The notes beneath the pieces were generated by a model, which saw only the letters and a list, made by a program, of their open reading frames with translations, was not told the DNA's origin and did not search any database. 64,000 nt of DNA from Pseudonocardia hierapolitana (lineage in GTDB: Bacteria > Actinomycetota > Actinomycetes > Mycobacteriales > Pseudonocardiaceae), in NCBI RefSeq assembly GCF_007994075.1, contig NZ_VIWU01000001.1, forward strand, positions 3,286,001 to 3,350,000, read 5' to 3'. Each line of letters begins with the position of its first letter. Position 1 is the first letter of the stretch. Position numbers and translations under genes: made by a program. Of the stretch, positions 1-64,000 are shown in pieces.

Positions 1-212
1 AAGGCCCCGACCTCGGCGACACGGTCCCCGACGATCAGCACGTCGCCGACGGCGAAGTCGTCCACGTCACCGTCCATCGACAGCACCGACCCCCCTCGGA
101 GGAGGATCTGCTGGGTCGCCTCCACCGACCGTCGGGCGGCATGCCGCTCGAGGAGGGCCTCGAGACGGCGCTCGGCGGACGGGTCCGGTCGCACGTTCTC
201 GTCAGCACTCAT
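1..212 (-). CDS. Amidohydrolase family protein, N-terminal fragment
   Basis: This is the first 70 or so codons of a gene that runs off the left edge. After a charged leader of about 35 residues the protein reads into a beta-rich segment of the type ILLRGGSVLSMDGDVDDF followed by GDVLIVGDRVAEVG. That is the typical N-terminal composite-domain start of cyclic amidohydrolases and metal-dependent hydrolases of the TrzA/AtzA type. The metal-binding HxH motif would lie outside the window. The ATG overlaps the stop of the upstream lactonase gene (ATGA), so the two are probably translationally coupled. Substrate cannot be told from this piece. Confidence 0.7.
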   Translation of the reverse strand, partial: MSADENVRPDPSAERRLEALLERHAARRSVEATQQILLRGGSVLSMDGDVDDFAVGDVLIVGDRVAEVGA

Positions 213-1126
213 CGAACCTCGATTCCACGATTCGGAGAAACCTGGGCCAGCGGCACGTCGACCCGCCGCGACAGCAGGACCGAGTCCCGGGTGTCCGCGC
301 GCTCGCTCTTCAGATAGCTCGGCGAGACTGCCAGGAACAGCGTGCGACCGTCCGCCCCGCCGAGGGTGACGTCGTACACCTGACCGTCGTCGACGGCCAC
401 CTCGCCGAGCACCTCACCACCCTCGCCAACCCGCAACGCCCTGTGATGGGTGGCGTCGGCGACCCAGATCGCGCCCTCCGCGTCCCGGTCCGCGAGACCG
501 TCCGGCGCGACGGCCACCCCGTTCAGCCTCGTGAGGGCGTCGTCTCCCACCGGCTCGTCGCCGAACTCCGCCCACACCCGCCGACCGGTGAGCGAGCCGC
601 CGCCAGTCACGTCGAAGGCCGACATCCGGCCCGCGAAGGTCTCCGCGACGACGAGGACCTTCCCGTCGCAGATCGCGCCGTTCGGGCACGACAGCCCCTG
701 CGCCACCACCGCCGCGGTGCCGTCGGTGGCCACCCGGATCAGCGGCGCAGGCTCGTAGGGCGCACCGTGCGTCAGGTCGAAGCCGAAGCAGCCGACCCAG
801 CACGTCCCCTGCGGGTCGACCGCCATGTCGTTGATCTCACCCACCGCCAGGCCACTCAGGTCGGCGTGGGTGACCAGGGTGCCGTCGGGCTCCCGACGCA
901 CGATGCGGTTGTCGAGCATCGACGCGACCAGCAGCCGTCCGTCGGGCAGGAAACCCAGGCCCGACGGCTGCCCCTCGATGGTGGCCTCGACCCGCGCGTC
1001 GGTGCCGTCCTCGCGGACGCTCAGCACCTCGTTGGCGTAGCAGTCGGACACCCACACGCGGCCCGCTCTCCACCGCGCCCCCTCGAGGAAGGACCGCTCG
1101 TCCAGTACGACGTCGAACTGGGTCAT
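209..1126 (-). CDS. SMP-30/gluconolactonase-family hydrolase
   Basis: A 305-residue protein with the six-bladed propeller signatures of the SMP-30/gluconolaconase/LRE-like family: ARWRAGRVWVSDCYANEVL near the N-terminus, PSGLGFLPDGRLLVASM, then INDMAVDPQGTCWVGCFG and GAIWVADATHHRALRV. Family members hydrolyse lactones using a bound divalent cation. An upstream in-frame extension is rejected: GGAAGG lies six bases before the ATG at 1126, while the ATG at 1132 would abut it. The gene sits 14 bp after a metallo-beta-lactamase-fold gene and overlaps a downstream amidohydrolase, which suggests a small catabolic operon for a cyclic ester or amide. The actual substrate is not visible. Confidence 0.85.
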   Translation of the reverse strand: MTQFDVVLDERSFLEGARWRAGRVWVSDCYANEVLSVREDGTDARVEATIEGQPSGLGFLPDGRLLVASMLDNRIVRREPDGTLVTHADLSGLAVGEINDMAVDPQGTCWVGCFGFDLTHGAPYEPAPLIRVATDGTAAVVAQGLSCPNGAICDGKVLVVAETFAGRMSAFDVTGGGSLTGRRVWAEFGDEPVGDDALTRLNGVAVAPDGLADRDAEGAIWVADATHHRALRVGEGGEVLGEVAVDDGQVYDVTLGGADGRTLFLAVSPSYLKSERADTRDSVLLSRRVDVPLAQVSPNRGIEVR

Positions 1127-1140
1127 GGTCATCCTTCCGA

Positions 1141-2082
1141 TCAGCTGGCGTCGTCGGCGAGCACGATCTCCATCGCGTCCTGCCACGAGAGGCCGACGAG
1201 GTCGGGCCGGAGCTCGGCGTACACCGCACGAATCGACTGGAACGCCCGCGACGCGTGCGACCACAGGCGGTACTCGCCGGGGTCGAAGCTGCGGTAGGCC
1301 TGTTCCAGGGGCGTACCGGCCTCGACGCACCGGGTCGCGTGTTCGAGCAGACGGGAGAGGTAGTTCCGCGTCTCACGGACACCCGAGGTGCCGGCGACCG
1401 GGCCGTGGCCGGGCACGATGACGGCGGGGTCGAGCGAGAGGATGACGTCGCAGGCCGCGACGTAGTTGGAGACCGGACCCGCCCACACGATGGGCGTGGA
1501 ACGGTGGAAGAGGATGTCGCCGGCGTAGACGACGCCGGCTTCGGGTATGTGCACGATCGCGTCGCCGCCGGTGTGCGCGGGTCCCACCGCGCGCAGTTCC
1601 ACCGCGGCGCCGCCGAGCTTGAGCGTGTGGGCACCCTCGAAGGTCTCGGTCGGGTACACCGGTCGCCAGCCCTCGTAGTCGTAGATCGACGCGCGCCATC
1701 GCGACCAGCGGCGCAACGCGGTGCCCTCGTCACCGACGTCGGCGAGGCGCCGGGGATCGACCCGCAGCGTCCGCATGCCGTCCGCGGCGGCCGTGGTCGC
1801 GACGATCCGGGCGTCGTCGAAGATCATGTTCCCGAACCAGTGGTCGCCGTCCTCGTGGGTGTTGACCACCGTCGTGACCGCGTCAGGCCCACCGAGGTCG
1901 GTGGCCGCAGCGCGAACCGCACGGGCGCGCCCGACGTCGTTCTGGGTGTCGATGACGAGCACCTCGTCACCGATCCGCACGAGGCCCGAGTTGCTCAGAC
2001 CCCAGCTGCCGGGCGGTTCGAACCATGCCCAGCAGCTCGGCGCCACTTCGTGCAGCCCTCGTGAGAATGGCGCGGATGCCAT
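1141..2082 (-). CDS. Metallo-beta-lactamase-fold metallo-hydrolase
   Basis: A 313-residue MBL-fold protein. The metal motif is NTHEDGDHWFGN at about residues 74-85, so the usual HxHxDH reads H76-E-D78-G-D80-H81, with Asp in place of the second His. Later ligands are visible in AHTGGDAIVH, the YAGDILF segment and the PGHGPV segment near residue 260. The start at 2082 has an AGGAG ribosome site about eight bases upstream; a longer frame adds 20 residues with no such support. Quinoprotein-relative-type MBL hydrolases of this length act on lactones, thioesters or similar substrates. The neighbouring lactonase and amidohydrolase suggest stepwise breakdown of one compound. Confidence 0.85.
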   Translation of the reverse strand: MASAPFSRGLHEVAPSCWAWFEPPGSWGLSNSGLVRIGDEVLVIDTQNDVGRARAVRAAATDLGGPDAVTTVVNTHEDGDHWFGNMIFDDARIVATTAAADGMRTLRVDPRRLADVGDEGTALRRWSRWRASIYDYEGWRPVYPTETFEGAHTLKLGGAAVELRAVGPAHTGGDAIVHIPEAGVVYAGDILFHRSTPIVWAGPVSNYVAACDVILSLDPAVIVPGHGPVAGTSGVRETRNYLSRLLEHATRCVEAGTPLEQAYRSFDPGEYRLWSHASRAFQSIRAVYAELRPDLVGLSWQDAMEIVLADDAS

Positions 2083-2196
2083 CGGTGTCTCCTGTCCGTG
2101 AAGCTTTGCTGTGACGAGTGCGCGCGGCACCCTGGCAACCACACCTCAGCGGCGGACCGCGGCGTCACGCGCGCAGCTCCGCCGGTGGCGTCGGGA

Positions 2197-3123
2197 TCAC
2201 CCCCACTTGCCACCTGCGGCGGGCGCGAAGTAGTGCCCCTGGCCCAGGTCCTCGAGCAGGCCCGGCTCGCGCGGCGCCCAGCCCGTCAGCTCGCGGGTGA
2301 GGGCGCTGGAGGCCGGGCCGTCGATGCCGACGAACATCGCGAGGAAGCCGAAGTGCTCGTCGGCCTGCTCGGTCGGGACCGGGCGCGCCGGGAGCTCGAG
2401 GTGGCGTCCGACGGCCTCGGCGATATCACGCACCGAGATGGCCTCGTCGGCAACGGCGTGGAGTACGGATCCCGCCGGTGCCACCTCGATCGCCAGCCGG
2501 AACAGGCGCGCGGCGTCGCGGACGTGCACCGCCGTCCAGCGCGATGCCCCGTCGCCCGGGTAGCCGGAGAACCCGTGCTTGCGGGCGATGTCGATGAGGG
2601 TGGCCACGAACCCGGCGTCACCCTCGCCGTGGACGGTCGGCGACAGGCGCACGACCGACGACCGCAGCCCGCGCTCGGCAAGGGCGAGGGCGGCGTCGCT
2701 CGGGGGTCGCCGAGCCTCGCCCACTCCGCCCGGGGCGGCCGAGTCGCGCTCCGTGGCGGGGACCCCGTTCTGCCCGTGCCCCAGCATGCCCGCGGCGACG
2801 GCGATCGCGCCGCCGGACGGCAGCCCCGACCCCAGGGCACCGATCGCGGCGACGTCCGACGCGACGGCCTCGGCGAATCGCCCGGCGAAGGCGATGTCGT
2901 GCCGGAAGGCGAGGTGCACAACGGCGTCAGCCGCCGCGGCCGCCTCGTGCAGCACGTCGAGGTCCTCGACCGACCCGCGGACGACCGTCGCACCGAGCGC
3001 CTCGACGGCGGCGGCCGACGCGTCGGACCGGGCGAGCCCGGTGACCACGTGCCCCGCTCCGACGAGCTCGGGGACGACCGCGGAGCCGATCCATCCCGAC
3101 GCACCGGTGACCAACACGCGCAT
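2197..3123 (-). CDS. NAD(P)-dependent epimerase/dehydratase-like SDR protein
   Basis: A 308-residue protein starting MRVLVTGASGWIGSAVVPEL, the glycine-rich Rossmann motif TGxxGxxG of extended or atypical short-chain dehydrogenases. ADAVVHLAF near residue 85 is the usual beta-4 segment, and the C-terminal half carries the substrate domain (GWAPREPGLLEDL). The ATG at 3123 follows GGAGGT by seven bases, so the longer frame beginning MAVADINV is not used. The gene stands alone on the minus strand. A short inverted repeat lies about 30 bp upstream of the start and could bind its own regulator. Substrate unknown. Confidence 0.85.
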   Translation of the reverse strand: MRVLVTGASGWIGSAVVPELVGAGHVVTGLARSDASAAAVEALGATVVRGSVEDLDVLHEAAAAADAVVHLAFRHDIAFAGRFAEAVASDVAAIGALGSGLPSGGAIAVAAGMLGHGQNGVPATERDSAAPGGVGEARRPPSDAALALAERGLRSSVVRLSPTVHGEGDAGFVATLIDIARKHGFSGYPGDGASRWTAVHVRDAARLFRLAIEVAPAGSVLHAVADEAISVRDIAEAVGRHLELPARPVPTEQADEHFGFLAMFVGIDGPASSALTRELTGWAPREPGLLEDLGQGHYFAPAAGGKWG

Positions 3124-3151
3124 GACAGCACCTCCAACATTGATGTCAGCA

Positions 3152-3166
3152 ACTGCCATGGGCAGT
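3152..3166. promoter_or_regulatory. Inverted repeat upstream of the SDR gene
   Basis: ACTGCC and GGCAGT flank a three-base centre (atg). This perfect 6-bp dyad sits 29-43 bp upstream of the SDR start codon. The position fits an operator, but no regulator gene is adjacent. Confidence 0.3.
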
Positions 3167-4084
3167 ACTCCGCTGATACGACCTGATCCCCGCAGGCAGA
3201 ACGCCGCGATCAGCGCTCTCCGCGGCCATCACCGCTGCGTGGGTACGGCCCTGACGTCAGCCGCCTCCGGCGGCGAAGGCGATCTCGCGGTCGGGCGTTC
3301 CCATGCCGTCCCTCCCTTTCCGTTGACGGCGGCCGACTGGGGCGAGGCCTGAGCGAGTGGCACGTCCACGCGCCCGAGATCAGCACCGCGTCGCGGTTGC
3401 GGGCACGTTCGGACTTGACGCGGTTCGGCGATTCTGTGGGGCGATCAGATCGATGACCGTTGCGACGACGCTAACAACAGCACGGTCCGTGATCCAATGC
3501 CTATTCGGCATGGGCGACATTCCTGATGAGAATGACCGTCCCGACTCTTCCCGACAGCGAGCTTTTCTCATCTACGAGATCAACCCGAGTCGACAGGACT
3601 CAGGAATTGCGCGATGCGACCTCCATAATGACCGGTGAAATCACATCGCGCACCGCCACACGAGCGCGCCGCGGCACCCACCGACAGCCCGGCGGACATG
3701 GCGGATCCGCCGCGGATGAGATCCCAGAGCTGGTCGCCCATCACGACCAGCTGCTGCGACACCGGCGTTGCGATCGGGCTCGCGGTGGACCTGACCTGGT
3801 ACCGCAGATGTTCGGCCGACAGCGCGACGCTGCCTTCTGGCTCGGTGAGGCGGTCGCGGTGCCGGCCGAGCGAGCCGGTGTGGAGCGCGACGTCGCCGCA
3901 GAGCTGCTGGTCACCACCATCGCCACCCGAGCGTGCTGCTCAACGACTCGATCAGCAAGCGGCGCGAGGCGCCGACGCTGTGCTCCTGATTTGCGGCTGG
4001 ACCCGACAGCAGCGCCCCCCGCCGACAGGACCTGCCAGGGCGGCGGAGCTCAGTCTTCTCACCGGGACCCGCTGCTGCAGCTGG
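3167..4084. other. Gene-poor stretch with one coding-like fragment
   Basis: About 0.9 kb without an intact gene. A minus-strand AUG at 3303, behind AAAGGGAGGG, opens a frame of only 15 codons that could be a leader peptide or a gene stump. Between about 3658 and 3897 the minus strand has one open frame with strong G/C third-position bias that reads VALHTGSLGRHRDRL and then VSQQLVVMGDQLWDLI. It has no start codon and is preceded by stops, so it looks like the remains of a gene I do not recognise. The 3480-3640 part is visibly lower in GC. Confidence 0.35.
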
Positions 4085-4717
4085 TCAGCTCTCCTCGCGA
4101 GCAGGTACGGGTCGCGGCCGCCTCCGAGTCGCCGCGCCCTCTGTGGGCGCCCGATCCGTGGAGGCGTCTACCCGGTGGCGCAGGAGTCGGTGCAGCAGCA
4201 GCCCGGACAGGGCGGAGAAGGTCACTGCTCCGGCTGCCCCGAAGACGGTGAACTGCTCGTCGACCGCGACCGCGGCCAGGGTGGTGACCGTCCAGCCCAG
4301 GGCCCACAGCAGCGGCAGCGCGGCCGCCCAAGCCCAGCGCAGCTGGGTGTGGCGGGGCAGGGCGATCGCCTGCGCGGCACCGAGGACGAGCCCGGTGAGG
4401 GCGCCCATCAGGGCGAGCTCGGCCAGCGAGGTGCGGTAGCCGACCGTGGCGGCGCCGAGGAGAAGTCCCATGCTCATGCCGATCGTGGTGGCCGGGATCC
4501 ACCAGCGGGGGTCGAGTCGCCGACAGCTGGCCAGCGCTTGGCCGGCGCCGATGACGAGCCCGGCGACCGCGCCGCCGAGCAGCGCCGCCACCGGATCATC
4601 GACCCGGCCGGCCACCGCGGTCGCAGTGAGTCCACCGACGGGAAAGGCGAGGAAACCGGCGGTCCAGATCAACCACGTGCGCAGGAAGGACGGTCGGGAT
4701 GCCCCCGAGTGGGTCAT
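4085..4717 (-). CDS. Small polytopic membrane protein, function unknown
   Basis: A 210-residue protein with six predicted membrane spans: around WLIWTAGFLAFPVGGLTAT, AALLGGAVAGLVIGAG, TTIGMSMGLLLGAATVG, LMGALTGLVLGAAQAIAL, AALPLLWALGWTVTTLAA and AAGAVTFSALSGLLLHRLL. A basic tail of about 30 residues follows. The start at 4717 has GAGGAG nine bases upstream. It lies five bases after the stop of the DUF4386-like membrane gene, so the two are surely co-transcribed and probably share the divergent TetR regulator. I do not recognise a named family. Confidence 0.75.
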   Translation of the reverse strand: MTHSGASRPSFLRTWLIWTAGFLAFPVGGLTATAVAGRVDDPVAALLGGAVAGLVIGAGQALASCRRLDPRWWIPATTIGMSMGLLLGAATVGYRTSLAELALMGALTGLVLGAAQAIALPRHTQLRWAWAAALPLLWALGWTVTTLAAVAVDEQFTVFGAAGAVTFSALSGLLLHRLLRHRVDASTDRAPTEGAATRRRPRPVPAREES

Positions 4718-4722
4718 GGTGC

Positions 4723-5523
4723 TCAGCTCCTCAGCACGGCCTCGGCCGGCAGGATCGCGATGGGCGTGCTCCCGAACGGGACGCCGCCGTTGCTCGTGGA
4801 GCTCGGGGTTCGGGCCGGGCGCAGCATGACGGTGACGCCGAGAGTGGCCATCCACAGTCCCCAGCCGGTGCTGCCGAGCAGTCCGGCGAGGTCCCAGACG
4901 GGGACGCCGGGCACGGTGGTGGCCAGGATGTCGCCCTGGTTGAGCAGGTAGATCGCACTGACGGCGAGCCCGGTGACGCCGAGCCAGCGGGGCAGGACCC
5001 GGGTGCGCAGGATGATCACGCTGAGGGTGACTGACCAGCCGATCACGAGCAGCTGCCCCAGGTGCTCGCCCAGCAGCGCCCCGCCGAACTGGTGTTGGGC
5101 CGTCCATGCGGCGTCCACCGCGGCCCGGGTCACGGCGTCGCCGCTGACATGGGCGTGGGCCAGCGGCGGGACGACGAAGACCCAGCGCAGGAACCCGATC
5201 AGCGACAGCAGCACGGACGTGGCGCCCGCATAGGTGGCCACGCGCAGCGCCGGATCGTCGCGGCGCCCGAGCACGGCGGGCAGAAGCAGGATCGGCACGG
5301 CCAAGAGCGCGTAGGTCCAGCCCGTGGCCAACCAGGTCCACACCAGGCCAGGGCCGCCGGCGACGAAGGCCGGCAGCACCACATCGGCCGGCTCACGCAG
5401 GACGTCGGGCCAGTCGAACGTGGAGGACAACACCGTCGCCGCGGCGGCGAACGCAACCGCGCCCACCACCAACAGTCCCCCGGCCGCTCGGCGAAGTCCG
5501 ATACCCGTGCTCGTGGATGCCAT
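4723..5523 (-). CDS. DUF4386-like integral membrane protein
   Basis: A 266-residue protein with about seven hydrophobic spans, beginning RRAAGGLLVVGAVAFAAAA and including VLPRWLGVTGLAVSAIYLL and GLLGSTGWGLWMATLGVTV near the end. Alternating spans with a conserved PRWLG turn resemble DUF4386 membrane proteins, whose role is unknown. The start at 5523 is chosen because longer frames run into the intergenic direct repeat shared with the divergent TetR gene at 5615. First gene of a two-gene unit; probably repressed by that TetR protein. Confidence 0.7.
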   Translation of the reverse strand: MASTSTGIGLRRAAGGLLVVGAVAFAAAATVLSSTFDWPDVLREPADVVLPAFVAGGPGLVWTWLATGWTYALLAVPILLLPAVLGRRDDPALRVATYAGATSVLLSLIGFLRWVFVVPPLAHAHVSGDAVTRAAVDAAWTAQHQFGGALLGEHLGQLLVIGWSVTLSVIILRTRVLPRWLGVTGLAVSAIYLLNQGDILATTVPGVPVWDLAGLLGSTGWGLWMATLGVTVMLRPARTPSSTSNGGVPFGSTPIAILPAEAVLRS

Positions 5524-5554
5524 CTCGGCCTCGTCTCGGGACGCCAACATCTTT

Positions 5555-5584
5555 TGTACGGCGTCCAAAGTCTGTACGCTGTCC
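5555..5584. promoter_or_regulatory. Direct repeat, probable TetR operator
   Basis: TGTACGGCGTCC at 5555-5566 is repeated as TGTACGCTGTCC at 5573-5584, an 18-bp start-to-start spacing. The pair lies centrally in the 91-bp gap between the divergent membrane-protein gene and the TetR gene. It would allow one regulator to control both promoters. Confidence 0.5.
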
Positions 5585-5614
5585 AGAGATAAGTCAAGGA
5601 AGGGAGCCGAACCG

Positions 5615-6301
5615 ATGGCAGCACCGGCCAAACGTGGGCGTCCCGGCCCGCGGCGGGCCCTGACCGAGGACGAGATCCTCGACGCCGCGCTGAGCCTGCT
5701 CGACGAGGGTGGGGCGGCCGCGGCGTCGGTGCGAGGTATCGCCGCCAGGGTCGGGGTGGCCCCGAACGCGGTGTACACCTACTTCCCGGACAAGGCGGCC
5801 GTGGTCAAGGGGCTCGTTGAGCGGCTGCTCGGGGAGGTCGACCACGACGTGTTCGTCGATCGGGGCCAACCGTGGCGCCTACGGGTGGAGTCGCTGGCCC
5901 TGGAACTCAGGCGACGGCTGTCGGCGCATCCCGGCGCGGTGCCCCTGATGATCGGCGGCCCGATGGACGGCCCCCACGCGCTCGCCCTCAACGAGCGACT
6001 CCTCGAGCTGCTCGCCGACGCCGAGCTCGACCCCGCCGACGCCGCCCGCGCCGCCTACCTGTTGATCGTCTACGTGTTCGGGTCGATCGCCCTGGAGGTC
6101 GCCGCTCACCACCAGCCCGGCCCGCTGCCACCGGAATCAGAACGCATCGCCACCCGCCAGCGCGCGTTCGCGGCGACCCCGGCCGGCCACTACCCCCGCA
6201 CCGCCGCGGCGGCAGCCACCCTCGCGGGCTACATCTCCACCGAGCAGTACCTCTGGGGCCTTCACCGAGTCCTCGACAGCATTACCACGAAGCTGGTGTA
6301 G
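5615..6301 (+). CDS. TetR/AcrR-family transcriptional regulator
   Basis: A 228-residue regulator. Residues 16-62 form the TetR helix-turn-helix: LTEDEILDAALSLLDEGG, then VRGIAARVGVAPNAVYTYF and PDKAAVVKGLVERLL. The ligand-binding half contains AYLLIVYVFGSIALEVA. The basic leader AAPAKRGRPGPRR is usual for this class. AAGGAAGGGAG lies about nine bases upstream of the ATG. It is divergent from the two membrane-protein genes and very likely represses them, and itself, through the direct repeat at 5555-5584. The inducer is unknown. Confidence 0.88.
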   Translation: MAAPAKRGRPGPRRALTEDEILDAALSLLDEGGAAAASVRGIAARVGVAPNAVYTYFPDKAAVVKGLVERLLGEVDHDVFVDRGQPWRLRVESLALELRRRLSAHPGAVPLMIGGPMDGPHALALNERLLELLADAELDPADAARAAYLLIVYVFGSIALEVAAHHQPGPLPPESERIATRQRAFAATPAGHYPRTAAAAATLAGYISTEQYLWGLHRVLDSITTKLV

Positions 6302-6349
6302 CCGGCTGGATCGCGGAGGCGAGCCGAACGCCTCAAGGGCGAGCAGGCT

Positions 6350-6585
6350 GTGCGTACCCGGTCCGCGCTCCGTCCTCGCCACAGACCTCGACGTGAGCTG
6401 GATGAGAACCGACCTGCCGGCGAACGTGGAAGTGCGCCGACACGACGTGGCCACCGACGAGGCCACCCGACCCCGGGTTCGACCTCGTACACGCCCGCCG
6501 GGTACTGGCCCGTCCACAGCGGGACGAGGCCCCGCGACGCATGGTGACCGCGCTGCGCCCGACGGCTGGCTCCTGATCGTCGGCA
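6350..6585 (+). pseudogene. SAM-dependent methyltransferase relic
   Basis: Three consecutive reading frames together rebuild the middle of a class I methyltransferase. RSVLATDLDVSWM and VEVRRHDVATDE are in one frame from 6365. GFDLVHARRVLARPQRDE and RRMVTALRP follow in a second frame. DGWLLIV follows in a third. Intact relatives have ATDLD at the SAM-binding acidic loop and FDLVHAR...LRPGGWLL after it. The N-terminal glycine loop and the C-terminus are gone and at least two frameshifts are present. It lies between the TetR gene and the convergent end of the alpha/beta hydrolase gene. Confidence 0.6.
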
Positions 6586-6605
6586 GCCGGGTGAGGGGTG
6601 AGCGA

Positions 6606-7415
6606 TCAGCTGCGCACGATCGTCGCTCTGCTGCGGGCGAAGTCGGCGATCACCGAGGCCGCCTCGGCCGGGTGGGTCTGCGGCGCCAGGTGGCCGGCGC
6701 CGGGCAGCGTGATGCTCTCCGCGCCGGACAGCAGGCCCGCGAGGATCTCGGCGTTCTCGTGGAACCAGGGGCGGGACTCGGCGCCGTGCGCGATCAGCGT
6801 TGGTGCCGTCACGGCGGCGGCCTCGGCGGCGCCGAAGGTCCACTCCAACAGGGCGGGCATCTCGTCGGCGAAGAAGTACGCGGACTCGCGGACGGCCGAG
6901 TCGACCCCCTCGGCGCCGACGGCGTTGTGCAGGGCCTCCCGGTAGCCGTCCCCGCCGACGCCGCGCAGGAAGATGTCGAACGCACCCGGGATGTCGCCGT
7001 GAGCGGCGGCGGCCATGCCCGGACCGAGGTACGTGGACGCCGCCTGTTCCCGCAGGGGCCCGAACGGCTTGGCCGGCTCATACAGGACGAGGCCGGCCAC
7101 CAACTCCGGATCGTCCAGCGCCATCTGCAGGCCGATGCAGCAACTCGACGACTGTCCCACCCAGAACGCGCGCTCAACGCCGAGTGCGCGCAGCAGACGC
7201 CCGCAGGCGCGTGCGTGGTCGGCCAGGGAGAGGTGGGCTGCGGGAACCTCACTGCGGCCGTAGCCGGGGCGCACCACCCGGATCACCCGGAACCCGTTCA
7301 AGCCGCGCTCCCGGAACAGCGGCCTGAGCCAGCCGCTGTGCACCCCGGCATGGACGAGGTAGATCACCTCACCGTCGCCGCGTTCCTCGTACTCCAGCCC
7401 TGCCGTGATGTTCAT
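6606..7415 (-). CDS. Alpha/beta hydrolase
   Basis: A 269-residue alpha/beta-hydrolase-fold protein. The oxyanion-side loop is LVHAGVHSGWLRPLF and the nucleophile elbow is VGQSSSCCIG with Ser at about 89. The last glycine of the usual GxSxG is replaced by Ser. The acidic residue is likely in LIAHGAES and the catalytic His in LPGAGHLAPQTHP near the C-terminus. The ATG at 7415 follows GGGAGG by about seven bases. It is divergent from a short TetR-type gene only 24 bp away, which probably once controlled it. Substrate unknown. Confidence 0.85.
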   Translation of the reverse strand: MNITAGLEYEERGDGEVIYLVHAGVHSGWLRPLFRERGLNGFRVIRVVRPGYGRSEVPAAHLSLADHARACGRLLRALGVERAFWVGQSSSCCIGLQMALDDPELVAGLVLYEPAKPFGPLREQAASTYLGPGMAAAAHGDIPGAFDIFLRGVGGDGYREALHNAVGAEGVDSAVRESAYFFADEMPALLEWTFGAAEAAAVTAPTLIAHGAESRPWFHENAEILAGLLSGAESITLPGAGHLAPQTHPAEAASVIADFARSRATIVRS

Positions 7416-7439
7416 CGGAGACCTCCCTGATCGAATCCA

Positions 7440-8003
7440 GTGGTCGCCGCCCGGGAGCTCTTCCTCGCCGACGGGTACCGGGGCACCACGGTCGCTGTGG
7501 TCGCGGCAGCGGCAGGCGTCTCGCCCGACACGATCTATGTGTCGCTCGGCGGCAAGCGAGGCCTGCTGGAGCGCGTGTTCCAGCAGGCGCGGGAGGACCC
7601 GGACGACCCGGCGCAGCGGGTGCAGCAGCGTCGCCGTGAGGAGATCCGCCAGCTCGCCGACCCTCATGAGCGGCTGCGCCGTCTGATCGGTCTGAGCTGC
7701 GAGACCCTCGCCCGCATCAGCCCCGTTCACGCCGTGATCAGGGGAGCTGCGGACGGTGATCCCGTCGCCGCGGAGCTGCTCTCCGACATGCTGAACCGGC
7801 GGCTGGAGGTCCAGTCCCGCAACCGTCGCACCTATATGGGCGACGGTCTACGCGACGGGCTGAGCATGGACGATGCGGCCGAGCGCTACAGCGCCCTGCT
7901 CAGCCCCGACCTGTACAACCTTCTCACCGTCGACCGCGGCTGGCCGGCGGACCGGTACGAGGCGTGGGTCGCCGAGCTACTCGACCGGGATCTCCTCGCA
8001 TGA
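7440..8003 (+). CDS. TetR-family regulator, short at the N-terminus
   Basis: A 187-residue TetR-type protein beginning VAARELFLADGYRGTTV, so the frame starts inside helix 1. The recognition helix VAAAAGVSPDTIYVSLGGK is complete and the ligand domain appears full length. Typical relatives have 10-20 residues more at the front. In frame, a stop codon (7428-7430) lies four codons before the GTG, and no ribosome site precedes it. With only 24 bp to the divergent hydrolase, a deletion may have removed its start and promoter. It may be a pseudogene, or use the GTG poorly. Confidence 0.6.
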   Translation: MVAARELFLADGYRGTTVAVVAAAAGVSPDTIYVSLGGKRGLLERVFQQAREDPDDPAQRVQQRRREEIRQLADPHERLRRLIGLSCETLARISPVHAVIRGAADGDPVAAELLSDMLNRRLEVQSRNRRTYMGDGLRDGLSMDDAAERYSALLSPDLYNLLTVDRGWPADRYEAWVAELLDRDLLA

Positions 8004-8137
8004 CTCACCGCCACCAACCCATCGCGACCAGGCTGCGGTGCGCCGCCGATCGTCGAGGTGCGTGAAATGGTGCAGCGGCGGAACGATGCTCTGGTCGGGA
8101 AGGCTTCCGCCGGAGCCCGCAGCCCTGCGACCGACGA

Positions 8138-8341
8138 GTGAGGGTCCTCGAACTACAGGACAACACGACAGGGGTGCAGGTGGTACTCGAGCCCGACCTA
8201 CCGACCGAGGCCTTCGAGGAGCTCCTCGCCTTCGATCTCACCTCCATCCGCCGAGGGCCGCTGCACTACGACCGTCATCGCCGCCAGTGGCGCTCCGAAC
8301 TCGACGAGGCGGACAGCGCCTCCGCTCGGACACCCGAGTAG
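8138..8341 (+). CDS. Small hypothetical protein
   Basis: A possible 67-residue acidic protein from a GTG start, with VLEPDLPTEAFEELLAFDL in the middle and an Arg/Trp-rich stretch (DRHRRQWRSELDEAD) after it. Third positions are mostly G/C, as in neighbouring genes, but there is no recognisable family and no clear ribosome site. It lies between the TetR gene and the cupin gene in the same direction. Confidence 0.35.
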   Translation: MRVLELQDNTTGVQVVLEPDLPTEAFEELLAFDLTSIRRGPLHYDRHRRQWRSELDEADSASARTPE

Positions 8342-8484
8342 GCCAGTCGGACGGACGTTGTGAACCTGCCCGTCTGGTTGTGCGCCTTGAAGCAAGCGAT
8401 CTACATGTTTGGACCCGTCCTGTATCAGCGAGCGCAGTCGCCCCTCCTTCTGAGACTGGAAGAACACGTCAGGTTGGAGGGACG

Positions 8485-8925
8485 ATGAACGGCACCGAGG
8501 GATTCAACCCGAATCGCGCAGATCGCGCCGCCTGCCTCGAGCGCATTGAGAAGGCGGTGCAGGCTGTCGGTCGCCGACTGAACTCGGAGATCATCACCAG
8601 CCGCGACGCCCAGGCACCCGAACTTCGGGACGCATTGGCCATCGAGAACGTACCCAACGGGTTCACTAAGCACCAACTGCCGGTCTACCTGTCCGAGTCT
8701 TCGTTCCTGTTCGTCACAGTCGCCGAGCCTGGAGCGGCCAGCACCACACACTCACATGACGAGGGCGACGGCATCCGCTTCATCGTGAGTGGTTCGATCG
8801 AGTACGAGGGAGTCGAACTGACCGCGGGCGATTGGATGTTCGTGCCTCGCGGGGCCGAGTACTCGTTCACGACAGGCCGGATGGGCGCGGTGATGTGCTA
8901 CTGCTACTGCTGCTGTTGCGCCTGA
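8485..8925 (+). CDS. Cupin-domain protein with C-terminal Cys-Tyr-Cys cluster
   Basis: A 146-residue protein. Residues 60-130 form a cupin barrel: SSFLFVTVAEPGAASTTHSH, FIVSGSIEYEGVELTAGDW and VPRGAEYSF. The metal-binding histidines are likely in THSHDEGD. The protein then ends abruptly in VMCYCYCCCCA (residues 136-146), with six cysteines in eight positions, an extreme composition for a C-terminus. The N-terminal 50 residues are helical and charged. GGAGGGAC precedes the ATG by a few bases, so the frame is firm. It opens the unusual accessory block: the protein-modification operon follows downstream in the same direction. The tail could bind metal or be a modification substrate; either is inference. 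Confidence 0.75.
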   Translation: MNGTEGFNPNRADRAACLERIEKAVQAVGRRLNSEIITSRDAQAPELRDALAIENVPNGFTKHQLPVYLSESSFLFVTVAEPGAASTTHSHDEGDGIRFIVSGSIEYEGVELTAGDWMFVPRGAEYSFTTGRMGAVMCYCYCCCCA

Positions 8926-8952
8926 GATGAGACCTCCCCGACTTGACAGCAA

Positions 8953-9234
8953 GTGACTCGGCAGCTGGCGCTGCCCGACGTCGTGTTGGATCGCCGCGAC
9001 CCGGCCCCGATCAACGGCAGAGGCAGACGCCCACCCGCTGTGCGACGGTGGATCAACATCGCCGACCCCGGCGACATCATCGCCATCCCCCGCGGACTCG
9101 CCAATTACTTCGATGGCATCGACACTGACCTGACCACCCCGGTTGGAGTATTCAACGCCCACAAGGCAGCCGGCTATCTGTCGTGTACGACAACAGCGGC
9201 CGCGCTGGCGACGCTACTCGGGACCCACCGCTGA
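8953..9234 (+). pseudogene. C-terminal relic of an alpha/beta hydrolase (serine peptidase-like)
   Basis: A 93-codon frame that aligns only with the end of an alpha/beta-hydrolase domain. RRWINIADPGDIIAIPRGL carries the acid-strand motif (W-N-x-x-D-P-x-D) and VGVFNAHKAAGYLSCTTTAA carries the catalytic-His helix. The nucleophile and N-terminal two thirds are absent. The same motifs (TWLNAWAAADAVAV, then AHDIDEYL) occur in the intact trypsin-hydrolase fusion at 20166-22127, so the relic derives from a related effector-like enzyme. It starts 27 bp after the cupin gene. Confidence 0.5.
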
Positions 9235-9320
9235 TGGACGGCGTCCTGTCCGGCTGTGACGCTGCCGCCGATTCGGCGGACCCAGCGCCTCGCCGTGGCG
9301 CGCTGAAGAGGGGCAGCCAC

Positions 9321-9863
9321 GTGACCGCGGACGTGAGCATCCGCGCTGAGCTGGCCGCCCGAATCCTGCGCGTCGACGGACAGCGCCCTGACCGCCCGCC
9401 GGGTCTGTCCACGGTGTGGCGGTCCGGGCACCTGCCCCCCGAACTGCCGGGCGACACCTCTCACGGGGAAGACCAGGCCCGCTGGGCACCGCCCGGCGCA
9501 CCCTCGCCGAGGGCGGCTGACCGGCTCGTGGACCCCTGGGCGGCCGCACTGCCGCTCAACGTCGGGATGCGCGGCTACCTCGGGGCCTGCGTCAATCGCC
9601 CGGCAGACGTCCGGCATCTGCGAGCGGTCGGCGACGTCGACGGCCTGGGGATCGCGTCGTGCCTCGACGCATGGCGCTGGCTGTTCCGGCCGGACGTGGT
9701 GCTGCGCCCGTTCGCGAACGCGTGGTTGAACGTGGCTCAACGCGGCGACCACCACGCGCACGTCTTCGATGCCGAGCCGTTCGTAGGCGAAGCGCGGCCC
9801 GGACGTCGGCGCCACGTTCACGTCCTGAAACCCAGAAGGGGACTCCTCCGTGTCGCCGCGTGA
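9321..9863 (+). CDS. Unrecognised protein, first gene of the hydroxylase/glycosyltransferase operon
   Basis: A 180-residue frame from a GTG at 9321 preceded by GAGGGG. Its end overlaps the glycosyltransferase start by 14 bp, which supports its reality, and third positions are G/C-rich. It contains PWAAALPLNVGMRGYLGACV, CLDAWRWLFRPDVVLRPF and NAWLNVAQRGDHHAHVF. The last phrase loosely resembles the strand preceding the iron site in some 2-oxoglutarate oxygenases, but no complete HxD...H set is seen, so I do not assign a function. It could be a partner or scaffold for the downstream enzymes. Confidence 0.45.
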   Translation: MTADVSIRAELAARILRVDGQRPDRPPGLSTVWRSGHLPPELPGDTSHGEDQARWAPPGAPSPRAADRLVDPWAAALPLNVGMRGYLGACVNRPADVRHLRAVGDVDGLGIASCLDAWRWLFRPDVVLRPFANAWLNVAQRGDHHAHVFDAEPFVGEARPGRRRHVHVLKPRRGLLRVAA

Positions 9864-10803
9864 CAGGATCCTCGTGCAGATCCCGGCCTACCGCGATCCC
9901 GAGCTGATGCCGACCGTCCTCGACCTGCTGCGCACGGCGGCGTGCCCGGAACGGCTGAGCGTCGTTATCGCTTGGCAGTACGGCGAGGACGAGCGGGAGC
10001 TGGAAAAGCCGCTGCGGCGGCTAGCGCCGGTGCGGCTGCTCATGACGCGGGCGGCCAATAGCCAGGGCTGCAACTGGGCGCGGCGCGAGCTGCAGCGGTG
10101 CTGGTCGGGAGAGGAGTTCACGCTGCTGCTCGACTCCCATCACCGATTCGCGCCGGGCTGGGACGCGACCCTGGTCAATCTGCACCGGCAGCTGCGGGAC
10201 TCCGGCATCGAGCGGCCCGTGATGACCGCCTACCTGCCGCCCTACGACCCGGTGCGCGATCCGCAGGGCCGCGTCGAGGCCGTGTATCGGATGGCGTTGC
10301 TCGAGCGGCGCAAGGGCCTGATGTTCCGTCTCACGGGCCACCCCGTGCCCGGGTGGCGGAAGCTGACGAGACCCATCCCGGCCTGCTTCGCCTCTCTGCA
10401 CCTGCTCTTCGCCGAGGGAAGGTTCAACGAGGTCGTGGCCTGCGATCCCGACATCTACTTCTTCGCCGACGAGATCGCGATCGCGTTGCGCGCGTTCACC
10501 CACGGCTACGACCTATTCCACCCCCACGTCGTGCTGGGGTGGCACCTCTACGACCGGACGACGCGCGGCCGGCACTGGGACGACCACATCGGATCTTCCC
10601 GGCAGCGGGAACAATCGATCGAGCGCCTCCGGTCGCTCTACGCGGGCCGTTACTGCGGCCGCTACGGGATCGGCGACCAGCGGACGCTGGCCGAGTACGA
10701 ACAATTGACGGGCGAGCCTCTGCTCGCCCGGAAGACCGAACCGCTCCGGTGGGAGGAGGACCATGTCTATTTCGCCCGAGGTCCGCGCGGCACTCGTCCA
10801 TAG
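9850..10803 (+). CDS. Skp1-type GlcNAc-transferase-like glycosyltransferase
   Basis: A 317-residue cytoplasmic GT-A-type enzyme. RILVQIPAYRDPELMPTVLD opens the nucleotide-sugar domain, CNWARRELQRCW follows near residue 75, and LLLDSHHRFAPGWD (about 92-105) gives the DxH metal/sugar motif. This set belongs to the Glycosyltransferase (GlcNAc) family, whose known eukaryotic member attaches GlcNAc to hydroxyproline on Skp1 after a prolyl 4-hydroxylase has acted. Here a Pro-rich repeat protein and a hydroxylase are encoded immediately downstream with overlapping ends, so the same two-step chemistry is the natural inference. The GTG start has a GAAGGGGA site upstream. Donor sugar unproven. Confidence 0.8.
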   Translation: MSPRDRILVQIPAYRDPELMPTVLDLLRTAACPERLSVVIAWQYGEDERELEKPLRRLAPVRLLMTRAANSQGCNWARRELQRCWSGEEFTLLLDSHHRFAPGWDATLVNLHRQLRDSGIERPVMTAYLPPYDPVRDPQGRVEAVYRMALLERRKGLMFRLTGHPVPGWRKLTRPIPACFASLHLLFAEGRFNEVVACDPDIYFFADEIAIALRAFTHGYDLFHPHVVLGWHLYDRTTRGRHWDDHIGSSRQREQSIERLRSLYAGRYCGRYGIGDQRTLAEYEQLTGEPLLARKTEPLRWEEDHVYFARGPRGTRP

Positions 10804-11380
10804 GTATGGGAATGAGGGTGCTGGTGTCGATCAACGACTGCTCGAGCGGATCATCGACGAGGTGGCAGAGCACGCCTCCGCGCCGCCTCCCGCATCCCCG
10901 TTCGACGGCTCGTGGATGGACTCCTACGTCGCCCACTGGGCGCTGGGCCGGTCCGGTCCTCCCGGCCGCGACCGCTCCGCCGACGTCGCCGAGATTCTGC
11001 GGGCGGGAATGGACGCCAGGTTCGAGGAGCGTAAGGCCGAAATCCTCGCGTGGATCCGTGGCATGCTGCTCCCGCCCGACGGCGGCCCGCCGGAGCCCGG
11101 CACACCACCGGTCGGTCCCCTTGCCATGGTGGGGCCGGAGCCACCTGATGGCGGCCCACCCGAGCCAGGTACCCCCCCGGTCGGCCCGTCCGCACCCGAG
11201 CCGCCCGACGGCGGCCCACCGGAGCCCGGGGTCCCGCCCGTCGGCCCGGACCCGCAGGTCCTCGGCGACAACCCGTGGATCCTGTACTGGCTGGTCTCCG
11301 TCAAGGCCCCCGCGCTCCTCGACGTGCTCGACGCGCACCTGACCCGCCGGCTCGGTGAGCTGGGGTTCGAGCCGCGATGA
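10763..11380 (+). CDS. Proline/glycine-repeat protein, candidate modification substrate
   Basis: A 205-residue protein. Residues 1-100 are a helical, charged domain (VRAALVHRYGNEG, DARFEERKAEILAWIRGMLL). Residues 104-162 hold three copies of a 16-residue repeat, PPDGGPPEPG[TV]PPVGP, at 104-119, 127-142 and 147-162. A hydrophobic/helical C-terminal domain follows (NPWILYWLVSVKAPALLDVL, then HLTRRLGELG). GGGAGGAGGACC precedes the ATG, and the gene overlaps the glycosyltransferase by 41 bp and the dioxygenase by 4 bp. The operon position makes the prolines the likely targets of hydroxylation and glycosylation. No known family recognised. Confidence 0.8.
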   Translation: MSISPEVRAALVHRYGNEGAGVDQRLLERIIDEVAEHASAPPPASPFDGSWMDSYVAHWALGRSGPPGRDRSADVAEILRAGMDARFEERKAEILAWIRGMLLPPDGGPPEPGTPPVGPLAMVGPEPPDGGPPEPGTPPVGPSAPEPPDGGPPEPGVPPVGPDPQVLGDNPWILYWLVSVKAPALLDVLDAHLTRRLGELGFEPR

Positions 11381-12891
11381 GTACGTTCTGCTCATACGCA
11401 GGCGCGCTCGGGGCTGAGCACAACGCTGTCATCTACGCGACCGCAGTCGGCGGGCGGGACGGCTTCCAGGAGTCGCGGGTGGTCCGGCGCGGCGTCGACC
11501 GGCAGGTCCGCGCTTCAACGGTGCTCTACGCCGACCGGCTCACCGGCGTCGTGGGTGTCGTACGGGACGCGGTGCTGGCGCGGCTGGAGCAGGCCCGCCG
11601 GGTGCTCGAAATCCCCGAATTCGACGTCGGCACCGTCGAGTTCCAGCTGACCAGCCACAACGACGGCGAGTTCTTCGGGCCGCACACGGACGCGGCGTCG
11701 CCGGACACAGCGACCCGGATGCTGACCTTCGTCTACTACGTCCATCGCGAGCCGAAGGGTTACACCGGCGGCGAGCTTGTGTTCCACGGCCCGGACGGGA
11801 AGGAGGAGCTGTTCAACCCGGAGAACGACACGCTCGTCTTGTTCGATCCGCGGATCTCGCACGAGGTCCGGCCAATCTCCTGCCCATCGGGGACTTTCGA
11901 GGACGGCCGATTCACCCTCAACGGTTGGGTGCACCGGCGGACCGCATCGCGGTCGTCGAGCGCATTCTTCGACCAGAAGATCTTTACACCCGTGCGCCAG
12001 TGGTCCCGGCGCGGCGCCGGCGTGGGCGCCGCTCCGCCGTCCCGCCCACGTATGGAGGACGCGCAGCACCTGCGCGACCTGCTCCTGCTGTACGGCGACC
12101 TGCACCGCACCGGCTCGTCCCCGCGCACCGTCGACGTGCGTCCGGCGCTGGACGCCGACACGTTCTTCGACGAGTACTACGCCCGTAACCGGCCCGTTAT
12201 GATCCCCGGCGGGATAGCCGACTGCGAAGCCGTACGGGACTGGTCACCTGAGTTCCTCGCGCAGCGGTACAGCGACGTGCGGATTGAGATTACGTCCGGT
12301 CGAGACGCGATGCCCGACTATGAGCGGCGATACCGGGAGACAATCGAGGTCGTCACGCTGGCCGAACTGGCCCGGCGGCTCGCGGCGGCCGGCAAGACAA
12401 ACGACTTCTACGTCGTCGCTCGCAACAACGTCCTCGACCGCTCCGAGCTTCGCGCTCTTCGCGACGCCCTCACGCCACCGCCCGGGATCGTCGACAACAC
12501 CGACCGCCGCGCGGGCGCCACTAAGCTGTGGATCGGACCTCAAGGCACTGTGACGCCGATGCACTTCGACGAGCACTCAATCCTCTTCGCTCAGGTGCAT
12601 GGGCGGAAGCACTTCAAGCTAGCGCCCTCGTTCGACCATCCCCGGATGTACGCGCACCACACCTGGTACAGCGCCGTCGATCCCGAGTCGGTCGACCTAC
12701 ATCAGTACCCACTGTTCGCCGACGTCAGTCTCATGGACGTGGTGCTGGGGCCCGGCGACTGCCTCTTCCTCCCCGTGGGGTGGTGGCATTGGGCGAAGTC
12801 GCTGTCCGTGTCAATCTCAGCGACCTTCTCCAGCTTCGATCGGCCATGGCGCAACACTGCCCTCGGGCGACGACAGCATCAACCGACATGA
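11377..12891 (+). CDS. Prolyl 4-hydroxylase-like / JmjC-like double dioxygenase
   Basis: A 504-residue fusion of two iron/2-oxoglutarate-type domains. Residues 80-187 form a prolyl-4-hydroxylase-like oxygenase: GPHTDAASPD gives H103 and D105, YTGGELVFHG follows, RISHEVRP gives H162, and GRFTLNGWVHRR supplies the 2-oxoglutarate arginine. Residues 230-490 form a cupin_8/JmjC-type domain: TPMHFDEHS gives H396 and D398, VHGRKHFKLAP follows, and LFLPVGWWHWAKS gives H471. Both metal triads look intact. The ATG overlaps the Pro-repeat gene stop (ATGA). The first domain probably hydroxylates proline in that protein; the second may hydroxylate another residue of the same or a further target. Confidence 0.85.
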   Translation: MSTFCSYAGALGAEHNAVIYATAVGGRDGFQESRVVRRGVDRQVRASTVLYADRLTGVVGVVRDAVLARLEQARRVLEIPEFDVGTVEFQLTSHNDGEFFGPHTDAASPDTATRMLTFVYYVHREPKGYTGGELVFHGPDGKEELFNPENDTLVLFDPRISHEVRPISCPSGTFEDGRFTLNGWVHRRTASRSSSAFFDQKIFTPVRQWSRRGAGVGAAPPSRPRMEDAQHLRDLLLLYGDLHRTGSSPRTVDVRPALDADTFFDEYYARNRPVMIPGGIADCEAVRDWSPEFLAQRYSDVRIEITSGRDAMPDYERRYRETIEVVTLAELARRLAAAGKTNDFYVVARNNVLDRSELRALRDALTPPPGIVDNTDRRAGATKLWIGPQGTVTPMHFDEHSILFAQVHGRKHFKLAPSFDHPRMYAHHTWYSAVDPESVDLHQYPLFADVSLMDVVLGPGDCLFLPVGWWHWAKSLSVSISATFSSFDRPWRNTALGRRQHQPT

Positions 12892-13022
12892 GGCGCGCAG
12901 CCGGTGGCGTCGTTCATGCCCGATCGGCAAGACGCGAACGCCGCATCGCCGTGCGTTCGCCATCGACGGTTTGACGGTCACAAGCCGCGCCAGCCTCCCT
13001 ACCAAATCGGTCTCGAGGCCGG

Positions 13023-13541
13023 TTACATTGCGACAGCAGGGCCCTGATCCGGCAGATCGACACAGATTAGTGTGCAGCACTCTGGGCCTGCCGGACATTC
13101 CTCGATACAGAACCAGAAGCAGTATCGTCGCATCGCGATTCCGCCCGAACCGGTACCTAACGGAGAACTAGGCCCCCGGAAGATGCGGTAGCCCCCTTGA
13201 GATGGCGCCACGCCCGCGCCGCCGCAACCGGAGCACTCACCGGGCGTTGTCGCGCGGGTCCCCGTGGCTGCCGCAGGATGCGCGGACACCGCAACGGAAG
13301 ACGACCCGCCAAAATCCGTTGAGGCGATGAGCGGCGATCGGCCCAGGTCGGATTTGCAGTGGCGACAACGAACAGCTTCCGGGTTGATGTTCTCCTTGCA
13401 TATCGGACATGTGCCGCCATGATCCGGCGGCCGGCCGATCGTCGCCTGACAATGAGGACATTTTGTTGCGCCGTCCCGTACCGGCTCCTTACAGGAGGGA
13501 CAGAATCTAGCGCCACTCTCTGTTTGCGCGTTCTCGGACAT
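13023..13541 (-). CDS. Double zinc-ribbon protein with Cys-rich C-terminal tail
   Basis: A 172-residue protein. Two treble-clef-type zinc ribbons come first: C14/C17/C28/C31 (FCPSCKEPV...KCPHCQ) and C45/C48/C59/C62 (TCPICKENI...RCRHCK). A low-complexity Ala/Gly/Ser linker follows, with CSGCGG at 103-108. The end is a compact Cys-rich segment, RRYCFWFCIEECPAGPECC followed by TLIC (residues 138-160). GGGAGAG precedes the ATG, 15 bp after the stop of the CLCA-like gene, so they form an operon. The tail recalls a small disulphide- or metal-rich peptide appended to a carrier domain. Function unknown. Confidence 0.75.
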   Translation of the reverse strand: MSENAQTESGARFCPSCKEPVRDGATKCPHCQATIGRPPDHGGTCPICKENINPEAVRCRHCKSDLGRSPLIASTDFGGSSSVAVSAHPAAATGTRATTPGECSGCGGAGVAPSQGGYRIFRGPSSPLGTGSGGIAMRRYCFWFCIEECPAGPECCTLICVDLPDQGPAVAM

Positions 13542-13556
13542 AGCGATCTCTCCCGA

Positions 13557-15974
13557 TCAGTTCTCGTAGAGCCGGGTCCAGTCCGCTGATCGCAGGCGGG
13601 TCGGGCGGGGTCGGTGGGGCAAGGGTCGGGACGGGATCTCGTCGTCGGGTTTCGGCTTGCGGCGTTCGCCGACGTCGAAGCCGATCACGACTTGGCGAAC
13701 GAAGAACGGTGCGCCCGGGTCGGAGTCGATGGAGTCGGTCTCGCTGTGGCTGAGCCGGGTGAAGGGCTCGGCGATGGACGCCGTCGGAGATCCGACGATC
13801 GTGACCAACGCCCGATACCGTCCATCCTCCTGAGGCTGGTAGACCGCCTGGTAGTTGCCGGTGTTGCGGCGATCGGCCTCGTCGTCGACGAGCACGGTGC
13901 TCCATGTCGCGCCGCTGGGGGCGGTGACGTTAGCGCGCACACCGATGTCGCTCAACTGGTGCTTCCAGCGCGCAGCGCCGCGGATGACCACCGGCGTTGC
14001 CGAGGGCGCCCACGGGGGCGCCGACGCGAAAACCTGTAGGTTGCGGTTCTCCCCTCCGGCCACCACCCCGGCGGTGAACGCGGCACCGGGTCGCACCCGG
14101 ACGGCGACCAGCAGCCATCGACCGGGAAGCGGACGATCCACCACGACGAACTCGTGTGGCGAAGTGCTCTCGACGTGATGGACGTCGCCCGCATTCGGGT
14201 CGACGACCGCGCCGTCGGGAGCTACCAGGTAGAGCCAGACGTCCTCCTTCGGCGGGTGGACGATGCTGAAGGACGCCCGGTCGGCATCCGACTCAACGTC
14301 GACCGGAATCACCACGATCCGATCGGAACGTTGCCGACCGCGTTTGAGCAGACTCTCCAGCGACTTCACTCCCGCGGCGTCCAGCAGCGTCGCGAGCGGC
14401 GGGCGCTGGCCCGGCCGCACGGATCCTTTGCCCTGCTCGAGCGGCGGCTCGATGATCTCGTCGATGCCGCTGTTCCCGCTGTCCGGGAACAGCGCCGGCT
14501 CGGTAGTGATGATCCCGCCGCGCACCTCCGCGTTGATCTCGATCATCGCATTCTCGATCACGTTGGGCTGGTTGTCGCCTACGCTGAATGACCGCCCGCC
14601 GGTTCCGGCGGCGAGGCCGTCGAGCACGCCCATGTCCACGGCCCCCGGCTGGCCCACACCCAGCGCATACAGGCGGATGCCGCCCTCCTGGTATTCGTCC
14701 AACGCCTCGGTCGGCGACGAGCCCGTGGGGAAGTTGTGGATCCCGTCGGTGATCAGCAGTGCGACCTGCACGGCGGCTCGGGTGGGCAGGCTCTCGATCT
14801 GGTCGCGCCCGGCGAACAGGGCGTCGCGGATGTTCGTGGATCCGCGCGGGGTCAGCGCGTTGATCGTCGTGGTGGTCGGACCGAGCCCGCCGAGCGCGGA
14901 CACCTGGGTCAGGCCGAGCAGGGTGTCGATCTGGTCGTCATAGGAGATCAGGGACAGAAGGTCGTTGCCGACCGAGCAGAACTCCAACCAGTAGACGGCG
15001 CCGTGGCGAGCATCGGTCATTTTGTTGCCCACGCTCATCGAGCCGGAGCGGTCGACCATCACCGCGAAACGCGACTGCTTGTCCAGAACGATCCAGTCCG
15101 GTGTGCTGAACCCCGTGGTCGGTCCCGCAACGGCCGGGTCGGGCGCGGCGAGTCCGGTGTAGCCGGGCCGGGCGACAATGGTCTCCCAGCACGAGTCGTG
15201 GTTGCGCGCTTCCTGCTGGGTGTCGAGATCGGCGTCGTGGTTGCTGTCGGAGCAGAACTCGGTGACCGGTTGCGCCGCAGGTGTCCAATTGCCTGCGGCA
15301 TCCAGGGTTCCGGCGGCACCTCGACTGTTCTCCATGATGCAGAACCGCGACCCGGTGGCCGTCGCGCACTCGGCGGGGAATTGGTACTGCACCCGTCCGT
15401 CCGAATCGGTCGTCGGCGACTGCGAGAAGGCGGGGCTGACGGTGAGCGACGTCGTCGTGTTGGCAGCAATATTTCGACGCTCGAGGTTCGCACCGAACTT
15501 GAGAATGGCGTCAGCGTCCACGAGCGCGCCCGGGGCGAAGCTGCTTCCCACGAGTGGCACCGTGGCGTTGTCGGGTGCCGCGACGGACGTATCAATCTGC
15601 TCGAGCACAGCATCGGCGGCGTACTCCTCCCCCAGCGCCCACACGTGATGTCCCATCTCGTGGTGGTGGGTGAGGACCTGGAACTTCACGTAGGGCATCA
15701 GATGGAGGGCCTGACCGGGAACGCCGAACTTTCCCCACGTGCCATAGCTCGGGTCCCCGCTGGCATGCAGAATGATCTCCGCGCTGTCCGCCCCGACCGA
15801 TTCGTCGCAGACGAAGATCCGGCCGTACTGAACCTGGCCTTCCGACGCGTCCCAGAACAGCTCGGACGCCTTCTCGAAGCTTCGCCGCCACTCCGTGGCG
15901 TCGGAGCTGCTCATGGAGAAGTTAGCAACAACGACAAGATCGAACTTGCCGTTCTTGAACCGACCCATACCCAT
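13557..15974 (-). CDS. CLCA-like zinc metalloprotease with VWA domain
   Basis: An 805-residue protein. Residues 1-120 hold a zinc-peptidase core ending in THHHEMGHHVWALGEEY, an HExxH (H105-H109) followed by the WxxxGEEY context typical of the CLCA family metalloprotease domain. Cys-containing segments FCIMENS, TEFCSDSNHD and RNHDSCWE (210-265) follow, again as in CLCA. A von Willebrand A domain begins AVMVDRSGSM with MIDAS residues D308, S310 and S312, and has LITDGIHNFP later. The last 250 residues are beta-rich. No signal peptide is seen, whereas animal CLCA proteins are secreted and self-cleave. GGGAGGG supports the start at 15974. Role here unknown. Confidence 0.8.
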   Translation of the reverse strand: MGMGRFKNGKFDLVVVANFSMSSSDATEWRRSFEKASELFWDASEGQVQYGRIFVCDESVGADSAEIILHASGDPSYGTWGKFGVPGQALHLMPYVKFQVLTHHHEMGHHVWALGEEYAADAVLEQIDTSVAAPDNATVPLVGSSFAPGALVDADAILKFGANLERRNIAANTTTSLTVSPAFSQSPTTDSDGRVQYQFPAECATATGSRFCIMENSRGAAGTLDAAGNWTPAAQPVTEFCSDSNHDADLDTQQEARNHDSCWETIVARPGYTGLAAPDPAVAGPTTGFSTPDWIVLDKQSRFAVMVDRSGSMSVGNKMTDARHGAVYWLEFCSVGNDLLSLISYDDQIDTLLGLTQVSALGGLGPTTTTINALTPRGSTNIRDALFAGRDQIESLPTRAAVQVALLITDGIHNFPTGSSPTEALDEYQEGGIRLYALGVGQPGAVDMGVLDGLAAGTGGRSFSVGDNQPNVIENAMIEINAEVRGGIITTEPALFPDSGNSGIDEIIEPPLEQGKGSVRPGQRPPLATLLDAAGVKSLESLLKRGRQRSDRIVVIPVDVESDADRASFSIVHPPKEDVWLYLVAPDGAVVDPNAGDVHHVESTSPHEFVVVDRPLPGRWLLVAVRVRPGAAFTAGVVAGGENRNLQVFASAPPWAPSATPVVIRGAARWKHQLSDIGVRANVTAPSGATWSTVLVDDEADRRNTGNYQAVYQPQEDGRYRALVTIVGSPTASIAEPFTRLSHSETDSIDSDPGAPFFVRQVVIGFDVGERRKPKPDDEIPSRPLPHRPRPTRLRSADWTRLYEN

Positions 15975-16165
15975 ACCGCCAGCCCTCCCTTGTCGCTCCG
16001 GTAAGGAGGCGCGGGTACCGGCCGCAGATACCGGTGCACGGCTGGAGCACTCGCCCCCTCGACCCTGTGGGTGCCGAGAACTGCGTCAGGTCTCCTGACC
16101 AGCGCCTTCGTGGTCGCCTAGGCGCGACGACCACCGGCCATCGCGGATCAGCATGATCGATCATT

Positions 16166-16640
16166 GTGGCCCTCCGACTCGCCGATCTCATGCTCGGACG
16201 CGTGCTCAGCTGGCTCGTGCTGCTCGCCCGATCCGACACCGTCAAGGACACGCTGCTGCGCTGGCACGCCCAGCTCGTCGCCCACCGCTGGACCTATCCA
16301 CGGCGAACACCGGGGCGCCCAGCGGTCACCCAGAGAGTTCGCGATCTGGTGCTACGGATGGCGCGGGAGAACTCAAGGTGGGGCTACCGACGCATCCACC
16401 GCGAGCTCGTCGGGCTCGGCCACCCGATCGCCGCGTCGACAGTGTGAAAGATCCTCAAGGCCGATGGCATCGACCCCGCACCGCGACGGTCCGGACCGAC
16501 CTGGCGACAGTTCCTCGCCGCGAAGGCCCAGGCGATCCTCGCGGTCGACTTCGCCCACGTCGACAGGCGTGCCGTCGTTTCCGACGAGGCTGCGGCGGAT
16601 GAGACGGTCCAGGACCGGCAGCGCTCCAGCGCCGTCCTGG
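16166..16640 (+). pseudogene. Integrase-core (DDE) transposase relic
   Basis: The frame reads VALRLADLMLGRVLSWLVLL, then WHAQLVAHRWTYPRR, then MARENSRWGYRRIHREL, which is the start and helix-turn-helix region of an rve-type transposase. Residues expected between LVLLARSD and LLRWH are missing, indicating an internal deletion. An in-frame TGA at 16445 interrupts the protein, after which KILKADGIDPAPRR and AILAVDFAHVD (first catalytic Asp) continue before homology stops. Certainly inactive. Confidence 0.7.
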
Positions 16641-16756
16641 TCCTTCACCAGGCCCAGGGTGTCAGCCTAGCTAGGCGAGTACTCCAGCCGGACTTCGTGA
16701 TCTTGCCGGCGGGGTGCTGGGAACGTGGCGCGGCCACCGCATGATCATCTCGGGTT

Positions 16757-17585
16757 GTGTGGACTCAAGAGGATGCGGTGGCCGCGGGCCACAGCGTAGA
16801 GGCCGGCCTGTGGCCAGCGTTGGAAGGTCAACTTCTGGACCGGGTTGCGCGTCGATTCGGACGGGTGGAGACCCGGCAGCGGCTCGCCCGGTTCCTGCGC
16901 GGGATGCTGGCGGAGCTGCCGCGCAAGACCTGCTGGAGCATCGCCGAACACGCCGGGGACTCCAGCCCGGATGGAATGCAGCACCCACTCAACCGGGCCC
17001 GCTGGAACACCGACGGTGTCGCCGCCGATCTGCACGGGTTCGTCGCGGTGCACCTCGGCGAACCCGCCGGGGTGTTGATCGTCGATGAGTCTGGGGATCT
17101 GAAGAAGGGCGAGCACACGGTCGGGGTGCAGCGCCACCGCGGGTCGGATCGAGAACGCCCAGGTCGCGGTCTACCTCACCTATGCCGGTCGGGGCGGGCA
17201 CGCGTTGATCGACCGCGAGCTCTATCTGCCCCCGCAGCTGGGCCGAGGACCCAGTCCGCCGGGCCGCGGCCGGGGTGCCTGACGAGGTCGAGTTCGCCAC
17301 CAAACCCGCGCTGGCCACCACGATGATCGCTCGCGGGGTCGAGGCCGGACTGCCCGTGGGGTGGGTCACCGCCGACGAGGTCTACGACATCGATCCCGAG
17401 CTGCGCGCCAACTCGAAGCCCTGCGACTCGGCTATCTGCTGGGTATCGGCTGCAACCGCCGGGTCAGCGTTCACGGCGCCGGCGGTGGTGTCCGGATGGG
17501 AGCCGACCAGGTCGCCGCCGGTCTGGCCAACCGGTGCTGGACCCGGGTCGCCCTCACCTGTGGAAACACGAGATCCGCCGCTTAG
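16757..17585 (+). pseudogene. IS701-type transposase relic
   Basis: The frame from 16757 encodes VARRFGRVETRQRLARFLRG, then PRKTCWSIAEHAGD and [20 protein letters not shown], the N-terminal half of an IS701-family DDE transposase with the first catalytic Asp in IVDESG. It then shifts frame. [41 protein letters not shown] and VTADEVY are spread over two other frames, and LEALRLGYLLGIGCNR lies in a further one. At least three frameshifts; the C-terminal end is missing. Confidence 0.7.
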
Positions 17586-17951
17586 CGCGGTGCAGTACAA
17601 CGCAACTCACGTACCGCCAGGCCAGTTTGACGTGATGCCGTGCTCCACATTTGCTCCACCTCAGACAGTCAATGACATCGTGTCACGGAACATGCAAGCA
17701 GCCGATACCTTTGGCGTGACGTGATGGCCCACACGTGCTCCACGCCCATCGACTCAACCCGGCGACGCTGCGTTCGCAGAACTCTATGTTGCATCGTGCA
17801 GCATCGGGTCGCGGCATTGGAGCGGAAGCGCAGACCCTACGAAAGAAGACCGTCGGCATCGTCGACGTGCAGTCCGGTTCTCTCGCCACGCCGATGGTCG
17901 CCTCGGGAGGCGCCGGTCACCAGCGCGGTCCGTCCCGCCAGCCGTCCTCCG
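17586..17951. other. No gene recognised
   Basis: About 365 bp between transposase and lactonase relics. Short open frames occur on both strands but show no family motif or consistent codon bias. Probably eroded sequence. Confidence 0.5.
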
Positions 17952-18345
17952 TCACGATGGCTCGACCTCCCGACCCCGGCATTCCACGAACTGGTACGGG
18001 AGGCCCGGATGCTCGGCGCGGGCGGTGAAGAGCCGCCCGGCGAGCGGTTCGCGCGTGCTGCGGGCCGCGTCGTAGCCCTCGCGCGCCGTGGTGATCAGCA
18101 GGTCACGTCGGTCCGCACCACTGAGCTGCACGCTCGTCGTCTGCGGCCTCGGCACGGCGACGACGCGGTCGAGGTGCCCGACGCCGTCGTAGCGGCGGAC
18201 CTCCCCCGGCTCTGTACACCGCCACCCAGACCCCCGCCGGCGGCGCCGAATGATCACGCCGTCGGTGCCCCCGGATCCGGGCGTTCCCGGCTGTCGGCGT
18301 GGAACAGCGTGGTCCCCTCGGGCGACCACGCCACGCGCAGATGAC
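17952..18345 (-). pseudogene. SMP-30/gluconolactonase C-terminal relic
   Basis: Minus-strand frames carry WSPEGTTLFHADSRER, then after a frameshift VRRYDGVGHLDRVVAVPRPQ, TTSVQLSGADRRDLLITTAR and EPLAGRLFTARAEHPGLPY. These are the last two propeller blades and C-terminus of an SMP-30-type lactonase. The N-terminal half is missing. It is not a copy of the intact lactonase at 209-1126, whose C-terminus differs. Confidence 0.6.
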
Positions 18346-18532
18346 CACCACCGCCGCCGACGGACCCGACCGGTTGGCACTGCTGGCCCGGATGCAGGAG
18401 GTCATCGCCGAGCAGGTTCCGGTCGTGCCGCTCTTCTACCAGCCGAAGATCACCCTCCTCGCCAAGCACGTGCACGACGTCCCGCAGTCCTCGACCCTGA
18501 GGTTCGGGAAGGTGTTCGTCAGCTCGACCTGA
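18341..18532 (+). pseudogene. C-terminal stump of a family 5 ABC solute-binding protein
   Basis: The frame reads RLALLARMQEVIAEQVPVVP, then LFYQPKITLLAKHVHDVP and LRFGKVFVS, followed by a stop. This is the extreme C-terminus of peptide/nickel-type extracellular solute-binding proteins (SBP_bac_5). Everything before is replaced by the oppositely oriented lactonase relic, so the junction near 18341 marks a rearrangement. Confidence 0.6.
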
Positions 18533-18599
18533 TCGCTCGCGTCCGCTCCAGCACGCCCGGTCCTCACCAAGGACCGCGGTCCCGGCGCCGACGCCCGGA

Positions 18600-20150
18600 T
18601 CAACCACCATTTCGAACGGCGTGGTGCCGTTCCTGATCTCGATGCGGCCGTGGCTGCCACAGGGCGCCCGCGCGCCGACGCGGCAGCTGGACGATCCATC
18701 TCGCATCCGATCTGCCGACCTGCCCCGCAGGCTCGGTCCTCAGTACCTCGTCACCGTCGTCGAGCGTGTACACGTCCGGTACCCGATCACGGATCCGTTG
18801 CCGAAGGACGATCGCCACCACGACGATGGTGACGAAGGGCAACCAGGCCAGCAGGTAGGCGCCACCGTAGTGGCCGAAGTCGAAGATCGAGCGCCTCGGG
18901 TCGATGTCCGGAACGTTCGCCCCGAAGAAGGCGAGGAGCAGTGCCGGCGGCAGCGCGAGCACCGTGGCGACCGCGACGATCGTCGTGAAGACCTTGTCGC
19001 GGGCCTCGTCCTGCTCCTGGCTCGCTGCATCGAGCAGGACCCGCCGCGCACGAATCGCAGAAACGACCTTGTCGACGATTCGCGAGGTGTTCGCGATACC
19101 GTCCGACAGCGCCGAGACCTCCCTCAGGGAGGAGGAGTAGCTGTCGAGGACGAGCTCGGGGATCAGGATCGAGTCGGCGTAGGCCTCGACGCTGAATGCG
19201 AGATCGAGCTGGAGCTCGGTCAATCGATGGGACAGCCGGGACAGGAGCCTGCGAGCCCCGGCAACCGAGTTCAGGTCCGCCGTCTCGTTCAGCTCGAGCG
19301 CATCGAACGCGTGTCGGCGGACGCGGTGGATGGCCGCCACGGCGTTGAGAACGCCGAGAGCCGCGAGGGCGAACGAGTTCTCCAACGGCGCGGACCAACC
19401 GGCGATCACCGACACTCCGCGACCGTGCGCGACGAAGCAGCGCGAGGGCTTGTTGAGCAGGTCCGGCCGGCGTACGCCGAGCGTTGCCCCGCCTCCGCCT
19501 GTCTCCAGGGTGCCGCGAAGCACGATCTCCTCGAGCTCGGCGGGCACGTCATCGTGCGCGGCCGTCTCGATCAGCCGGGCGGCGAGCTCGCCTCCCGGGA
19601 AGACGCACTGGTGCACGTTGCGGCCGAGCTTCACCTGCACACCGTCGTCGTGATCCACACCGCTGGGCAGCCGGTCCCGCAACCAAACCTCGATGCCGAC
19701 GCCGTCGAGGGTGATCTCCGCGCGGTGTCGCCAGGTCTCGAACAGGATCACAGCGATGTCGGCGGCCTGCGGGACGTCCACCTCGACGTCGAGGAGCAGG
19801 AGCACGTCGCGGCGCGGCGTGGCGACCACGACGACGGTTCCTGCCAGCCGCCGCATGCGTGGATCCGCGAGCCGCGTGCAGAGGTCGGTGCGTACCGCCG
19901 ACACCTCGCGCACGACCCTCGGAAGGAGGGGACCGCCCGCCACCACGTGCTCCGCGAGGCGGCCGAACTCGAGCACGTCCGACAGAGGACGATCCTCGGG
20001 CTCCACCGGTGAGTCGACCTCGAGGTTGTACATGAGCAGGAGCCGGGTGGCCGTCCTGGCGCGAGCGTCCGACTGATCCGAGGTCGCGGCGCACTCCGGA
20101 CCTTCGGGATCGCGGGATTCGCTTCCGGAGTTCTTCATCGGGTCAGTCAT
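18600..20150 (-). CDS. CorA-like two-span membrane protein
   Basis: A 516-residue protein with a large cytoplasmic N-terminal region, a long helical section around residues 290-390, and two closely spaced C-terminal spans (about 388-409 and 434-450). Between them FFGANVPDID sits where CorA transporters have the GMN motif, so it is a divergent member of the CorA Mg2+/metal channel superfamily. An unusual basic tail of about 60 residues follows (QLPRRRAGALWQPRPHRDQE). It starts 15 bp after the trypsin-hydrolase fusion gene and is co-transcribed with it. Such CorA-like proteins beside peptidase-type effectors may form membrane pores; here that is inference. Confidence 0.7.
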   Translation of the reverse strand: MTDPMKNSGSESRDPEGPECAATSDQSDARARTATRLLLMYNLEVDSPVEPEDRPLSDVLEFGRLAEHVVAGGPLLPRVVREVSAVRTDLCTRLADPRMRRLAGTVVVVATPRRDVLLLLDVEVDVPQAADIAVILFETWRHRAEITLDGVGIEVWLRDRLPSGVDHDDGVQVKLGRNVHQCVFPGGELAARLIETAAHDDVPAELEEIVLRGTLETGGGGATLGVRRPDLLNKPSRCFVAHGRGVSVIAGWSAPLENSFALAALGVLNAVAAIHRVRRHAFDALELNETADLNSVAGARRLLSRLSHRLTELQLDLAFSVEAYADSILIPELVLDSYSSSLREVSALSDGIANTSRIVDKVVSAIRARRVLLDAASQEQDEARDKVFTTIVAVATVLALPPALLLAFFGANVPDIDPRRSIFDFGHYGGAYLLAWLPFVTIVVVAIVLRQRIRDRVPDVYTLDDGDEVLRTEPAGQVGRSDARWIVQLPRRRAGALWQPRPHRDQERHHAVRNGG

Positions 20151-20165
20151 GGCCGACGTCCGTCC

Positions 20166-22127
20166 TCATCCAGTTGCCGTCGCTCGGCCGATCTCCGCCG
20201 CCACCTCGGCGGCGGACAGGTACTCGTCGATGTCGTGGGCCCGGTCCTTGCGGTTCTGCGTGAGGACGTCCCGGACCTCGGCCCACGTGTCGGCGAGCGG
20301 GCATCCGACGGCCACCGCGTCGGCCGCGGCCCAGGCGTTGAGCCACGTGCCGACGCGAGCGGGACGCCTCGGGCCTCCCGACAGGAGCCGCTTGTACACG
20401 GAATCCATCCCGAGCGGGCTTCCCGCGGTGACGAGCACCGGGACCGCGACGCCCGGTGGAAGCCTCTCGATCAGGTCCATGGCGACCACCGTGCCGAGGC
20501 TGTGTGCGACCAGTACGACCTCGTCGTCGGTGGGGAACGTCTCGAGGACCGCGTCCAGGACGGCGATACGCACGGCGTCACGGTCGAGATAGGCCGCGAC
20601 GTCGCGGAAGATGGTGGCGATCACGACCTCGTCGAGCCCGCTGCGGTCTGCGATCCACGACAACGGTCCCTGCAGCAGCGAGACGAGACCGCCGAGGAAC
20701 CCGCCCTCCACCGCCACATCCCGCTTGCCGACGGGCATGCCGGCGCGGCGGGCGGCCTCGTCGATCAATGCCGCGTAGACGGCACGCGTGGACGCGTCGT
20801 CGGGGGCGTACGCCTCCGCGGTGGTCGCTTCCGCGCCGAGAGCCTCGGTCACGGCCCGCTCGCGGCCGTGCGCCGTCATCGCGGCGAGCGTGTCCCCGTA
20901 GTGCGGGAACCAGACCTCCTTGGCATCCAGTGGTGGGCGACCCGCCGCCGCGAGCCCGCGGGCCAGCCCGCCTGCCCACTCGGCGCGCATGATCGCGGGG
21001 TCGCGCCCCTGCGTGCCGCGACCGTGCAGGAACACGACCTGCGGCGTGCCTGCCCGCTCACCGCGGATGCCCCCGCGCGTGCCGACCGCGACCGTTGCCG
21101 CCTCGCCCCGCGCGCCGGTGATCGAGCCGACCCGATCGGCCGCGCCCGAGTCGGCGGGTACCGTCCTGGCCTTCTCCGGCAGCGCCTGCGGCCCGAGCTC
21201 GGTGAGCACCGCCCGCTGGGCCGGTGGCAGGGCGATCCCGTCGAGCCAACGCAGCAGCACACTGACGCGCGCGCCCTCGTTGGCGACCCAGCCGTCGCCG
21301 CCGGCGCCGGGGACGCTCGAGTGGTGCAGCGCGACGACCTCCCACTGGTCGTTGAACACGGGCGAGCCGGAGTTGCCCGGCTCCGTGTCGGTCTTGTAGT
21401 GCAGGAAGTCGTCGAGCTGGTTGAGCAGCGCGTTGTCGCGCAGCGCGACCTCCTTCGGGCGCGCGGCGGGATGGCCGATGACGTTCACCGGCTCCCCGAT
21501 CACGATCTTTCCCTGGCGTGCGACGAGCTGGTTCCAACCGTGCACCGCGCCGGGCAGCTCCCCGTCGCTCCTTGGCCGGACCGCGACGAGGGTCGCGTCC
21601 AGGTCGATGTTCGTCACGAACAGCAGGTCAGGCGCGAGTGCATAACGGACGGTCGGTTTCGCGACGCCTTCGTTGTCGACCTCGACGTCGAAGTCGGCGA
21701 AGGACTCAGCGGCCGTGGCGGCGTCCTGCAATACGTGGTTATTCGTCAGAAGCAGCCGCTTCCCCACCAGGAATCCGCTGCCGAAGCCGGCCGGGCGGCC
21801 ACCCTCCACCACCGCGATCCGCGCCACCGTCCTCGACGCCCGCGAACCACGACCGAGGAACGCAACGCCTTGCAGCTCGCTCGCGACCCCCAGGATCCGC
21901 TCCAGCCTCACCCCCTGCACCGCGTCGGCATCCGGCAGCGCGAGCGCGATCGTGCCGAGCCCGACCGCTCCGCCGGCCGCCAGACGTTCGGTGCGCGCCC
22001 TGACCTGCTCCGCGCTGTCGACGATGGCCGTCCCGGTCTCCACCTGCCTGCGTTCGATCTCGGCACGCTCGTCAGCGCTGCGGCGGTACCGCTCGATCAT
22101 GCGCTGCTGCTGCTCCTGCAGGTTCAT
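20166..22127 (-). CDS. Trypsin-like protease fused to alpha/beta hydrolase
   Basis: A 653-residue protein. After a charged helical N-terminus (EQQQRMIERYRRSADERAE), residues 105-300 form a trypsin-like serine peptidase: His131 in LLLTNNHVL, Asp177 in NIDLDATLVAV, Ser253 in TEPGNSGSPVF. Residues 362-650 form an alpha/beta hydrolase: VVFLHGRGTQG, Ser543 in VLVAHSLGTVVAMDL, Asp603 in NAWAAADAVAV, and His631 in RAHDIDEYL. Both triads look intact. No signal peptide, so it acts in the cytoplasm. Two hydrolytic domains in one chain resemble effector proteins of bacterial conflict systems; a housekeeping role cannot be excluded. Confidence 0.8.
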   Translation of the reverse strand: MNLQEQQQRMIERYRRSADERAEIERRQVETGTAIVDSAEQVRARTERLAAGGAVGLGTIALALPDADAVQGVRLERILGVASELQGVAFLGRGSRASRTVARIAVVEGGRPAGFGSGFLVGKRLLLTNNHVLQDAATAAESFADFDVEVDNEGVAKPTVRYALAPDLLFVTNIDLDATLVAVRPRSDGELPGAVHGWNQLVARQGKIVIGEPVNVIGHPAARPKEVALRDNALLNQLDDFLHYKTDTEPGNSGSPVFNDQWEVVALHHSSVPGAGGDGWVANEGARVSVLLRWLDGIALPPAQRAVLTELGPQALPEKARTVPADSGAADRVGSITGARGEAATVAVGTRGGIRGERAGTPQVVFLHGRGTQGRDPAIMRAEWAGGLARGLAAAGRPPLDAKEVWFPHYGDTLAAMTAHGRERAVTEALGAEATTAEAYAPDDASTRAVYAALIDEAARRAGMPVGKRDVAVEGGFLGGLVSLLQGPLSWIADRSGLDEVVIATIFRDVAAYLDRDAVRIAVLDAVLETFPTDDEVVLVAHSLGTVVAMDLIERLPPGVAVPVLVTAGSPLGMDSVYKRLLSGGPRRPARVGTWLNAWAAADAVAVGCPLADTWAEVRDVLTQNRKDRAHDIDEYLSAAEVAAEIGRATATG

Positions 22128-22490
22128 CCCGCCCGCTCCCTCCAGAACGACCCGGCGAGGGCCGACCGGCAGGCGCGTGCTGGGTGTCCCGTGCTCCCGG
22201 CGTTCCCGGCAGCGGCTGCCGTCCCGGCCTCACGAGAAAGACGGCCGGAGTGGACGGGAAATACCGGCACATCCGAAACACCGGTCACGGGACTCATGGC
22301 GAGGCGGTGCCGGCCGAGCTCGAACGCCACGGTGAGCGCGGACGTGGCGGGCCGCGATGATCAGCCCGCCGCCAGGACGAGAGCGGGATCGACGTCGGCG
22401 TAGTGCTCGCTGTCGCGTCGGTCGTCGCGCGCGGCCGATCGGTGAGCCGTCATCAGGAACCAGCCGCTGCCGCCGACGACCCGAATAGCT

Positions 22491-22550
22491 GTGGACACGG
22501 ACTTCCTGCGAACCTTCGTCGTTGCGAGCCGCAGCTTCACGGCGGCCGAC
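22491..22550 (+). pseudogene. LysR-type regulator N-terminal stump
   Basis: A GTG opens DTDFLRTFVVASRSFTAAD, the first 20 residues of a LysR helix-turn-helix (usually LRTFVAVAEhgSFTAAA). The frame loses homology at once and overlaps the end of the sulfatase gene on the other strand. A deletion or recombination probably removed the rest. Confidence 0.4.
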
Positions 22551-23997
22551 GACGGCTCACGGCCGGAGCCGCGGCATGGCGCTCCCCCGCGGCCGAGGCG
22601 TAGGTCTCGGCGTCCGAGCGGCCCCGCCAGAGCGGGCTCACCTGCCCGCGTCCGGACACCGGGCGGGCGAAGGCGTCGCGTTCGGCGGCGTTGTGCCGCG
22701 CGAACCAGTCGTGCAGCACGCCTGCGAGCTCGTCACGCCTGATCGCGCTCCCCTGCTCGCCCGACCGGTTCTCCCGCTCGTCCGGATCGTTGACCAGGTC
22801 GTAGAGCTCCTCGGGGCCGTCGCGGCGGACGACGTACTTCCACTGCGCCGTCCGCGCCATGCGCGTCCCGCCGTACTCGTCGAAGACCACCACCGCCTCG
22901 TCTCCGCCCGTCTCCTCGCCGAGCAGCCGGGGCAGGACCGACCGGCCTGCCGCCAGCGGGTCCTCGGGAACCGCCACCCCGGCCAGGTCGAGCAACGTCG
23001 GGTGCAGGTCGCAGGCGCTGGTCAGGCCGGAGTCGACGCGTCCGGCGGCGATGCGGCCGGGGAAGCTCACGACGAACGGGACCCGGACGGAGTTCTCCCA
23101 CATGTTCAGCGGCCAGGTGCCGTTGCCTTTTCCCCAGATCCCGTGGTGGCCGCAGCTGAACCCGTTGTCCGAGGTGTAGACGACGCAGGTGCTCTCGCGC
23201 GCGCCCGTGGCGTCGAGCAGGTCGAGCAGCCGCCGGACACCGGCGTCGACCGCGGTGAGTGAGGCGAAGTAGCCGAGCAGGCTGGGGACCGGGTCGGTCA
23301 TGGCGTCCGACACCGGTCCCGGTTCCCAGCTGAACCACGGGTGCGGTTCCTCCCGCGGGCAGGAGTCGAAGGTGGCGCCGTCGTAGACCTCGGTGTAGCG
23401 GGCGGGGTGCTGGTCCACCCAAGGGCTGTGCGGGGCCGTGTAGTTGACCTGCAGGTAGAAGGGCCGGTCGTTGGCCCCGTTGGCCTCGAGGAACGCGACG
23501 GCCTCGTCGGTGATCGCCTCGGTGAGGTAGCGGGGCTCGTCCTCGGCCCGGCCGTCGCGCCACACCGGCGCGCCGACGTAGCGCCCGTCCCCGGTGCGGT
23601 GCGCGTACCAGCTCGTAAAGCCCGGCGCGGGGTGCCGGGAGGTACCCAGGTGCCACTTGCCGCTGTGCCCGCACTCGTATCCCGCCGTTGCGAGCACCTC
23701 TGGCGTGGTCGTGAGGCAGGCGAGGTAGCTGTCCTCGTCGCGCACCCCGTACGCCTCGCCGCGGATCCAGTCGTGCACCCCGTGCGCCGACGGCATGCGC
23801 CCGGTGAGCAGCGACGCCCGGGCGGGTGAGCAGACCGGCGATGCGCAGAAGAACCGGTCGAGCTCCGTGCCGCCCGCGACCAGCTCGCCTATCGCCGGCG
23901 TCACGAGGTCGCGGTTGCGGTGTCCCATCGCCCACGGGCCCTGGTCGTCGGTGAGCACGACGAGCAGGTTGGGTCGGTGCGCATCCCGGCTCGCCAC
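22537..23997 (-). CDS. Sulfatase (formylglycine type), distal gene of the operon
   Basis: A 486-residue alkaline-phosphatase-superfamily sulfatase. LLVVLTDDQG supplies the N-terminal metal ligands and CASPVCSPARASLLTGR contains the Cys-type formylglycine signature CxPxR with catalytic C56. SGKWHLG, YTAPHSPW and VVYTSDNGF carry further metal and sulfate ligands. The GTG start lies one base after the stop of the upstream sulfatase gene. No signal peptide is evident. The last residues overlap a LysR stump, so the natural C-terminus may have been altered. It needs a formylglycine-generating enzyme, of which only a relic is seen nearby. Confidence 0.88.
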   Translation of the reverse strand: MASRDAHRPNLLVVLTDDQGPWAMGHRNRDLVTPAIGELVAGGTELDRFFCASPVCSPARASLLTGRMPSAHGVHDWIRGEAYGVRDEDSYLACLTTTPEVLATAGYECGHSGKWHLGTSRHPAPGFTSWYAHRTGDGRYVGAPVWRDGRAEDEPRYLTEAITDEAVAFLEANGANDRPFYLQVNYTAPHSPWVDQHPARYTEVYDGATFDSCPREEPHPWFSWEPGPVSDAMTDPVPSLLGYFASLTAVDAGVRRLLDLLDATGARESTCVVYTSDNGFSCGHHGIWGKGNGTWPLNMWENSVRVPFVVSFPGRIAAGRVDSGLTSACDLHPTLLDLAGVAVPEDPLAAGRSVLPRLLGEETGGDEAVVVFDEYGGTRMARTAQWKYVVRRDGPEELYDLVNDPDERENRSGEQGSAIRRDELAGVLHDWFARHNAAERDAFARPVSGRGQVSPLWRGRSDAETYASAAGERHAAAPAVSRRRPP

Positions 23998-23998
23998 G

Positions 23999-25606
23999 TC
24001 AGCCCGCCGCTTCCTCGTCGCCGAGGCCGCGCTCGGCGTACAGCGCGAGGGTCGTGTCCCAGGGGATGACGCCCACGCGATCGGCCCAGCGCCGCCACCG
24101 GTCGGCGAGCTCGGCGACGAGGTCGGGGTGCTCGGCGGCGAGGTCGACCAGCTCGGTGCGGTCGACCTCGAGGTCGTAGAGCTCCCACGGCCCCGGGTAC
24201 TCGCGCACGAGTTTCCACCGGCCGACGCGGACGGCGGCGTTGCCGGTGTGCTCCCAGTACAGCGGGACCGGATCCAGGTGTTCCTCGCGCAGGGCGGGCA
24301 GGAAGCTGCGCCCCTCCAGTGGGAGCACCGGACGCCCCCGGCACGTCTCGGGGTGGTCCACCCCGACGCAGTCCAGCAGCGTGGGCAGCACGTCGACGAG
24401 CTGCACCGGCAGGTCCACGATGCTGCCGCCCGCGAGGCGACCGGCAGGCCAGTGCACGAGGAACGGCGCCGCGATCCCACCCTCGTGCACCCACCGCTTG
24501 TAGAAGCGGAACGGGGTATTCGACAGGTTGGCCCACGCCCGGCCGTAGCTGGCGTAGGTGTCCTCGGGCCCGGGCGCGATCGCCGGCTCGTTGCCGACAC
24601 GCAGTGCGCGCCCGTCGCGGGTGCGCGCCGGCAGGATGTCCGTGCGCTGGCGGAAGCTCTCCAGCTCGCCCTTCGGCAGGTCCTCGGGGGACGCGCCGTT
24701 GTCGCTGAGCACCACGATCACCGCGTCGTCGAGCCGGCCGGCGGCCCGCAGCGCCTCGACCACCCGTCCCACGCCGGAGTCCATCCGCTCGACCTGGGCG
24801 GCGTAGGTCTGCATCCGGCGGACCTGCCATCCCTGCTCGTCCACGTCCGCCCACGCGGGCTGGGTGGGATCACGATCGCTGAGCGCGGTACCCGCCGGCA
24901 GTACCCCCTCGTCGACCAGGCGCTTCATCCGCCGCTCCCGCAGCGCGTCCCAGCCGTCGTCGAAGACCCCGTCGAGCGCGGCGACGTCCGGCTCGGGCGC
25001 GTGCAACGGCCAGTGCGGCGCGGTGAACGCCATGTAGAGGAACAGCGGTTGGTCGGGCGCCGTGGCGGCCTGGTGCTCGACGAACTCCACGGCCTCCTGC
25101 GCGATGGCATCGGTGTAGAAGAAGCCCGGGTCGCGTGCCTCGGCGCTCGCGTCCGCCTCGCCACGGGTCAGGGTGCCCGGGTCGTAGTAGCTGCCGCAGC
25201 CGGTGAGCGTGCCGAAGAAGCGGTCGAAACCGCGGCGGGTCGGCCAGGCGTCGTTCGGCTCGGTCATCTCCGACGCCAGGTGCCACTTGCCCGCGAGGCA
25301 GGTCGCGTACCCGGACTCCCGCAGCACCTCGGCCGCGGTGACGCACCGGTCGTTCAGCGTGCCCGGGTAGCCGCGCGGGGAGTCGCCGTTGGTGAGGATG
25401 CCGATGCCCGTCTGGTGCGGGTGCAACCCGGTCAGCAGGGACGCCCGCGACGGGCTGCAGCGCGCGGTGTTGTAGAAGGCCGAGAACCGCACGCCGTCCC
25501 GGCCCAGCCGGTCGATGTGCGGGGTGCGGATCTCCCCGCCGTAGCAGCCCAGGTCGGAGAACCCCATGTCGTCGGCGAGGACGACGACCACGTCCGGGCG
25601 CCTCAC
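23999..25606 (-). CDS. Sulfatase (arylsulfatase-like)
   Basis: A 535-residue sulfatase. VVVVLADDMGFSDLGCYGG gives the N-terminal metal site, RCSPSRASLLTG the formylglycine signature with catalytic C50. LAGKWHLA, TAPHWPLHAP and VVLSDNGAS are the remaining conserved blocks; FYKRWVHEGGIAAPFLVHWP is typical of arylsulfatase A-like enzymes. The GTG start overlaps the permease stop (GTGA), so coupling within the operon is strong. Together with the ABC importer this suggests uptake and desulfation of a sulfated organic compound, perhaps a sulfated sugar. No signal peptide, so the reaction is probably intracellular. Confidence 0.9.
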   Translation of the reverse strand: MRRPDVVVVLADDMGFSDLGCYGGEIRTPHIDRLGRDGVRFSAFYNTARCSPSRASLLTGLHPHQTGIGILTNGDSPRGYPGTLNDRCVTAAEVLRESGYATCLAGKWHLASEMTEPNDAWPTRRGFDRFFGTLTGCGSYYDPGTLTRGEADASAEARDPGFFYTDAIAQEAVEFVEHQAATAPDQPLFLYMAFTAPHWPLHAPEPDVAALDGVFDDGWDALRERRMKRLVDEGVLPAGTALSDRDPTQPAWADVDEQGWQVRRMQTYAAQVERMDSGVGRVVEALRAAGRLDDAVIVVLSDNGASPEDLPKGELESFRQRTDILPARTRDGRALRVGNEPAIAPGPEDTYASYGRAWANLSNTPFRFYKRWVHEGGIAAPFLVHWPAGRLAGGSIVDLPVQLVDVLPTLLDCVGVDHPETCRGRPVLPLEGRSFLPALREEHLDPVPLYWEHTGNAAVRVGRWKLVREYPGPWELYDLEVDRTELVDLAAEHPDLVAELADRWRRWADRVGVIPWDTTLALYAERGLGDEEAAG

Positions 25607-26505
25607 TTGACCGCTCCTCCCGTGAGCCCGGAGATGATCTGCCGGTTCGCGACCACCGCCAGCACGATGATCGGCACGGTGGCCAGCGCACCCGCCGCCG
25701 CCATCGAACCCCACGCCACCTCGTAGGGCTGCACGAGGGAGGCGATGCCGACGGTCAGGGGCGAGGTGCGCCCACCCGAGGTCATCACCAGCCCCATGAG
25801 GAACTCGTTCCACGCCATGATCCCCACGAACACGGCAACGGCGGCGAGCCCCGAGCGCGCCAGCGGCACCATCACCTGCACGAACACCCGCAGCTCCGAC
25901 GCCCCGTCCACGAGTGCGGCCTCCCGCAGCTCGCCGGGCACCCCGTCGAAGTAGACCTTCATCAGCAGCGCCGCGAACGGCAGGTTGAACACGGTGTTGA
26001 GCAGGATCAGCCCCTGCACGGTCCCGAGCAGCCCGAAGCTGTTGAGGGTGACGTACAAACCGGGCACCAGAGCCATCGGCGGGATCAGCGGGAGGACGGC
26101 GCTGAGCGCGAGCAGCGTGAGCGTGACCCAACGGGCCATCGTCAACCGGGACAGCGCGTAGCCCGTGGCCGAGCCGACCACCAGGCACAGCACGATCGTC
26201 CCGGCGACGATCATCAGGCTGTTGCCGAGCTGCGCGGCGAACGGGCGACCGGGGCCGAGGAGCTCGAGGACGTTGGCGGTGGTGAACCCGAACTCCCAGT
26301 CCGGGCTGACGATGTTGCGGCCGGGCTGCACGGCCAGGACCACCAGCCAGCCGATCGGCAGGATGAACGCCGCCAGCAGCGCGAGCAGGGGCAGGTCCAC
26401 CGCGGGGCGGAAGCGGCGACGCCGCCGCGCCCGTCGCGAGGACGTCGCCCCGGCGGGTGCGCCTACCGTCCCGGCGAGCGCGCCGGGTGTCACGGACGTG
26501 CTCAT
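25603..26505 (-). CDS. ABC transporter permease (MalG type)
   Basis: A 300-residue inner-membrane permease with six spans. The EAA loop is EAALVDGASELRVFVQVMVP, facing the ATPase. A basic N-terminal stretch (SSRRARRRRRF) precedes the first span. The gene overlaps the upstream permease by ATGA and the downstream sulfatase by GTGA. It forms the MalG-like half of a carbohydrate-type CUT1 importer. No ATPase gene is present in the operon, so a shared MsiK-type ATPase elsewhere is likely, as is common in actinomycetes. Confidence 0.88.
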   Translation of the reverse strand: MSTSVTPGALAGTVGAPAGATSSRRARRRRRFRPAVDLPLLALLAAFILPIGWLVVLAVQPGRNIVSPDWEFGFTTANVLELLGPGRPFAAQLGNSLMIVAGTIVLCLVVGSATGYALSRLTMARWVTLTLLALSAVLPLIPPMALVPGLYVTLNSFGLLGTVQGLILLNTVFNLPFAALLMKVYFDGVPGELREAALVDGASELRVFVQVMVPLARSGLAAVAVFVGIMAWNEFLMGLVMTSGGRTSPLTVGIASLVQPYEVAWGSMAAAGALATVPIIVLAVVANRQIISGLTGGAVK

Positions 26506-27443
26506 GCCGCCGCTCCCCCCTGCCGTGCGGTCCGCCGCACGAGCACGGAGACGAGCAGCACGAGCATGACGAACACCACCACCGTCAGGCTGAACGCCGC
26601 CCCGTACCCGAGCTCCAGCCGGTCGAAGAAGACGTTGCGGATGTGCAGGCTCACCAGGGTGGTGGCGTCGTTCGGACCACCGCGCGTGAGGAGGAACATC
26701 TCGTCGAAGGCCTTGACCCCCATCACCAGGCGGATCAGCGCCGCCGCGGCGAGGGCGGGGGTCAGGAGCGGGAGCACCACCCGCCAGAAGACCTGCCGCT
26801 CGTTCGCTCCGTCGACGCGCGCGGCTTCCAGGATCTGGTCGTCGATGCCCTTCAGCGCCGTGTAGACGAGCAGGAACACGACGGGGGTCCAGTGCCAGAC
26901 GTCGACGAGGATGATCGACACCATCGCGCCGACCTCGCTGCCCAGCCAGCCCTGTGGCGGTAGCCCGACGTCGACGAGCACCCTGTTGAGCACGCCGACG
27001 GTAGGGCTGAGGATCAGCAGCCAGATCAGGCTGACCACCACCGGGGCGACGACGGCCGGCCACAGCGCGAGGTTCCGCGCGACGGGCCCGAACAGCTCCG
27101 AGCGGTCCACCAGTACGGCGAGCAGGGTGCCCAGCACGAGCGTCAACGGGACGGTCGCCGCGATGAACACCGCGGTGGTGACCGCCGAGGACCCCGCCAA
27201 CGCGTCCCCGAACATGCGGGCGAAGTTGGCGAGCGTCCCGAAGTCCCAGAGGAACTGCCCGCCGCGGATCTCGACGTGGGACAGCGCCATCCGCACGACC
27301 TGCACGAGCGGGTAGACGGCGAACAGCAGCATGAACACGACGAACGGCAGCACCGCGACCAGGCCGAACCGGCCCCCGTGCAGCGGGCTGCGCGCCCGGG
27401 ACCGCCGTGTGGAGGCAGAGGTCCTTGGAAGAGCAGCGGTCAC
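26502..27443 (-). CDS. ABC transporter permease (MalF type)
   Basis: A 313-residue permease with six spans, starting after a basic leader (STRRSRARSPLHGGRFGL). The EAA loop reads LEAARVDGANERQVFWRVVL. TRGGPNDATTLVSLHIRNVF is the conserved MalF/UgpA-type segment before the last spans. GTG start at 27443 overlaps the solute-binding-protein stop. Partner of the MalG-type permease downstream in a CUT1-type importer. Confidence 0.88.
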   Translation of the reverse strand: MTAALPRTSASTRRSRARSPLHGGRFGLVAVLPFVVFMLLFAVYPLVQVVRMALSHVEIRGGQFLWDFGTLANFARMFGDALAGSSAVTTAVFIAATVPLTLVLGTLLAVLVDRSELFGPVARNLALWPAVVAPVVVSLIWLLILSPTVGVLNRVLVDVGLPPQGWLGSEVGAMVSIILVDVWHWTPVVFLLVYTALKGIDDQILEAARVDGANERQVFWRVVLPLLTPALAAAALIRLVMGVKAFDEMFLLTRGGPNDATTLVSLHIRNVFFDRLELGYGAAFSLTVVVFVMLVLLVSVLVRRTARQGGAAA

Positions 27444-28813
27444 TGCAGGAACCCCGCCTCCCGCACGACCCGGGTCAGCTCCTCCTGCAGCTGTGCCAGG
27501 CCCTCGGCCGCGGGGGTGGCGCCGGCTCCGATACCGCTGAGGATCCGCTCCGTCACCTCCAGCATCGGGGCCGAGAAGACGTAGCGCACCGCGCGATGGA
27601 CGTCCGGCATCGAGTCGGCCACCGCTTGGAGGTTCACGGCGTCACCACTGCCGAGCTCGTCGAGCACGTCCGACCGGCTTGCGATGCCGCCTGCCTGCCC
27701 GAACGCCGTCTGCTGCTGCTTGTCGAGCATCCAGCGGATGAACCGGTACGTGGCCTGCGCCCGCTCCGGCGGGAGACCGCGCGGGACGCACAGCGACCAC
27801 GTGCCGCTGGTCGGGGCGGGCTCGCCGATCGGCCCGGCCGGGACCACGGCGTACCCGAGCTTGCCGACGACGTTCGACGCCGACGGGTCCTCCAGCTGGG
27901 CCGCCGCGGCCGCGACGACGTGCGCCTGCAGCGCCTCGCCGCTCTGCAGGGCGGCGATGACCTCGGCCTGCCCCACGGTCTGCGGCTCGGCCGGGCCGAG
28001 CGCGAGCAGCCGCGTGTACATCTCGGTGGCCGCGAGGGCCTCCGGGGTGTCGAGCGCGGGCGTCCAGTCGGTGCCCTCGTCGGCGAACCACCTCCCGCCG
28101 TGGCTGTAGAGCACGGGCATGTAGTCGTAGGTGATGGACTGCCCGCCGGAGGAGGCCTGGCCCCTGGTCGCGTAGCCGTAGCGGGCGATCCCCGCCTGTT
28201 GCGCCCGTTCGCCCGCCGCCACCGCGTCCGCCCACGTCCTCGGCACCGGCAGGCCGAGCTGCTCGTAGAGGTCCGTCCGGTAGATCAGCAGGTGGACGTT
28301 GCCGTTGAGCGGCAGCCCCATGACGCGCCCGTTCTCGTCCGACGTGCGGGTCTGCTCGTCCCAGTACGGGAGCGCGTCGTAGGTCAGCACGGCCGGGTCG
28401 AGCGAGAACTGCGCGTCCACCTCGTCCAGCGGCATGACCCAGTCGTTGTCGTAGAACTGGTGGGTCCAGGGTTCGTCGAGCTGGAAGAGGTCGAAGACGA
28501 GGTTTTGGTTCTGGATCGCGTTGGTCATCTGCGTGCGCAGCCCGTCGTAGGGGAACTCGCGCAGCGTGATCCGTACCCCGGTCTCCGCCTCGTACTGCGC
28601 CGCGACCGTGCGGTAGGCGTCCAGCCACGGCGACTGGTTGGTCGGCACGATCAGCTCGGTGACCTCACCGCCCCCGCCGCCGCCCAGCGCGCCCGTGCCC
28701 CCGCCGCCGCACGCACCGACGCTCGCGATCGCCGGGAGGGAGACCCCCATGGCCGCGAGCTGGAGGAACCGTCGACGATGCATCTTCGGCATGACGTTCG
28801 CCGGTGAAGTCAT
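27440..28813 (-). CDS. Extracellular solute-binding lipoprotein (family 1)
   Basis: A 457-residue binding protein. The N-terminus MHRRRFLQLAAMGVSLPAIA has a twin-arginine motif, followed by the lipobox SVGACGG with lipid-accepting C35. A Gly-rich linker leads into ITLREFPYDGLRTQMTNAIQ and the two-lobed sugar-binding fold. GAGGAG lies seven bases before the ATG at 28813; an ATG at 28819 is too close to it. First gene of the overlapping importer-sulfatase operon. The ligand is probably a sulfated or related carbohydrate, inferred only from the sulfatases. Confidence 0.88.
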   Translation of the reverse strand: MTSPANVMPKMHRRRFLQLAAMGVSLPAIASVGACGGGGTGALGGGGGGEVTELIVPTNQSPWLDAYRTVAAQYEAETGVRITLREFPYDGLRTQMTNAIQNQNLVFDLFQLDEPWTHQFYDNDWVMPLDEVDAQFSLDPAVLTYDALPYWDEQTRTSDENGRVMGLPLNGNVHLLIYRTDLYEQLGLPVPRTWADAVAAGERAQQAGIARYGYATRGQASSGGQSITYDYMPVLYSHGGRWFADEGTDWTPALDTPEALAATEMYTRLLALGPAEPQTVGQAEVIAALQSGEALQAHVVAAAAAQLEDPSASNVVGKLGYAVVPAGPIGEPAPTSGTWSLCVPRGLPPERAQATYRFIRWMLDKQQQTAFGQAGGIASRSDVLDELGSGDAVNLQAVADSMPDVHRAVRYVFSAPMLEVTERILSGIGAGATPAAEGLAQLQEELTRVVREAGFLQ

Positions 28814-28972
28814 GGGCATTCTCCTCGGTTGGCGGGCAGATCGCGGGCGGATCGACCGCGTCGTGCGGCACCACGGTCCCTGCCGGGCCAGGGGACGGAG
28901 AACAGGCTGGCCTCGGTCCGGCGCCTGGGCCACATCGGGCGCCAGTCTGTCCCCGCAGCAAAGCGCAGTCAA

Positions 28973-28992
28973 CACTATGTCCGAACATAGTG
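28973..28992. promoter_or_regulatory. Palindromic operator upstream of the importer-sulfatase operon
   Basis: CACTATGTCCGAACATAGTG has perfect 8-bp arms (CACTATGT/ACATAGTG) around CCGA. It lies 160 bp upstream of the solute-binding-protein start, inside the promoter region. Such dyads usually bind LacI-, GntR- or TetR-type repressors, but no candidate regulator is adjacent. Confidence 0.5.
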
Positions 28993-29199
28993 GCCGCTGG
29001 TCCTCATCGTCGTCCATCCGGCGGCGACACCTCGGAATCCGGCATCGCGAGCCGCAACGAGCAACTCGAGGCGGATGCCGACGGGATTGTCGACGCCGCA
29101 CGAAGCCGCGCCGCAGTCCCGCGCACATCGACGAGACACGACCGCAACCCGGCCCTCCAACGGTCCGCAGTGACGACGTTCCCCTGTATGTGCGGCGAT

Positions 29200-29520
29200 C
29201 GACTCCCCGTTGGTGGGTGGTGGGTCAGTGGGCGAGTTCGGCCGGTGCGACGAGCACCCCGGGTTGCAGTACGACTCGTGGCACAGGTACGAGCCCCCGC
29301 GCATGGCACGGTTCCGCTCGGCGCGGTCGAACCAGTCGGCGCACCACTCCCACACGTTGCCCGCCACGTTGTACAGGCCGAACCCGTTGGGTGCGAACGC
29401 GTCGACCGGAGCGGTGTCGTGCATCGGGAACCGCCCCTGCCAGATGTTGCAGCGGTGCTCGCCGCCGGGCGTGAGCTCGTCACCCCACGGGTAGCGGCCT
29501 GGTCGAGCCCGCCGCGCGCC
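29200..29520 (-). pseudogene. Formylglycine-generating enzyme (SUMF1) relic
   Basis: The minus-strand frame encodes RYPWGDELTPGGEHRCNIWQ, then PVDAFAPNGFGLYNVAGNVW, EWCADWFD and MRGGSYLCHESYCN. This is the central part of bacterial FGE, including the two cysteines (LCHESYC) equivalent to the catalytic copper-binding pair of known FGEs. The N-terminal half and the C-terminal GFRC segment are missing; homology is lost beyond about 29262. FGE activates sulfatases by oxidising the CxPxR cysteine, and two such sulfatases are encoded just downstream, so the gene probably belonged to that locus before truncation. Confidence 0.75.
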
Positions 29521-29850
29521 TAGGCAGCTCGCTTCCGCAGCATCCCGCCCCTTTTCCCAGCTCGCCGCTTTACGACGGTGGTGAGGTCGCCGTGGTGGAT
29601 GCCCCGGCTGGCGTTCGTCGTCCCAGCCGGTCGTGCTCCGGAGGCTCGGGACTCCGGCGGGTGACCGACACCGCCACCGTGTCGGCCGCCACGAATCACC
29701 GCGAATGTGGCGGCGCGGGTGCTGTAGTCACTCCCGATCTCCGGGGACGACGGTCCGGTGCGGGCCTCGATCTCCTGCCCGTCAGGTGCAGTGTGTATCA
29801 GGTGTCGCGGCCGGCCCGTCCTCGGAGCCAGACGCCCGAGGGGGTACACG
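29521..29850. other. Intergenic, no gene recognised
   Basis: A 330-bp stretch between the FGE relic and the 1123-residue protein. Open frames on both strands lack family motifs. It should contain the promoter for the downstream plus-strand pair, but no clear hexamers could be picked. Confidence 0.4.
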
Positions 29851-32800
29851 ATGACGGATCCGCCACTGCCCCCGGTCGGTCAGCCCCTTCCGGGGGTACT
29901 GCACGCCGAGCGGGGGCGCGTCACCCGCGACGGGAACTTCGCGTTGGCCTGCTGGCATGCCGAGACCGACACATTGCCGCGGGTCGTCGGGCAACACGGC
30001 GATCCCGACCGGGTAGCTCTCGTACTTCCGATCGGTGTGGCGAGCAACGACGGGGAAACCGCGCGGGTCGAGGTGCGGCTGTGGACCGAACCGCCCGAAC
30101 CGGCCGAGCGCCGTTACCGCTCGGACGGCGGCGGTATCGAGGTGCTCAATCGGAGCATCCTGGCCAGGGAAGTGCGGCGCGGCTCGCCACTGCGGGGTGA
30201 GCCGGCCGTGCTCGATGCCCGCCGCCACAATGTCGACCTGGACCGGGCGGTCACTGATGCCGGCGACGGCACGACGTTCTACCGGCTCGCGGTAGCGGAC
30301 CTGCGCCGCGATGCGCTGGTTCACTACACGATCTCGGCCACCACCCCGATGGTGGATGTTGCGGCCACGTGCTCCTTCACGCTGCGCGCCTCGATCCCGG
30401 AGTTCACCGCGCAGGACGTCCGGGCCGTTCAGCTACCCGCCGCCGGCTCGACCGTGCCCGAGTTGCGACACTGGACGGCCCTCTACACACGCCGAGACGG
30501 GCTCGACCACGTGCGCGTCGACTTCCTTTCCACAATTGTGCCCGGCCAGGAGAGCGCACGGCCCGCGGTGCGGATCGCCGTGGGCGAGACCGAGATCGAC
30601 GTCGGCGCCGACCGGAACGAGGCCGAAGCCGGCGAGCACGTGCTGCTGCCGCTGCTGGACCGGCAGCGCGACTCGGTGCTGGTTTCGGTGCCGGTGCCCC
30701 CCGACCACGGCCTACCCGAGGTCCGAGTCCTCGCGCCGGCCGGCGATCCGCAGCCCGACGACGTCCGGGTCGACCTCGCGGCCGCCCCACCGCAGCCGGT
30801 CTGGTTGATGATCGTCAACTACTGCATTCAGGGACTCAACGACCTGTTCGACCTGCCGCTCGACGATCCCTACCCCCGACCGCGGACGTATACGGCACTC
30901 ACGATGCGCGACGAGCGCGGAACGTGGTCGAGCCGACCGGGCAGCGGCGAGGACGGCGACCCGGACGGGTACGCCTTGACCTTCGAGGGCCACCGCTATT
31001 TCGGCATCCCCAGCATGTGGGCGTTCAACGCCGCCGTGCTCACCATGATCGCCCACGACTGCTCGGACGACCTGGAGCAGATCCAGGCGGACGTGACCCA
31101 GCGCGGAACCGTGGTTCCGGTCAACGCGGGCTTCGGCGCGCACCGCACGCCGTACTACACGGCGCGGACCAATCTCGAGGAGATCCGCCGCGGCCGCGAC
31201 GCGATCGCCGCGTTTCTTCCGGGCGCGCCGTCTGAAGGGCTCGCGGTGTATTACCCCGACCAGCGGCTCTATGGCGGCACGCCGCAGGAGTACCAGGTGT
31301 ACGCCGACAACGGTGAACTAGTGCGATATCTCGTCCTCGACCGGGCGTCGTTGTGCCACAGCACTGGCGACGACGTGCAACAGCGGTTCTTCCCGGCCGG
31401 CGCGCCCGACTTTCCGGGCAACCGGCTGCTCCACGATCCGCGTTCCGGCGCCCGGATCCTGCCGATCGAGGACGCGGTCCGAGAGGCGATGGTCGGGGGC
31501 AGCAACGACGAGGCCGAGCGCGGCAAGGCGGCACGCAGGTTGCGTGAGGTCTTGCTGCTGGGACTGCGACGCAATGCCATCGACCGTGGCTCCCCGGTGC
31601 TGCTCGTCTATGGCGACGATGCGGACAAGGCGTCGGGCAACGGTTGGTTCGACGGCGACTATTCGGGCCGCCCGGTGCATTTCAACGACAAGTATCAAGC
31701 CACGCTGTGCTGGCTGCGTGACCACCCGTGGGTACGGGTGGTCACCGTGGCTGACCGGGACGTGGCCGCGGCCCAACCGGTGCCGCTGTCGGCCGACCTG
31801 GCCAGCGCGACCTGCCCGTCGGTCGATCCCCAGGGTGGGTCGGAACACGATCGCTACGGGAACCTGCTGCACTTCGACAGCTGGGAGCAGCGCTGGGCGG
31901 CTACCCGCTCGCCCTGGCTGGGTACCACCCTCGGTCAGCTGTCCGCCGAGGTTGAGAGGGCGCTGGTGAACTGGCCGCCGCAGGCGGCCGGCTTCGCCCT
32001 CACCCCGGACCCGGAGCTAGTCGACCTGGCCTGGCTGACCTTCCTCGGGCTGCACCACGAGATGATGTGGAACAAGGAGCCGCTGGAGGGCGGGTTCGTC
32101 AACCGGCGGCTCGGGGTGATCGCCCCCGAGGACTTCGTCGTCGCCGCGAGCCTGCAGCTGCGCAATGCCCATGTCTACCTGGCTGCCGCGGTGTGGGCCG
32201 GCTGGGCCATGGACACCGACCACAGCCGAACTTATCTCAACGAGGGAAAGCTCATCGAGCAGCTCCGGGCCGCCGGCGTCGGCGGCCGGGACGCCCTGCA
32301 CTGGGACCACGACCTGTTACCCACCGACATCCTCTACAACCGGGATGTGCTGGCGGTGCTCGACCGCAACGGTGGGCGGATCACCCACTTGTTCGCCGCC
32401 GACCGGGGACGCCGGCGGGCGATCTGCGTGAGCGGCACCCCGAAGGCTTACCAGTGGACCGGACCCGCGCCCGGCCGACCCGAGCCGGATTGGTTGACCT
32501 GCGACGGCGGTGTCCTGGAGAACACGGTCTGCACCCCCAACCATCTGTACATCGCCTGCGACCTGCAGCAGTCGCTGCCGATCGCCGGGCGGCGTCTCGA
32601 GGAGCGGCCACGCCAACCCTCGCCGCGGGACTGGCTCTACCCGGACACCTTCAACGAGTACGAGGCAACCCTGGACGCCGGACAACGACTTGTGCACTAC
32701 CGGTACGGGCCGCCTGTGGGCCCGAACCGCCCCCAGCTCGTCGACGATGCGGCCTTCCATGCGGCCTGCGTCGCCGACCGGGCGGGCAAAGCGGCGCCCC

Positions 32801-33222
32801 AGGCCGGCGCCGCCACCGGTGTGGTGTGGCACGACGGCCCGGACTTCAGCAAGACGATCCGGCTCGACGGCAGCCGCCTGGACATCCACTACCAGCAGGC
32901 ACCGGCGGGCCACGTCGTGGCCAACGAATTCTGCCTCGACGTGCGCGCGGCCATGACAAGGGGTGAGTTCCAGGGCCGCAGCAACCCGGATGACCGCAGC
33001 GTTCGGCTGTCCGGACCCGGCGGCGTGCACGTCACCGTCACAGCGCGAAGCGGCTGTGAGCTCACCCGGTCGGCGCAGCTGCCTGACCTGGAGGCGGCGG
33101 AAGCAGCCGGCATCAGCGCCGAATGGCTGCGCTACCACCGGGTGCTGACCGATGCGGTGCCGATCACCAGCGCGGCCGGTGGCGACTTCCGCTACACCGT
33201 CGACGTCGGATTCACCGCCTGA
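29851..33222 (+). CDS. Large protein of unknown function, paired with a GH13 enzyme
   Basis: A 1123-residue protein without signal peptide or membrane spans. The first 320 residues are beta-rich. A central region has IVNYCIQGLNDLFDL, HRYFGIPSMWAFNAAVLTMI and PVNAGFGAHRTPYYTA. A helical part follows with FLGLHHEMMWNKEPLEGGFV and LRNAHVYLAAAVWAGWAMD. The C-terminal 250 residues appear beta-rich. The aromatic/acidic clusters and the adjacent alpha-glucan-type enzyme suggest a carbohydrate-active protein (a GH57-like fold is one option), but I see no diagnostic catalytic motif. GAGGGGG supports the ATG at 29851; an upstream in-frame start adds 31 unsupported residues. Confidence 0.75.
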   Translation: MTDPPLPPVGQPLPGVLHAERGRVTRDGNFALACWHAETDTLPRVVGQHGDPDRVALVLPIGVASNDGETARVEVRLWTEPPEPAERRYRSDGGGIEVLNRSILAREVRRGSPLRGEPAVLDARRHNVDLDRAVTDAGDGTTFYRLAVADLRRDALVHYTISATTPMVDVAATCSFTLRASIPEFTAQDVRAVQLPAAGSTVPELRHWTALYTRRDGLDHVRVDFLSTIVPGQESARPAVRIAVGETEIDVGADRNEAEAGEHVLLPLLDRQRDSVLVSVPVPPDHGLPEVRVLAPAGDPQPDDVRVDLAAAPPQPVWLMIVNYCIQGLNDLFDLPLDDPYPRPRTYTALTMRDERGTWSSRPGSGEDGDPDGYALTFEGHRYFGIPSMWAFNAAVLTMIAHDCSDDLEQIQADVTQRGTVVPVNAGFGAHRTPYYTARTNLEEIRRGRDAIAAFLPGAPSEGLAVYYPDQRLYGGTPQEYQVYADNGELVRYLVLDRASLCHSTGDDVQQRFFPAGAPDFPGNRLLHDPRSGARILPIEDAVREAMVGGSNDEAERGKAARRLREVLLLGLRRNAIDRGSPVLLVYGDDADKASGNGWFDGDYSGRPVHFNDKYQATLCWLRDHPWVRVVTVADRDVAAAQPVPLSADLASATCPSVDPQGGSEHDRYGNLLHFDSWEQRWAATRSPWLGTTLGQLSAEVERALVNWPPQAAGFALTPDPELVDLAWLTFLGLHHEMMWNKEPLEGGFVNRRLGVIAPEDFVVAASLQLRNAHVYLAAAVWAGWAMDTDHSRTYLNEGKLIEQLRAAGVGGRDALHWDHDLLPTDILYNRDVLAVLDRNGGRITHLFAADRGRRRAICVSGTPKAYQWTGPAPGRPEPDWLTCDGGVLENTVCTPNHLYIACDLQQSLPIAGRRLEERPRQPSPRDWLYPDTFNEYEATLDAGQRLVHYRYGPPVGPNRPQLVDDAAFHAACVADRAGKAAPQAGAATGVVWHDGPDFSKTIRLDGSRLDIHYQQAPAGHVVANEFCLDVRAAMTRGEFQGRSNPDDRSVRLSGPGGVHVTVTARSGCELTRSAQLPDLEAAEAAGISAEWLRYHRVLTDAVPITSAAGGDFRYTVDVGFTA

Positions 33223-33263
33223 CCGCTGCACGGTGCAACACGACAATCAGCAGGAGGGGTCTC

Positions 33264-35024
33264 ATGCCGCTGATCGGAGCGGTTCCGCAGGGCACCGGGA
33301 CGCTGGTGCGGGTTTTCGCCGAGAACGCCACGTCGGTGCGGGTGCTGGGTGATTGGAACGGCTGGGACGAGGCGACTGCGGTCGACCTGACACCCGACGG
33401 CGACGGCTTCTGGGCAGGCCACGTCGCGGGGCTGGTGGCCGGCGGCCGCTACGAGCTGCTCGTGGGTCGGGGTGGGGCCGGGTTCAGCCGTCGGCTCGAC
33501 CCCGCCGCGCGCGACACCGACAGCTCGAGCCTGGACAACTGGCACAACAAGTCGCGGGTGGTGGACACCGGCCACACCTGGGCATCGTTCGACACACCCG
33601 CATTCGACAACCTGATCCTGTACCAGTGTCACGTCGGCTCGTTCGCCGGCTACCGCGACGGCCACGTCGCCGTGGGTGGCGTGGCCTCATTCGACCAACT
33701 GCGGACCAAGCTGGGCTACATCCGGGAGCTCGGATTCAACGCACTTGCGCTGCTGCCCGTCCAGGAGTTCCGGTTCGATCGCTCGTGGGGCTACAACCCG
33801 TCCTTCTACTTCGCACTCGAGTCGGCCTACGGCCGCCCCGACGACCTGCGCGAGCTGGTCGACGCTTGCCACCAGCGCGGCCTCGCCGTCATCTTCGACG
33901 TGGTCTACAACCACATCAGCGACGAGGACAGCTCCTTCCACCACTTCGACGAGGCGGCAGACGGCACCGGCGACAGCTACCTGGGCACCGACCAGACCTA
34001 CCGCACCGACTGGGGCACCGCACCGGCGTTCTGGCGGCCCGGCATTCGCGACTTCTTCGTCGCCAACATGGAGATGTACCTGAACGAGTACAACGGCGAC
34101 GGGCTTCGCTTCGACTCGACCCGCAGCATGGAACGGGCGCGCGGGCTGGGCAACGACGGCTGGCAGTTCATGCAGCACCTCACCTGGGAAGCCAAGCGCC
34201 GCTTCCCGGACAAGTACCTCATCGCCGAGCACCTGCCCGACCACGAGTCCATCGTGTCCTCGGCCGGCTTCCACGCCACTTGGACAGTGGAGCCCTTCTA
34301 CGCGCTGCTGCGCGCGCTCGACGGCGAGAACCCGATGGGCAACCTCGAAAGGCTGATCGGGAACTCGTACCCCGAATCGTGGAACACCGTCACCTACCTC
34401 CTGGGTTCGCACGACGAGTGCGGCGATAACGAGCAGGGTCGAAAGGGCAAGCGGCACTACGTTCAGCGGTTCGGCGGCCGCGGAAACTGGCACGCGCGGG
34501 CCAAGGCGCGCCTGGCCTGGTCCCTCAACGTCGCGATCAAGGGCACACCAATGCTGTTCATGGGCAGCGAATGCCACCTGGACGGATACTGGCACGACGG
34601 CCCGGACAACAGCGGCGACCACCGCTTCGACTGGTCCATCGCCGGCGACCGGACCGGGATGGAGATGCGCCACCTGATACACGCGGCGAACTACACCCGC
34701 TGGAACCATCCGGCACTCCGCAGCGGCGGCCTCGAGATCACCCACCGAGACCCGAGCGGCGTGCTCGCGTTCAAGCGCTGGAACAACGACGGCGATGTCG
34801 TTCTGATCATCGTGAACGCCAGCGACACCAACCACACCGGCACGAGCTACGGCGTCGCCACCGGGCAGAGCGGACGCTGGCAGCAGATACTCTGCTCACA
34901 GGACGCCTGGTTCGGCGGCTGGGACGGTGCCGGCAATGCCTTCCACGAGCCGTGGACTCAGGACGACGGGCACATCTACGTCAACGTCCCGCAATGGTCG
35001 GTGACGATGTTCCGCCTGCGGTGA
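33264..35024 (+). CDS. GH13 alpha-glucan-active enzyme with CBM48
   Basis: A 586-residue enzyme. Residues 10-70 form a CBM48-like module (VRVLGDWNGWDEATAV). The GH13 barrel shows VIFDVVYNH (212-217), the nucleophile D284 in GDGLRFDSTRSM, the acid/base E322 in YLIAEHLPDHES, and the transition-state Asp in GSHDECGD (D384). MLFMGSECHLDGYWHDGP resembles branching enzymes and trehalohydrolases. AGGAGGGG precedes the ATG and the gene starts 41 bp after the 1123-residue gene. No signal peptide, so cytoplasmic action on glycogen-like or storage glucans is likely. Exact specificity not resolved. Confidence 0.88.
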   Translation: MPLIGAVPQGTGTLVRVFAENATSVRVLGDWNGWDEATAVDLTPDGDGFWAGHVAGLVAGGRYELLVGRGGAGFSRRLDPAARDTDSSSLDNWHNKSRVVDTGHTWASFDTPAFDNLILYQCHVGSFAGYRDGHVAVGGVASFDQLRTKLGYIRELGFNALALLPVQEFRFDRSWGYNPSFYFALESAYGRPDDLRELVDACHQRGLAVIFDVVYNHISDEDSSFHHFDEAADGTGDSYLGTDQTYRTDWGTAPAFWRPGIRDFFVANMEMYLNEYNGDGLRFDSTRSMERARGLGNDGWQFMQHLTWEAKRRFPDKYLIAEHLPDHESIVSSAGFHATWTVEPFYALLRALDGENPMGNLERLIGNSYPESWNTVTYLLGSHDECGDNEQGRKGKRHYVQRFGGRGNWHARAKARLAWSLNVAIKGTPMLFMGSECHLDGYWHDGPDNSGDHRFDWSIAGDRTGMEMRHLIHAANYTRWNHPALRSGGLEITHRDPSGVLAFKRWNNDGDVVLIIVNASDTNHTGTSYGVATGQSGRWQQILCSQDAWFGGWDGAGNAFHEPWTQDDGHIYVNVPQWSVTMFRLR

Positions 35025-35238
35025 GCTGACGCCTCCGCTGTCTTTTCCGGTTGCACGAGCCTCTTCTCAGTATGCGTCAGCGTACGTCGCACGTCCGAGC
35101 CACCGATCCGTCGTCCGAACGCGCGGAAACCACTGGTCGGTGGGAGACGGCCCGCGACGCGGCATACCGCATCCGCTGGGCCCACGTGGACCCAAGACCA
35201 ACGCCGCTGACTCCGCGGCCCCACACCGCGACGGCGAC
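35025..35238. other. Intergenic, nothing recognised
   Basis: A 214-bp stretch between the GH13 gene and the subtilase relic with no motif or clear terminator hairpin. Confidence 0.3.
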
Positions 35239-35521
35239 ATGACCCTGCTCCACGAGATGCTCACGCAACTCGTTGCCCCGCTCACCGTCCCGCCTCTACA
35301 CACCGGCCCGGCGAGCCCGGCCGGCTTCACCCGGGGCGTGGAGTACGACGCCGACGCGATCAACGCCGCGCTGAAGGCGCCGGATCCGTTCGCGATCGTC
35401 CGCCACGAGCCTGAGCCGGCCAGCCACGGCACGCACGTCGCGGGCACCGCCGCGGGAAGCGGGCGATCCGCCGACATCGCCTTCCCCGCCGGTCGTTTCG
35501 TCGGCGTCGCGACCGAGGCCA
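35239..35521 (+). pseudogene. Subtilisin-family (S8) peptidase fragment
   Basis: From an ATG at 35239 the frame reads GVEYDADAINAALKAPDPF and then ASHGTHVAGTAAGSGRS, the catalytic-His motif of subtilases. The Asp site is not evident and the oxyanion Asn and Ser sites are absent. At about 35521 the homology switches abruptly to an AhpD-like protein in another frame. Confidence 0.6.
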
Positions 35522-35719
35522 CGGGCCGCGCTGGAGTACGCCGAAGCCCTCACTCGCGCCTCCGACACCACGGTCACCCAGGCGTTCCCGCGGTACCACG
35601 ACAAACTGACCCCTCATTTCGACGAGGCCGCGATGCTGGAGATCGTTGCGGTTGTCATCAACATGAACGTCTGGACCCGGCTCAAGCTTGCCGAGGGCGC
35701 CATGCCCTCGGTCGGTTGA
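35522..35719 (+). pseudogene. Carboxymuconolactone decarboxylase/AhpD-like C-terminal fragment
   Basis: The frame starting CGG at 35522 reads RAALEYAEALTRASDTTVTQ, then HFDEAAMLEIVAVVINMNVW and TRLKLAEGAMPSVG before a TGA. This is the C-terminal half of AhpD-like peroxidase-related proteins; the catalytic CxxC helix is missing. It directly abuts the subtilase fragment, marking a recombination junction. Confidence 0.6.
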
Positions 35720-35923
35720 TTCGCCGGCTGCGCGCGACCCCGCCGCGGCCTGCCACCCGCTCGACCAGTGGCGCGGATCGGGTACCTCGACACCGACACC
35801 GACACCCCTATCGGTGACAGTGTGGGCACAGCGGCCGGTGTTCGCGCGGCCGACCGTGCATGACTACGGGTCGCCGCTGCAAGACGTGACCAGACCCGCC
35901 TCGGTGGGGATCACCCGCCCGCG

Positions 35924-37388
35924 CTACCGCTCCGCCGTACGGATACGCGGGTAGATCTGCGGTCCGGTCACGCCGCAATGCGCGCACTCCTCGATGCGCA
36001 GCCGGTCGGGGGCGCACTCGCGGCGCGGGCGGCGCAGCAGAGCGAATGCCACGACCGCGGCGGCGACCAGCAGTCCGGCGGAGATCATCATCGCGGTGCG
36101 GAAGCCGGCGGAGAAGGCGACGGGGTCGGTGTAGACCACCCCGCTGATACCGGCGAGCCCGGGCACCACCGCCACGGCGAGCAACCCAGCTGCGCGGGCG
36201 ACCGCGTTGTTGACGCCCGACGCGGCGCCGGCGAAGCGGTCGGGGGCGGCATCGAGCACGGTGGAGGTCAGCGGCGCGACGGTCAGCGTCAGCCCGGCGC
36301 CGAACACCGTCACTCCCGGCAGGACGTCGACGAGCCACGAGGCGGTCTCGTCCACCCGCAGCAGCAGGAGCAGGCCGGCGGCGCTGACCAGCGGCCCCAG
36401 GGTCATCGGCAGCCGCGGCCCGATCCGGCCCGCCAGCGCGCCGGCCCGGGCGGAGAACACGAGCATGATCACCGTCACGGGAAGCAGCGCCGTGCCCGCG
36501 GCCAGCGGCGTGAACCCGGCGACGACCTGCAACTGCAGCACCAGCAGCACGAACACCACGCCGAGCGCGCCGTAGACCAGCAGCGTGGCGGCATTGGCCG
36601 CACTGAACGTGGTGTTCGCGAACAGGGTGGGCGGCACCAACGGGTGTGCGGAGCGCCGTTCCACGAGCACGAACGCCACCAGCGCCAGCACGCCGAGCCC
36701 CGCCGCGGCGAGCAGGAGCGGGTCCGGGCCGCGCTCGCCGAGGCCGGTGAGGCCGTAGGTCAGGGCGCCGAGCCCGACGGCGCCGACCACGGTGCCCGCG
36801 ATGTCCAGTCCGGGCGGGGACTCGGTATCCCGGCTCTCCGGGACGTGGCGCAGGGCGATGATGACGATCAGCGCGGCGAGTGGCAGGTTGATGAGGAAGA
36901 CGGTCCGCCAGTTCCACTCGACGAGCCAGCCGCCGAGGAACGGGCCGATGGCGCCGGCGACGCCGCCGAGCCCCGACCAGGCACCGATCGCGGCCGCGCG
37001 GTCCGGGCCGTGGAACGACGCCGAGATCAAGGCCAGGCTGCCCGGGGTGAGCAGGGCACCGCCGACACCCTGCAGCGCACGCGCCGCGATCAGGGTGCCG
37101 ATGTCCGGGGCCAGCCCGCACAGCAGCGACGCCAGGGCGAACCACACCACCCCGACGACGAACACGCGCCGCCGCCCGAAGTGGTCACCGAGCGAGCCCC
37201 CGAGCAGGATGAACGCGGCGAGGGTGAGCGTGTAGGGCGTTCACCGTCCATTGCAGCCCGGTGAAGTCCGCGCCGAAGTCGGTGCCGATCCGTTCGAGTG
37301 CGACGTTCACCACGGTCGCGTCGATGAACGCCAGGCCGGAGCCGAGCACGGCGGTGGTCAGCACCCATCGGCCGGCGGCCGTGCCCAT
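35924..37388 (-). pseudogene. MFS drug exporter (EmrB/QacA type) with a frameshift
   Basis: The N-terminal part (start 37388) reads AFIDATVVNVALERIGTDFG and LQWTVNA, then shifts frame at about 37235-37237, where CCC on the coding strand appears to be one base too long. After the shift YTLTLAAFILLGG, SLGDHFGRRRVFVVGVVW and PFLGGWLVEWNWRTVFLINL continue without further damage to the stop at 35924. The rebuilt protein of about 487 residues has 14 spans, as in DHA2 exporters, and ends in a Cys-containing tail (EECAHCGVTG). One base restores the gene, so a sequencing error or a recent mutation are equally possible. Confidence 0.75.
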
Positions 37389-37998
37389 CCGGACGCTCCC
37401 GGTTGACCTAGCAGGAGCGTAGGCCGCGCCTCACACCGGAACGTGACGCCCGCCACGGCCGTACTCGCCTGCGGGTGGGTCGGCGAAGTACCAAACCGAC
37501 GGCGACTCGCGCACCGGCGGACCCGGATTCGGGGTCGCTATGCGACAGCGTGGTCAGCGGTCTGTAGGACCCAACCACGGACCACCCGGCTCACTCGAGC
37601 ACGGACCACGAGGGAGTACGTCGTTCTGCGCCATGTAGGTGCCGTGCACGTTCGCGTGGCCGGACATCCGGTGCGACCCGAAAGAACACCCAGCTAGCGC
37701 AGGTGGGGCGATGGGCCGGCTGTGACCTGCTGTCATTTGGGGGTAGCTGAGCCAATCGCACGCAGATGATGACACCCGGGGCGGGGCCGCCGGGCGGAAG
37801 CGGCGTCGCAGATGTGCGTCGCCCGATAGGGGCAGCGGCGCAGCTGGGCGAAGCCTGCGGGCCCCACCTGAGCCTTCGCTGGTTGTGCCGGGTGAGCTGA
37901 TGAGGACACTGGCCCATCGCGGCGAGGTAGCCCGCCGTCTGGCCTCGGAGGCTCGCTGTACCGCCACGACTAGGTGCCAACCGAAGCAGGTGGGGAGC
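37389..37998. other. Gene-free interval
   Basis: About 610 bp between the divergent MFS gene and the molybdopterin gene. A minus-strand frame near 37560-37690 contains MSGHANVHGTYMAQNDVLP but is not recognised. The promoters of both flanking genes should lie here. Confidence 0.4.
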
Positions 37999-38607
37999 AT
38001 GAGATTCTTCTCGCGGGGATTCGTCGGCCGGCCCGAGGCCCGCGAGGGCACGGTGCTGCTGCCTCCAGGGCAGTACGACATCGGAGGCGGCTTCCCGGTG
38101 CTGTCCGCCGGCCCGACGCCTCGCACCGCCTTGGACGATTGGGACTTCACGATCAGCGGAGAGGTCGATGCGCCCGACCGGCTGACGTGGCAGGAGTTCC
38201 AGGATCTGCCGCACGAAGAGGTCACCGTCGACATCCACTGCGTGACGAAGTGGTCGAAGTTCGACACGACGTGGAGCGGCGTCTCCCTCGACACCCTGCT
38301 CGATCGGGTCGAGACCTCGGCGGACTACCTGCTGGCCTTCTGCGACGGCGGCTACACGACGAACCTCCCGCTCGAGGACGTCACCGGTGGCCGTGCCTGG
38401 ATCGTCGATCAGTACGACGGTGAGCCGCTGGAGGCGCAGCACGGCGGCCCGGCCCGGCTGCTCGTGCCGCACCTGTACTTCTGGAAGTCCGCGAAATGGG
38501 TACGTGGCCTACGGCTGTCGAGCGTCGAGGAACCCGGCTTCTGGGAGTCGCTGGGCTATCACATCTACGGTGACCCGTGGCGCGAACAGCGATACGCCGG
38601 CGACTGA
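37999..38607 (+). CDS. Sulfite oxidase/MsrP-like molybdopterin oxidoreductase
   Basis: A 202-residue protein of the oxidoreductase molybdopterin-binding family. DWDFTISGEVDAPDRLTW begins the domain. VDIHCVTKWSKFDTTW contains C81, the expected molybdenum ligand. GGYTTNLPLEDV and ARLLVPHLYFWKSAKWVRGL follow as usual, and the protein ends at HIYGDPWREQRY. No signal peptide is visible, unlike periplasmic MsrP. GTGGGGAG precedes the ATG. A flavin reductase gene overlaps its end by 31 bp and would be the electron donor, but that gene is damaged. Confidence 0.85.
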   Translation: MRFFSRGFVGRPEAREGTVLLPPGQYDIGGGFPVLSAGPTPRTALDDWDFTISGEVDAPDRLTWQEFQDLPHEEVTVDIHCVTKWSKFDTTWSGVSLDTLLDRVETSADYLLAFCDGGYTTNLPLEDVTGGRAWIVDQYDGEPLEAQHGGPARLLVPHLYFWKSAKWVRGLRLSSVEEPGFWESLGYHIYGDPWREQRYAGD

Positions 38608-39165
38608 CGTGGCGGCTCGCGACCGTCGCCGCGAACGCCTCCGAGGCCCGTGCCGTCCACCGGTTGTCGCTGCGGATCGACGGCTGGGACGGTCACCTGC
38701 CGGGACAGCACGTCGACGTCCGCCTGACGGCGCCGGACGGATACCAGGCGCAGCGCAGCTACTCCATCGCGTCGGCACCCGAGAGCCCGACGGTGGACCT
38801 GGTGGTGCAACGGCTCGACGACGGCGAGGTCTCGCCGTACCTCACCGACGGCCTCCGACCCGGCGACCAGTTGGAGCTGCGCGGTCCGATCGGCGGCTAC
38901 TTCGTGTGGCATGCCGAGCTCGACTCGCCGCTGCAGCTGGTGGCCGGTAGCTCGGGGGTCGCGCCGTTCCTGGCGATGCTGGATCACCACGCCGCAGCGG
39001 CCTCCGGCGCGCCGGTGCGGCTCCTCTACTCGGCGCGATCCCTCGACGACGTGATCGGTGAGCGGCGTCGCCGCCCTCGACGTCAGCACCTGAACGCGTT
39101 CGCCGCGGCGCGACGGAGACCCACGTGGCCCTCACGCTGATCAACACGCTCACCAGGCGCAAAAC
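38577..39165 (+). pseudogene. FAD-binding ferredoxin-reductase-type partner, truncated
   Basis: From a GTG at 38577 the frame encodes VHRLSLRIDGWDGHLPGQHV, QRSYSIASAPESPTVDLVV and GPIGGYFVWHAE, the FAD domain with RSYS, then LVAGSSGVAPFLAML and LLYSARSLDDVIG, the start of the NAD domain. After residue 160 the frame is lost. GVAALDVST and then TETHVALTLINTLT appear in other frames, and the C-terminal CGP region is absent. The natural role is to pass electrons to the molybdopterin protein upstream. The open frame runs to 39140 with a garbled basic tail. Confidence 0.7.
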
Positions 39166-39308
39166 AACCGTTCGAGCCAATGACGCCAGGCGTCCTGAGG
39201 ATGTGTGCGGACCCACCGTCTACGACCTCAGCCACGTCGGGCACGCCAAAAACCAACACCCAATCCTGAGCTCCCGTCGCGCGGAGCCTGACCGCCAGGA
39301 GGCGCCCG

Positions 39309-40571
39309 ATGTCTTTGCCCACCGACCCCACCTCGCGCACTACCGACGCCGGTGCGGTGCCCACACAGCGCACCGCCCCGGAGGCCGACCGGACCGCGAT
39401 CCGCCCGTTCGAGGTCCACGTGCCGGACGAGCAGCTCGCCGAGCTCCGCCGCCGCGTCGCCGCGACGCGCCTGCCCTCCAGGGAGTTGGTCCCGGATCGC
39501 TCGCAGGGCGTGCAGCTGGCGACGGTCCAGGAGCTCGCCCGCTACTGGGCGACCGACTACGACTGGCGCGCGTGCGAGGCGCGGCTCAACGCGCTGCCGC
39601 AGTTCACCACCGAGATCGACGGGGTCGACATCCACTTCATCCACGTGAAGTCGCCGCACCAGAACGCGCTACCGCTGATCATGACGCACGGCTGGCCCGG
39701 CTCGGTCATCGAGCTGCTGGAGACGGTCGGCCCACTGACCGATCCGACCGCGCACGGCGGCGCCCCCGAGGACGCATTCCACCTGGTGTTGCCGTCCTTG
39801 CCTGGCTACGGCTTCTCGGGCGAGCCGACCGAGCTCGGCTGGGACGACGGCCGCATCGCACGGGCGTGGGCGGAGCTGATGGACCGCCTCGGCTATACCC
39901 GCTACGTCGCCCAAGGCGGCGACGTGGGCGCCGGCGTCACCGACGCGATGGGTCGCCAGGCACCCGAGGGGCTGGTCGGCATCCACGTCACCCTGCTCTT
40001 CCCGGCGCTCGGTCTTAAGGACCAACTGCCGGCGGAGTCCGAGCAGGAACGCGCGGCGCACGACGCGGTCAACACATTCACCACGGACGGCTTCGCCTAC
40101 TTCCTGGAGATGTCCACCCGGCCGCAGACGATCGGCTACTCCCTGCTGGATTCACCCCTCGGGCTGGCGGCCTGGATGCTCGACCACGACACCGACAGCT
40201 ACTACAAGATCTCCCGCGCCTTCGTCGATGGCGAGCCCGCGGGCAATCTCACCCGGGACCACATCGTCGACAACATCACGCTGTACTGGCTGACGGGCAC
40301 CGGCGCCTCGGCCGCCCGGTGGTACTGGGAATTCGGACGGGCCACAGCCCGTGCGGCCGGCCAGGCTCCTCCGGCGGTCTCGGTTCCGGTCGGTTTCACG
40401 ACGTTCCCCGACGAGATCTTCGCTGCCCCGCGCAGCTGGGTCGAGACGGCCTACCCCGGCCTCACTTACTTCAACGAGGTCGACAGGGGCGGGCACTTCG
40501 CCGCCTGGGAGGAGCCCGAGCTGTTCGCGACCGAGGTGCGGGCCGCGTTCCGGCCGCTGCAGAAATCCTGA
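39309..40571 (+). CDS. Epoxide hydrolase (EHN domain, alpha/beta fold)
   Basis: A 420-residue epoxide hydrolase. Residues 30-135 form the EHN lid domain (RPFEVHVPDEQLAELRRRVA, ARYWATDYDWRACEARLNAL). The core has THGWPGS at 126-132 (oxyanion side), LPGYGFS, the nucleophile D205 in AQGGDVGAGV, and the catalytic His in DRGGHFAAWEEPELF near the C-terminus. Juvenile-hormone-type microsomal epoxide hydrolases share this order. AGGAGG lies eight bases before the ATG. It stands alone; the substrate is unknown. Confidence 0.9.
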   Translation: MSLPTDPTSRTTDAGAVPTQRTAPEADRTAIRPFEVHVPDEQLAELRRRVAATRLPSRELVPDRSQGVQLATVQELARYWATDYDWRACEARLNALPQFTTEIDGVDIHFIHVKSPHQNALPLIMTHGWPGSVIELLETVGPLTDPTAHGGAPEDAFHLVLPSLPGYGFSGEPTELGWDDGRIARAWAELMDRLGYTRYVAQGGDVGAGVTDAMGRQAPEGLVGIHVTLLFPALGLKDQLPAESEQERAAHDAVNTFTTDGFAYFLEMSTRPQTIGYSLLDSPLGLAAWMLDHDTDSYYKISRAFVDGEPAGNLTRDHIVDNITLYWLTGTGASAARWYWEFGRATARAAGQAPPAVSVPVGFTTFPDEIFAAPRSWVETAYPGLTYFNEVDRGGHFAAWEEPELFATEVRAAFRPLQKS

Positions 40572-40724
40572 GCCCGCTCCGGTTCGCGCTGTGACACGAT
40601 GGTGTGTCCGGGCACGGGTGGTGGCCGTATCGTTACTCGCGGAGCTTCGGGTGGCGGTCCGCCACTTGAGTCCGGGGCCGCCGTTCGACCCGACCGCCAG
40701 CAACTGACCCGTCCGACGGCCAAC

Positions 40725-42740
40725 ATGTCGCGGCGCGTGCGCAAGATGGACGAGTTCATCGGCGGGGACCTCTACTCACACCTCCAGGCGGCCGCAGATC
40801 TGGTGGTTATCGCCGACGAGCACCACGTCCACCGCCAGCAGGCCCGAGCGTTCTCCTCGGCGGTACGCGATCTGCGCCCGAGAGCGCTGGTCGGCTTGAC
40901 GGCCACGCCCGATCCGGCAGACGAGGGCAAGGTCATCTACCGCTACAGCCTGGCCGAGGCGATCGCCGACGGGCTGGTGAAGGTGCCGGTGATCGTGTAC
41001 CGGCAGGACGGCCACAAGGACGTCGCGACCCAGCTCGCCGACGCGTGCCACCTGCGTCGAATCAAGGAGGCGGCCTACGCGACATGGGCCGAGGGCGAGG
41101 GCCGGACGCCGGTCAACCCGGTCCTTTTCGTCGTGTGCCAGACGGTCGAGGAAGCCAAACAGACGTCGAACCTGCTAGCCAGCGAGTCCTACATCGGCGA
41201 CCCAGCGGCCGTGCTGGAGGTGACCTCGCAGTCCTCTGATGACGCTCTGGCCGCGCTCGCGTCCGTCGAAGACCCTGACTCGCCGATCCGCGCCGTCGTC
41301 AGCGTCGACAAGCTGAAGGAGGGGTGGGACGTCAAGAACATCGGCGTCATCGTCGCGCTCCGCGCCCTCGCGTCCGAAGCCCTCACCGAGCAGATCCTCG
41401 GCCGAGGTCTCCGCCTGCCCTACGGCCGTCGTGTCGGCGCACCGATGATCGACCAGATCGACCTCGTCGCCCACGACTCGTACCGCAAGCTGCTCGAGCA
41501 GAAGGATGCGCTCATCCAGCGCATCGCGCCCACCGGGGACAGCGCGGCGACAGGGGAGCCACTTCAACCTGGACCCGCAAAGGCGGCGGCAAAGGAAGCC
41601 GCCGCCGAAATCCAGGAGACACCCGAGCAGGGCACACTCCGGCTGGTCACCCCGGGACGACTCATCGACGGCGAGCATGTCGATGGGGCGGCAGCGCTGA
41701 TCCTGCAGGATTACATGGTCACCGAGGCTCAGGGTCAGCGCGATGCCGAGGAGTACCGCGTCCTTCAGCGGGTCCCCGGTGCACCCCAGATCGTGTTCCC
41801 TCGCCGGGAGCAGGAAGTCCTGCCTGTGCGGTTCAGCCTCTCACTGGTCTCGGACACCGACGTCCGCGCAGCCGGCGCTGGGTTCGCGCAGGAGATCAAG
41901 ATTCCGCTCATCCGCGAGGCCCTTACCGCGACCCGCACCCTTGACGGTGGGGTGCGCGTGCGCCGCGAGGCACAGGAGGCTGGCGAGGCGACGCAAGCGT
42001 GGCTCCCGCTCGCGCGAGTAACCAACGACCTGGAGAACCGACTCCTCGGGCTTGGGCTCGTCGAGGAGTCGCTCGCCGAACTCAACGCCGCCCGACGCGT
42101 CGTGCAGGCCTTCCTCGCCGGCGCCGGAGCAGGCGCAAACTCCGAGGTGAACTGGGGGGCAGAGCGCGCTCACCAAGCGCTGCAAGGCATCGATGCCCTG
42201 ATCCGCCAGCGATACAACGCCCGACGACTCCAGCCAAAGTACGCATTTCGCACCGTCACAATGCCCGTGGAACCGCAGCCCATGCCGACCGACGTCTTGG
42301 ACCGCTTCGCGACAAAGTTCGAGCGCGGGCGCTGGTACTCAGGTTGGCGCAAATCGGTTCTACCAGTGGCTTCATTCGACACCAACAGTACAGAACGGGC
42401 CCTGGCCGAGATCCTGGACGGGGCAACCGACATCGCCTGGTGGCTCCGACTCCAAGCCACCGATCCCGCGTTCATCGAGCTGGATACCGGAGGCCGGTAC
42501 TACCCCGACTTCATCGCCATCGACACCAGTCGCGTGCACTGGCTCATCGAAGGCAAGTCCGACCGAGACGTGACGCGTCGCGACGTGGAGGACAAGAGAG
42601 GCGCCGCCGAGGAGTGGGCCAGGTTCGTTAACGACGACAGCCGGTTCGGCGTCTGGCGGTACCTGTTCTGCTCCGAGACGGCCATTAAGAACGCTCGTGG
42701 TGGTTGGCATAGCCTTCTGGTGACCGCCCGCGCCTCGTAG
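40725..42740 (+). CDS. Type III restriction Res-like helicase-nuclease, N-terminally truncated
   Basis: An open frame of 671 codons encoding the C-terminal two thirds of a DEAD/DEAH superfamily-2 enzyme. LVVIADEHHVH is the DExH Walker B, ALVGLTATP motif III, VSVDKLKEGWDVKN motif V and LTEQILGRGLRLP motif VI. Near the end YYPDFIAID and WLIEGKSD give a PD-(D/E)XK nuclease site typical of Res subunits. Walker A and roughly 200 preceding residues are missing, and the upstream DNA does not supply them in any frame. No Mod methylase gene is present. So this is almost certainly a dead restriction remnant despite the long frame. Confidence 0.7.
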   Translation: MSRRVRKMDEFIGGDLYSHLQAAADLVVIADEHHVHRQQARAFSSAVRDLRPRALVGLTATPDPADEGKVIYRYSLAEAIADGLVKVPVIVYRQDGHKDVATQLADACHLRRIKEAAYATWAEGEGRTPVNPVLFVVCQTVEEAKQTSNLLASESYIGDPAAVLEVTSQSSDDALAALASVEDPDSPIRAVVSVDKLKEGWDVKNIGVIVALRALASEALTEQILGRGLRLPYGRRVGAPMIDQIDLVAHDSYRKLLEQKDALIQRIAPTGDSAATGEPLQPGPAKAAAKEAAAEIQETPEQGTLRLVTPGRLIDGEHVDGAAALILQDYMVTEAQGQRDAEEYRVLQRVPGAPQIVFPRREQEVLPVRFSLSLVSDTDVRAAGAGFAQEIKIPLIREALTATRTLDGGVRVRREAQEAGEATQAWLPLARVTNDLENRLLGLGLVEESLAELNAARRVVQAFLAGAGAGANSEVNWGAERAHQALQGIDALIRQRYNARRLQPKYAFRTVTMPVEPQPMPTDVLDRFATKFERGRWYSGWRKSVLPVASFDTNSTERALAEILDGATDIAWWLRLQATDPAFIELDTGGRYYPDFIAIDTSRVHWLIEGKSDRDVTRRDVEDKRGAAEEWARFVNDDSRFGVWRYLFCSETAIKNARGGWHSLLVTARAS

Positions 42741-42744
42741 CCCG

Positions 42745-42909
42745 CGCGGTCAACGCCGCCATCGAGGAGACCACCGCCCTTGCCTCCGAGCTGGCAGCGA
42801 TCATCGCGAAACCGTCCGCGAGATGCACGAGCCCATGAGCTACGGCGAGATCGCAAAGGCGCTCGGCATCAGCCGCGGCCGCGTCCAGCAACTCGCCGCC
42901 GACCGGTGA
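42745..42909 (+). pseudogene. Small helix-turn-helix protein, frameshifted
   Basis: VNAAIEETTALASELAAIIA in one frame is continued, after a shift at about 42800, by ETVREMHEPMSYGEIAKALG and ISRGRVQQLAADR in another. The rebuilt 55-residue protein ends in a sigma-like helix-turn-helix. Such small regulators are common in actinomycete mobile elements. Confidence 0.5.
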
Positions 42910-42947
42910 GCGCTCCGACCTGACGGATTACCTATCCGCTGGCGGCC

Positions 42948-43367
42948 CTATCGGGGCAGATCAGAGGATGCGTGTGCACGATGTGTGTGCGGCCGGTCGG
43001 CGCCCTCCCGCCCGTCCTCGAGCCGGTCCAGGTCGATCGGGGCCGGCTCGTCGTGGAGTACCTCGAGCGCGACCGTCGCAGCCTCGAGGCGGTCCCGCAT
43101 CGTCGGGGTCACGTCCAGCCGGCCGGCGTCGACCTGGGCCAGGACCAGACGGAGGTGCGCGGCCAGCATGGCGACCCGCTCGAGGTCCAGACCGTCGGCC
43201 AGCGGCAGCGGGTCGACCTGCCCGACCTTCTGCCCGGCCTTCCGCATCCGGCGGGCCGTCTCGATCGCCGCACGCTCCACCGGGGTGCGGCCGCGCAGGC
43301 GCCGGCCCTGCGAGTCGACCACCCGCACACCGTCGTCGTCGAACGGGTCGGGACGCTTCCGGCTCAT
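42948..43367 (-). CDS. Hypothetical protein of the integrated element
   Basis: A 139-residue hydrophilic protein: RKRPDPFDDDGVRVVDSQGR, then VERAAIETARRMRKAGQKVG and AMLAAHLRLVLAQVDAGRLD. The start overlaps the stop of the upstream gene (ATGA). Its composition and pairing suit a phage or integrative-element packaging/accessory protein, but no family is identified. Confidence 0.55.
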   Translation of the reverse strand: MSRKRPDPFDDDGVRVVDSQGRRLRGRTPVERAAIETARRMRKAGQKVGQVDPLPLADGLDLERVAMLAAHLRLVLAQVDAGRLDVTPTMRDRLEAATVALEVLHDEPAPIDLDRLEDGREGADRPHTHRAHASSDLPR

Positions 43368-43771
43368 CGCCGCCGCCGGATCACCACATGGCGGCGGCGC
43401 GGACCGAACCGGCGGTCAAGCCGCAGCCGCGGGCCGGGGTCGTACGGGTCTGGGCGGCCGTAGACGAGCGAGCAATGCCGGACGTCCTTCGGGGTGACCT
43501 CGTCGGCGGGCTTCCCGAGCAGCTCGCCCGCGACCTCGCGCCGCTCGGCAATCCACGCCTCGATCCGCTCCGCGAGGCGCTGCTCGGCGTAGACCATTGC
43601 CCGCTCAAGGGCCTCACGCTCTTGCCGCTGCGCGGCCGCGACCCGCACACGAAACGTCGCGCCACCGTGACTCACGCACACGACGCCGCCGACGACGGCG
43701 AACGCCCCGCACGGGCGCCCTGTGCGCTTGCTGCGGGCTCGGCAGTGCCGCGCCTGCCTCACTCTCGCCAT
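43364..43771 (-). CDS. Hypothetical protein, phage-like
   Basis: A 135-residue basic protein with ARHCRARSKRTGRPCGAFAV and VCVSHGG near the front (CxxxSKRTGRPC and a C-x-x-HGG element, possibly a small zinc site), then a long helix (RQEREALERAMVYAEQRLAE) and a basic Arg-rich end. Similar C-x-H-G-G proteins occur in actinophage and integrative elements. First gene of a two-gene unit with the 139-residue protein. Confidence 0.55.
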   Translation of the reverse strand: MARVRQARHCRARSKRTGRPCGAFAVVGGVVCVSHGGATFRVRVAAAQRQEREALERAMVYAEQRLAERIEAWIAERREVAGELLGKPADEVTPKDVRHCSLVYGRPDPYDPGPRLRLDRRFGPRRRHVVIRRRR

Positions 43772-43929
43772 GAGCCGATCTTCCTCCGTGAGCTCGGGCG
43801 CTCACGATGCCTACCGCCGTCGGCCTCGCCGAGGTCGCGAAGCTGGCCGCGCGTGCTCGGCGTCGCGTGCTGCATCCAGTAGGCCTCCTCGGCGGCCATG
43901 ACCGATTCGTGCCCATTGCCCTGCATCGG

Positions 43930-44208
43930 GTATGTGCTCGTCGACGAGCTCGGCATGCCGCAGCGCACGGACTGGTTGCGGCGGCGGGCGTACGAGCTGA
44001 TGGACAAGCACAAGTCGCGGCGGGTGCGGCTGTACGACGCCCGGCACGCCACGTTGACCGCGCTCGCCGCGGCCGGGGTGCCTGCCCGATCATCGCGGCG
44101 TGGGCGGGGCACAGCGACGGCGGGCAACTCGCGATGCGGGTGTACGTGAAGCCGTCGACCGAGCATCTGCGGGTGGCGTCCGACGCGCTCGCGCTGATGC
44201 TCGGCTGA
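43930..44208 (+). pseudogene. Tyrosine recombinase (phage integrase) C-terminal relic
   Basis: GYVLVDELGMPQRTDWLRRR and RVRLYDARHATLTALAAAGV carry the second conserved block with the catalytic Arg. After a frameshift near 44085, IIAAWAGHSDGGQLAMRVYV continues with the catalytic His in GHS and the Tyr in RVYV, then ends LALMLG. The N-terminal DNA-binding and first catalytic regions are missing. It ends 121 bp from the 3' end of tRNA-Ala, the normal position for an integrase of an element inserted into a tRNA gene. Confidence 0.7.
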
Positions 44209-44329
44209 GCACGACAACTGAAGATCGAAAACTACATGTGAGAAAACGTGAGACGACAGGCCGCGTGAGGGCTGTCAAGTAGTTGTCTCACAGCAGTGAA
44301 ACTAGGCGTTGACCTGCCGATTTACCTTG

Positions 44330-44402
44330 TGGAGCTGAGGGGATTCGAACCCCTGACCCCTTGACTGCCAGTCAAGTGCGCTACCAGCTGCGCCACAGCC
44401 CC
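44330..44402 (-). tRNA. tRNA-Ala (GGC)
   Basis: A 73-nt cloverleaf on the minus strand. The acceptor stem GGGGCTG pairs with CAGCTCC, the anticodon arm CTTGACTGGCAGTCAAG exposes GGC, and the T arm contains GGTTCGAATCC. The discriminator is A and the CCA end is not encoded. An integrase relic lies just beyond its 3' end, so it probably served as an attachment site. Confidence 0.92.
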
Positions 44403-44588
44403 TTGTGCCGACAAAGTTACACGACGTCCCGACGGCCCCGCGAAGCGGGTCGCCGGACACCGCGTTGCCGACCCCGCTCCGGACTCCCCGCAGCCCGCTG
44501 GCATCGGATGCCTCCGCACCGTCGCCGAATCCCGGAGGTGTCGCCGGACGGCCGCCGTGTCGCCCTCGCCGCGCTACGTCGCCGGCGG

Positions 44589-44812
44589 GCCGCAGGCATG
44601 ACCGCGGTGTCCCCGGGAGCACGGACGTGTCCGGTCATCCACCCGAACGCGGTGATCGCGATCCCGGCGATCGCGTACCAGAACCCCGCAGCCCGCACGG
44701 GCATCGCGCTCACGGTGGCGAAGACCCGCCCGTCGACGATGCTCCGCACCGACTCGGGGAGGAACACCGGCGTGCAGGCGACGTGTACGACGCCGAGCGG
44801 CGGCCGGTGCTA
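44589..44812 (-). pseudogene. DUF6463-like membrane protein fragment
   Basis: The minus-strand frame reads LGVVHVACTPVFLPESVRSI and then RAAGFWYAIAGIAITAFGWM, two hydrophobic segments resembling DUF6463 proteins. A TAG cuts off the front, and homology ends after VMPAA, where the second half of the family should follow. A GTG at 44767 could start a short product. Confidence 0.4.
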
Positions 44813-44853
44813 CGCGGCCGATCGCGTGGGCCCGCCCCTCCCGTCAGCCCTGA

Positions 44854-45603
44854 TCAGGATTGACCCCCGATCGCATTCTGCAGCCAGCTCGTGTCGTTCA
44901 GGTCGATCTTCTTGCCGTCGATCGCGACGGTCGGGGTGCCGAAGCGGCCGTTCGTCTGCAGCGCGGTGTCGGAGGTCGCCTTCTCCGTCTCGGCCGCCAT
45001 CGCGTCCGCGTGCGTGTCGCCCTGCACACAGGCTGCGAAGTCGCCCTGGGCGCCCAGTTCGGTGCCGAGCGCGATCAGCTCGTCGTTGCTCAGGCCTGCG
45101 CTGCCCTCGGCGGGCTGCTCGTCGAACAGCTTCTTGTGGAAGCGCGGGAAGATGCCGGCCGGCACGGAGCAGAGCGCGGCGTTGCCGGCCCGCGTGGAGT
45201 AGCCCGCCGGGTTGGTCAGCTCGTCCAGGATGGCGATCGTGTGGAAGCGGACGCTGATCTTGCCCTCGTTCAGCGCGGTCGTGATCTCGTTGCCGTAGCG
45301 CGTCTCGAACCGCTCGCAGCTCGGGCAGAGGTAGTCCTCGTAGACGTCGACCACCACGGGGCCGCTGCCTGCGGTGACGACCGCGCCGTCCGCCTTGGCG
45401 GTGTAGGTGGGTTCCACCTCGGAGCCCAAGGCACGGGCGATCAGCAGTGCACCACCGACGACCACGGCGACCACGAGCACCACGGCGACTACGATCGCGG
45501 GCGTCCGGTTGCGTTTCTGCGGAACGCGGATGCCCGCGGCGGCGAGCCGTCGCTCCGCCTCCTCCTGCTTGCGACGCTTCTCGTTGCGCGACGCTCCGCC
45601 CAT
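44854..45603 (-). CDS. DsbA/thioredoxin-fold membrane-anchored protein
   Basis: A 249-residue protein. A charged cytoplasmic leader (RNEKRRKQEEAERRLAAAGI) is followed by one span (AIVVAVVLVVAVVVGGALLI), then an extracytoplasmic thioredoxin fold of DsbA type with the redox motif CPSC at 93-96 (YEDYLCPSCERFETRYG). TNGRFGTPTVAIDGKKIDL supplies the cis-Pro loop. The gene lies one base after the MauE/DoxX-like gene; such pairs are common in actinomycetes and are thought to act in extracytoplasmic disulphide chemistry. Confidence 0.88.
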   Translation of the reverse strand: MGGASRNEKRRKQEEAERRLAAAGIRVPQKRNRTPAIVVAVVLVVAVVVGGALLIARALGSEVEPTYTAKADGAVVTAGSGPVVVDVYEDYLCPSCERFETRYGNEITTALNEGKISVRFHTIAILDELTNPAGYSTRAGNAALCSVPAGIFPRFHKKLFDEQPAEGSAGLSNDELIALGTELGAQGDFAACVQGDTHADAMAAETEKATSDTALQTNGRFGTPTVAIDGKKIDLNDTSWLQNAIGGQS

Positions 45604-45604
45604 G

Positions 45605-46081
45605 TCAGCCCATCCTCCTGGTTCCCAGCCGGTCGTCGAGTGCCAGCACCGTGCGCGGGCGGACGACCAGCCAGCCCGCCATCAGCAGGAAGCCCGCGTC
45701 GCGCATCAGCTCCTGCACGTAGGTCGTCTCGCCCGGCTCCACAGCACCACCGCCGCCGAAGCATCCGCAGTCGATCGACAGGCCGCGCGCCCATGCCTGT
45801 GCGACGCCCGCGACGAACACGAGCAGCAGCGCGGCCGACAGCGCTGCCACCAGGCGCGTGCCGATCCCGGCCAGCAGCAGGAGGCCGAGCGCGAGCTCGA
45901 CCCACGGCAGCAGCGCCGCCACCACCTCCACGCCGACATCGGGCAGCACGTCGTAGGCCCGCACGGCGACGTAGGTCTGGTCCGGGTCCACCGCCTTGAG
46001 CAGACCGGACACCAGCCACACCGCGGCGAGACCGATCCGGGCCAGCGTCCCGATGACGTCGGGAATGGGGGCGCGGCTCAC
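45605..46081 (-). CDS. MauE/DoxX-family membrane protein
   Basis: A 158-residue protein with four spans: LARIGLAAVWLVSGLLKA, VAALLPWVELALGLLLLAG, VAALSAALLLVFVAGVAQAW and AGFLLMAGWLVVRPR. Between spans 3 and 4 LSIDCGCFGGGG carries the CxCF motif of MauE-like proteins, proposed to relay redox equivalents. GTG start at 46081. Co-transcribed with the DsbA-like gene, which fits a membrane redox pair. Confidence 0.85.
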   Translation of the reverse strand: MSRAPIPDVIGTLARIGLAAVWLVSGLLKAVDPDQTYVAVRAYDVLPDVGVEVVAALLPWVELALGLLLLAGIGTRLVAALSAALLLVFVAGVAQAWARGLSIDCGCFGGGGAVEPGETTYVQELMRDAGFLLMAGWLVVRPRTVLALDDRLGTRRMG

Positions 46082-46168
46082 GCGCTCAGATTAGCGACGA
46101 CTCTGGATGCGGAGGGTGGTGGCCCGTGCACCCGGAGTTGTCGTTTGTTCGGATTCTAAGCTCGGGTG

Positions 46169-46894
46169 ATGAGCGGCGTCCCTGATCCCGAGGATCCGGC
46201 CGGGCACGACCACCACCACGCCGACGTGTCCGGCGGCTGGCTGCGGGCCGCGGTCTTCGGCGCGATGGACGGACTGGTCACCAACATCGCGCTGGTGTCG
46301 GGCGTCGGGGGCGGCGGGGCCGACCGGCACACGATCATCCTGACCGGCATGGCCGGGCTCGTCGCCGGGGCATTCTCGATGGCGCTGGGTGAGTTCGCGT
46401 CGGTCGACACGCAGAACGACGCGGTCGCCAGCGAGGTGGCGGTGGAGCGCGAGGAGATCCGGATCCACCCGGGCGCCGAGCGGGCCGAGCTGGCCCGGAT
46501 GTACGAGGAGATGGGCCTCACCCGCTCCACGGCGGAGGCGATGGCCCAGGAGGTGCACGCCAACCCCGAGCTCGCCCTCAAGGTGCACGTCGCGCAGGAG
46601 CTGGGCGTGGACGTGGACGAGCAGCCCTCGCCGTGGGTCGCCGCCGTCTCGTCGTTCGTGTGCTTCGCCGTCGGCGGGCTGATCCCGCTGATCTCCTTCC
46701 TGCTGGGGTCCTCGTCGCTGCCCGTGGCTCTCGTCATCGGCGCGGTCGGATTGTTCGTGCTCGGCGCGCTCACGTCCCGCTTCACGACACGCAGCTGGCT
46801 GCTCAGCGGGGTGCGCCAGCTCGGGTTCGGGGCGCTCGCGGCGGGCGCGACCTACGTCGTCGGATCGCTGATCGGCGTCGGCATCGCGGGATAG
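46169..46894 (+). CDS. VIT1/CCC1-family transporter
   Basis: A 241-residue membrane protein. A His-rich leader (GHDHHHADVSGGWLRAAVFG) runs into the VIT1 signature AMDGLVTNIALVSGV and GLVAGAFSMALGEFASVDTQ. A charged metal-binding loop (EREEIRIHPGAERAELARMY) separates spans 2 and 3, and three more spans follow. The family moves Fe2+ or Mn2+ into vacuoles or out of bacterial cytoplasm. GTG and ATG are adjacent at 46166/46169 and the ATG is preferred. A strong hairpin follows the stop. Confidence 0.88.
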   Translation: MSGVPDPEDPAGHDHHHADVSGGWLRAAVFGAMDGLVTNIALVSGVGGGGADRHTIILTGMAGLVAGAFSMALGEFASVDTQNDAVASEVAVEREEIRIHPGAERAELARMYEEMGLTRSTAEAMAQEVHANPELALKVHVAQELGVDVDEQPSPWVAAVSSFVCFAVGGLIPLISFLLGSSSLPVALVIGAVGLFVLGALTSRFTTRSWLLSGVRQLGFGALAAGATYVVGSLIGVGIAG

Positions 46895-46931
46895 GCCGGC
46901 CGGGCGACCGCCAACGGGCCGAAAATGATCG

Positions 46932-46966
46932 AGAGCCCGGCCTCACGAGACGTGAAACCGGGCTCT
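46932..46966 (+). terminator. Hairpin after the VIT1-type gene
   Basis: AGAGCCCGG (46932-46940) pairs with CCGGGCTCT (46958-46966), a perfect 9-bp stem with a 17-nt loop, 37 bp after the stop. No U-tract follows, as is common in high-GC genomes. Confidence 0.55.
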
Positions 46967-47149
46967 GACGTGCCGTGACAGATGCCGACCTCGCCGATCA
47001 GCTCGAGCGCCACTCGCTTCGACTCAGCCGCAGCGGGCTTCGTCGGGCTCGGAGAGCTGGTGTCCCCCCGTCATGGCCTACCTCGCCGACCTCGACGAGG
47101 ACGAGGCCGGCGCCGAGTACGGAGCAACCGAACTCCGGTGCTACCCGGT

Positions 47150-48240
47150 GATCGACAAGGAGGGCGCCGCGCCTACGTTCAAGCGCGGCTACGGACCCGC
47201 TCTGGACGTTCGTCGACCACGGACCGGCCGGCACCGGGGAACCGCTGTCGGTGCTGCTGCGCCCCGGCAACGCCGGCAGCAACACCGCCGCCGACCACAT
47301 CATCGTGCTGCGCGAGGCCCTGCACCAGCTCCCCGGACACCGCACCGGCACCCGGCCCGGACGCAAGATCCTGATCCGCCCCGACTCCTCCGACGCCACC
47401 CACGACCTGCTGGACTGGATCACCGGCCAGCGGTTGTCCTACTCGGTCGGATTCACCCTGCCCGACACCGCCGTCACGCTGATCGACACGCTCCCCGAGC
47501 AGGCCTGGCAGACCGCCAACAACGCCGACGGCGAACCCCGCGACGGCGCCGCGGTCGTCGAACTCACCGGACTGCTCGACCTCACGCGCTGGCCAGAGGG
47601 CATGCGGGTGATCGTGCGCCGCGAAAGACCGCACCCCGGCGCACAGCTGCGCCCAACCGACGCCGACGGCAACCGACTCACCGCCATCGCCACCAACACC
47701 CGCCCGGGCGGGACCCGGCCGCCAACTCGCCGACCTCGAACTCCGCCACCGGCGCCGCGTTCGGGCCGAGGACCGGATCCGCATCGCCAAGGACACCGGG
47801 CTGCGCAACCTGCCCCTGCACGACCTGCCCGGAACCAGATCTGGTGCGCCCTCGTCGCGCTCGCCTGCGAGATCGCCACCTGGGCCCAGACGCTCGCCTT
47901 CGCCGATCACACGGCCCGCCGGTGGGAACCCAAGCGGCTACGGCTGCGGATCTTTTCCGTCCCCGGTCGACTGGTGCGCTGCTCGCGCGACCGTGTTGCA
48001 CCTGCCCGAACACGCGCCCTGGGCATCGCTCCTGATCAACGGGCCACACCCACCTGCGCACTCTGCCAGCGCCCGGTTGAACACCCCCCGACCGCCCCGA
48101 CGAGGCCCGCTCGGACCGGATGGTGGAACCGGCGCCCACCCCGAGCGACCCCGGGGCGAACTGTCATACCCTGGGCCAGAATCAGCCCCCGAGCATCGGC
48201 ACCGACCGATGACGATCACCCGCGACCGACCGGCGAAAGA
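47150..48240 (+). mobile_element. IS1380-type element remnant A
   Basis: Transposase homology begins abruptly at about 47152 (GACAAGGAGGGCGCCGCGCC), the same point reached only midway through copy B. PLSVLLRPGNAGSNTAADHI, RKILIRPDSSDATHDLLDWI and GLLDLTRWPEGMRVIVRRER follow in one frame. Then frameshifts spread LADLELRHRRR, ARRWEPKRLRLRIFSVPGRL and the C-terminus over other frames. The 5' half including the first catalytic Asp is missing. The right end is near a GAAAGATC sequence at 48236, as in copy B. Confidence 0.7.
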
Positions 48241-48245
48241 TCCGG

Positions 48246-48992
48246 CTAGGGCAAAGGTCGTCTGTCAATAGTCTTCATGAGGGTGCCAACCGCGCTTCGA
48301 AGCTCAAGGGAATTCCATAGAATGCGAAGAACGTACCCGAAGTGTTGACGTCGTGGCATATCGCTAATCTCAGAGATGAACTCTTCACTGTATCGATCAC
48401 GGCAATGCGCGGGCAGCAATGCGGCCGCTGCAGCAAGCATGCGCCGGGACAATCCGCCGGGCGGTGTGCACGCTCCGTCCGTCGCCAACTGGCGATCCAA
48501 TCCCGCGACAAGGGCGGCGAGAAATCGACCAGCAGCAGCAGCGGAGAGGTCGAGATCAACGTACACCGGACGAAGGTAGCGTCGGGCATAATCGAGATAT
48601 TGCGCAAAGACCGCCGCCGGCCTTCTTGACCGAGCTGGGCCGCTCGCTGCGATTTCGAGAGCCGCGGCACGCAGGCGGAGCAGGCAGCCATCAATCTGAT
48701 CGATGCGCGCCACCGACTGATCGAGCGAGCGCTCGAGGGCCCCAACGACACTACGATCAAATCCAGGGCTTTTGCCAATTGCCCGTGACCAACCGACGGT
48801 AACAGCCCACTTTTGAGCACTCCTGGAGGATTCGATGAACTCGGCGGTTGTCAGGGCTACTTGCCGAAGATCACCATCGAGTGCGGGCAGTTCGCCAGGG
48901 CAGTGAATACGACTGAGCTGGAAATCAAAAACCTTGGCTTCGGCCACCGCGGAATCTAGTCGCAGAGCGAGGGCCTGCGCCTCGCGCCTCAC
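48246..48992 (-). CDS. Hypothetical protein paired with a PadR regulator
   Basis: A 248-residue helical soluble protein. The centre has SLDQSVARIDQIDGCLLRLR and the C-terminal part LLPAHCRDRYSEEFISEISD followed by YVLRILWNSLELR. This last block, [LP]PxxxRxRYxEEFxxEL, recurs in actinomycete proteins encoded next to PadR regulators. The GTG start overlaps the PadR stop (GTGA). Function unknown; probably a PadR-cassette effector. Lower GC than neighbours. Confidence 0.65.
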   Translation of the reverse strand: MRREAQALALRLDSAVAEAKVFDFQLSRIHCPGELPALDGDLRQVALTTAEFIESSRSAQKWAVTVGWSRAIGKSPGFDRSVVGALERSLDQSVARIDQIDGCLLRLRAAALEIAASGPARSRRPAAVFAQYLDYARRYLRPVYVDLDLSAAAAGRFLAALVAGLDRQLATDGACTPPGGLSRRMLAAAAALLPAHCRDRYSEEFISEISDMPRRQHFGYVLRILWNSLELRSAVGTLMKTIDRRPLP

Positions 48993-49321
48993 AGCGCACC
49001 ATCCGCAAACCCCGGCCGTAGGCTCCAGCGAGTGTTCCGCGTCTCAACTCCGTGCAACGCAGCACGAGCGAGTTCGATACCGTCAGACGTGAGGCGATAG
49101 TAGCGGCGTCGCGGGCGACCCTCCAAGCGTGGGTCAATGTCCTCCCAGCGGCTTTCCAGCCATCCAACGCCCTCGAGCCTGGCAAGAATCGGATGAATTG
49201 TTCCAGACGGAAGTTTGGATTCGGCGCAGATCTCCAGCCCGTACTTTTCCTCGGCCGGAGCGGCCAGTAGCACGGCCAACACCCGCTGTGTCGGGAGGGT
49301 CATCCGGGGACTGCCGGGCAT
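48989..49321 (-). CDS. PadR-family transcriptional regulator
   Basis: A 110-residue winged-helix regulator: TQRVLAVLLAAPAEEKYGLE, then SGTIHPILARLEGVGWLES and RRRYYRLTSDGIELAR, the PadR DNA-binding core and wing. The short length indicates that only a minimal dimerisation helix is present. The ATG at 49321 is preceded six bases upstream by TAGAGT, a -10-like hexamer, so the mRNA may be leaderless; an internal ATG at 49303 is the alternative. It shares an 18-bp promoter motif with the small membrane gene upstream. Confidence 0.82.
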   Translation of the reverse strand: MPGSPRMTLPTQRVLAVLLAAPAEEKYGLEICAESKLPSGTIHPILARLEGVGWLESRWEDIDPRLEGRPRRRYYRLTSDGIELARAALHGVETRNTRWSLRPGFADGAL

Positions 49322-49326
49322 GGTCC

Positions 49327-49344
49327 TACTCTACCAAGCCCCTA
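49327..49344 (-). promoter_or_regulatory. PadR-gene promoter/operator motif, copy 1
   Basis: On the plus strand TACTCTACCAAGCCCCTA. Read on the minus strand it contains TTGGTAGAGTA, with TAGAGT ending six bases before the PadR ATG. Seventeen of 18 positions match copy 2 at 49620-49637. Confidence 0.5.
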
Positions 49345-49365
49345 CGTAGAACTCAATGGACGAGC

Positions 49366-49614
49366 TCACAGCAGGTCCAGGGCCCGCTGGAGCAAGATCG
49401 CGAGGCTGACCGCACCCCCGAAGGCGACCGCTCCGGTCGCGACAGCCGTTGGAATGGTCGAATCCGACGCCACAGCAAGGATGCCGGCCACAAGTCCGAC
49501 GATCACTCCGACGAGCAGAGCCAGGAGGACGAGCAAGATCCGGACGATCTTGGAATTGGCACGTCGCGTCGATCCCCCTCGGGGTGCCCGCCGCGATGCT
49601 GGGCTCGTTGCCAT
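49366..49614 (-). CDS. Small two-span membrane protein
   Basis: An 82-residue protein. A basic leader (SRRAPRGGSTRRANSK) is followed by two spans, RILLVLLALLVGVIVGLVAG and ATGAVAFGGAVSLAILLQRA. The ATG at 49614 is preceded by the same promoter motif as the PadR gene, with TAGAGT six bases upstream, so a leaderless transcript under PadR control is likely. No family recognised. Confidence 0.6.
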   Translation of the reverse strand: MATSPASRRAPRGGSTRRANSKIVRILLVLLALLVGVIVGLVAGILAVASDSTIPTAVATGAVAFGGAVSLAILLQRALDLL

Positions 49615-49619
49615 GCTTG

Positions 49620-49637
49620 TACTCTACCAAGGCCCTA
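49620..49637 (-). promoter_or_regulatory. PadR-type promoter/operator motif, copy 2
   Basis: On the plus strand TACTCTACCAAGGCCCTA, identical to copy 1 except at one position and equally placed relative to the ATG of the small membrane protein. Confidence 0.5.
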
Positions 49638-49757
49638 GGTTGAGTACAAGTCGTCACCACCCTTCAACTCTCTGTAGCTGGTTCCCCGACGGCGCTTGGA
49701 CGTTCTAACCCGGGGCTTTCGCGGGTGATGCCGTCGGAGGGCGTGTTGAACGGCTGA

Positions 49758-51380
49758 AAGGTGCTCCTGAGCATCGGGGATGCGGGTTGTCGAGGCCCTT
49801 ATCCGTGCGAGGTCAGGAGCACCTTCCAGGTGAGCAAGCGTGGTGGGTTCAATCCGTGTCCGGCCGCGGACACGGGGGGTCGAAGATCGTGTCGCAGGCC
49901 GGTGGGCTGTTGTTGACCGATAGACGGTTCGGGCGGTCAGGCGTGGAGCGGTCGTTGTCGAGGGCGCAGACGCGGTGGCGGCGCCCGACCGCGGTGCACG
50001 ATCCGGCGAAGGTCGTGCTGGACCTGGTGGGTCGCGCTAGCGCTGGGCGGGGACTGTCTGGCCGAGATCGCGCTGCTGCGCGCCGAACCCGGCGTCTACG
50101 GGCCGGTCGCCTCGGACCCGACAGTGTCGCGGGTGATCGACCGCCTCGCCCAGGACGCGTCAGCGGCGCTGGCCGCGATCGATGCGGCCCGTGCTGCCGC
50201 CCGCGGGCGAGCCTGGGACCTGGCTGGCGAACACGCGCCTGACCACGGCATCGACGTCGGTGCCCCGCTGGTCATCGACATCGACGCCACCCTCGTGACG
50301 GCACAGCGACAAGGAGGGCGCCGCGCCGACGTTCAAGCGCGGCTATGGCCACCATCCGCTGTGGGCGTTTGTCGACCCGGGGCCGTCGGCACCGGGGAGC
50401 CGCTGTCGGTGCTGCTGCGGCCCGGGAACGCCGGCAGCAGAACAGCCGCCGACCACATCACCGCGCTGCGCGAGGCGCTACGCCAATTGCCCGGGCACCG
50501 ATCCGGTACCCGGCCCGGCCGGAAGATCCTCATCCGGGCCGACTCCGCTGGTGGCACGCACGAGCTGCTGGACTGGATCGTCGGGCAGCGGTTGTCGTAC
50601 TCGGTCGGGTTCACCTGCCCGACACGATCCTCGACGAGCTCGCGAAGGTTCCGGAGCGGGCGTGGCAGCCGGCCTATGACGCCGACGGCGAACCCCGCCC
50701 GGGAGCATGGGCGCTGGAGGTGACCGGGCTGCTCAACCTCACCGGGTGGCCGTGCGGGATGCGGGTGATCGTGCGCCGGGAACGCCCGCACCCGGGTGCG
50801 CAGCTACGGCTGGCCGACGCCGACGGGCACCGGCTGACCGCGTTCGCCACCAACACTCCGCCCGGCGGGCCCGGCCGCCAACTCTTGCCGATCTGGAACT
50901 GCGCCACCGCCGTCGAGCTCGCGCCGAGAACCGGATCCGGGTCGCGAAGGACACCGGACTGACCAACCTGCCCCTGCACGACCTGGACCAGAACCGCATC
51001 TGGTGCGCCATCGTCGCGCTGGCCTACGCGGTCACCGCCTGGGCGCAACTGCTCGCCCTGACCGCGCTTCCCGCCCGCCGCTGGGAACCCAAACGACTAC
51101 GGCTGCGGATCTTCTCCATCGCCGGCAGACTCGCCCGCTCCGCCCGCTCCACAGTGCTGCACCAGTCCCGTCACGCTGGACCGCGCTCCTGCTGCAAGCG
51201 ATCACGACCCTGCGCGCCCTGACCGCGCCCGGCTGACCCCATCCCTCGCCCGCGCCGACAGCGCCACCGCCCGGCACATGGAACCGGCGCGACCGAGCGA
51301 CATCGGGCGAACTGTCGTGCCCGGGAGGCAGAATCACGACGCGAAGGCCGACCACCGGTCATGATCGCCGCCGGGCCGGA
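49758..51380 (+). mobile_element. IS1380-type element remnant B
   Basis: A longer but frameshifted element. Its left part has a 13-bp inverted repeat (AAGGTGCTCCTGA at 49758 and TCAGGAGCACCTT at 49813). The transposase follows: AEIALLRAEPGVYGPVASDP, then SRVIDRLAQDASAALAAID and APLVIDIDATLVTA (first catalytic Asp). PLSVLLRPGNAGSRTAADHI and LLDWIVGQRLSYSVGFT follow, then GLLNLTGWPCGMRVIVRRER and RRWEPKRLRLRIFSIAGRLA. At least three frameshifts near 50060, 50310 and 50620 break it. The right end near 51385 carries GAAAGATCT, matching copy A. Confidence 0.75.
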
Positions 51381-51606
51381 CCCGAAAGATCTGTGAGTGT
51401 CGCTGCGGTGGTCCTGGGTGGAGGACCAGCAGGCTCGGTGCCGGTATCCCCGCGTGACTCGCGAAAGATCTGGCCGTCGCTGCGGCGCGCCCTGGCCCGA
51501 GCTCGGGGCGTCCCCGATGCTGATCCAGAGGCCATGGCGTCGGACGCGAGCAAGCCTCGTGGATCAGACCGTGGATCATGATCACAAACGGCCCGCAGAA
51601 ACGATC

Positions 51607-51637
51607 TAGCCCTGACCGTTCGGGCGGGTCAGGGCTA
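51607..51637 (-). terminator. Hairpin downstream of tRNA-Arg
   Basis: TAGCCCTGACC (51607-51617) and GGTCAGGGCTA (51627-51637) form a perfect 11-bp stem with a 9-nt loop, 13 bp from the 3' end of tRNA-Arg, which is transcribed toward it. Confidence 0.65.
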
Positions 51638-51649
51638 GTATCGATCTTG

Positions 51650-51722
51650 TGCGCCCGAAGGGATTCGAACCCCTAACCTTCTGATCCGTAGTCAGATGCT
51701 CTATCCGTTGAGCTACGGGCGC
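51650..51722 (-). tRNA. tRNA-Arg (ACG)
   Basis: A 73-nt cloverleaf on the minus strand: acceptor GCGCCCG/CGGGCGC, D arm TAGCTCAACGGATAGAGCA, anticodon arm CTGACTACGGATCAG exposing ACG (read as ICG), T arm GGTTCGAATCC. Discriminator A; CCA not encoded. Confidence 0.93.
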
Positions 51723-51778
51723 GTGCTGTTCAGTTGTACCTCATGCCGCGACCGACCCGGGAGTCGGCCACGCCACCG

Positions 51779-51868
51779 CGGAGGCTCCGGGATTTGAACC
51801 CGGGATGGGGGGTGACCCCAAACCGCATTAGCAGTGCGGCGCCATAGACCAGACTAGGCGAAGCCTCC
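51779..51868 (-). tRNA. tRNA-Ser (GCT)
   Basis: A 90-nt class II tRNA on the minus strand: acceptor GGAGGCT/AGCCTCC, anticodon arm CCGCACTGCTAATGCGG exposing GCT, a long variable arm (TTTGGGGTCACCCCCCA) and T arm GGTTCAAATCC. Discriminator G, as expected for serine. CCA not encoded. Confidence 0.93.
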
Positions 51869-51922
51869 CGGGGCCTCTCGGCCTCCAGCGGACACCAGAG
51901 TACATGGGCCCGCCGAGGGGGT

Positions 51923-53893
51923 TCACGACCCCCCGGCAGCGAGGGCGAGGAAGGGGCCGAGGGCGTCCGGGTTCTGGAGGGCGCCGCGGCTCACGGCCCG
52001 CTCCGGCGGCGTGCCGGCGAGGATCTTCTTGACCGGCACCTCGCACTTCTTGCCGTTCAGCGTGCGGGGTATCGCCTCGACCACCACGAACCGGTCCGGG
52101 ACGTGGCGGGGCGACAGCTCGGTCCGGAGGGCGCGGCGCAGGGCGGGTTCCACCTCGTCGAGCGTCACCCCCTCGGCGAGGACGAGGAAGCAGAGCAGCG
52201 CCCCCTCGTCGTGGGCGCCGAGCTCGGTGGTGTCGATCACCAACGAGTCGAGCACCTGCTCGAAGCCCTCGACCACGGCGTAAAAGTCGGCCGTGCCCAT
52301 CCGCACGCCGCCGCGGTTGAGCGTCGAGTCGCTGCGCCCGTAGATGACGAACGAGCCGCGCGGCGTCCGGCGGACCCAGTCGCCGTGGCGCCACACGCCC
52401 GGGAACTCGTCGAAGTACGCCTCGCGAAGCCGGGTGCCGTCCGGGTCGTTCCAGAACATCACCGGCATGGACGGCATCGGCCGGGTGATCACGAGCTCGC
52501 CCACCTCGTCGACGAGCTCCTCACCCTTCTCGTCGTAGGCGGCGACGGCGGCGCCGAGCGATGCGCAGCTGATCTCGCCGAGCCACACCGGCACGTTCGG
52601 CGCCGAGCCCACGAACGCGGCGCACACGTCCGTGCCGCCGGACACCGAGCAGATCTGCACGTGCTCGCCCACCGCGGCGCCGACCCAGCGGAACCCCTCC
52701 ACGGACAGCGGGGCGCCCGTGGAGCCGAGCGCGCGCAGCTCGCCGAGGTCGAACTGGTCCCGGGGACGCAGCCCGGCCTTGAGGCTCGCCTGGATGAACG
52801 GGGCGGACGTGCCGAAGTAGGTCACCCGGTGCCGCTCGGCGAGCCGCCACAGCGCGCCGAGGTCGGGGTAGCCGGGGTTGCCGTCGAAGAGGATCACCGT
52901 CGATTCGACGAGAAGGCAGCCGATGAGGAGGTTCCACATCATCCAGCCGGTGGTGGTGAACCAGAAGAACCGCTCGCGCGGCCCGAGTTCCATCTGCAGC
53001 CCGAGCGATTTGAGGTGCTCCAGCACGATGCCGCCGTGGCCGTGCACGATGCCCTTCGGCAGGCCGGTCGTGCCGGACGAGTAGAGCACCCACAGGGGGT
53101 GGTCGAACGGCACCGCCTCGAAGGCGAGCTCGCCGGGGGTGCCGGTGAAGTCGGCCCACGAGACGGCGCCGTCGAGGGTGGCGGCCTCGTCCAGGTACGG
53201 CACCAGCACGGTGGCGGCGAGGGTGGGCAGCTTCTCCCGCAGCTGCTGCACGGTGCCCCGGACGTCGAACCGCTTGCCGCCGTAGACGTAGCCGTCGACG
53301 GCGAGCAGGACCGTGGGCTCGATCTGGGAGAACCGGTCGTGCACGGCCCGGGCGCCGAAGTCCGGGGAGCAGGACGACCAGATCGCCCCGAGGCTGGCCG
53401 CGGCGAGGAAGGTGACGAGGGTCTCGACGCTGTTGGGCGCCAGCGCGACGACCCGGTCGCTCCGGCCGACACCGGCGCGCACGAGCCCGGCGCGCGCCCG
53501 GCCGACGAGCTCGCGCAGCTCCCCGCGGGTCACCTCCCGCTCCAGACCGTCCTCCCGGACGAAGACGACCGCGAGATCGGTGTCGGCGCCGCGGGCGAGG
53601 GCGTGCTCGGCGTAGTTCAGCGTGGCGCCCGGGAACCATTCGGCGCCCGGCATCTCGGTGCGGCCGAGCACGGCGCGCGGCTGGTCGTGGAACCGGACGC
53701 CGAGGAACTCGGCGGCCGCCGACCAGAAGCCCTCGAGGTCGGACACCGACCACCCGTGGAGCGCGGCGTAGTCGGGCGCGTCCACCCCTCGGTGCTCGCG
53801 GATCCACTCGGTGAACTCGGCCAGGCGGCCGTGGTGCTCAGGGTCGGGGGTCCACAGAACCTCAGGCGTGTCGGGGGCCTCGGCGCCGCTCAT
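51923..53893 (-). CDS. Acetoacetyl-CoA synthetase (acetoacetate-CoA ligase)
   Basis: A 656-residue ANL-superfamily ligase. WFPGATLNYAEHAL near residue 85 and the AMP-binding P-loop YSSGTTGLPKGIVHGHGG at 271-288 are typical. FFWFTTTGWMMWN and ICSVSGGTDVCAAF are specific to acetoacetate-CoA ligases. YGRSDSTLNRGGVRMGTADF is the hinge block, and the C-terminal NGKKCEVPVKK carries the catalytic lysine. It activates acetoacetate to acetoacetyl-CoA with ATP, in ketone-body and branched-chain catabolism. Standing alone, 54 bp downstream of three-tRNA-free DNA and convergent with none. ATG at 53893 preferred over an upstream in-frame ATG five codons earlier. Confidence 0.92.
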   Translation of the reverse strand: MSGAEAPDTPEVLWTPDPEHHGRLAEFTEWIREHRGVDAPDYAALHGWSVSDLEGFWSAAAEFLGVRFHDQPRAVLGRTEMPGAEWFPGATLNYAEHALARGADTDLAVVFVREDGLEREVTRGELRELVGRARAGLVRAGVGRSDRVVALAPNSVETLVTFLAAASLGAIWSSCSPDFGARAVHDRFSQIEPTVLLAVDGYVYGGKRFDVRGTVQQLREKLPTLAATVLVPYLDEAATLDGAVSWADFTGTPGELAFEAVPFDHPLWVLYSSGTTGLPKGIVHGHGGIVLEHLKSLGLQMELGPRERFFWFTTTGWMMWNLLIGCLLVESTVILFDGNPGYPDLGALWRLAERHRVTYFGTSAPFIQASLKAGLRPRDQFDLGELRALGSTGAPLSVEGFRWVGAAVGEHVQICSVSGGTDVCAAFVGSAPNVPVWLGEISCASLGAAVAAYDEKGEELVDEVGELVITRPMPSMPVMFWNDPDGTRLREAYFDEFPGVWRHGDWVRRTPRGSFVIYGRSDSTLNRGGVRMGTADFYAVVEGFEQVLDSLVIDTTELGAHDEGALLCFLVLAEGVTLDEVEPALRRALRTELSPRHVPDRFVVVEAIPRTLNGKKCEVPVKKILAGTPPERAVSRGALQNPDALGPFLALAAGGS

Positions 53894-53953
53894 ACGCGCA
53901 GCATGCAACCCCGGGTCCCGCCCGCGCCAGAGGCGGGCGGGGTGTCGCCTGCC

Positions 53954-54652
53954 TCAGCGCAGGTGGGAGTCGAACCAGTTGAGGGTGCGCTGCCAGGCGT
54001 CGGCGGCCACGTCCGGATCGTTGTCGAAGCGGTGACCCCGCCGCGGGTAGACGACCACGTCCGTGGCGACCTGGGACGACGCCGCCGCGTCCCGCAGCCT
54101 GCTCACCTCGGGGTCGGGCCCGCCCCCGTTCACCTCGCCGTAGATGCCGAGCCAGGGGCAGGTCAGGCCGGGGGCGGCGTCGACGAGCGCGGGCAACCCG
54201 GTGGCCGGGGTCGCCGCCACCCGCTCACCGGCCACGGTGACGGCCGCCCCGAGCGTGCGTTTGGCGGCCACGAGCAGCGCCACGGAACCGCCGAGGTCGA
54301 AGCCGATCACCCCCATCCGGTCGGGGGTGACGCCGTGTTCGGCCAGCCAGCCGAACGCGGTGTCGGTGTCGGCCATCACCTGCTCGCCCTCGAGCCGGTC
54401 GACCTGCTGCTGCACCTCCTCGTCGGCGCCGTCGAGCTCATCGGCGCCGTCGCGGTGGTAGAGATGGGGTGCGACGGCGAGCCAGCCGTCCGCGGCGAGG
54501 CCGTGCACGATGCCGCGTACCGAGTCGGTGACACCCCGCGCCTCGTGCAGCACCACGATCCCCCCGCGGATCGCGCTGACCGGTTCTGCGACGGTGAGTC
54601 GCAGCGCACTGCCGTCGACCAGAGGGACGGTCTCGGTGCGGATCTCGGTCAT
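53954..54652 (-). CDS. Dienelactone hydrolase-family protein with Asp at the nucleophile position
   Basis: A 232-residue alpha/beta protein of the dienelactone hydrolase family: GIVVLHEARGVTDSVRGIVH with the conserved Glu37, APHLYHRDG, MGVIGFDLGGSVALLVAAK, and a C-terminal YPRRGHRFDND with His207. The nucleophile elbow is usually GxCxG or GxSxG; here it is GFDLG with Asp119. The family acid near YGEVNGGG is also changed. The protein may use Asp as a nucleophile as haloalkane dehalogenases do, or be inactive on dienelactones. It is divergent from the HisC-type gene. Confidence 0.82.
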   Translation of the reverse strand: MTEIRTETVPLVDGSALRLTVAEPVSAIRGGIVVLHEARGVTDSVRGIVHGLAADGWLAVAPHLYHRDGADELDGADEEVQQQVDRLEGEQVMADTDTAFGWLAEHGVTPDRMGVIGFDLGGSVALLVAAKRTLGAAVTVAGERVAATPATGLPALVDAAPGLTCPWLGIYGEVNGGGPDPEVSRLRDAAASSQVATDVVVYPRRGHRFDNDPDVAADAWQRTLNWFDSHLR

Positions 54653-54713
54653 GGAACCAGGGTGTCACGGCTGGGTGAAGTCGGCGGCCTCGGGCACGGT
54701 TACGGTGACGTTC

Positions 54714-55766
54714 ATGACGCAGATCCGCCCGGACCTCGACACCCTGCCGGCCTATGTGCCCGGGAAGACCATCGCGGGTGCGATCAAGCTGGCGAGCAAC
54801 GAGGTGGCGCTGCCGCCCACCCCCAAGGTGCTGGCTGCGATCGCGGAGGCGGCGACGAGCGGCAACCGCTACCCCGACCTGGCCGTCACCGGCCTGACCG
54901 CGCGGCTCGCCGAGGCTCGGGGCGTCGCCGCGGAGCGGATCGCCGTGGGCTGCGGATCCGTGAGCCTGTGCCAGCAGCTGGTGCAGGCCACCTGCCGCGA
55001 GCCGGAGGACGAGGTCGTGTTCGCCTGGCGCTCGTTCGAGGCGTACCCGATCGTCACGCAGATCGGCGGGGCCACGATCCGGACCGTCCCGATCGATGCG
55101 GAGTTCCGGCACGACGTCGACGCGATGGCCGCCGCGGTCGGGCCGCGCACCCGGCTCGTTTTCGTGTGCAGCCCGAACAACCCGACGGGCACGGTGGTCA
55201 CGCGCGCGGAGCTGGAGCGCCTGCTCGCCGCCGTCCCGCAGGACGTGCTGGTGGTGTTGGACGAGGCGTACCACGAGTACGTCACCGATCCGGACGCCGT
55301 GGACGGGATGGACCTGATCGACACCCACCCCAACCTCGTCGTGCTCCGCACGTTCTCCAAGGCCTACCGACTGGCCGCGTTGCGCGTCGGGTACGCGATC
55401 GGCTCGCCGGAGGTGGCGACGGCGCTGCGCAAGGTCTGCTCGCCGTTCAGCGTGAGCACGCTGGCCCAGGCCGCGGCCGTCGCCGCCCTCGACGACGAGG
55501 AGGCGCTGCTCGCGAGCTGTGCCGCCGTGATCGAGGAGCGGGTGCGGGTGCGGGACGCGCTGCTCGACGCCGCCTTCACGGTGCCGCCCACGCAGTCGAA
55601 CTTCGTGTGGCTCGCCCTCGGCGAGCGCACGGCCCCGTTCGCGGCGCACTGCCTCGACCACAAGGTCGTCGTGCGCCCGTTCCACCCCGACGGCGTGCGC
55701 GTGACGGTGTCCACGCCGGAGGAGAACGACGCGTTCCTGGCGGCAGCCCGCGCGTTCGAGGGTTAG
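54714..55766 (+). CDS. Histidinol-phosphate/aromatic aminotransferase (HisC/Pat type)
   Basis: A 350-residue fold-type I PLP enzyme. IKLASNEVALPPTPKVLAAI is the class signature, CSPNNPTGTVVT at 152-163 carries the PLP-stacking Asn155 region, LVVLDEAYHEY has Asp183, and LRTFSKAYRLAALRVGYAIG has the Schiff-base K216. Length and the SNE motif fit HisC, but in actinomycetes stand-alone copies outside the his operon are often aromatic-amino-acid transaminases (Pat). The ATG at 54714 gives the full domain. Ends at a bidirectional hairpin. Confidence 0.88.
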   Translation: MTQIRPDLDTLPAYVPGKTIAGAIKLASNEVALPPTPKVLAAIAEAATSGNRYPDLAVTGLTARLAEARGVAAERIAVGCGSVSLCQQLVQATCREPEDEVVFAWRSFEAYPIVTQIGGATIRTVPIDAEFRHDVDAMAAAVGPRTRLVFVCSPNNPTGTVVTRAELERLLAAVPQDVLVVLDEAYHEYVTDPDAVDGMDLIDTHPNLVVLRTFSKAYRLAALRVGYAIGSPEVATALRKVCSPFSVSTLAQAAAVAALDDEEALLASCAAVIEERVRVRDALLDAAFTVPPTQSNFVWLALGERTAPFAAHCLDHKVVVRPFHPDGVRVTVSTPEENDAFLAAARAFEG

Positions 55767-55775
55767 GAAGGACAG

Positions 55776-55808
55776 CGGCCCGGCCACGAGCGGGTCGGGA
55801 CCGGGCCG
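55776..55808. terminator. Bidirectional hairpin between convergent genes
   Basis: CGGCCCGG (55776-55783) pairs with CCGGGCCG (55801-55808). It lies between the aminotransferase stop and the GlsB-type gene stop and can serve both. Confidence 0.6.
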
Positions 55809-55821
55809 GCGGCGGACCGGG

Positions 55822-56097
55822 TCAGCGCGTGACGCCGCGCCTGCTGTAGATGCCTGCGACGACGGTGACGCCGATCGCGGCCACCACGATCTGCATGATC
55901 AGCTCGATCCAGTCGATCCCACCGGTGTCGGCCACCCCGAACAGCCCGGCGATCCACGTGCCGATGAAAGCAGCCACGATCCCGACCAGGATGGTCAGCC
56001 AGATCGGGATGTTCTGCTTCCCCGGCGCAACGAGGCGGCCGACGAAACCGATGATGGCGCCGATGATGATGGCGGTGATGATCCCCGTGACAGTCAT
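55822..56097 (-). CDS. GlsB/YeaQ/YmgE-family membrane protein
   Basis: A 91-residue protein with three Gly-rich spans: GIITAIIIGAIIGFVGRLV, IWLTILVGIVAAFIGTWIAG and LIMQIVVAAIGVTVVAGIYS. APGKQN between spans 1 and 2 and the overall length match the transglycosylase-associated GlsB/YeaQ/YmgE family, often stress-induced. The ATG at 56097 is used; a longer in-frame start adds unsupported residues. No partner gene. Confidence 0.88.
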   Translation of the reverse strand: MTVTGIITAIIIGAIIGFVGRLVAPGKQNIPIWLTILVGIVAAFIGTWIAGLFGVADTGGIDWIELIMQIVVAAIGVTVVAGIYSRRGVTR

Positions 56098-56235
56098 CCG
56101 AGCTCCCGACTCTCGTCCGGGCCGCAGCCGCGCGGCCTCGTGTACGCATTGGGTAGCACGCTGTGACCAGCGTCGCACGACGCAGACGCAGATGCCACCC
56201 GGACGGGCCGCGTTCGATAACGGTTCCGACGTCGG

Positions 56236-56985
56236 TCAGGCCTCGAGGACGTAACCCTCCCCACGCACCGTGCGGATGCGCTCCGCGCCTATCTTGCGCC
56301 GGAGGTAGGAGATGTAGACCTGCACGAGGTTCGGCGACGCCGGCTCCGACCACACCTCACGGGCCAGCCGGTGCGGAGGCACCACCTCGCCCGGCTCGGC
56401 GATCAGGGCCATGAGCAACGCGTACTCGGTGGGCGACAGCGACACCGACTGGCCGTCGACGCTCACGTCGCCGAACTCCGTGTCCACCACGAGCTCGCCG
56501 TGGCGCAGCACGGTGTTCTCGACGGCGGGACCGAGCCGCAGGCGCAGCCGGATCCGGGCGGCCAGCTCGTCGACGGCGAACGGGCGCACGAGGAAGTCGT
56601 CGCGGTCGCCACGCAGGAGCCCGAGCAGGCCGAGCCTGCGTTCGCGCGGCGTGACGGCGATGACGGGCACGTTCGGCGCCTCGTTCTGCACCGCGGCCAG
56701 CACGGCCGCCTGGTCCGGGCCCGGCAGCTCGACGTCGAGCACGACGAGGGCCGGGTCCCGCGTGCGGACGGCGTCGAGCACGCCGATGCCGTCGCTCACC
56801 GGGCTGACCGAGACGCCTTCGGAGCGAAGGCTGCGCAGCACGGAGGCCGACGCCGCGGTCGGGGGCAGCGCCAGCAGGACGTGGTTGTTGGTCAGGGGCA
56901 TCGTGTTCGGGGGCACGGACACACGCGCCGACGCTGCGGTCGACGTGTACGAGGACGCACCCCCCGGGGGAGCAGCGGGGAGCAT
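56236..56985 (-). CDS. OmpR/PhoB-type response regulator
   Basis: A 249-residue regulator. A receiver domain spans about residues 30-145, with LVVLDVELPGPD carrying the likely phosphoacceptor Asp. A winged-helix domain follows at 155-249: SPTEYALLMALIAEPGEVV, REVWSEPASPNLVQVYISYL, then RIRTVRGEGYVLEA. The receiver is atypical: the paired acidic residues near the N-terminus are not evident, and the conserved Lys position is unclear, so phosphorylation may not be needed. The start at 56985 is favoured by AAAGGTG seven bases upstream; an ATG at 56901 would still keep both domains. No histidine kinase gene is adjacent. Confidence 0.85.
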   Translation of the reverse strand: MLPAAPPGGASSYTSTAASARVSVPPNTMPLTNNHVLLALPPTAASASVLRSLRSEGVSVSPVSDGIGVLDAVRTRDPALVVLDVELPGPDQAAVLAAVQNEAPNVPVIAVTPRERRLGLLGLLRGDRDDFLVRPFAVDELAARIRLRLRLGPAVENTVLRHGELVVDTEFGDVSVDGQSVSLSPTEYALLMALIAEPGEVVPPHRLAREVWSEPASPNLVQVYISYLRRKIGAERIRTVRGEGYVLEA

Positions 56986-57228
56986 CGCCTGACACCTTTG
57001 CGCAGTGAGCGGCTCGTAACAATCGGCTAACGGAGCGACATCACCCCCACAAGAACCACTCTCCCGCGAGAGCTGAGAGCGTTGCTACTCCGAAAGGAGT
57101 ACGTGTCACGCGCGGCGTCCCCGATCGGGTGCGTTCCGGCGCGCACAACCTACCCCTGGGCGCGCACGAGCAACCCGGACTCTCAGGTTTCCGATCACGA
57201 GCCGTCACCGTCCCTATGGTTCGGCCCC

Positions 57229-58329
57229 ATGCGAAGGACAACCTCCGCAGTGGGCGGTCGCTCGGGTTCTGCCACTGAGCTGATCGGACGGGTCACTGCC
57301 GAACGCGGCAGTGACGACGTCGCGGGCACGGGCTGGCACCGGCTCCCGCCCGGTCACGCGGAGGCCGTCGTCACCAGGGACGCGGACCGGACGAACTCGA
57401 TGACCCGGCGGCTCGCGCCGCTCGCGGTCGGGGCCGTCGTGATGCTGGTGGCCACCCTGGTCGCCACGCTCGCACAGCCCCCCGAGGATCCCTCGCTTGC
57501 CGCGCAGGAGCTGAGCAACACGGTCACCCGGACCGATCCCGCCCAGGCACCGCCTCCCCCTCCGGAGCCGACGCCCGAGCCGACCGCCGAGCCGCAGGCC
57601 GCCGCCGAGACGACCGAGCCGACCCAGCCGCTGGCGACGCGCAAGCCCGAGACCGCGGAACGCAAGTCGACCGGCGGCGGGCAGGCCGCGGCGGCACCCC
57701 GCAAGAGCGAGGGCCGTTCGGCAGCCGCCGCCAAGGGCTGGACGCGTGCGGGCGGTGACGAGTTCAACGGCGGGCTGAGCCCGCTGTGGAGCCCCTACGA
57801 CAGCGAGGGGCACGCCGGCAACGGCCGCCGCACGCCGGACGCGGTCAGCGTCGAGAACGGCATGCTCGTGATCCGCGGCGACTCCGAGGGCAACACCGGC
57901 GGCATGTCCTGGAAGGAGGACCAGCGTTTCGGACGCTGGGAGATGCGCGCCCGGTTCCCCAAGGGCGACGACCAGTACCACCCGGTGCTGATCCTCTGGC
58001 GCGAGAGCGGTGGCAAGGAGAACGGCGAGATCGACTTCGCCGAGACGACGAGCGCGTCGCCCGATGTCTCGTTCTTCCTGCACTACGGCAGCGAGCAGGA
58101 GTACGCGAAGAAGACGCTCGACATCACGCAGTGGCACAACTACGCGGTCGAGTGGGTGGACGGCCGGGTCACCGGCTACATCGACGGCGAGAAGTGGTTC
58201 GAGAGCACCGACGAGAAGACGCTGCCGCCGGGCAAGATGCACGCCACGATCCAGCTGGACTACTTCCCCGAGGGCGGTTCGCCCAAGCCCACCGAGATGC
58301 ACGTCGACTACATGCGGATCTACCGCTGA
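57229..58329 (+). CDS. Secreted or anchored GH16-family beta-glucanase-like enzyme
   Basis: A 366-residue protein. A polar leader precedes one span (LAPLAVGAVVMLVATLVATL), then a Pro/Glu/Ala-rich linker of about 80 residues. The C-terminal GH16 jelly roll follows: GGDEFNGGLSPLWSPYDSEG, MSWKEDQRFGRWEMRARFPK and NGEIDFAETT, with the ExDxxE catalytic set E267, D269 and E272. HNYAVEWVDGRVTGYIDGEK is also conserved. Substrates in the family are beta-1,3/1,4-glucans and related polysaccharides. TATGGT eight bases before the ATG suggests a leaderless start; a GTG at 57103 behind AAAGGAG is an alternative that adds 42 low-quality residues. Confidence 0.82.
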   Translation: MRRTTSAVGGRSGSATELIGRVTAERGSDDVAGTGWHRLPPGHAEAVVTRDADRTNSMTRRLAPLAVGAVVMLVATLVATLAQPPEDPSLAAQELSNTVTRTDPAQAPPPPPEPTPEPTAEPQAAAETTEPTQPLATRKPETAERKSTGGGQAAAAPRKSEGRSAAAAKGWTRAGGDEFNGGLSPLWSPYDSEGHAGNGRRTPDAVSVENGMLVIRGDSEGNTGGMSWKEDQRFGRWEMRARFPKGDDQYHPVLILWRESGGKENGEIDFAETTSASPDVSFFLHYGSEQEYAKKTLDITQWHNYAVEWVDGRVTGYIDGEKWFESTDEKTLPPGKMHATIQLDYFPEGGSPKPTEMHVDYMRIYR

Positions 58330-58356
58330 GGCTTCCGGCCGATCTGCCCCACACCC

Positions 58357-58389
58357 CGTCCCGCCCGGCGCTCCCCACCGGGCGGGACG
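58357..58389. terminator. Strong bidirectional terminator hairpin
   Basis: CGTCCCGCCCGG (58357-58368) pairs perfectly with CCGGGCGGGACG (58378-58389) across a 9-nt loop. It sits between the convergent GH16 and LLM genes. Confidence 0.75.
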
Positions 58390-58396
58390 GGTCGTT

Positions 58397-59371
58397 TCAC
58401 GGGGTGAGCAGTCGCGCGAGGCGTGCGTCGGACTCGCGCAGGGCGTCCAGGTCGAACGTCGAGGTGGAGGCGAGCAGCTCGTCGGCGTCTGTGCGGTGGA
58501 ACAGCTCGCCGAGCTCGGCGGCGACGGTGGTCTCGTCCCCGTGCACGGTGCGACCCACGGCGTCCTCCACGACGGCCCGTTGCCGGTCGGACAGCACGCG
58601 GTCCGGGTCGACGGGCTCCAGCGCCGGGAACTGACCGGTGGTGCGGGCCGCGGCCAGCGCCCACGCCTCGGGGAGCGCGAGCTCGCGTGCCGCGGAGACC
58701 GAGTCGGCGATCAGGACGTCCAGCGAGACCACGACGTAGGGCCGCCTGCCCGCCGTCCGGACGCGCGCCCGGTAGTCGTCGAGGGCCGTACCGACGTCCG
58801 CGCTGTCCAGCACGGGCCCACCGAGCACGACCGGCAGTCCCGCGTCACCCGCGACCGCGAGCCCCCGGCCGGTGGCCAGCACGAACACCGGAACCGGGCG
58901 TTCGAGCCGCGGCCGGGCCGTGACCGGGCCACGGCCCTCGAGGTAGGAGCGCAGCTCGTCGAGATCGGCGGCGAACGTGTCCGGCGCGTCGGTGGCACGG
59001 CGCAGTGCCGCGCGCACCGGCGCGGTGAAGCCCAGCGAGCGGCCGACCCCCAGATCGATCCGGCCCGGGAACAGGGCGTCCAGCATCGCGAACTGCTCGG
59101 CGACGACCAGCGGCTGGTGGTTGGGCAGCATCACGCCGCCGGACCCGACCCGGATGCGGTCCGTGCGGGCGGCGACGGCCGCCATCAGCACCGGCGGGCT
59201 CCCGCTCGCGATCCCGGGGACGGCGTGGTGCTCGGCCACCCAGAACCGGTGGTACCCGAGCCGCTCGGCGCGCTCCGCCCGCTCGACGGTGTGGCGGAGC
59301 GCTGCGGCGTCCGGCTCGCCGGCGCGCGTGCGCGAGCGGTCCAGCAACGAGAGCCTGACCTGCGGATCCAT
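58397..59371 (-). CDS. Luciferase-like (LLM) flavin-dependent oxidoreductase
   Basis: A 324-residue protein of the bacterial luciferase-like family: ERAERLGYHRFWVAEHHAVP near the N-terminus, DRIRVGSGGVMLPNHQPLVV, EQFAMLDALFPGRIDLGVGR and the VFVLATGRGLAVAG block. The PNHQPLVVAEQF pattern belongs to the MsnO8-like LLM subgroup that uses FMN or F420. The ATG at 59371 starts the domain properly; an upstream in-frame ATG at 59404 touches the repeat array. The 22-bp repeat array lies immediately upstream. Confidence 0.88.
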   Translation of the reverse strand: MDPQVRLSLLDRSRTRAGEPDAAALRHTVERAERAERLGYHRFWVAEHHAVPGIASGSPPVLMAAVAARTDRIRVGSGGVMLPNHQPLVVAEQFAMLDALFPGRIDLGVGRSLGFTAPVRAALRRATDAPDTFAADLDELRSYLEGRGPVTARPRLERPVPVFVLATGRGLAVAGDAGLPVVLGGPVLDSADVGTALDDYRARVRTAGRRPYVVVSLDVLIADSVSAARELALPEAWALAAARTTGQFPALEPVDPDRVLSDRQRAVVEDAVGRTVHGDETTVAAELGELFHRTDADELLASTSTFDLDALRESDARLARLLTP

Positions 59372-59421
59372 CGTCTGGCCCAACACGCCCGGCCGGGCGG
59401 CCATTCCGCGAGCAGACGCCT

Positions 59422-59745
59422 GACTCGCCGTGTCGGAACACGGGACTCACCGTGTCAGAACGTCGGACTCGCCGCGTCGGAACGCGGGACTCACCGTGTC
59501 AGAACGCGCGACTCGCAGTGCCAGAACGCGCGACTCACCGTGTCAGAACGCGGAACTCACCGTGCTCGGACGTCGGACTCGCGCAACTCGGGCGAGTCCG
59601 ACGTTCCCGCACGGCGAGTCCGACGTTTCCGCACGGCGAGTCCGACGTTTCCGCACGGCGAGTCCGACGTTCCCGCACGGCGAGTCCGACGTTCCCGCAC
59701 GGCGAGTCCGACATTCCGGCACGGCGAGTCCGACGTCTCGACGCG
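59422..59745. repeat. Head-to-head array of 22-bp repeats (7 + 7 units)
   Basis: Seven tandem 22-bp units (59422-59575; core GACTCACCGTGTCAGAACG) are followed by a 16-bp centre and then seven units of 22 bp in the opposite orientation (59592-59745; core GCGAGTCCGACGTTCCCGC). The right units are nearly identical to one another; the left units vary more. The two halves can pair into a long hairpin. The array lies between the start of the LLM gene and the end of a small basic-protein gene, both on the minus strand. No spacers, so it is not a CRISPR array. Confidence 0.85.
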
Positions 59746-59765
59746 GCGGCGGGCGCGCGCGTGGG

Positions 59766-59981
59766 TCAGTGGCGGCGCTTCGTGTGCGGGCGGCCGCCGC
59801 GGGTCCGGCGGGCGAGGTCGCCGCGCGGGCCGACGTGGGTGGGTTCGCCCTTCTCGGCCTTCGCGCGGCGGGCGGCCCGGTTCAGCGGACCGGGCTCCTC
59901 GTCCGGCTCGGCGGCGGGTTCCGGCTCTGCGGCGGTGGCCGGCTCGGGCTGCTCTGGGCCGGACGGGACTGACTGGGACAC
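59766..59981 (-). CDS. Small conserved actinobacterial protein, basic C-terminus
   Basis: A 71-residue protein with an acidic Pro/Glu N-terminal half (EPEPAAEPDEEPGP) and a basic C-terminal half (NRAARRAKAEKGEPTHVGPR, ARRTRGGRPHTKRRH). The NRAARRA...RPHTKRR pattern recurs in short actinomycete proteins of unknown function. GGAGG lies six bases before the GTG. It may bind nucleic acid, judging only by charge. Confidence 0.7.
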   Translation of the reverse strand: MSQSVPSGPEQPEPATAAEPEPAAEPDEEPGPLNRAARRAKAEKGEPTHVGPRGDLARRTRGGRPHTKRRH

Positions 59982-60148
59982 GGAGAACCTCCGAGAGGGC
60001 GGTGGTCGAGGGGCGGGCGGGACTCAGAGGATCACCGGCACAGCCTAGTGCCCCGCCGGGGTGAAGGGCCGGTGTTTCTGCGCGCCCGGGACCGTCCTCG
60101 CAGCGTCCGCTGGGTCTGTGACGCACACGGCCAGCGCGCGGATCCCGT

Positions 60149-60709
60149 TCAGAGGCCGCCTCGCGGGTAGCGGATCAACAGGGAGGCCTCGACGTCCACG
60201 TCGCCGAGGGCGGCGTAGGTGTGCGGCACGTCGGCCGCCCACTCGACGTGCTCCCCCGGGCCGGCCCGCAGCGCAGCGTCGACCGGGCCGGTCTCGAGCA
60301 GGCCGGCGAACACCGTGGCGTGCTCGGTGACGCCCGCGTGGTGGGCGGGTGAGCGCTGCGCGAGCCCGGCCGGGATGCGCATGTGGCACAGCTCGTACGT
60401 CACCGGGCCGTCGTCGAAGACGCGGAGCACCTGGATCTGCACCGCGGCGCCGCGGAGGGTCGTGGGTGAGGTGAGCAGGCTGGTCAGCGGCATGTCGAGG
60501 GCGGCGGCCACGGCTTGCAGGGTGTCGAGGGTGGGGTTGCGGGTGCCGGCCTCCAGCCCGGACAGCGTCGCCTTGCCCACAGCCGCCCGGCGGGCGAGCT
60601 CGGACAACGACATCCCGCGGCGTTCGCGCAGCTCCCGGACCCGGCGCCCGACGTCGGCCGCGCCCTCGGTGAGGGCGGGCCGCGCAATGCCCTCGCTCGC
60701 GGCTGTCAC
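60149..60709 (-). CDS. XRE-family regulator with cupin domain
   Basis: A 186-residue regulator. Residues 19-75 form the XRE helix-turn-helix (VRELRERRGMSLSELARRAA, VGKATLSGLEAGTRNPTLDT). Residues 95-180 form a small cupin sensor domain (GVTEHATVFAGLLETGPVD, GEHVEWAADVPHTYAALGD). The GTG start at 60709 lies divergent from a BenE-type transporter 50 bp away, with an 18-bp palindrome between. It most likely represses the transporter and itself in response to a small ligand. Confidence 0.88.
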   Translation of the reverse strand: MTAASEGIARPALTEGAADVGRRVRELRERRGMSLSELARRAAVGKATLSGLEAGTRNPTLDTLQAVAAALDMPLTSLLTSPTTLRGAAVQIQVLRVFDDGPVTYELCHMRIPAGLAQRSPAHHAGVTEHATVFAGLLETGPVDAALRAGPGEHVEWAADVPHTYAALGDVDVEASLLIRYPRGGL

Positions 60710-60726
60710 ATGGGCTATCGTCCCAT

Positions 60727-60744
60727 CGTTCCGTAAACGGAACG
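60727..60744. promoter_or_regulatory. Palindromic operator between XRE-cupin and BenE-type genes
   Basis: CGTTCCGTAAACGGAACG has perfect 8-bp arms around AA. It lies in the 50-bp divergent gap, 16 bp before the transporter GTG and overlapping any promoter there. Confidence 0.65.
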
Positions 60745-60759
60745 GTCTGGGAGGAACAG

Positions 60760-61953
60760 GTGCGCCTGCAACCCGTGCTCGCCGGCGTCGTGACGGCGCT
60801 GGTCGGCTTCTCCAGCGCGTTCGCCGTGGTGCTCACGGGGTTGCGCGCTGCGGGTGCCGACGAACGGCAGGCGGCATCCGGCCTGCTGGTGCTGTGCCTC
60901 ATGTGCGGGCTGGTGGCCCTCGTGCTGGGGCTGCGGCACCGGATCCCGATCAGCATCGCCTGGTCCACGCCGGGCGCGGCACTGCTGATCTCGTCGGGCC
61001 CGCCGGCAGGCGGGTTCCCCGCGGCCGTCGGGGCGTTCCTGGTGTGCGGCGGGCTCGTCGTGGTGGCCGGACTCGTGCCGGCGGTCGGGCGGCTGATCTC
61101 GCTGATCCCGGTGCCGATCGCGAGCGCGATGCTGGCGGGCGTGCTCGTGGAGCTCTGCCTCGCTCCTGTGCGGGCACTGGCCGAGGTTCCGCTCCTCGCC
61201 GCGCCGGTGATCGCGGTCTGGGCGCTCGTCGGGCGGTTCGCCCGGAAGTGGGCGGTGCCGGCCGCGCTCGCGGTGGCGGCCGTAGCGATCTGGCTGACCG
61301 GCCCGGGGCTCGGCGACGTGGCGCTCGCTCCCGCACTCGTGTGGACCACGCCGGCGTTCGATCTCGCGACGGTCGTCGGTGTCGGCATCCCGCTCTTCCT
61401 CGTCACGATGGCCTCGCAGAACGTGCCCGGCGCCGCCGTGCTCGCCCAGTACGGCTACACGGCGCCGATGCGCCCGATCCTGACGACCACCGGCCTGGCG
61501 ACGATCGTCTGCGCCCCGTTCGGCGGGCACGCGGTGAACCTCGCGGCGATCAGCGCCGCGCTCGCGGCAGGCCCGGACGCCCACCCGGACCCGCGGCGGC
61601 GGTGGCTCGCGGCGGTGACGGCGGGCATCGGCCTCGCGGCACTCGGGCTCGGCGCCGGCCTCGCGACGGCACTGCTCGTGCTCTCCCCTCCGGTGCTGAT
61701 CGAGGCGGTCGCCGGGCTCGCCCTGCTGGGTGCGCTGGCTGCGGCGCTCTCGTCGGCGGTGTCCGAGCCGGGCAGCCGCGAGGCCGCCGCCATCACGTTC
61801 GTGGTGACGGCGGCGGGCGTCGGCTTCCTGGGCATCGGCGCGGCGTTCTGGGGCCTGCTCGCCGGCGCGGCCATGACGCTGCTCCACCGGCCGCGCCGTC
61901 CGGCCGAGGAGCGGGTCAGCTCACCAGCTGGTGGTCCACCGGCGCGCCGGTGA
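60760..61953 (+). CDS. BenE-family (benzoate/H+ symporter-like) transporter
   Basis: A 397-residue membrane protein with about 11-12 spans. VLAGVVTALVGFSSAFAVVL starts the family, and the signature blocks PISIAWSTPGAALLISSGPP, IPLFLVTMASQNVPGAAVL and APFGGHAVNLAAISAAL follow. These are strongly conserved in BenE/YdcO proteins that take up benzoate or related aromatic acids. GGGAGG precedes the GTG by seven bases. Its 3' end overlaps the convergent AhpD-like gene by 38 bp. Controlled by the divergent XRE-cupin regulator, by arrangement. Confidence 0.9.
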   Translation: MRLQPVLAGVVTALVGFSSAFAVVLTGLRAAGADERQAASGLLVLCLMCGLVALVLGLRHRIPISIAWSTPGAALLISSGPPAGGFPAAVGAFLVCGGLVVVAGLVPAVGRLISLIPVPIASAMLAGVLVELCLAPVRALAEVPLLAAPVIAVWALVGRFARKWAVPAALAVAAVAIWLTGPGLGDVALAPALVWTTPAFDLATVVGVGIPLFLVTMASQNVPGAAVLAQYGYTAPMRPILTTTGLATIVCAPFGGHAVNLAAISAALAAGPDAHPDPRRRWLAAVTAGIGLAALGLGAGLATALLVLSPPVLIEAVAGLALLGALAAALSSAVSEPGSREAAAITFVVTAAGVGFLGIGAAFWGLLAGAAMTLLHRPRRPAEERVSSPAGGPPARR

Positions 61954-62452
61954 GCCGGTTCGCGAGGGTGGACATGGTGTACGCGCCGATCCCGAGCACC
62001 ACCTCCAGGGCGTTGCGGAGCGTGTAGTCCCGCGCGAGGAAGGCCCGCACCGCGTCGTCGGACACCCCGCCTGCGGTGGCCAGCACCTCGAGGGTGAACG
62101 TCCGGATCGCCTCCAGCCGGACGTCTCCGAGCGGTGCCCCCGCCTGGAGCGCCGCGACGAGGTCCTCGTCCGCACCCAGTCGGCGCAGTGTGCCGGTGTG
62201 CATGGCGACGCAGACGTGGCAGTCGTTCCGGACGGCCATGGTCATGATCACGACCTCGCGGGCGACGGGGTCGAGGGTCGTCGCCTCGAACGATGCGCTG
62301 GCCCGGAGGAAGCCGTCGAGCAGCTCCGGCGACTCGGCCAGGCGCGCGACGGCGCCCGGCAGGAAACCCAGCTTCCTCTCGGTGCCCTCCATGGTGCGCC
62401 GAGAAGCCGACGGCGCGGTCTCGGTGGTGTGCGCGGGGAACAGCGACGACAT
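61916..62452 (-). CDS. AhpD-like/carboxymuconolactone decarboxylase-family protein
   Basis: A 178-residue helical protein of the peroxidase-related AhpD class. LDPVAREVVIMTMAVRNDCH followed by VCVAMH gives the redox CxxC-x-x-x-H motif (DCHVCVAMH). ALEVVLGIGAYTMSTLANRL is the typical C-terminal helix. The ATG at 62452 follows TAGGAG by six bases. It is divergent from a MarR regulator that probably controls it through the paired operator in the 62-bp gap. Likely acts in peroxide or organic-hydroperoxide defence. Confidence 0.88.
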   Translation of the reverse strand: MSSLFPAHTTETAPSASRRTMEGTERKLGFLPGAVARLAESPELLDGFLRASASFEATTLDPVAREVVIMTMAVRNDCHVCVAMHTGTLRRLGADEDLVAALQAGAPLGDVRLEAIRTFTLEVLATAGGVSDDAVRAFLARDYTLRNALEVVLGIGAYTMSTLANRLTGAPVDHQLVS

Positions 62453-62462
62453 CCAAGCTCCT

Positions 62463-62510
62463 AAACTCGACAACGTGGTTGACCTAACCGTAAACCTGGT
62501 TGTCGAGTTT
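62463..62510. promoter_or_regulatory. Paired inverted operator for the MarR regulator
   Basis: AAACTCGACAAC (62463-62474) and GTTGTCGAGTTT (62499-62510) are perfect 12-bp inverted copies. Each continues into a half-dyad: CAACGTGGTTG on the left, and CAACCAGGTTT when the right copy is read on the minus strand. Two MarR dimers could bind, one over each divergent promoter. Confidence 0.6.
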
Positions 62511-62514
62511 GTCG

Positions 62515-62988
62515 ATGGCTGACCCGAGGGACGAGCCGGGCTGGATGCTGCCGCTGCTCCTCTTCGGCGGCTTCCGGACGCTGGTCGACCGGCTGCACGC
62601 CGACCTCGCCCGGCAGGGCCACCCGGACCTGCGCCCGGCGCACGGCTTCGCGATGCAGGCGATCGGCCGGGACGGCGCCACCGCGAGCGAGCTGGGCAGG
62701 CGGCTGGGCGTGTCGAAGCAGGCGGCAGGCAAGACCGTCGACCGGCTCGTCGAGCTGGGCTACGCGGAGCGGAGCGCGGACGCCGCCGACGCGCGGCGCA
62801 AGCTGGTGCGCCTCACGCCCCGCGGGTACGACGCGCTGGCCCGCTCCGCGGCCGGGTTCGAGCAGCTGCGGGCCGAGTGGGCCGAGCGGCTGGGCATCGA
62901 CCACGTGCGCACGCTCGAGGCGGACCTGCGCGCGGTGGTGCCGCCCACGGCGATCCGGCTCGACGCGGCGAGCTGGCTCGCGCCGTGA
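62515..62988 (+). CDS. MarR-family transcriptional regulator
   Basis: A 157-residue winged-helix regulator: HGFAMQAIGRDGATASELGR, RLGVSKQAAGKTVDRLVELG and SADAADARRKLVRLTPRGYD, the recognition helix and DxRxK wing of MarR proteins. The ATG at 62515 has no clear ribosome site, and GTCGAGTTTGTCG of the operator lies directly upstream, so the transcript may be leaderless or nearly so. Divergent from the AhpD-like gene, which it probably represses. Confidence 0.86.
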   Translation: MADPRDEPGWMLPLLLFGGFRTLVDRLHADLARQGHPDLRPAHGFAMQAIGRDGATASELGRRLGVSKQAAGKTVDRLVELGYAERSADAADARRKLVRLTPRGYDALARSAAGFEQLRAEWAERLGIDHVRTLEADLRAVVPPTAIRLDAASWLAP

Positions 62989-63028
62989 CCCGTCCGGGGA
63001 GCCTCAGCCCGTGAGGCCCCTGCGGGTC
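62986..63028. terminator. Possible hairpin between convergent MarR and M3 genes
   Basis: TGACCCG (62986-62992) can pair with CGGGTCA (63022-63028), with a nested GCCTCA/TGAGGC stem (63001-63017) inside. It overlaps both gene ends. Confidence 0.35.
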
Positions 63029-64000
63029 AGGAGCGGGGCCAGCTCCGGGTCCCGGCCGCGGAAGGCGCGGTAGGCGTCCATCGGGTCCACGGCGCCACCG
63101 CGGGAGAGCAGCTCGCGGCGGAAGACGTCGCCGTTCTCCCGGCGCAGGCCGCCGTTCTCGGCGAACCACTCGACGGTGTCGGCGTCGAGCACCTCGCTCC
63201 AGATGTAGGAGTAGTAGGCCGCGCTGTAGCCGCCGCCGAAGACGTGGTTGAAGTAGGTGGTGCGGTAGCGGGGCGGCGCGGTCGGCTCGGCGATGCCCGC
63301 CGCGGCGAGCGCGTCGGCCTCGAACCGCTCCACGTCCGTGACCTCGTCGTCCGGGCTCAGCCGGTGCCACGCCTGGTCCAGCAATGTCGCGGCGAGGTAC
63401 TCGGTGGTGGCGAACCCCTCGCCGAAGCGGCGCGCCGCCGCCAGCCGATCGACCAGCTCCGCCGGCAGCGGCTCGCCGGTCCGGTGGTGGAGCGCGTAGC
63501 TCGCGAGGATCTCCGGGTCCTCCAGCCACATCTCGTTGACCTGGGACGGGAACTCCACGAAGTCGCGCGGCACGGACGTGCCGGAGAACCTCGGGTACTG
63601 CACGTCGGAGAAGAGGCCGTGCAGCGCGTGGCCGAACTCGTGGAACAGCGTGCGGACGTTGTCCACGGTGAGCAGGGTCGGCTCGCCCTCGGCGGGCTTG
63701 GCGATGTTGAGCGTGTTGAGCACCACCGGCTTCGTGCCCAGCAGCCGCGACTGGGTCACGAAGGAGTTCATCCAGGCGCCACCGCGCTTCGAGTCGCGGG
63801 CGTAGAAGTCGGCGACGAAGAGGCCGAGCCGGCCGCTGGAGTCGAACACGTCGAAGACGCGCACGTCGGGGTGGTAGAGCGGCAGGTCGTCGCGCTCGGC
63901 GAAGCGCAGCCCGTAGAGCCGGGCCGCGGCGTGGAAGACGCCGTCGTGCAGCACGCGCTCCAGCTCGAAGTACGGGCGAAGCGCGTCGGTGTCGAGGTCG
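63004..64000 (-). CDS. M3-family zinc metallopeptidase (peptidyl-dipeptidase type), partial
   Basis: The C-terminal 331 residues of an M3 peptidase; the 5' end lies beyond the right edge. DTDALRPYFELERVLHDGVF enters the catalytic region. LFVADFYARDSKRGGAWMNS is conserved, and VRTLFHEFGHALHGLFSDVQ carries the HExGH zinc motif. DFVEFPSQVNEMW contains the third ligand Glu region, and YYSYIWSEVLDADTVEWF follows near the end. This order is that of Dcp/oligopeptidase A-type enzymes, which remove dipeptides or cut short peptides in the cytoplasm. Confidence 0.92.
   Translation of the reverse strand, partial: DLDTDALRPYFELERVLHDGVFHAAARLYGLRFAERDDLPLYHPDVRVFDVFDSSGRLGLFVADFYARDSKRGGAWMNSFVTQSRLLGTKPVVLNTLNIAKPAEGEPTLLTVDNVRTLFHEFGHALHGLFSDVQYPRFSGTSVPRDFVEFPSQVNEMWLEDPEILASYALHHRTGEPLPAELVDRLAAARRFGEGFATTEYLAATLLDQAWHRLSPDDEVTDVERFEADALAAAGIAEPTAPPRYRTTYFNHVFGGGYSAAYYSYIWSEVLDADTVEWFAENGGLRRENGDVFRRELLSRGGAVDPMDAYRAFRGRDPELAPLLTRRGLTG

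Follow-up and report, generated by a model that had tools for sequence, protein, structure and literature searches.

The hydroxylation of proline followed by the addition of a sugar is best known from amoebae, algae and plants. For repetitive collagen-like proteins, hydroxylation and/or glycosylation is exemplified by mimivirus L230 and BclA. Pro/Gly repeats are typical substrates of prolyl hydroxylases, and tandem Pro-rich motifs are classic docking sites. GnT1 of the Skp1 pathway presumably falls into family PF11397. The bacterial prolyl hydroxylase PPHD, which we take to be the protein of structure 4iw3/4j25, has to our knowledge no partner glycosyltransferase or dedicated substrate. PPHD acts on EF-Tu (PMC7864055). 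According to PMC8724618, the enzymes of the Skp1 pathway go back to the last eukaryotic common ancestor, and in plant and algal extensins prolyl hydroxylation is followed by a sugar on Hyp of cell-wall proteins. In Dictyostelium, the JmjC protein JcdI also binds Skp1 (PMC9485057).

Here we describe a locus in the window, i.e. the 64,000-nucleotide stretch of Pseudonocardia hierapolitana DNA that was analysed, with genes for a glycosyltransferase (GT), a repeat protein (PRO) and an oxygenase (OX). No comparable bacterial module was found in the literature searched, a scope outside which lies a 2010 survey of peptide-modifying dioxygenases that possibly foreshadows it.

Organization of the locus

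All four overlapping genes proposed in a sequence-only reading are present as ORFs on the same strand (Table 1), and their coordinates give the proposed overlaps of 14, 41 and 4 bp. The fixed stoichiometry deduced from these overlaps does not follow, and they are not kept across loci: an extra gene separates GT from PRO in the Nitrospira loci, and in L008, L009 and L011 there is no overlap of PRO with OX. The conserved module consists of three genes, GT, PRO and OX, with the first gene outside. The first ORF has a coding-like base composition and encodes, as had been noted, an unrecognised protein with no Pfam or NCBIfam family. Its proposed membership in the set had to be given up, as tblastn at E 0.1 gave no match to it in any of the five further loci. 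Among 150 genomes of the family, three matched it at E <= 0.001, namely its own copy and two weak matches (3.4e-4 and 6.6e-4) with four stops each.

Table 1. Features of the locus, in window coordinates
Feature	Position	Strand	Remarks
First ORF	9321..9863	+	9321 is a GTG start within the longer ORF 9183-9863
GT, PF11397-family glycosyltransferase, 317 aa	9850..10803	+	Pfam match; conserved D95-S96-H97 and D207-E208
PRO, repeat protein, 205 aa	10763..11380	+	Proposed dedicated substrate
PRO N-terminal helical region, residues 5-101	10775..11065	+	Consensus within: PFGVSWMDSWVAHW
PRO repeat 1	11072..11119	+	PPDGGPPEPGTPPVGP
PRO repeat 2	11141..11188	+	PPDGGPPEPGTPPVGP
PRO repeat 3	11201..11248	+	PPDGGPPEPGVPPVGP
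PRO C-terminal helix, residues 171-199	11273..11359	+	Family consensus NPWILYWFVSxKAPxLLDVIDAHxTRR
OX, two-domain 2OG/Fe(II) oxygenase, 504 aa	11377..12891	+	Domain matches
OX N-terminal prolyl-hydroxylase-type domain, residues 89-186	11641..11934	+	PF13640
OX C-terminal JmjC/Cupin_8 domain, JMJD5-like, residues 262-481	12160..12819	+	

Two neighbouring genes were rejected as parts of the module: a Cys-rich cupin upstream, which is unmatched in the five further loci, and a zinc-ribbon protein, whose single match (E 0.006) lies antisense inside OX of L011 and was taken as chance. A large peptidase-like or VWA protein is located beside the module in all four loci with enough flank (the window, L008, L010 and L011), the L008 case coming from a below-cut-off match and the zincin motif of the window being judged by eye. 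These neighbours belong to differing families. A shared peptidase partner was rejected, the VWA protein of the window being without match in the three other module genomes; the neighbours of L008 and L010 have a common 245-residue stretch with 29% identity. Beyond this piece, no common transporter, protease or exporter was found in the compared stretches, and no fourth gene common to all loci, L007 and L009 being covered over 4 kb only. A defence system was also considered and rejected: PADLOC, run on eight window proteins, matched within the module just general 2OG models, on OX.

Glycosyltransferase and fused oxygenase

GT matches PF11397 with E 3.9e-50 and 171.7 bits against a curated cut-off of 21, which places it in this family, and carries, at residues 95-100, the DSHHRF motif noted in its earlier description as a Skp1-GlcNAc-transferase-like enzyme. 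The conserved residues D95-S96-H97 and D207-E208 are found in 121/121 aligned rows, composed of the window and 120 relatives among the matches listed, including the copy from the window itself. In four of these 120, the JGI name is hydroxyproline polypeptide GlcNAc-transferase. Each of the six module genomes possesses one PF11397 gene. Two other genomes of the host order encode relatives of GT with 40-42% identity, and neither PRO nor OX was found in the 3.9-kb stretches around them; this GT family therefore has other uses.

The description of OX as a P4H-like dioxygenase holds for its N-terminal domain (PF13640, whole-protein E 4.2e-16), and had missed the C-terminal Cupin_8/JmjC half (3.4e-37). 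The metal-binding triads of both domains are conserved. The N-terminal domain possesses the HxD..H motif and the 2OG-binding Arg of the PHD/P4H type, with H103 and D105 in 98/99 rows (one gap) and H162 and R178 in 99/99. Among solved prolyl hydroxylases, this half gave profile matches to 4iw3 (1.7e-8), 6t8m (5.6e-8) and EGLN1 (2.3e-6). The C-terminal half resembles JMJD5 both in sequence (5.1e-24) and in fold (TM 0.83 over JMJD5). Residues W385, H396, D398 and K411, which correspond to W310, H321, D323 and K336 of the 2OG/metal site of JMJD5, are conserved in 99/99 rows, and H471 in 97/99 (one gap, one Arg). In JMJD5 the acidic E238 holds the Arg (residue names from PMC5862942). Its counterpart in OX is T306, with Thr in 97/99 rows, and that of Q275 is the invariant R349, both positions being approximate as they come from manual counting along an alignment with about 24% identity. 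The loss of E238 weakens the case for a JMJD5-like Arg hydroxylation of the near-invariant R195/R196 of PRO. The literature searched gave no account of a protein oxygenase in which a prolyl-hydroxylase-type and a JmjC-type enzyme are naturally fused.

Repeat protein

PRO carries three PPDGGPPEPG[T/V]PPVGP units, in agreement with the three Pro/Gly repeats read from the sequence before. In pairwise comparison of their 16 codons, the copies show 11, 6 and 8 synonymous differences against 0, 1 and 1 non-synonymous ones; the repeats are therefore old, with conservation acting on the protein sequence, a statistic that is partly circular as the units were located via their core. Relatives of PRO (120 among the matches listed) usually have two to four units, ranging from 1 to 5, and one is without any. 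Of 310 units, 167 have Val and 112 have Thr at the T/V position. Asp and Glu are present in the repeat core, where they are fixed by the way the units were located. The core is confined to PRO, which accounts for 3/3 matches in its own genome and 13/13 in five others, with 0 for a control pattern. Both ends of PRO are conserved like the repeats, and the segment after the repeats strongly so.

Searches with PRO against Pfam and PDB, each at E 1, gave no match, and the protein represents an unnamed family. The AlphaFold model has a pTM of 0.32, and a fold search with it returned nothing significant (best E 2.5).

Distribution and co-occurrence

Absence of joint occurrence elsewhere had been set beforehand as the refutation of the module, and this outcome did not occur. 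GT, PRO and OX were found together in the same order in 6/6 loci, from the window, Nocardioides, Intrasporangium, two near-identical Nitrospira MAGs and Paracoccus, spanning Actinomycetota, Nitrospirota and Alphaproteobacteria. One named strain with the module is Nocardioides astragali CGMCC 4.7327. Fifteen contigs of exactly equal bp size are present in all three lists of relatives, among the matches listed, and from these identical sizes 14 further contigs presumably carry all three genes. Among the matches listed, the 30 PRO contigs of at least 10 kb match exactly in size with an OX row in 15 cases, with a GT row in 15, with either in 20, and with one of 22 cupin-only rows in none. At a size of at least 5 kb, 27/46 match OX or GT (jitter control: mean 0.17, maximum 2) and 19/46 are without partner, again among the matches listed. 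A size match between Pyrinomonadaceae GT P0349 and OX P0153 (2397) was discarded, a contig of this size being too short for all three genes. The distance matrices of GT, PRO and OX correlate over 16 sets with r 0.73-0.79, each value being reached in 0/2000 permutations; such parallel distances would also be expected from shared host ancestry.

PRO was found in its own genome only, both among 297 genomes of the family and among 396 of the phylum. Its role is therefore dispensable, and PRO is not a widespread clade marker. Carriage by phages or plasmids was rejected at the sensitivity of the scans, with PRO in none of 72,556 plasmids and neither PRO nor OX in viral contigs.

Proposed function and alternative explanations

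The genes, their domains, the conserved catalytic residues, the conserved order and the confinement of the motif to PRO are directly established, and from them we infer the role of PRO as substrate, the order of steps, the target residues, the sugar and the consequence. GT-PRO-OX is probably a bacterial protein-modification cassette, in which PRO would serve as dedicated substrate, its repeats would be hydroxylated by OX, and GT would place a sugar on the hydroxyproline. As made, PRO would have helical ends and, as a disordered linker, usually two to four PPDGGPPEPG[T/V]PP[A/V]GP units. The N-terminal domain of OX would convert one or more repeat prolines to hydroxyproline, the JmjC domain would introduce another hydroxyl, perhaps at the Asp or Glu within that unit, and GT would transfer a sugar, most likely GlcNAc, onto hydroxyproline. 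Both oxygenases depend on O2, 2-oxoglutarate and iron, so that the product could act as a sensor-switch in the cytosol, like Skp1, or else be a structural protein or partner in modified form. More speculatively, the cassette might be an oxygen-responsive switch, where OX writes Pro and Asp/Glu hydroxyls on each unit of cytosolic PRO and the Skp1-type GT reads hydroxyproline, as a mobile counterpart, perhaps a forerunner, of oxygen sensing through Skp1 in protists.

The same cassette may form another linkage, with the sugar on a JmjC-made hydroxy-Asp/Glu or on Thr of PEPGT and the hydroxyproline left bare or otherwise used, though we regard this as rather unlikely. Asp and Glu do lie within the core by which units were found, and the exchanges at E238 and Q275 of JMJD5 would, on the hand-counted alignment, fit an acidic target better than an Arg. 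However, glycosylation of Skp1 sits on hydroxyproline (PMC8724618), and the excess of Val over Thr at the T/V position indicates that Thr is not required.

It is improbable that PRO is instead a scaffold or recruiter, whose repeats dock GT and OX for the modification of another cellular protein. Its conserved ends would fit binding modules and its tandem Pro-rich motifs docking sites, but Pro/Gly repeats are typical of prolyl hydroxylase substrates, a unit number varying from 1 to 5 (none in one of 120 listed) is usual in multi-site substrates, and the compared stretches (4 kb only for L007 and L009) have no fourth gene in common.

A RiPP-like role, with PRO as a precursor cleaved to yield small repeat peptides in modified form, is very improbable. 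The peptidase-like or VWA neighbours in 4/4 loci could supply the cleavage; however, they differ in family, that of the window being unmatched in the three others. The strong conservation of the segment behind the repeats is unlike a leader-core precursor, and no transporter, protease or exporter is common to the compared stretches, two of them of 4 kb only, beyond the piece shared by two. That ordinary neighbours without joint function are found here, as the rarity of the module in the phylum might suggest, is hardly credible in view of the same order in three distant groups, the contig co-occurrence and the parallel divergence.

If the cassette acts on PRO as proposed, it would represent hydroxyproline-linked protein glycosylation in bacteria, in compact form and with its own substrate, and would make prolyl hydroxylation and Hyp-glycosylation tractable in E. 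coli. The 16-residue unit would be a peptide tag modifiable on demand, OX a natural prolyl-hydroxylase-type/JmjC-type fusion to study, and the module possibly a relative of the Skp1 pathway in bacteria.

Comparison with known systems

The viral and bacterial collagen-like systems differ by GXY collagen repeats and other enzymes. Plant and algal Hyp-O-glycosylation shares with the proposed module the prolyl hydroxylation followed by a sugar on Hyp, but is secretory, uses other sugars (Gal, Ara) and has many substrates. PPHD gives the best profile match (4iw3/4j25) of the N-terminal half of OX among solved prolyl hydroxylases, whereas its substrate EF-Tu is a folded house-keeping protein. For the C-terminal half of OX, the nearest known enzymes are the arginyl hydroxylase JMJD5 (KDM8) and FIH. 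This half is similar to JMJD5 in sequence and fold, with the counterparts of W310, H321, D323 and K336 conserved, but has Thr306 for the Arg-binding E238 and an invariant Arg349 for Q275.

The Skp1 pathway of Dictyostelium and Toxoplasma (PhyA and GnT1) likewise combines a cytosolic PHD-type prolyl hydroxylase with a GlcNAc-transferase, and genes for both enzyme types are present and linked in the module loci. In contrast to this pathway, no sugar-extending enzyme was found in common among the module stretches compared, and the candidate substrate PRO is a repeat protein unrelated to Skp1. The module further differs in being bacterial, in lying in one gene cluster and in having both oxygenases in one polypeptide.

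Gene content and conserved order of the module

The four overlapping genes described in the sequence-only reading are present in the window, with overlaps of 14, 41 and 4 bp. The core of that proposal, a cassette of a glycosyltransferase (GT), a Pro/Gly-repeat protein (PRO) and a prolyl-hydroxylase-like enzyme (OX), was right, and the inclusion of the first ORF (A) was wrong. The proposed P4H-like dioxygenase does carry a 2OG-FeII_Oxy_3 domain, and a second oxygenase domain fused to it had been overlooked. Neither A nor PRO has a match among Pfam models (E 1) or NCBIfam models (E 0.1).

Features of the window and of the Nitrospira loci
Feature	Position	Strand	Description
A	9321-9863	+	180 aa
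GT	9850-10803	+	317 aa; PF11397, 171.7 bits
PRO	10763-11380	+	205 aa
OX	11377-12891	+	504 aa; fusion of two oxygenase domains
OX N-terminal domain	residues 89-186		2OG-FeII_Oxy_3 (Pfam)
OX C-terminal domain	residues 262-481		Cupin_8/JmjC (Pfam)
Small cupin protein	8485-8925	+	146 aa; ends CYCYCCCCA; Cupin_2 just under cut-off
Zinc-ribbon protein	13023-13541	-	Zn_ribbon_3, DZR; Cys-rich tail YCFWFCIEECPAGPECCTLIC; adjoins VWA protein
Peptidase-like/VWA protein	13557-15974	-	805 aa; HEMGH zincin-like motif (by eye) and VWA domain
HTH_32 and DDE_5 fragments	16166-17724	+	Different frames; probable broken insertion element
Trypsin_2 peptidase and adjoining protein	18600-22127	-	653 aa (peptidase); weak CorA similarity (adjoining protein)
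FAD amine-oxidase-family gene, L008	1988-3460	+	PF01593
FAD amine-oxidase-family gene, L009	835-2307	+	

Two short peptide patterns were run against genome_contigs (84,980 species), and five of the 117 stretches that matched encode PRO: an Intrasporangium MAG (L007), two Nitrospira MAGs (L008 and L009), Nocardioides astragali (L010) and a Paracoccus MAG (L011). In L007 and L009 the contig breaks off within OX. All five have GT upstream of PRO (53-64% identity to the GT of the window) and OX downstream (42-56% identity where complete). The co-occurrence suggested earlier as a check was thus found in the order GT-PRO-OX at six of six loci including the window. L008 and L009 were counted as one lineage because their proteins in this region are 96-99% identical, which leaves five lineages in three phyla; Actinomycetota was confirmed for Nocardioides, and we take the Nitrospira loci to be Nitrospirota and the Paracoccus locus Alphaproteobacteria. 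GT, PRO and OX form one module. In Nitrospira, a FAD amine-oxidase-family gene (domain tested for L008) separates GT from PRO and could encode a sugar-nucleotide or further tailoring enzyme. The end of PRO overlaps the start of OX in the window, L007 and L010, and gaps are found in L008, L009 and L011; the overlap is therefore no fixed feature, and the idea that overlaps fix the stoichiometry had to be abandoned.

Large peptidase-like or VWA genes, partly weak matches, lie beside the module at all four loci with enough flank. They are given little weight, since the families differ and the protein of the window is unmatched in the remaining three of those genomes; its best NCBIfam match, the calcium-activated chloride channel family, is far below that family's cut-off. 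Of 119 further genomes of the family that were searched, 4 contain a partial match to the small cupin protein, covering about 62 residues at 31-33%. The Trypsin_2 peptidase gave a weak PADLOC match to RT-Protease_XI.

The repeat protein PRO

A total of 150 PRO relatives were found at E <= 0.01 in 5.8 billion proteins, and the best 120 of the 150 were examined, none with a precomputed Pfam domain. An alignment of 87 rows (the window and 86 of the 120) displays conservation of the N-terminal region (consensus PFGVSWMDSWVAHW), the repeats and the C-terminus (NPWILYWFVSxKAPxLLDVIDAHxTRR), likewise seen with 35 rows. Judged from these relatives, PRO is a real protein family. The best 120 of 150 contain 310 PD[GA]GxPEPG core units: one protein has none (by eye it appears frameshifted), 7 have one, 48 two, 50 three, 13 four and one five. 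Outside this core, which was itself the means of finding the units, proline occupies position +10 in 306 of 310 units, +11 in 272 and +14 in 249. Pairwise, the three copies in the window differ by synonymous codons at 11, 6 and 8 of 16 codons, against 0, 1 and 1 other differences.

The AlphaFold model predicts helices at residues 5-101 and 171-199 with a low-confidence linker between them (mean pLDDT 72.7, pTM 0.32), and no significant match in the PDB was found by fold or by sequence. PRO was taken as cytosolic, as a simple hydropathy count over the first 45 residues revealed no hydrophobic N-terminal segment in the 120 proteins (top 15-residue mean 1.37).

The degenerate repeat-core pattern matched three times in the host genome (8.86 Mb, single contig) and 13 times in the five others, always inside PRO; the reversed control pattern gave 0 matches.

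Active sites of OX and GT

The module enzymes look active from their alignments. Among 99 OX rows (the window and 98 listed relatives; an 80-row version was also made), H162, R178, H396, D398 and K411 are present in all, H103 and D105 in 98 (one gap) and H471 in 97 (one gap, one Arg). GT retains D95, S96, H97, D207 and E208 in 121 of 121 rows. The predicted model of OX has a mean pLDDT of 90. Its first half gives profile matches to solved prolyl hydroxylases (4iw3, 1.7e-8; 6t8m, 5.6e-8; EGLN1, 2.3e-6), and its second half to JMJD5 (1e-44), JMJD7, FIH and TYW5, with JMJD5 the nearest fold (TM 0.83 normalised to JMJD5).

JMJD5 holds its target Arg by E238 and Y243, and its Q275C variant was studied together with a substrate Cys variant (PMC5862942). 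E238 aligns with T306 of OX (Thr in 97/99 rows) and Q275 with R349 (99/99), positions hand-counted on an alignment of about 24% identity. Together with the invariant R309 close by, these differences suggest, with caution, a site suited to an acidic residue instead of Arg; a single Asp and a single Glu occur in each PRO repeat. Possible OX targets also include the near-invariant Arg195-Arg196 of PRO.

Five stand-alone cupin-like proteins of 335-351 aa (P0223-P0225, P0229 and P0236, named from Myxococcus, Corallococcus and Sorangium) resemble the JmjC half alone (38-44% identity). In contig size, none of the 22 cupin-only rows agrees with a PRO or GT row among the matches listed.

Distribution and co-occurrence

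The distribution of the module is patchy and rare: it was found only in the host genome among 297 genomes of the family and 396 of the phylum, and plasmid and viral collections contained no match at the sensitivity of those scans. Composition, together with the named close relatives of PRO (Nocardioides, Intrasporangium), points to an actinomycete host. PF11397 matches one gene per genome in all six, the module GT, though four of the six, being MAGs, may be incomplete. Two genomes from a different family of the order (L004 and L005) carry GT relatives of 40-42% identity with neither PRO nor OX within the 3.9 kb examined; there, the GT family would serve another purpose. Transposase-type gene fragments about 4 kb downstream of the module in the window agree with mobility without proving it.

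The longest contig of each protein cluster was compared between lists, equal size being taken to suggest the same contig, for 118 PRO rows (2 of 120 lack a size), 98 OX rows (P0121-P0218, 97 of them assigned the two oxygenase domains), 22 rows with the cupin domain only and 120 GT rows (the best 120 of 1768 matches), the OX and GT candidates being limited to 7996. Among 30 PRO contigs of at least 10 kb, at least 15 match an OX row, at least 15 a GT row and at least 20 either one, and 0 match a cupin-only row among the matches listed. At least 15 sizes, one being L011, are common to all three lists, which suggests co-location of the three genes on these contigs. From 5 kb upwards, at least 27 of 46 PRO contigs match OX or GT (jitter control mean 0.17, maximum 2) and 19 have no partner among the matches listed; no claim is built on short contigs, where accidental size matches are possible. 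PRO, OX and GT rows named from Roseovarius each have a contig of size 78752. PRO P0086, named from Chitinophagaceae (Bacteroidota), and GT P0349, named from Pyrinomonadaceae (Acidobacteriota), have no partner among the matches listed. Pairwise distances correlate over 16 GT-PRO-OX sets (r 0.74, 0.73 and 0.79; 0 of 2000 permutations each), which fits joint inheritance; a common host phylogeny would give the same.

Proposed modification scheme

From the order of the genes, the confinement of the motif to PRO and the conservation of its repeats, we infer that PRO is the target of OX and GT. Most likely, PRO would be hydroxylated by OX and then receive a sugar from GT: after synthesis in the cytosol, the N-terminal half of OX would hydroxylate the repeat prolines and the C-terminal half a second residue, and GT would attach the sugar to hydroxyproline. 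Modified PRO may be an O2/2OG-dependent switch, or else a structural or partner protein. The chemistry is drawn from the enzyme families, namely those of the Skp1 pathway, whose GnT1 we take to be a member of PF11397. Prolyl hydroxylation of Skp1 by PhyA is followed by GlcNAc modification by GnT1 (PMC8724618, PMC9485057).

No description of a bacterial GT-repeat protein-oxygenase module was found in the literature by title or abstract start; a 2010 survey of peptide-modifying dioxygenases may mention related operons. Compared with known hydroxyproline glycosylation, the proposed chemistry is the same, whereas the system here is bacterial and cassette-encoded, with its own putative repeat substrate and a double oxygenase.
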